19,989 nt of DNA from an uncultured Clostridia bacterium (lineage in GTDB: Bacteria; Bacillota; Clostridia; Christensenellales; UBA1242), in assembly GCA_947631485.1 (NCBI GenBank), contig CANRLJ010000001.1, positions 1-19,989 of the forward strand, written 5' to 3'. Positions 1 through 19,989 of this stretch are shown one piece after another; within the stretch, counting starts at the first letter, position 1; each line of letters starts with the position of its first letter. The position numbers were made by a program, and so were the translations under genes. Under the pieces are notes generated by a model. The model saw only the letters and a program-made list of their open reading frames with translations, was not told the DNA's origin and ran no database searches.

Positions 1-40
1 TTTTTCTTCGGGTTATATCGAAGATATAATCGCGTTTGGG

Positions 41-68
41 AGTGGTTCAAATCCACTCCTCGCAACCA
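41..68 (+). other. tRNA 3'-end fragment, unit 1 (T-arm, 3' acceptor, CCA)
   Basis: The T-stem AGTGG/CCACT closes the canonical 7-nt T-loop TTCAAAT. It is followed by exactly seven acceptor bases (CCTCGCA), discriminator A, and CCA, which is perfect tRNA geometry. I could not fold an anticodon or D arm immediately upstream, and no TGCGAGG or CGCGAGG 5' acceptor strand is present, so this is a fragment and not a whole tRNA gene. The 3' end (CCNCGCA-ACCA) and T-loop resemble initiator tRNA-fMet most closely, with A72 as in the initiator C1-A72 mismatch. The parent identity is inference. Confidence 0.8.
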
Positions 69-78
69 AACTAAGAAG

Positions 79-116
79 CCCAAGTTAAACATGGTGTTTG
101 ATTTGGGTTTTTTCTT
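79..116 (+). terminator. Intrinsic terminator, unit 1
   Basis: A 13-bp stem (79-91 with 95-107, including two G-U pairs) with loop TGG is followed by TTTTTTCTT. It begins about 10 nt after the tRNA CCA, as expected at the end of a tRNA gene. Confidence 0.9.
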
Positions 117-148
117 CGGGTTATATCGAAGATATAATCGCGTTTGGG

Positions 149-176
149 AGTGGTTCAAATCCACTCCTCGCAACCA
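149..176 (+). other. tRNA 3'-end fragment, unit 2
   Basis: This copy is identical to the unit 1 fragment: T-stem AGTGG/CCACT, loop TTCAAAT, acceptor CCTCGCA, A, CCA. No 5' tRNA half precedes it. Confidence 0.8.
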
Positions 177-186
177 AACTAAGAAG

Positions 187-224
187 CCCAAGTTAAACAT
201 GGTGTTTGATTTGGGTTTTTTCTT
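187..224 (+). terminator. Intrinsic terminator, unit 2
   Basis: Exact copy of the unit 1 terminator: 13-bp stem, TGG loop, T6 tract. Confidence 0.9.
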
Positions 225-256
225 CGGGTTATATCGAAGATATAATCGCGTTTGGG

Positions 257-284
257 AGTGGTTCAAATCCACTCCTCGCAACCA
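257..284 (+). other. tRNA 3'-end fragment, unit 3
   Basis: This copy is identical to units 1 and 2 within the tRNA-like part; only the terminator stem downstream differs. Confidence 0.8.
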
Positions 285-294
285 AACTAAGAAA

Positions 295-332
295 CCTAAG
301 TTAAACATGGTGTTTGATTTGGGTTTTTTCTT
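295..332 (+). terminator. Intrinsic terminator, unit 3
   Basis: Same hairpin as units 1 and 2, but the left arm reads CCTAA instead of CCCAA. One C-G pair becomes T-G wobble, so the stem is kept. A T-tract follows. Confidence 0.88.
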
Positions 333-365
333 CGGGTTATATCGAAGATATACTCTCGTCTTGGG

Positions 366-393
366 AGTGGTTCAAATCCACTCCTCGCAACTA
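366..393 (+). other. tRNA 3'-end fragment, unit 4 (CCA changed to CTA)
   Basis: The T-arm and acceptor strand are the same as in units 1-3, but the terminal CCA reads CTA. This copy would therefore lack an encoded CCA end. The rest of the T-arm is intact. Confidence 0.78.
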
Positions 394-403
394 AACTGAG
401 AAA

Positions 404-441
404 CCTAAGTTAAACATGGTGTTTGATTTAGGTTTTTTCTT
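404..441 (+). terminator. Intrinsic terminator, unit 4
   Basis: The left arm CCTAA pairs with TTAGG on the right arm. This is the fully compensated form of the CCCAA/TTGGG pairing in units 1 and 2. The loop TGG and T6 tract are unchanged. Confidence 0.88.
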
Positions 442-453
442 CGGGTTATATCG

Positions 454-484
454 CACCACATGTTATTTGTGGTGATTTTTTCTT
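454..484 (+). terminator. Intrinsic terminator closing the array
   Basis: CACCACA (454-460) pairs with TGTGGTG (468-474) around a 7-nt loop, followed by ATTTTTTCTT. The stem sequence is unrelated to the repeat terminators. It directly follows the partial fifth repeat copy, so whatever is transcribed from the left is stopped before the next gene. Confidence 0.85.
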
Positions 485-517
485 GCCTACCAAATTTGAA
501 AATAAAAACCCAAACTG

Positions 518-546
518 TTGAAATTTAAAAATATTTATGATAAAAT
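518..546 (+). promoter_or_regulatory. Sigma-A-type promoter for the hydrolase-like gene
   Basis: The -35 TTGAAA (518-523), a 17-bp spacer and the -10 TAAAAT (541-546) each match consensus at five of six positions. The predicted start is near 553, which leaves a very short leader before the AGGGAGG ribosome binding site at 556-562. Confidence 0.7.
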
Positions 547-568
547 AATAATATTAGGGAGGATTTTG

Positions 569-1645
569 ATGGATTTTCAATATGAAGGCTTTGGCCTTGG
601 TCAAAGAGTAAAAAACGCAACAAATAATTGGATTCCGCTGAATCCAGATGTATATCTGATAAACAAACCAACAGTGCTTATGATTGGCGGAAGTGGAACG
701 GAAGGTGTTAGAAGCGCAAATGGAAATGCAAAGATAATTCAAAGTTTGCTTGACAGCACAGGCACAAACGCCGAACTTCTTTCAGTTTATTACAATGGCA
801 AAACACCAACCCCTGGCATGTTTGAATACTACACCAGAAGATTTACAAGAGATTTGTTCACTCCGCTTTTGTGCATGGGCCGCCAAAAGTTGGACACCGA
901 AACCGCTTGCAAAAACATGAGAAATTTGACAATTTTTGCTCACAGTTTGGGCGGAAAGACGGTGGAGAACATCCTTGATGAAATGTCGGTCATAATGAAG
1001 AGAGCAAACTACACAGACGAAGAAGTAAACAAAGTGCTGAAACAAATATTTGTCGTCTCCTACGGCGTGACGCTTGTTTCACCAAAAATATATTATTTAA
1101 GCGTCATTTCTCCAGCGGACGAACAGTTTGCAAACTCTGGCGAAACTTGTTGGAAGGTGTTGATTAAAAAGATAATGCGCTATAAAATGATGACGCCGGC
1201 AGAAAGACAAAATCTTCCACCAGAGGCCGTTGTCAATATGCCAGAAAAAGACATGGCGGCATTGTCTAAAATCAGTTTCCTTTTGGATTCTCCAAAACTG
1301 ATAAGAGAGTTTTATAATACAAACGAAAAATGTTATGTCATGCAAGAGGGCGACAACGAACTGCAACTTGTCACCTCGCCCCTGCGTGCCAGCCACAAAG
1401 ACCATGCCATAACCCACTTTGCGCGCACAAGCGATGGTCAGCAAAATGTGTATGCCACAAAGACGGGAGATTGCGTCAGCAAGTGTATGGCAGCGGCACT
1501 GAAATATTCAGTTGACAACTCTGCCCAAAACGCTGAAACAAAGGAACTTGTTCCTTTTGATATCGCCCAACTTAGGACAATTTTGGAACAGACGGCTCTG
1601 CCTCTGAACAGCCAGCACCTAACCACCCCACGCGAACTTCAATAG
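569..1645 (+). CDS. Orphan alpha/beta-hydrolase-like protein (358 aa)
   Basis: I do not recognise this as a named family. The start at 569 is chosen because AGGGAGG (556-562) lies 6 nt upstream; an earlier in-frame ATG at 518 overlaps the promoter. What can be seen is an A-H-S-L-G-G motif at residues 124-129, preceded by the hydrophobic strand NLTIF. This resembles the lipase/esterase nucleophile elbow G-H-S-L-G-G with Ala at the first Gly, making Ser126 a candidate nucleophile. A Gly-rich TVLMIGGSGTEG loop near residues 35-46 could be an oxyanion-hole strand-turn, and His279 or His283 could be the catalytic His. There is no signal peptide or membrane segment, so it is probably cytoplasmic. 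It is monocistronic, with its own promoter and terminator, between the tRNA-end array and gyrB. The substrate is unknown, and the hydrolase assignment rests mainly on one motif. Confidence 0.85.
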   Translation: MDFQYEGFGLGQRVKNATNNWIPLNPDVYLINKPTVLMIGGSGTEGVRSANGNAKIIQSLLDSTGTNAELLSVYYNGKTPTPGMFEYYTRRFTRDLFTPLLCMGRQKLDTETACKNMRNLTIFAHSLGGKTVENILDEMSVIMKRANYTDEEVNKVLKQIFVVSYGVTLVSPKIYYLSVISPADEQFANSGETCWKVLIKKIMRYKMMTPAERQNLPPEAVVNMPEKDMAALSKISFLLDSPKLIREFYNTNEKCYVMQEGDNELQLVTSPLRASHKDHAITHFARTSDGQQNVYATKTGDCVSKCMAAALKYSVDNSAQNAETKELVPFDIAQLRTILEQTALPLNSQHLTTPRELQ

Positions 1646-1668
1646 GAGAAATTTAACACACAAAAATC

Positions 1669-1700
1669 AAGACAAGAAACGCGATTTCTTGTCTTTTTTA
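1669..1700 (+). terminator. Intrinsic terminator after the hydrolase-like gene
   Basis: AAGACAAGAAA (1669-1679) pairs perfectly with TTTCTTGTCTT (1685-1695) over an 11-bp stem with loop CGCGA, followed by TTTT. It lies 23 nt after the TAG stop at 1643-1645. Confidence 0.9.
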
Positions 1701-1723
1701 TTTTAAAATTTTTATCAATTCGC

Positions 1724-1752
1724 TTGTGCTTTTTCCCATATTATTATATAAT
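1724..1752 (+). promoter_or_regulatory. Probable promoter for gyrB-gyrA-helD
   Basis: A consensus -10 TATAAT at 1747-1752 lies 17 bp downstream of a weak -35, TTGTGC (1724-1729). A second TATAAT at 1765-1770 lacks a recognisable -35. The whole stretch 1740-1775 is almost pure A/T. The gyrB ribosome binding site AAAGGA (1773-1778) is 12 nt from the ATG, longer than ideal. Gyrase promoters are often supercoiling-sensitive, but nothing here proves that. Confidence 0.5.
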
Positions 1753-1769
1753 ATAGTATATTTATATAA

Positions 1770-3794
<2,025 letters not shown>

Positions 3795-3894
3795 TTGAGG
3801 ACAAAGTTGACGCAGCCAAAAAGTTTAAATTTGAAAGAGGCAGAGAAAGAATAAAACAGAAGAACATGAATTTAGAAGTTGAAAGGAAGAAGAA

Positions 3895-6450
3895 ATGAGC
3901 AAAAAAGACAACGAATTAAACAGACAAAATTTGAGAGAACTTTTGGACAAAGAAAAAGTTCAGCCAATTGAGGTTGTTGGAGAACTGAAAAGGTCCTTTA
4001 TCGCCTATGCAATGGCGGTAAATGTAAGTCGTGCCATACCTGATGTTCGCGATGGACTGAAACCTGTTCACAGAAGAATCCTCTATTCTATGGGCGAACT
4101 TAACAATTTCTATGACAAGCCTCACAAGAAGAGCGCAAGAATTGTCGGCGAAGTAATGGGAAAATATCACCCACACGGCGACAGTTCCATTTATGACGCA
4201 TTGGTCAGACTTGCACAGGACTTTTCAATCCGCTATCCTCTTGTTGACGGTCACGGAAACTTTGGCTCTGTGGATGGCGACCCTGCTGCCGCAATGCGTT
4301 ACACTGAGGCAAGGCTTTCAAAGATTGCAGGATTGATGTTGCAAGACATCGAAAAAGAAACTGTTGATTTGTATCCAAACTTTGACGACACCCTAATGCA
4401 GCCAACAGTGCTTCCTTCCAGATTTCCAAACCTTTTGGTTAATGGCGCAGACGGAATTGCTGTCGGCATGGCAACAAATATTCCTCCTCACAACCTTACT
4501 GAGGTCATAAACGGCGTTCAAGCCCTGATTGACAATCCAGAAATCGACATTGATGATTTGATTAAAATCATCCCTGCCCCAGACTATCCTACAGGCGGCA
4601 TCATCATGGGAAGAACGGCAGTTAAACATGCCTACAAGACTGGTCGCGGCGGAATCCTTGTCAGAGGCAGAGCAGAAATTGAAGAAACCTCAACTGGCAG
4701 ACAGAGGATCCTCATCACCGAACTTCCTTATGGCGTGAATAAGGCTCGTTTTGTCACACAAATTGCCGATTTGGTGAAAAACAAAAAGATTGACGGCATA
4801 AGCGACCTGCGTGATGAAAGTGACCGTGACGGTCTGCGCGTTGTTGTTGACATCAAAAAAGAGGCAAACGCACAAGTTGTGTTAAATTCTCTCTACAAAC
4901 AAACAATGCTCCAGCAGAGCAGCGGCATAATCATGCTGGCACTTGTCAATGGCGAGCCAAGAGTGCTCAACCTCAAAGAGATGCTTTATTATTATTTGGA
5001 GCATCAAAAAGAAGTCACCATCAGAAAGACCAGATTTGACCTCCGAAAAGCCGAAGAACGAGAGCACATAGTAAAAGGTTTGGTTATTGCTCTTGCAAGC
5101 ATTGACGAAGTCATCAAGGTGATAAAGAGTTCTAAGGACAGGCAAGAAGCAACAGTAAATTTGACTTCAAATTTCGAATTGGATGAAATTCAAGCAAACG
5201 CCATACTTGAAATGAAACTTTCAAAACTGACAAGCCTTGAAGTTGAGAAACTGAACGAAGAATTAAAAGAACTCGACGCACAAATTGCAGACTTTAAGGA
5301 CATTTTGGAAAAGCCAGCAAGAGTGCTTAAGATTGTGAGAGATGACCTGGAAAAAGTTAAACAAGATTTTGGCGACGAAAGAAAAACTGAAATAAGCATG
5401 GATTTGGGCGGCATCGACATTGAAGATTTGATTGCCGAAGAGGATGTCATCATCTCCATGACACATATGGGCTATATCAAGCGCATGGGCACAGACGAAT
5501 ACAAATCTCAGCACCGAGGTGGAGTTGGCATCACCGCCCACAAGACCAAGGACGAGGATTTTGTGGAAAAGATGTTTGTGACCTCAACGCATGACACCCT
5601 CCTGTTCTTCACAAACCTTGGAAAAGTGTATAGCGCGAAGGCATATGAAATTCCTGAGGCACAAAGACAGGCAAAGGGCAGAGCAATAATAAATCTGTTG
5701 CAACTCAGCCTTGGCGAAAAGGTGAACACAATCATCCCTGTCAGAGGTGAAATGAAAGGAAATCTCATCATGGCGACCAAGGGCGGTTTGATTAAAAAGA
5801 CACCTCTCACCGAGTATGAAAACATAAGAAAGGTCGGAAAAATTGCCATCAAACTCAATGAGGGCGACGAACTGATCGGCGTTGACATAACAACCGGCAG
5901 AGACGACATCTTGATTGGAACTCATGAGGGCAAATGTATTCGCTTCAACGAAACAGATGTTCGTCTTGTTGGCAGAGACAGCCAAGGCGTGCGCAGCATA
6001 AAACTTGCAAGTGCTGACTTTGTTGTGGACATGGCGATTGTTCATGAAAATTCACACATTTTGACAATCTCCGAAACCGGCTATGGCAAACTTACTCCTG
6101 TTGACGAATTCAGATTGCAGCAACGCGGCGGCATGGGAATCAAGGCCGGAGCATTTACAGAAAAAACAGGCAAACTTGTTGCAATGAAACAGATTGAGGG
6201 AGACCTCGACCTGCTTGTCATAACCGACAGCGGCGTGATAATTCGCACCCCTGTTTCTGGCATAAGCAAATTTTCAAGAGTCAGCCAAGGCGTCAGAATA
6301 ATGAAACTTAAAAACGACTCCAAAATCACAAGTGTGGCTTTAACCACAAAAGAGGAAGAATCAAACGCTGACGAAACAGCAGACGAAACAACAGAAGACC
6401 TGACAGAAGAAACAATTCAAACAACGCAGGAAGAAAACCCACAAGAATAA
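3895..6450 (+). CDS. gyrA: DNA gyrase subunit A
   Basis: Breakage-reunion subunit of gyrase. The ribosome binding site AAAGG (3882-3886) is 8 nt before the ATG. The N-terminal winged-helix/tower domain starts with [24 protein letters not shown] (residues 38-61). The catalytic Tyr is Y136 in [11 protein letters not shown]. The quinolone-resistance region reads [10 protein letters not shown] (92-101); S97 and D101 match E. coli S83 and D87, so no classic resistance substitution is present. Residues near 430-500 are the long coiled coil. The C-terminal DNA-wrapping beta-pinwheel begins after about residue 500. Its GyrA-box position reads QHRGGVG (539-545), with Val where Lys or Arg is usual, and a second box-like QQRGGMG lies at 742-748. 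The protein ends in an acidic tail of about 35 residues rich in Glu, Thr and Asp. Length is 851 aa, typical for GyrA. It is followed 33 nt later by the helD-like gene, probably in the same transcript. Confidence 0.97.
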
Positions 6451-6482
6451 TCTAAACTTTATAGAATAACCAAGGAGATGTT

Positions 6483-8504
6483 ATGGACAAAAAAGTTTTA
6501 GAAGAAGAAAAAGCATATTTAAAACGCGTTTTTAATCAAATTGATGATTTAAAGCAAAAAAATGCGAAAAAAATCAAGAAAAATCAAGAAAAGATAAAAA
6601 CAAGCAAGGCTTTTTTTGCTGAAAACTTTTATGACATAAAATCCGGCAGCGACGAACTTGCAAGCGTGAATCTCCAAATAGAAAACCTAGAAAACCAAAA
6701 TCTTCTCTTTGAAAAGGAAGTCAAAAGGTTGACAAAACAATCAAACAATCCATATTTTGGACGCTTTGATTTCAAAGAGAAAAATCAGGACAAGGCAAAC
6801 CCATGCTATATTGGTCTTGGGCTTGTTCAAGAGGACGATGAAACACTCGTCTATGACTGGCGTGCTGACATCTGCTCGCTTTATTATGACGATCACATCG
6901 GCAAAAACTCCTACACCTGCCCTGACGGTGAGATTTCTGGCGATGTCACACTGAAAAGACAGTTTAAGATTGAAAACAAAAACCTGTCTTATTATATCGA
7001 CAGCAATATGATAATCAACGACGACATCTTGATGGAAACTTTGTCAAAAAACGCTTCCTCAAAGATGCACGAAATTGTCTCCACAATTCAAAAAGAACAA
7101 AACACCCTCATAAGAGCGGAGGATTTTGAAAACACAATCGTGCAAGGTGTGGCTGGCTCAGGGAAAACCTCAATAGCCATGCACAGGGTTTCATACTTAC
7201 TGTATAAATATCGCAACCAACTGAAGAGTGAGGACATACTCATACTTTCTCCATCTGAAATTTTTGCCGACTACATAAACGACGTTTTACCTTCACTTGG
7301 CGAAGAGAAACCCTTCACAACCACTTTCAATGAAATTGCAAAAAGATTGCTTGGAGAAGAGTTTGAAACGAGAGAAGCAATGCTTGAAAGAGTTATTGGC
7401 AAACAAAGGCAGGGAGATTTTGAAGATATTGCAATAAAATCGAGTTTTGAATTCCTATCTGACCTAAAAAAGTTTTTAAACAACAATATTTGCAATTTGT
7501 TTATTCCAAAGACGATGGTGTTTGGCGACATTGTAATCACAAAAGAGGAAATGTCGGACATCTATTTTAATAGGATGAAAAATCTTCCAATCTACAAGAG
7601 AATTGATGTCCTCTCTGAATTTATAACTGAAAAATTCAGCGTTCCACGCAACAGGCACGCAGACCTACAAAAACGTGCAAAAAAATTGCTCTACAACAAA
7701 TTCATCACAACTGACTTAATAAAAATCTATAATTTGTTTCTTCAAAGCCTTGAAATCAAAGAAATTGACAAAATTGGCGCATATGATGTTGCTCCAATAC
7801 TGCTTATCAAAGAAAATCTGTTTTCTCTTAAAAACAATTTCGATGCAAAATATGTCATTGTGGATGAGATGCAAGACTACACCCCATGCCACTTCTATCT
7901 GTTTGAAAAAATTTGGAAGTGCGCAAAATTGTATCTTGGCGATATAAACCAAAGCATTGACCGAACATTGCCACCAACCTATTTGAAGAATTTGGCAAGG
8001 CAGACAAAGTCAAAAATCAAATATTTGACAAAGTCCTACAGAAGCACCTTGCAAATATCCGTCTTTTCACAAAAAATTCTCGGACACCATGTTGCGGACA
8101 ATGTAAACCGAAATGGTGAAGAGGTCATGTGCTTGCGCACAAGAGACTATGCAAAGGCAATCGAAAAGATAATTGAAGAGAGACAGAATAACAAAGGAGA
8201 AAGCATTGCAATCATATGCAAGACAAATGAAGAAATAAAAGAACTTCAAAAATCTAGCCCAGAACTTAAGAAATTTAAGATTCTTTCTTCAACAAAAAGC
8301 ACAAACGCAAAGAAAATCATCACCACCCCTGCAAATGCAAAGGGAGTTGAATTTGACTGCGTCATCATACCATTTGCAACGGATGAGAATTACAAAAACG
8401 AACTTGACCGCAACCTCTTGTATGTTTCTGCAACAAGAGCATTGCACAAACTGTATTTTATAAGCACCAAATCACCAAGCAGATTTCTTGTAAAGAAGAA
8501 TTGA
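6483..8504 (+). CDS. helD: HelD-like superfamily 1 helicase (RNA polymerase-recycling family)
   Basis: The AAGGAG ribosome binding site (6472-6477) is 5 nt before the ATG. Residues 1-85 form a charged coiled coil, as in the HelD arm that enters the RNA polymerase secondary channel. The HelD-specific block follows: YFGRFDF (91-97) and LVYDWRADICSLYYD (122-136). SF1 motifs are Walker A GVAGSGKTS (222-230), Walker B VIVDEMQDY (458-466), KSYRST (517-522), KGVEFD (620-625) and LYVSATRALH (646-655). A poorly conserved insert at about 280-440 lies between the two halves of the first RecA domain, as in HelD. In Bacillus and mycobacteria HelD binds stalled RNA polymerase and releases it from DNA and RNA using ATP. 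At 673 aa this copy is about 100 residues shorter than B. subtilis HelD. The alternative, a generic UvrD/Rep helicase, is less likely because of the N-terminal block. Confidence 0.85.
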   Translation: MDKKVLEEEKAYLKRVFNQIDDLKQKNAKKIKKNQEKIKTSKAFFAENFYDIKSGSDELASVNLQIENLENQNLLFEKEVKRLTKQSNNPYFGRFDFKEKNQDKANPCYIGLGLVQEDDETLVYDWRADICSLYYDDHIGKNSYTCPDGEISGDVTLKRQFKIENKNLSYYIDSNMIINDDILMETLSKNASSKMHEIVSTIQKEQNTLIRAEDFENTIVQGVAGSGKTSIAMHRVSYLLYKYRNQLKSEDILILSPSEIFADYINDVLPSLGEEKPFTTTFNEIAKRLLGEEFETREAMLERVIGKQRQGDFEDIAIKSSFEFLSDLKKFLNNNICNLFIPKTMVFGDIVITKEEMSDIYFNRMKNLPIYKRIDVLSEFITEKFSVPRNRHADLQKRAKKLLYNKFITTDLIKIYNLFLQSLEIKEIDKIGAYDVAPILLIKENLFSLKNNFDAKYVIVDEMQDYTPCHFYLFEKIWKCAKLYLGDINQSIDRTLPPTYLKNLARQTKSKIKYLTKSYRSTLQISVFSQKILGHHVADNVNRNGEEVMCLRTRDYAKAIEKIIEERQNNKGESIAIICKTNEEIKELQKSSPELKKFKILSSTKSTNAKKIITTPANAKGVEFDCVIIPFATDENYKNELDRNLLYVSATRALHKLYFISTKSPSRFLVKKN

Positions 8505-8667
8505 ATTTATATACATTAAAAACAAAAGTAATCCAAGTTAAATCTTTTGATATGCAAAATTTTTCAAAAAGATTGGCTTCTACAAAAATCGTCACCAAAG
8601 CCCGAATTCAAAAATAATGCGTTTATATTCAAAAAATTTAACTCAGATTGGGCGGACAAGCAAAAAT

Positions 8668-8697
8668 CTATCCACAAAAATGTGGAAATGTGGATAA
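8668..8697. promoter_or_regulatory. DnaA-box pair (left)
   Basis: CTATCCACA at 8668-8676 is one mismatch from TTATCCACA on the + strand. TGTGGATAA at 8689-8697 is a perfect box on the - strand. Between them, TGTGG at 8681-8685 makes an inverted repeat, CCACA-AAAA-TGTGG (8672-8685). Confidence 0.65.
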
Positions 8698-8774
8698 CTC
8701 ATGTGGTTTTCCTAGGTTTTTGACCCAAAACGGCAATTTGTATATTCATAAATTGTCATGAATAAATATAAATT

Positions 8775-8804
8775 TGTGGATAAGTGGACATTGTCTGTGC
8801 ACAA
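8775..8804. promoter_or_regulatory. DnaA-box pair (right)
   Basis: TGTGGATAA at 8775-8783 is a perfect - strand box, 86 bp from the perfect box at 8689. TGTGCACAA at 8796-8804 is a weaker match, one base from the TTATNCACA form when read on the - strand. It falls in the spacer of the upstream hisS promoter candidate. Confidence 0.6.
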
Positions 8805-8812
8805 CTTATAAT
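8785..8812 (+). promoter_or_regulatory. Candidate upstream promoter of hisS
   Basis: TGGACA (8785-8790), a 16-bp spacer and the perfect -10 TATAAT (8807-8812). It overlaps the right-hand DnaA-box pair, so bound DnaA could compete with RNA polymerase here. Confidence 0.5.
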
Positions 8813-8822
8813 AGGTATATGC

Positions 8823-8852
8823 TTGACAAAATGCCGAAATTTATATTACAAT
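8823..8852 (+). promoter_or_regulatory. Candidate proximal promoter of hisS
   Basis: A perfect -35 TTGACA (8823-8828), an 18-bp spacer and the -10 TACAAT (8847-8852). The predicted start near 8859 leaves only a ribosome binding site before the ATG, so there is no room for a T-box leader from this promoter. Confidence 0.65.
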
Positions 8853-8874
8853 GTCAAATAAAAAGGAATAAATT

Positions 8875-10179
8875 ATGGCAGCAAAAGGAAAGATTGAACC
8901 AAGAAAATTGAAAGGTTTTTGGGAACTCATGCCAAATGAGCAAGCCCTTTTTTCTGATTTATTGGAAAAGTTGGAAAAAGTATTCAAACAAAACTGTTTT
9001 GTGCCTCTGGACACCCCTATTTTGGAATATAGCGATGTCCTTCTTGCAAAGAGTGGCGGAGATGTTGACAAAGAAATCTATCGCTTCACAAAAGGTGACA
9101 CCGACATGTGCATGCGCTATGACCTCACCGTTCCCCTTGCAAGATTTGTTTCAATGCATCAAAACGAACTGAACTTTCCATTTAAAAGATATCAAATTGG
9201 CAAGGTTTATCGCGGAGAAAGGCCACAAAAGGGTCGTTTTCGTGAATTTTATCAGTGCGATGCAGACATAATTGGCGATGGAGAACTTTCGCTTGTGGCA
9301 GATGCAGAGTGCGTGTCGCTGTTTGAAAAATGCTTTAAAGAACTTGAATTGGAAGTGCGAATCGAGGTTTCAAACAGAAAGATTTTGTCTGGCTATATCG
9401 AAGAATTAAACAAATCAAACAAAGCAACTGAAATTTTCATCATTTTGGACAAACTTGACAAAATTCCACTTGAAGATGCAAAAGCAGAACTTGCAGAACT
9501 TGGACTGAGCAATGCAGAGCAAGAAAAAATAATAAATTTAACAAAAAACACCGGAAAAATTGAAGAAATTGTCAAAAAATTGAGGAATTTTTGCAAAAAT
9601 CCAACTTTCCAAAAGGGATTGGATGAGTTTGAAGAACTTGCACAACACCTTGCGGCATTTGATGTGAAATGTGTTGTTGGCAACCTTGGAATCATCCGCG
9701 GACACAACTACTACACCGGAACAGTTTTTGAAGGATTCTTGAAAGACGGCAAAGAAGCAGTTGGTGCAGGCGGAAGATTTGAAAACCTTTGCGGATATTT
9801 CAGCGAAAAGAATATGCCCGGCGTGGGCATGAGTGTTGGTATCACCCGTTTGTTTTCAATCTTGACACAAAATGGGTATTTTAAGGAAAATGCAACTGAT
9901 GCAGATGTTTCAATCATAACTTTTGATGACACCCTGCACGCCGGCCTAAATCTTATGACAAAACTTCGTGACTGTGGAGTCAGAGCAGACTGTCTTTATG
10001 AGGCAAAAACCTTCAAGGCAAAGATGAAAGAGGCAAACAGAAGAAACGCGAAATATGTTTTGATTGTTGGTGAGGATGAAGTGAGAGAAAATTTATACAC
10101 TCTCAAAGACATGCAAACATCCCAACAAGAGAAGTTGAAATTTGAAGATTTGGTCAAAAAATTCACAAAAAATGCTTAA
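8875..10179 (+). CDS. hisS: Histidyl-tRNA synthetase
   Basis: Class II synthetase that charges tRNA-His in the cytoplasm. AAAAGGA (8861-8867) is 7 nt before the ATG. The class II core shows PLDTPILEYSDVLLAKSGG (residues 44-62), LTVPLAR (84-90) for histidine and ATP binding, motif 2 YRGERPQKGRFREFYQ (112-127), the HisA-type motif RGHNYYTGTVFE (275-286) and motif 3 GVGMSVGITRL (316-326). The C-terminal anticodon-binding domain spans about 343-434. Length (434 aa) fits HisRS; HisZ is unlikely because motifs 2 and 3 and the C-terminal domain are intact. Motif 2 continues into QCDADIIG, closer to the archaeal/eukaryotic FYQCDFDIAG form than to the E. coli FHQLGCEVFG form. The HisA motif has H-N where L-D is usual. 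It is followed by metG 35 nt later, probably in one operon. Confidence 0.95.
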   Translation: MAAKGKIEPRKLKGFWELMPNEQALFSDLLEKLEKVFKQNCFVPLDTPILEYSDVLLAKSGGDVDKEIYRFTKGDTDMCMRYDLTVPLARFVSMHQNELNFPFKRYQIGKVYRGERPQKGRFREFYQCDADIIGDGELSLVADAECVSLFEKCFKELELEVRIEVSNRKILSGYIEELNKSNKATEIFIILDKLDKIPLEDAKAELAELGLSNAEQEKIINLTKNTGKIEEIVKKLRNFCKNPTFQKGLDEFEELAQHLAAFDVKCVVGNLGIIRGHNYYTGTVFEGFLKDGKEAVGAGGRFENLCGYFSEKNMPGVGMSVGITRLFSILTQNGYFKENATDADVSIITFDDTLHAGLNLMTKLRDCGVRADCLYEAKTFKAKMKEANRRNAKYVLIVGEDEVRENLYTLKDMQTSQQEKLKFEDLVKKFTKNA

Positions 10180-10214
10180 AAAGCATGATTTTATCAATTT
10201 TAAAAGGAAATTTT

Positions 10215-11906
10215 ATGAAAAAGAAAAAGATATTAGTAACCGCCGCCTTGCTGTATGTGAACGGCTTGCCACATTTGGGACACATGGTTGGCTGCTGGCT
10301 TCCTGGGGATGTGTTTACAAGGTTTAACAAAACATATGGAAACGATGTGGTTTATGTCAGCGGAACTGACGACCACGGAACTTCAAGTTATATCTCTGCC
10401 AAAAAAGAAGGCATGGAGATAAACGAATATATCAAAACGATGAACAACAAGATGAAGAATATTGCAAAGTATTTCAACATCGATTTTGACATTTTCAGCG
10501 GAACAAACACAAAAATTCATGAACAAACAACAATAGATTTCTTCAATGAGATTTACAAAAACGGCTACACAGTTGAAAAAGAAAGCAAGATGCTGTTCTG
10601 TGAGCACGACAACGAAGCCCTTGCCGACAGATTTGTTTACGGCACTTGCCCATATTGCGGCTACGACCACGCCTACGGCGACCAATGTGACAAGTGTGGT
10701 AAAACATACGAACTTGACGATTTGAAAGACCCTAAATGTGCTTTTTGTGGCCAAAGTGCAGTCAAAAAGACGACAAAACACATTTATATCAGTTTGGACA
10801 AACTTCAACCACAACTTCAAAAGTGGGTTGACAGCAAAAAGGATGTTTGGAGAAATCATGTTTACATGATGACCAACAAGTGGTTTAAGGAGGGCTTGAA
10901 GCCACGCTGCATCACACGTGATATTCACTGGGGAATTAAAGTGCCTTTGAAGGGCTTTGAGGACAAGGTTTTTTATGTTTGGTTTGACGCCCCTATCGGC
11001 TATATTTCAATCACAAAAGAACTTGGCGGTGATGAAATGGTGAAAGACCGCTGGCAAAACAAAGATTGTGAAATCTACAACTTCATCGGAAAGGATAACA
11101 TAGATTTTCATGCAGTGTTTTTCCCAAGCATGGAACTTGCCTGCAAAAAATACAATTTGGCAACAAATGTCGTTGGTTTCAACTTCCTCAACTTTGAGGG
11201 TCAGAAATTTTCAAAATCAAAGAAGGTCGGAATTTTTTGCGACAAACTTTTGGAGAGTGACATGGATGTTGACGCATTGCGTGCATATTTGGTGTCAATC
11301 TTCCCTGAAAACAAGGACAGCGACTTTACTTATGAAGGCTTGAAACAAAACACAAATGCCGAACTTGTCGGAAAGTATGGAAACTTCTTTAACAGAACTT
11401 TAAATATGTCAAACAAAAACTTTGGAGGCGCGCTAGGAATAGATTTTGACGACATCAAGGACAACTTAGACGAAAACGACAAAGAGATGGTGGATACAAT
11501 TCACACCCTGCCAGAGCAGATAGCAGAACTTTTTGCAAAGACAGAATTTAGGCAAGCCTACAAAGAAATAATGCGTTTTGCATCAATTGGAAACACCTAT
11601 CTCGAAAAGACTGCGCCTTGGACGCTCATCAAAAACGGCGACACAGATGGTGCAAGAAAAGTGTTGTATTTGTGCTTGAATATGGCAAGGTCTTTGGCGA
11701 TTGTTGCAAGTCCAATCATTCCTACAAAGACTGCTGAAATTTGGAAACAATTAAACTTTGACGGACAGCCAAATCAAGCAGACATCTGGCAACTTGCAAG
11801 CAAGATTGACATTTCAAAAGAGCACAAAATAAATCCACCAGCACCACTATTTGCAAGAATTGATGACGAAATGATTGCACGCTGGAAGGAACATTTCTCA
11901 AATTAA
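10215..11906 (+). CDS. metG: Methionyl-tRNA synthetase
   Basis: Class I synthetase that charges both initiator and elongator tRNA-Met. The start at 10215 is preferred over an in-frame ATG at 10185 because AAAAGGA (10202-10208) precedes it by 6 nt and the protein then starts directly with the family's MKKK-ILVTAALLYVNG strand. The HIGH motif is HLGH (residues 20-23). The zinc knuckle is CPYC...CDKC (Cys145, 148, 158, 161), followed by a lone CAFC pair at 175-178. The KMSKS loop is KFSKS (331-335), with Phe at the second position. The helical anticodon-binding domain covers about 390-563. The protein is 563 residues and lacks the C-terminal EMAP/Trbp111-type tRNA-binding domain found in longer bacterial forms. 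It ends 24 nt before a bidirectional terminator. Confidence 0.96.
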   Translation: MKKKKILVTAALLYVNGLPHLGHMVGCWLPGDVFTRFNKTYGNDVVYVSGTDDHGTSSYISAKKEGMEINEYIKTMNNKMKNIAKYFNIDFDIFSGTNTKIHEQTTIDFFNEIYKNGYTVEKESKMLFCEHDNEALADRFVYGTCPYCGYDHAYGDQCDKCGKTYELDDLKDPKCAFCGQSAVKKTTKHIYISLDKLQPQLQKWVDSKKDVWRNHVYMMTNKWFKEGLKPRCITRDIHWGIKVPLKGFEDKVFYVWFDAPIGYISITKELGGDEMVKDRWQNKDCEIYNFIGKDNIDFHAVFFPSMELACKKYNLATNVVGFNFLNFEGQKFSKSKKVGIFCDKLLESDMDVDALRAYLVSIFPENKDSDFTYEGLKQNTNAELVGKYGNFFNRTLNMSNKNFGGALGIDFDDIKDNLDENDKEMVDTIHTLPEQIAELFAKTEFRQAYKEIMRFASIGNTYLEKTAPWTLIKNGDTDGARKVLYLCLNMARSLAIVASPIIPTKTAEIWKQLNFDGQPNQADIWQLASKIDISKEHKINPPAPLFARIDDEMIARWKEHFSN

Positions 11907-11930
11907 ATGCGAAAAACATTAAAAATATAT

Positions 11931-11960
11931 AAAAAAGAGCAAATTTTGCTCTTTTTTTTA
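11931..11960. terminator. Bidirectional terminator between metG and the giant gene
   Basis: AAAAAAGAGCAA (11931-11942) pairs with TTGCTCTTTTTT (11946-11957) around a 3-nt loop. A and T runs on both sides let it act on either strand. It abuts the TAA stop of the - strand gene (11958-11960), so that gene's terminator starts at its stop codon. Confidence 0.88.
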
Positions 11961-14900
11961 TTCTCCTGTCTTTTCCCAATAAGCATACAGTGTAATCACA
12001 TAGTCTTTTGCGTCTTCCGCTTTCACTGTGTAACTTGTAAAGCCTTTTGTTGATGGTCGATGTCCCCAAGGTTGTAATCCCCAAGAAGTTGAGCTATAAA
12101 TACCAGCGTAACTCACATCGCCTTCCAATGCAAACTTATAACCTTTACATTCGGCAACAAAGCCTGACAAAGTAATCTCATCTCCTAAAAATCGTTTAAT
12201 TGGCGCAAGGCTCTTTGTAACAACATTATGTGTGTCGTTATCTACCCAGCCATGCCAAAAATCACTCTGGGCATACCATCGCAAATCAAAATTGATGGTG
12301 TAATAATGTTTTTGCGTCGTGTTCCACTTGCTGTAAACCGTGAAGTCATAATTTCTCATGGCAAAATCTGATATTTGAGTCGCATAAACATAGTTGTCAC
12401 TAGTCCACCAGCCCTCAAATGTGTGATATTGCCTATACTGACCATCCGCACTGTCATCCTCATAGTAAGCCAAATCATCCACATGATGCTGTTCGCCCTG
12501 CAACAAATAGATTGTATTTTCGGTGTTTTTCAAGGCATCCTTTGTAGTGAACTTATACCAGTTTCTTATGTGCACTTCAAGGGTTGCATTGTCAAGTTGT
12601 TCAAACTCGTCCTCAGTGATGGTGAAATCGTCATCTGAAACAAGTTGGCTTGCATACAATTCGTCAAAGTAGAACTGTGTGTTTCTTCCATTTGTGTCAT
12701 TTGTCACAACTTTTGTGCCGTTTGTCAAGTCTATCTTTGTGTCAACAACGCCCTCAAGGGTGTCATCCACAACCTGCCCGTTGTCTTTAAGCACAATTTT
12801 GAAGATGTCTTTTTCATCATACTTTTCCCACTTTGCAAACAGTGTTAAGTCTGCGCTTGGCATGAAGCCGCTTTCAAACTTTGTGCCGTCTTCAAAGGTT
12901 TCTGTTGTCCACCAGCCCGCAAATTTGTAATACTCCATCTTGTCGCCGACGCGTTTGATGATGATTTCGTCCTCGGCTGGAGTTGGAATTTCAAATGATG
13001 ATTTTTCAATCACACGCTTGTCAGAATATTTTTGCTGTCCGCTGATTTGGTCATTGTTCACAACAAATTTCAACGAATAATACTTTTCGTGTGTGTCACT
13101 CCACTTTGCATAAAGTGTTAGGTCTGCACCAACAGGAATTGTGTCTGCAAAATATTGTGTGCCCTCTTCAAAGTTTGGCGTCGCCCACCAACCTTCAAAC
13201 TTGCGTGTCCACCTTTCAGTTTGAGGGTCATCCCTCACAATCTGACCATAGTCTGGCAAGTTGAATTGTTTGCCCTCAAGGTCATAGGCATCTGTCTGCG
13301 ACTGTTGAATTTCGTCATCGTTGGTGACAAAGTGAACTCCACGATAATATTCAACAACTGTGTGCCACTTTGCATACAAAACGATGTCTTCTTCAGGCAT
13401 AACAGTTTCTTTAAACTCGGTGCCCTCTTCAAAGTTTGGCGTTGTCCACCAACCCTCAAATGTCTTGGTGGTCTTTGTCTTTGTGACATCTGGGTCGTCA
13501 ATGATGATTGGGTCGGTGTATGTTGGAAGCGTGATTTGTGTGCCAACCCACTGATATAGGTCTTTGAGTTGTTTCCCGCCATTTTCAACAAAGGTGATGA
13601 ACGAACTCTTTTCATAATCCAATCTGTACTTGTCATTTGTAAAGAACGTTGCCGTTGATTTGCCGTTGTTTGGCGTATAGACGTAGATGGTTTCGCCTTT
13701 CTCACCTTTCACAGAGCCGAGATTCAAAGCAAGTTTCACAAGGTCAGACCCGTCATCCTTCTTGATGCTTGTTGCAACATCAAGTGAGTCGATGTATGTC
13801 ACATCATGACCTCTGCGCTTATAGACATTGTTGCCTGTGAAATCGGTTGTGCCTATTGTCAAAACTATATCGCCAAATGACTTGACTGAAGTGAGGTTTA
13901 CGCCATTAAGTGTCATGCAATAATTGTATGCATTTTTTGACTGCGTTCTCGTGTAACTGATGATTGCCTCTTCGATTGTAGGCTCTGGATGTATGCTTGC
14001 AATATACTCGGCAAGAGCATTTTTTACTCCATCAGTAAAGCCCATAACTTGTGCAAGTATGGTCATAATATTGTCGCCGATGTCTTTTGCGTCATAATCC
14101 CACCCGCTGTCGCCATAGAGATAACCTTTCTTTCCATCATAGTTTGCAGAGGATTTCTTGTCACAATTATATGACGTTTGCGTGATGTAAAGCCTGTTTT
14201 TCTTGAATTCCACCTGACTTATACGCCTGTCAAACCCATTGCAATATTCTGTGTAGGTGTCGCCAAAGAGCCCTTTGTTGTAGGTCACATCAAACACTGA
14301 TGGCACATCCACTTCGGCATAAACATATGGGTCCCCATCTCCGTCTTCTTCAATCCTCAAATCAATTCCAAGAGCCAATGTAACATCTATATTTTTCCCA
14401 AATATCTCGCCAAGGTGAAGATCCACCACAGGCTTATCTTGCGTGAACTCCATATGCAAGTTCAGTCCGCGAGAACTGATTGTGTTTACAATAGTGTCGG
14501 CAAATGATGGCAAGGTGCTGAAATCAATATGATCTGCCGGTTTGTTGTTTTCCAAATAGTTATAACTTGCTTCAAATGGTTTGAATTGAACTTTAAGATT
14601 TATAAGTTCGTCATCAACAATATTGATGCAGTCGAGTTTGTATTCCTTTTCACCTGTCTTTAACAGATTTATGCTTATGTCTGTCAGCGACTTGTCGCCC
14701 TGCTTTGCATCAAAGTTTGTAAGGTCAAGCCCGGCAACCAAAGACATCGTTCCGTCTGTATCGGCCTTATTCAGTCTCAATGATTTAAGCATATGCAGGC
14801 CGGAAGTTATGTCATTTAAGAGGTTGCTCACCTTGGTCATATCGCCGCTGGCATCCACTTTCTCCAAGCCAAGAAGTTTTTGAATAAATGTAAAGTCTGT

Positions 14901-17900
14901 GGTGTTTTTGCCAAGAATATTCAACTCCTCTTCAACCTCTTCTCCAAGGTTGAGGTTGAGCATTGACACAACCATTGCAATCAAATCGCTCATGCTTTCG
15001 TTTTTGATAAACGCCCTAAACTTCTTGCTGCCGATGTTCCTTCCATGTGTGTAGGAAACATACAAACCATCGCCCTGGCTGTCATACAGGATATCCACCA
15101 TATGTCTTACAGGAGTTGACCAAGCACCGGTTGCATCCTTTGAGGAAATTGTAAAGTCGAGATATGCCTGAACCTTCAACGACCTTCCTTTGAACAACTT
15201 GATGCCTGAAGGGTTGCTGACGCCTTCAAGTTTTGCAACCTCAACGGTTATGTCTGCGCCAATGTTTGTTATCTCTGTGTCTCCAAGATTTATTGACTCT
15301 TTTTCAGATTTTTCTATGACAATCTTATAGTTGAAGGATTTGTAATAGTCATAAACGGCCTTAACTGCTTGCATAACTTCTTCGATGTCGTGGAACTCTT
15401 CAAGTGGAACAAGTTTGCCCTCAAAACCTTGCAGGCTTACAATGTTTTTATGGTTTGTCGCGCCATCAACAAGTTCGCCACCAAACTTTTTGTCAATCTG
15501 CTCGTCAGTGCCAAGAACAATGTTTGTCAAATATGCTGCAAAGTTGAGTTGTTCTGTTTGTGCAATCTCCAAGTTGTTTCCATGTTCATCCTTCAAATGC
15601 CACTGCAATGGATCACCGTTTGCATCTGTTGGATATTTTGTCTCGCCATCAAATGGCTTTGTGTTTCCGTCAGTTATATTTGCGCCCAAGACAACCTCTT
15701 GTGGAACAATTCCTTGTGTGAGGTCAAACAAAACTTGAGCAAAGATGTTTTCAAACCAACTTGCCTCTGCATACACGAGTTTTCCATCAACATCAATTTG
15801 AATTCCGTTTCTCAGCATGCTTTCGTCTTTTGCAATTTCCGTCCACCTTGCAAAGATTTTTGTCAGCATAGGAAGAACAACCCTAAATGCCTCTTTTGCC
15901 GTTTCGGCTTCCACAGCGGCTTCCTTCTTTTCATCTTTGTTAAAGGAAATTCCCAAATCTTGTTGGATGAAGTCCATGATGCGTGTGATGCTTTCTTCAG
16001 AAAGTTCGGTCTTAATCTGAAGCCCATCCACATCAACATAAATCATGTGTTTAATGTTTCCATCAATCACTTGGTCAAGCAAATATACATATGTTTCAAG
16101 CCCAAGCGAAGTTGTGTATAATTGAACAACAGGTCTCAAAGAGCCAAAGGATTTTTGATATGCCACATCTTTGACAAGCATAACCGTGATTTTCCCATAG
16201 AAGTCAGAGAACATATATCTAAATGCAAGATCGGATGTGAACACATAGATGTCCTCAGCAACCTTAGCTTCTTCCCCAATCTTTTCAACAAGTCTTGCAG
16301 GTTCAAGCAAAGCACTTATATAATCCTTGTGCTGTGTGTAGTTTTCTGCAACAAATGGTGGCATGCTTTCGCCTTCCAACAGCCCAACGCTGCCAGACAG
16401 ATAATTTCCATACACTGAAAGTGCGATGCTGCCGTCTGCCGACAATTTTCCGTCAACAAACTTCAATGTGCCGCCAAGCAATGGGTCTTGCGTTTCAACG
16501 GCTTTGCCTTTGGTGTCAAGAGTAAATGACAATTCTGCAAGACTGCCAGACAGACCAAGTTTTATTGCATCAAAGAGGTCGGCAACATCAAGTTTAAACA
16601 AGTCTATGACATTTTGAAGCACGCCAAAATTGATGTCCACGCCAAAGGTGTCTTTCACAGCCCCCTCAACTTGCTCAGCAATCTCTTGTTTTTCCTCCTC
16701 AGATGCCGTCTCTTTTGGAAGTTCAAACTTCACTTTGATGTTTGAAAGTGTGATATACAAGATGTTTTGTTGCAATGTTTCGTCAAAGTGCATCCTGATG
16801 TAAACAGGCTCGCCAAGGAAGTTTCTTATTGTCACAAGCATTTCATCGTAGGTCTTCATTATTGGCTTGCCAGATTTGTCAAACAACTTGTTTCCTTGTT
16901 CATCGGTCTGTTGCACTCCTCTTGCAAAGACAATTTCGCCGTCAAGAGCAAGGCCGTCTTTTGATTCTGTCTTGTTGTAAATCACGTCAAACTCAGCGCC
17001 AAAAACTCCGGTGTTGACATAGTCCAAAATATTCTTCACAACAGATATCAAATCGGTCAACTTATTTCCGGCTTCCGCTGGGTTTTCAACAACCACATTG
17101 TCCTCTTTCAAAGTTGCAGCAACAGAAAGGTTTTCCATCTGTTTGCTGAACATCAATTCATTTTCTTCCGTGATATAAACAAGTGATAACAAATTGAAGG
17201 TCTTTGTGTTGATGGAATTTAAGATGTCTATATACTCTTTGTGATTTTGAGAAATCAAAGCCTTGATTTGTTCAATAAGTGCCTTGTCAATCTCTCCCAC
17301 AGCAACAAATTCGTCAATTTGCACTGACAATTTGTCGTTCAGCACAATAACTTTCACATTGGTGTCAAAAACTGTGCCGTAAAGTTTGAGATACAACTTG
17401 TCGACAAGGTCAACCTCAACATTAAATGTCAAATCCTTGCCAAAAACAGAGACAACAACCTCGCCTTTGTGTGAAGAAATAAGATTGTAGAACCCTTCAA
17501 GGCTTTCAAAAGCAGTGGCAAATTCTTTCACCTCAGCGTGAAGTGTCAGTGCCTTCTTTTCTTTTTCTTTTACAGACACATCCAAGCCAGAAACATTGCT
17601 GCCGTCAAGCAGAACCTCTCCGCTTCCCTCAAAGTTCATGAAATTGATGCCAAATTTAAGGTCATCTATGCTGCCATTTACATCAACAACAATCCTCTCC
17701 AAAATTGCGGAAAGTTTTGTCTGAGACAAATCCTCACCAAACATCGCAACAAGAAATTCAGACAACGCCTCGGTTTCTTCTTCATCATCCCCAAGTTTTG
17801 CAATGATTGCTTTGATGACGCTCATCAAACTTGTTTGGTCTTTTTCTCCAACAACTTCGCTGATGTCAACTTTAATTTTGTTTAATTCTTCTTTATTTTC

Positions 17901-19989
17901 TTCCTTATATTGTATATAAAGCATATCGCCATTATAGAGCAAATCCACAACATCCTTGCCAATGTGCAGTCCGTTTATTTCAAATTGTTTGTTTAACAAA
18001 TCGACAAATGCATTTCCTGCAAGGTCAATGTTGTTGTATCTCAAAGCAAATGAAAACTCAAACACTTTGCCTTCAACATAAGTCTTAACAGCCTCAACCT
18101 TTTCAAGAACATTGTTTAGGTTTTCGGTCTGAACAGGAAGGACAATCTTTTCGTCCACAACAGAAATTGACAAATCAATGTCCACATCTGTGTCATACAG
18201 CACAGAGATGTCTGCCACCTGTCTGCCGCCCTCTTCTTGCACCTGAACATCCTCAAACATTGAGGTTGTTATGCTGACATCAAACTTCACAAGTTCTGCC
18301 AAGATTTTTTTGATTTGAACTATCACATCTTTGACAACTTCTTCTTTGGCTGTTGGAAGAAGGGCCTTGATTTTGGTTGTGTATTCATCCAACTCTGCAA
18401 GCGAGCCAGTCACAACAACCTTGTGTTTTTCAGATTCCGTTCCGATATTTTCATCCTGACCGATGACAAGATATACATTGCCTTCGCCCTCGGCGTTTTC
18501 AGTAGGATATTTGTAGTTTAAATACAACTCAACATCCTCTTCAAATGCCTTGGCACAAATCTTTGCAAGCACGCCTTCGTCACTCAGATTTACAACATAA
18601 TTTCCGGCAATCTCTTCGCCTTTAAGATTTAAACCAATTTCGCCACCAAAAGATTTTGCCGTCAAAATTTCGTCAACCAATTCTTCAAGTTTCAAAAGTG
18701 CATCAACATCCTTGTATGAAGAGCCGTCAAATTCAAACCCCTCACTTGCAATGTCAAAGTTGACATCCAAATCTGCGTTGTTCAAATTCACAGAAATGTC
18801 TTTCAGGATGTATGTGTCTTTTTCAACAATTTGGGTCTGTGGCTCTTGCATCTCGTCCGAACTTTCAACTTGCTCTTCCACATAAATTTTCTGTGTTGCT
18901 CTTTCAAACACCACACTTTGGCCATCGTCCCAAAGAATTTTGTAGGTGTCTCCGTCAAATTCCGAAGCAGATGGGAACACTTGCAAAACATTTTCTGCAC
19001 CCATCAATTCCTTTAATTTCTGCAAAATTGTGGTTTTGGAGTCTTCCTTGTTGATTTTTTCTTCAAATGCGGTCAAAAATTTGTTCAATGCCGCTTCTGT
19101 GTCAGAGTCAAAATGCTTTTCCAAAAGCCTATCCAAAGCCTCAACCCACTTTCCGTCTGTGCCAACCTTAAACTTGACATCGTCAGCAGAAAGATAGATG
19201 GAGTCGTCTGCATACACAATCTTAATTGCCAAGCCGTCAATCGTTGTTTCAACAAGCACTCTTGGACTGTCTTTCTTATCAACAACAAAGCTTGCCTTGT
19301 ATGTTTTGTCATCTTTCAATTTAAATGTGGCGTTTCCTGTGATGTAATCATTTTGTGCAAACAGATTTTCGCCGTAAGCCACAAATTGGTTTATTGGTGT
19401 AAGGTCAACAAACTCCTGCACCTGTGGCTCTTCGACAACAATCTTGCTGCTGTTCATCAAAACGCTTGGGGCGTTCAGTTTGATGGCAAAGTCACCATAG
19501 TTTATCTGTTTGATTTCCACAGAGGTTATGTTGTAGTTTTGGTCTGTCTGAATAATTCCTCTGAGGATTCTGTTTCCTGGCGCAATATCAAATTCATAGC
19601 CACCATTTTTCAGTTTTTTAAGGTTTTTGCCAAGTTCTGACAGATTAAGTTCGTCAATTCTAAAGCCCAAAAAGTCAAACAGTTTGTCTGTCAACCCGTC
19701 AATGTCAAAAGGCAAGTTGTTTTTGATTACATCCAAAACAAATGACAGGTCGATGTTAACATTGGCGTCAACAGATGCCTTTGTATCAATTTTGTATGTT
19801 TTGTCGTCAATCCCAACATAAAGTGTGTTTCCAAGATTGTTCACCCAAATGTGTGAAAGCACATCTGACTTGTCTATTGTCAAAGTTCCAGAAATTGGGT
19901 CGGTGTTGACATTTCTATAAAAATTCAAATCAACATCAATGCCACTTTGACCGTCATAAACGACATAGCCCCCAACCGCAAGGTTGAGG
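11958..19989 (-). CDS. Giant modular beta-rich protein with C-terminal InlB-B-like repeats (partial)
   Basis: At least 2676 residues are visible. The frame stays open to the right edge of the window, so the start, any signal peptide and the promoter are outside; a TTG at 19926-19928 is internal and not the start. The first ~2100 visible residues are repetitive, acidic and low in cysteine. Short amphipathic strands of the type 'LYI-x-L-x-x-hKVKh' alternate with helices such as 'DLLxxLxxxLG', about every 200-300 residues. No catalytic motif stands out. The last ~540 residues contain about five copies of a beta-grasp-like repeat recognised by 'FEGWW-T-P-NFEEGT...DLTLYAKW', as in InlB B-repeats and the Listeria-Bacteroides repeat family of surface proteins. 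The protein ends VITLYAYWEKTGE with no LPXTG motif, transmembrane helix or charged tail. It is convergent with metG. It is probably an exported surface protein of a gut-type Bacillota, with function unknown. Confidence 0.93.
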   Translation of the reverse strand, partial: LNLAVGGYVVYDGQSGIDVDLNFYRNVNTDPISGTLTIDKSDVLSHIWVNNLGNTLYVGIDDKTYKIDTKASVDANVNIDLSFVLDVIKNNLPFDIDGLTDKLFDFLGFRIDELNLSELGKNLKKLKNGGYEFDIAPGNRILRGIIQTDQNYNITSVEIKQINYGDFAIKLNAPSVLMNSSKIVVEEPQVQEFVDLTPINQFVAYGENLFAQNDYITGNATFKLKDDKTYKASFVVDKKDSPRVLVETTIDGLAIKIVYADDSIYLSADDVKFKVGTDGKWVEALDRLLEKHFDSDTEAALNKFLTAFEEKINKEDSKTTILQKLKELMGAENVLQVFPSASEFDGDTYKILWDDGQSVVFERATQKIYVEEQVESSDEMQEPQTQIVEKDTYILKDISVNLNNADLDVNFDIASEGFEFDGSSYKDVDALLKLEELVDEILTAKSFGGEIGLNLKGEEIAGNYVVNLSDEGVLAKICAKAFEEDVELYLNYKYPTENAEGEGNVYLVIGQDENIGTESEKHKVVVTGSLAELDEYTTKIKALLPTAKEEVVKDVIVQIKKILAELVKFDVSITTSMFEDVQVQEEGGRQVADISVLYDTDVDIDLSISVVDEKIVLPVQTENLNNVLEKVEAVKTYVEGKVFEFSFALRYNNIDLAGNAFVDLLNKQFEINGLHIGKDVVDLLYNGDMLYIQYKEENKEELNKIKVDISEVVGEKDQTSLMSVIKAIIAKLGDDEEETEALSEFLVAMFGEDLSQTKLSAILERIVVDVNGSIDDLKFGINFMNFEGSGEVLLDGSNVSGLDVSVKEKEKKALTLHAEVKEFATAFESLEGFYNLISSHKGEVVVSVFGKDLTFNVEVDLVDKLYLKLYGTVFDTNVKVIVLNDKLSVQIDEFVAVGEIDKALIEQIKALISQNHKEYIDILNSINTKTFNLLSLVYITEENELMFSKQMENLSVAATLKEDNVVVENPAEAGNKLTDLISVVKNILDYVNTGVFGAEFDVIYNKTESKDGLALDGEIVFARGVQQTDEQGNKLFDKSGKPIMKTYDEMLVTIRNFLGEPVYIRMHFDETLQQNILYITLSNIKVKFELPKETASEEEKQEIAEQVEGAVKDTFGVDINFGVLQNVIDLFKLDVADLFDAIKLGLSGSLAELSFTLDTKGKAVETQDPLLGGTLKFVDGKLSADGSIALSVYGNYLSGSVGLLEGESMPPFVAENYTQHKDYISALLEPARLVEKIGEEAKVAEDIYVFTSDLAFRYMFSDFYGKITVMLVKDVAYQKSFGSLRPVVQLYTTSLGLETYVYLLDQVIDGNIKHMIYVDVDGLQIKTELSEESITRIMDFIQQDLGISFNKDEKKEAAVEAETAKEAFRVVLPMLTKIFARWTEIAKDESMLRNGIQIDVDGKLVYAEASWFENIFAQVLFDLTQGIVPQEVVLGANITDGNTKPFDGETKYPTDANGDPLQWHLKDEHGNNLEIAQTEQLNFAAYLTNIVLGTDEQIDKKFGGELVDGATNHKNIVSLQGFEGKLVPLEEFHDIEEVMQAVKAVYDYYKSFNYKIVIEKSEKESINLGDTEITNIGADITVEVAKLEGVSNPSGIKLFKGRSLKVQAYLDFTISSKDATGAWSTPVRHMVDILYDSQGDGLYVSYTHGRNIGSKKFRAFIKNESMSDLIAMVVSMLNLNLGEEVEEELNILGKNTTDFTFIQKLLGLEKVDASGDMTKVSNLLNDITSGLHMLKSLRLNKADTDGTMSLVAGLDLTNFDAKQGDKSLTDISINLLKTGEKEYKLDCINIVDDELINLKVQFKPFEASYNYLENNKPADHIDFSTLPSFADTIVNTISSRGLNLHMEFTQDKPVVDLHLGEIFGKNIDVTLALGIDLRIEEDGDGDPYVYAEVDVPSVFDVTYNKGLFGDTYTEYCNGFDRRISQVEFKKNRLYITQTSYNCDKKSSANYDGKKGYLYGDSGWDYDAKDIGDNIMTILAQVMGFTDGVKNALAEYIASIHPEPTIEEAIISYTRTQSKNAYNYCMTLNGVNLTSVKSFGDIVLTIGTTDFTGNNVYKRRGHDVTYIDSLDVATSIKKDDGSDLVKLALNLGSVKGEKGETIYVYTPNNGKSTATFFTNDKYRLDYEKSSFITFVENGGKQLKDLYQWVGTQITLPTYTDPIIIDDPDVTKTKTTKTFEGWWTTPNFEEGTEFKETVMPEEDIVLYAKWHTVVEYYRGVHFVTNDDEIQQSQTDAYDLEGKQFNLPDYGQIVRDDPQTERWTRKFEGWWATPNFEEGTQYFADTIPVGADLTLYAKWSDTHEKYYSLKFVVNNDQISGQQKYSDKRVIEKSSFEIPTPAEDEIIIKRVGDKMEYYKFAGWWTTETFEDGTKFESGFMPSADLTLFAKWEKYDEKDIFKIVLKDNGQVVDDTLEGVVDTKIDLTNGTKVVTNDTNGRNTQFYFDELYASQLVSDDDFTITEDEFEQLDNATLEVHIRNWYKFTTKDALKNTENTIYLLQGEQHHVDDLAYYEDDSADGQYRQYHTFEGWWTSDNYVYATQISDFAMRNYDFTVYSKWNTTQKHYYTINFDLRWYAQSDFWHGWVDNDTHNVVTKSLAPIKRFLGDEITLSGFVAECKGYKFALEGDVSYAGIYSSTSWGLQPWGHRPSTKGFTSYTVKAEDAKDYVITLYAYWEKTGE
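11961..13620 (-). repeat. Protein-level InlB-B-like repeats in the giant gene
   Basis: Successive copies end at the Trp codon of (Y/F)AKW or a variant. These Trp codons lie at 13365-13367, 13101-13103, 12828-12830 and 12324-12326, and the last, degenerate copy ends in LYAYW near the C-terminus. Copies 1-3 are spaced about 265-275 bp apart and share GWW(T/A)T-x-x-FE-x-GT. Copy 4 has a longer N-terminal part with no GWW of its own before a copy reading TFEGWWTSDNY. DNA identity between copies is modest, so these are old duplications. Confidence 0.85.

Follow-up and report, generated by a model that had tools for sequence, protein, structure and literature searches.

The window, the 19,989-nucleotide stretch that was analysed, is contig C1 of the draft genome G000 (780 kb in 118 contigs, 76.6% complete). 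A single tandem array occupies positions 1-453, which TRF resolved into 4.2 copies of a 108-bp period with 97% matches, confirming the tandem array of tRNA 3' ends and terminators described in an initial annotation of this DNA. Since base 1 is the contig end, the array is cut. The features of the array and of the region behind it are as follows.

4..111, + strand: unit 1, the array start being cut off by the contig end (TRF and unit comparison)
10..31, + strand: linker hairpin GGGTTATATC-GAA-GATATAATC of unit 1, repeated at 118-139 and 226-247 and, diverged, at 334-353 (sequence and fold)
41..68, + strand: fMet T-arm through CCA of unit 1, repeated at 149-176 and 257-284 and, diverged, at 366-393 (sequence)
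78..113, + strand: terminator-like hairpin and T run of unit 1, repeated at 186-221, 294-329 and about 402-438 (sequence and fold; absent from the terminator scan)
112..219, + strand: unit 2, same sequence as unit 1 (TRF and unit comparison)
220..327, + strand: unit 3, 106/108 identical to unit 2 (TRF and unit comparison)
328..436, + strand: unit 4, 109 bp, most diverged, CTA for CCA at its end (sequence and TRF)
439..453, + strand: final partial linker at the array end (sequence and TRF)
454..480, + strand: terminator-like hairpin closing the array (terminator scan, 454-474)
518..1645, + strand: open reading frame behind the array, with no hit in Pfam; locus L100 has a relative, placed between fMet and gyrB
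1791..3794, + strand: gyrB by sequence; relatives lie behind fMet in related genomes

Each unit comprises a T-arm, the 3' acceptor strand CCTCGCA, A73, CCA and a terminator-like hairpin, and a 28-nt tail, AGTGGTTCAAATCCACTCCTCGCAACCA, starts at positions 41, 149 and 257. On reading, the 5' half of the tRNA is missing from every unit, as had been noted. A linker hairpin, which the initial annotation had not described, is also present: the palindrome GGGTTATATC-GAA-GATATA precedes the T-arm in every unit. ARAGORN found no tRNA genes in the window, and no complete cloverleaf is present. An Rfam search of window positions 1-1800 returned 10 matches, all below the gathering score, and seven relatives gave tRNA only at E 0.01. 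Folded as RNA, a single unit is predicted to form three hairpins (z -5.9 against 200 shuffles), including the 14-bp terminator stem. The terminator scan listed the hairpin at 454-474 and none of the array's own, probably because in the latter some of the T run is paired within the long stems.

The draft state of the genome, in 118 contigs, and the position of the array at a contig end would both suit an assembly artefact. This explanation is hardly credible, given that like arrays lie inside long contigs (e.g., L110 with 245 kb and L078 with 274 kb) and that unit 4 differs in sequence. In G000, the pattern GTTCAAATCCACTC occurs in this array only; the 77-nt fMet query likewise matched only the array, the assembly yielding no intact copy of that gene. 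Most likely, the intact gene stands just left of base 1, because gyrB relatives lie behind fMet in related genomes, as does a relative of the first open reading frame in L100. A gyrB relative was identified in 25 of 120 scanned loci, most of which extend only ~2 kb beyond the tRNA; judged by its position, this relative is behind fMet in 24 and in front of it in one (L106). Elsewhere in the window, a single open frame of 2656 aa on the minus strand (11958-19928) contains, by eye, repeated InlB-like stretches.

Copies behind the initiator tRNA gene of related genomes

The intact fMet gene of a relative (G114, locus L040) ends in the same 28 nt as the array tail, and the tRNA is therefore the initiator tRNA (5' CGCGAGG, C1xA72). 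The initial annotation had predicted a CGCGAGG or TGCGAGG 5' acceptor, the former of which agrees with the initiator tRNA-fMet of relatives, and an intact tRNA left of base 1, where the contig ends; in relatives, an intact fMet gene does stand directly upstream of such units. The fMet query gave some match in 105 of the 112 genomes of the genus, and neighbourhoods were fetched from most of these. A search of related genomes, in which the final 13 nt of each gene served as the probe (at most 2 mismatches, 900 bp downstream), revealed 53 copies of the 3' end directly behind intact fMet genes in 38 of 93 loci; by the same test, 55 of the 93 loci had no unit. Across 20 trials, shuffled probes scored 0-3 loci, and a single locus scored on the opposite strand; chance was rejected on these controls. 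A 28-nt probe with at most 7 mismatches detected copies in 31/99 loci, although some of the 99 extend only a short way downstream.

The arrangement of an integration scar, with an intact tRNA on one side and a direct 3' fragment on the other, was found in the relatives at these 38 of 93 loci, the window's own intact gene falling beyond the contig end. The copies start mostly at tRNA position 33, 37, 46-47 or 52-53, near the anticodon-loop and T-loop crossover subsites named in the parts of the Islander description drawn on here (PMC4383910). The T-loop is often altered in the units of relatives. These observations also bear on the proposal that read-through from fMet yields short CCA-ended RNAs, tRNA-like or acting as decoys, that are kept by selection. 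The strong fold (z -5.9) and the terminator of each unit fit such a role, but a consensus scan detected no promoter-like match before the array units, 55/93 loci lack a unit and the T-loop is often changed, so that a functional RNA is very unlikely.

The linkers provided further information about how the units may have formed. An inverted copy of an arm of the host's own tRNA, accepted where at most 10 of 200 shuffles scored as well, was present in the linkers of 34/53 units, as compared with 6/55 loci without a unit, and by eye some of these six are decayed units. The inverted stretch covers mostly tRNA positions 36-48, 48-64 or 24-36 and tracks the local allele, e.g., CCTCCGGGTTAT in L093. 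Together with the confinement of copies to ~400 bp from the fMet gene in 20 long loci, this is what would be expected if a stalled polymerase folded back on the tRNA hairpins, reverse-copied a stretch, jumped back and recopied the 3' end and terminator, with slippage expanding the product and no mobile element involved. Such copying accounts for the inverted own-allele arms better than remnants of recombination do and is a serious competitor. Nevertheless, we consider it rather unlikely as the origin of the arrays, because adjacent units often have unrelated terminators and because some units hold a structured element, M, that is common to different tRNAs and families and is no copy of local sequence.

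The 38 nt after successive CCA ends agreed poorly in L038, L039, L056 and L106 (0.32-0.55) and strongly in L004 and L118 (0.95-1.0), there being no baseline for these identities; we read the differing terminators as possible new arrivals and the matching ones as possible tandem duplication. The linker stem is conserved, with a loop ranging from 3 to ~75 nt. A regex census of linkers gave 58 matches from 38 sources, from which no rate was drawn because they include one chance match (L092rc) and the mis-bounded L011, L083, L063 and L123. A search of the genus with the long linker of L047 gave matches in 53/112 genomes at E 0.01; the strong ones fell at fMet arrays or at the starts of contigs, the others being weak and A-rich. 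Additionally, fMet copies in L180, L106 and L079 carry a second, different insert of ~40-60 nt in the T-loop, between the T-stem halves (lengths in L079 and L106 by eye).

Element M at fMet and other tRNA genes

M is a structured element of ~45 nt, recognised by a conserved stretch around GCGAACGCCACG in units of L038, L039, L088, L106 and L108. Searches of the genus with GCGAACGCCACGNAGCG (1 mismatch) identified 7 sites in 6/112 genomes, five beside fMet and two beside tRNA-Thr(CGT); G000 itself had no M match. A shorter pattern gave 56 sites in 32 of 297 genomes of the order, with 13 for the reversed control, and 30 loci were fetched from these sites. The pattern used across the phylum, which found M in 0/398 genomes (G000 included), was stricter, and the two rates are therefore not directly comparable. 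In related families, M was located in or beside copies of Leu, Arg, Ala, Gly and Thr tRNAs. Amongst 25 instances bearing an upstream CCGAGC-type motif, 11 had an intact tRNA within ~300 nt (Leu, Ala, Gly, Arg, Thr, Met); the addition of 8 instances picked for adjoining fMet or Thr brought this to 19/33.

The same design as in the window array is found at another gene in L236, where tandem tRNA-Leu copies without the 5' acceptor strand carry, by eye, M in the D-loop, a second insert in the T-loop and a terminator per unit. In L227, three 97-bp units lie upstream of tRNA-Arg(ACG), and thus 5' ends can be stacked too. For Met-type tRNAs in other genera of the order, 17/51 were flagged by loose tests, many of the hits being neighbouring real tRNAs; by eye, unit-like copies are present in L167, L175, L179, L180 and L186, and in L180 the anticodon and T stems are kept with inserts in both loops. 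The tRNA-tail pattern beside several tRNA genes of relatives probably records repeated recombination. Two genomes of the genus (L207, L208) show this design too, with an inverted anticodon arm, M and a direct 3' half beside tRNA-Thr(CGT).

Thirty M-core matches were kept and 9 skipped, the right ends of L038 and L039 being overlong owing to the end motif. The main hairpin is fully paired in 21/23 distinct sequences, even though these differ, with a mean stem of 5.0 as compared with 2.9 for swapped arms, and by eye M occurs in both orientations relative to the tRNA. Along with the linker stem that is kept across loops of 3 to about 75 nt, these features would be consistent with hairpins serving as recombination sites for some single-strand-DNA enzyme, in the manner of integron attC sites or CTX phage, with M as the mobile core. 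Integron attC sites are imperfect hairpins with variable tips, a likeness to the window hairpins. The units here differ in that, on reading, they hold no cassette genes between them, and the order of the hairpin core, GTT..AAC, is opposite to the one usual in attC. Folded-DNA sites of this kind are improbable, given that no enzyme was identified, that no such element was seen moving, and that swapped arms also paired fully in 131/506 cases, mostly short ones.

M resembles REP sequences, Rickettsia palindromic elements and MITEs, as far as these were compared, in its small size, its hairpin, its scattered distribution and its occurrence within gene copies; it differs in lying mostly in or beside tRNA copies and in that neither a mobilising enzyme nor a target duplication was seen. 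By eye, the tips of some linkers, GGAGCGAAAGCGGAATATAACC in L067 among them, are similar to the M tail GGAGCGNAGCGGAGTATAACC, and CGAAGATATAATC in the window has the look of a shortened version. A tentative reading, which we think more apt to be wrong than right, is that M is a new selfish DNA element restricted to the order and homing into tRNA-gene loops in either orientation. Each event would leave an interrupted tRNA piece and a terminator beside a repaired gene so that stacks grow, and the window hairpins would be shrunken M insertions.

Several other identities of M and of the linkers were considered and rejected. Removal of the insert restored a complete tRNA in just 2/33 instances, both Leu(TAA), which does not fit a tRNA intron. 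Amongst viral contigs, M had two matches, on reading chance occurrences in GC-rich coding-like DNA; amongst phages, it matched three records of one Synechococcus phage over 59% of the query (E 6e-3); and the plasmid collection gave no match. Linker patterns, searched in viral contigs as possible phage sites, gave 0 matches or 5 unrelated ones without tRNAs, and a viral scan using the L025 integrase gave 9 pattern matches, none of which was confirmed.

Integrated elements at fMet and the proposed origin of the stacks

Large elements also occupy the fMet gene. In L025-L029, 10.8-15.8 kb separate the intact gene from a 45-bp copy of its positions 33-77, and a tyrosine integrase lies between gene and fragment; four of these elements carry filamentous-phage genes. 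The short units have no gene between copies. L025 encodes a filamentous-phage-type Rep and a Zot-domain protein in addition to its tyrosine integrase, and each of the three has a close relative in L026 and in L027; L028 has an integrase and a protein just below the Zot cut-off (19.1 vs 20.3 bits), and L029 has an integrase and two further tested proteins without a match. In L028 (936-2015 and 2800-3639), a Viral_Rep/RNA_helicase (CRESS-type) replication protein stands alongside the sub-cut-off Zot protein, beside fMet. The closest known systems include integrated filamentous phages (inoviruses; PMC6813254), represented at fMet in this genus by L025-L028; by eye, the ends of these elements show no linker hairpin like that of the window. 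Relatives of the three query integrases were not found beside arrays, except for arrays behind a prophage (L026, L028).

Other arrangements were observed at these loci. By eye, fMet in L130 is followed by a gene resembling a large serine recombinase (3075-4871 in tRNA orientation; genome G004), and the DNA arm after CCA at L130 (L075) is common to L115 and, behind a short unit, to L112, in three genomes. Small zeta-toxin-like P-loop genes lie directly behind fMet or its units in L065, L071, L073, L074 and L130, others being Fic-like, also by eye. The sole PF00589 match in the window's assembly is a 373-aa integrase-like open reading frame on contig C8 (L265), away from the array. Altogether, the integrase elements in fMet and the recurring arms indicate a busy integration site where displaced 3' ends form.

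It is well established that integration leaves tRNA fragments behind (PMC9897764). The short arrays agree with the displaced 3' fragments treated in the consulted parts of PMC4383910 and PMC9897764 in having an intact tRNA, a direct 3' fragment of the same gene and starts near the loops, and true islands occupy the same fMet gene. They differ in that the units are about 75-240 bp apart and gene-free, with an inverted arm and hairpin linker and a terminator each. The initial annotation had suggested nested att-site scars or amplification of a tRNA 3' region. The former is borne out insofar as fMet is an integration site with tyrosine integrase elements, and it leaves the inverted own arm, the recurring hairpin and M unexplained. 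Because of the inverted own arm (34/53), which plain att scars do not require, and of M in some units, the short units are more than plain scars; against a scar origin there are also the 55 of 93 loci without a unit and the finding that neither M nor the linker occurs beyond chance in viral or plasmid collections. The near-identical tandem units point to amplification.

The displacement of 3' ends and the tandem duplication rest on the data. In the account that we favour, in which our confidence and our doubt are about equal, the stacked fMet 3' ends are what recombination at the fMet loops left behind, later extended in tandem from the tRNA side. For the founding unit, a small element would recombine at an fMet loop via a putative enzyme and supply the gene with a new 3' end and terminator, the old ones being pushed downstream. 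The bulk of the element would then be lost, leaving the hairpin of inverted tRNA arm and, in some genomes, M, and slippage or unequal crossing-over would multiply the 108-bp unit. That new units are added next to the tRNA is suggested by the unit order, in which the gene-side units 1 and 2 share one sequence, unit 3 departs from it at 2/108 positions and unit 4, ending in CTA in place of CCA, is the farthest and most diverged; this polarity comes from one array.

We recognised no earlier description in the open-licence literature of gene-free stacks with inverted tRNA arms and an insert common to several isoacceptors. The parts of PMC4383910 drawn on here state that Islander discards intervals of <2 kb or without an integrase, and the short arrays fall below this 2-kb floor and would hence be discarded. 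Among these uncultured Clostridia, the initiator tRNA gene stands out as a frequent target of recombination. If M moves, it would offer a simple system in which to study the way DNA locates a tRNA loop, inserts there and persists. Lastly, contig ends fall within or near fMet or M arrays in L037, L068, L082, L084, L217, L236, L237 and L240; such repeats thus break assemblies, and tRNA-gene arrays may account for breaks at tRNA genes in several draft genomes of the group.
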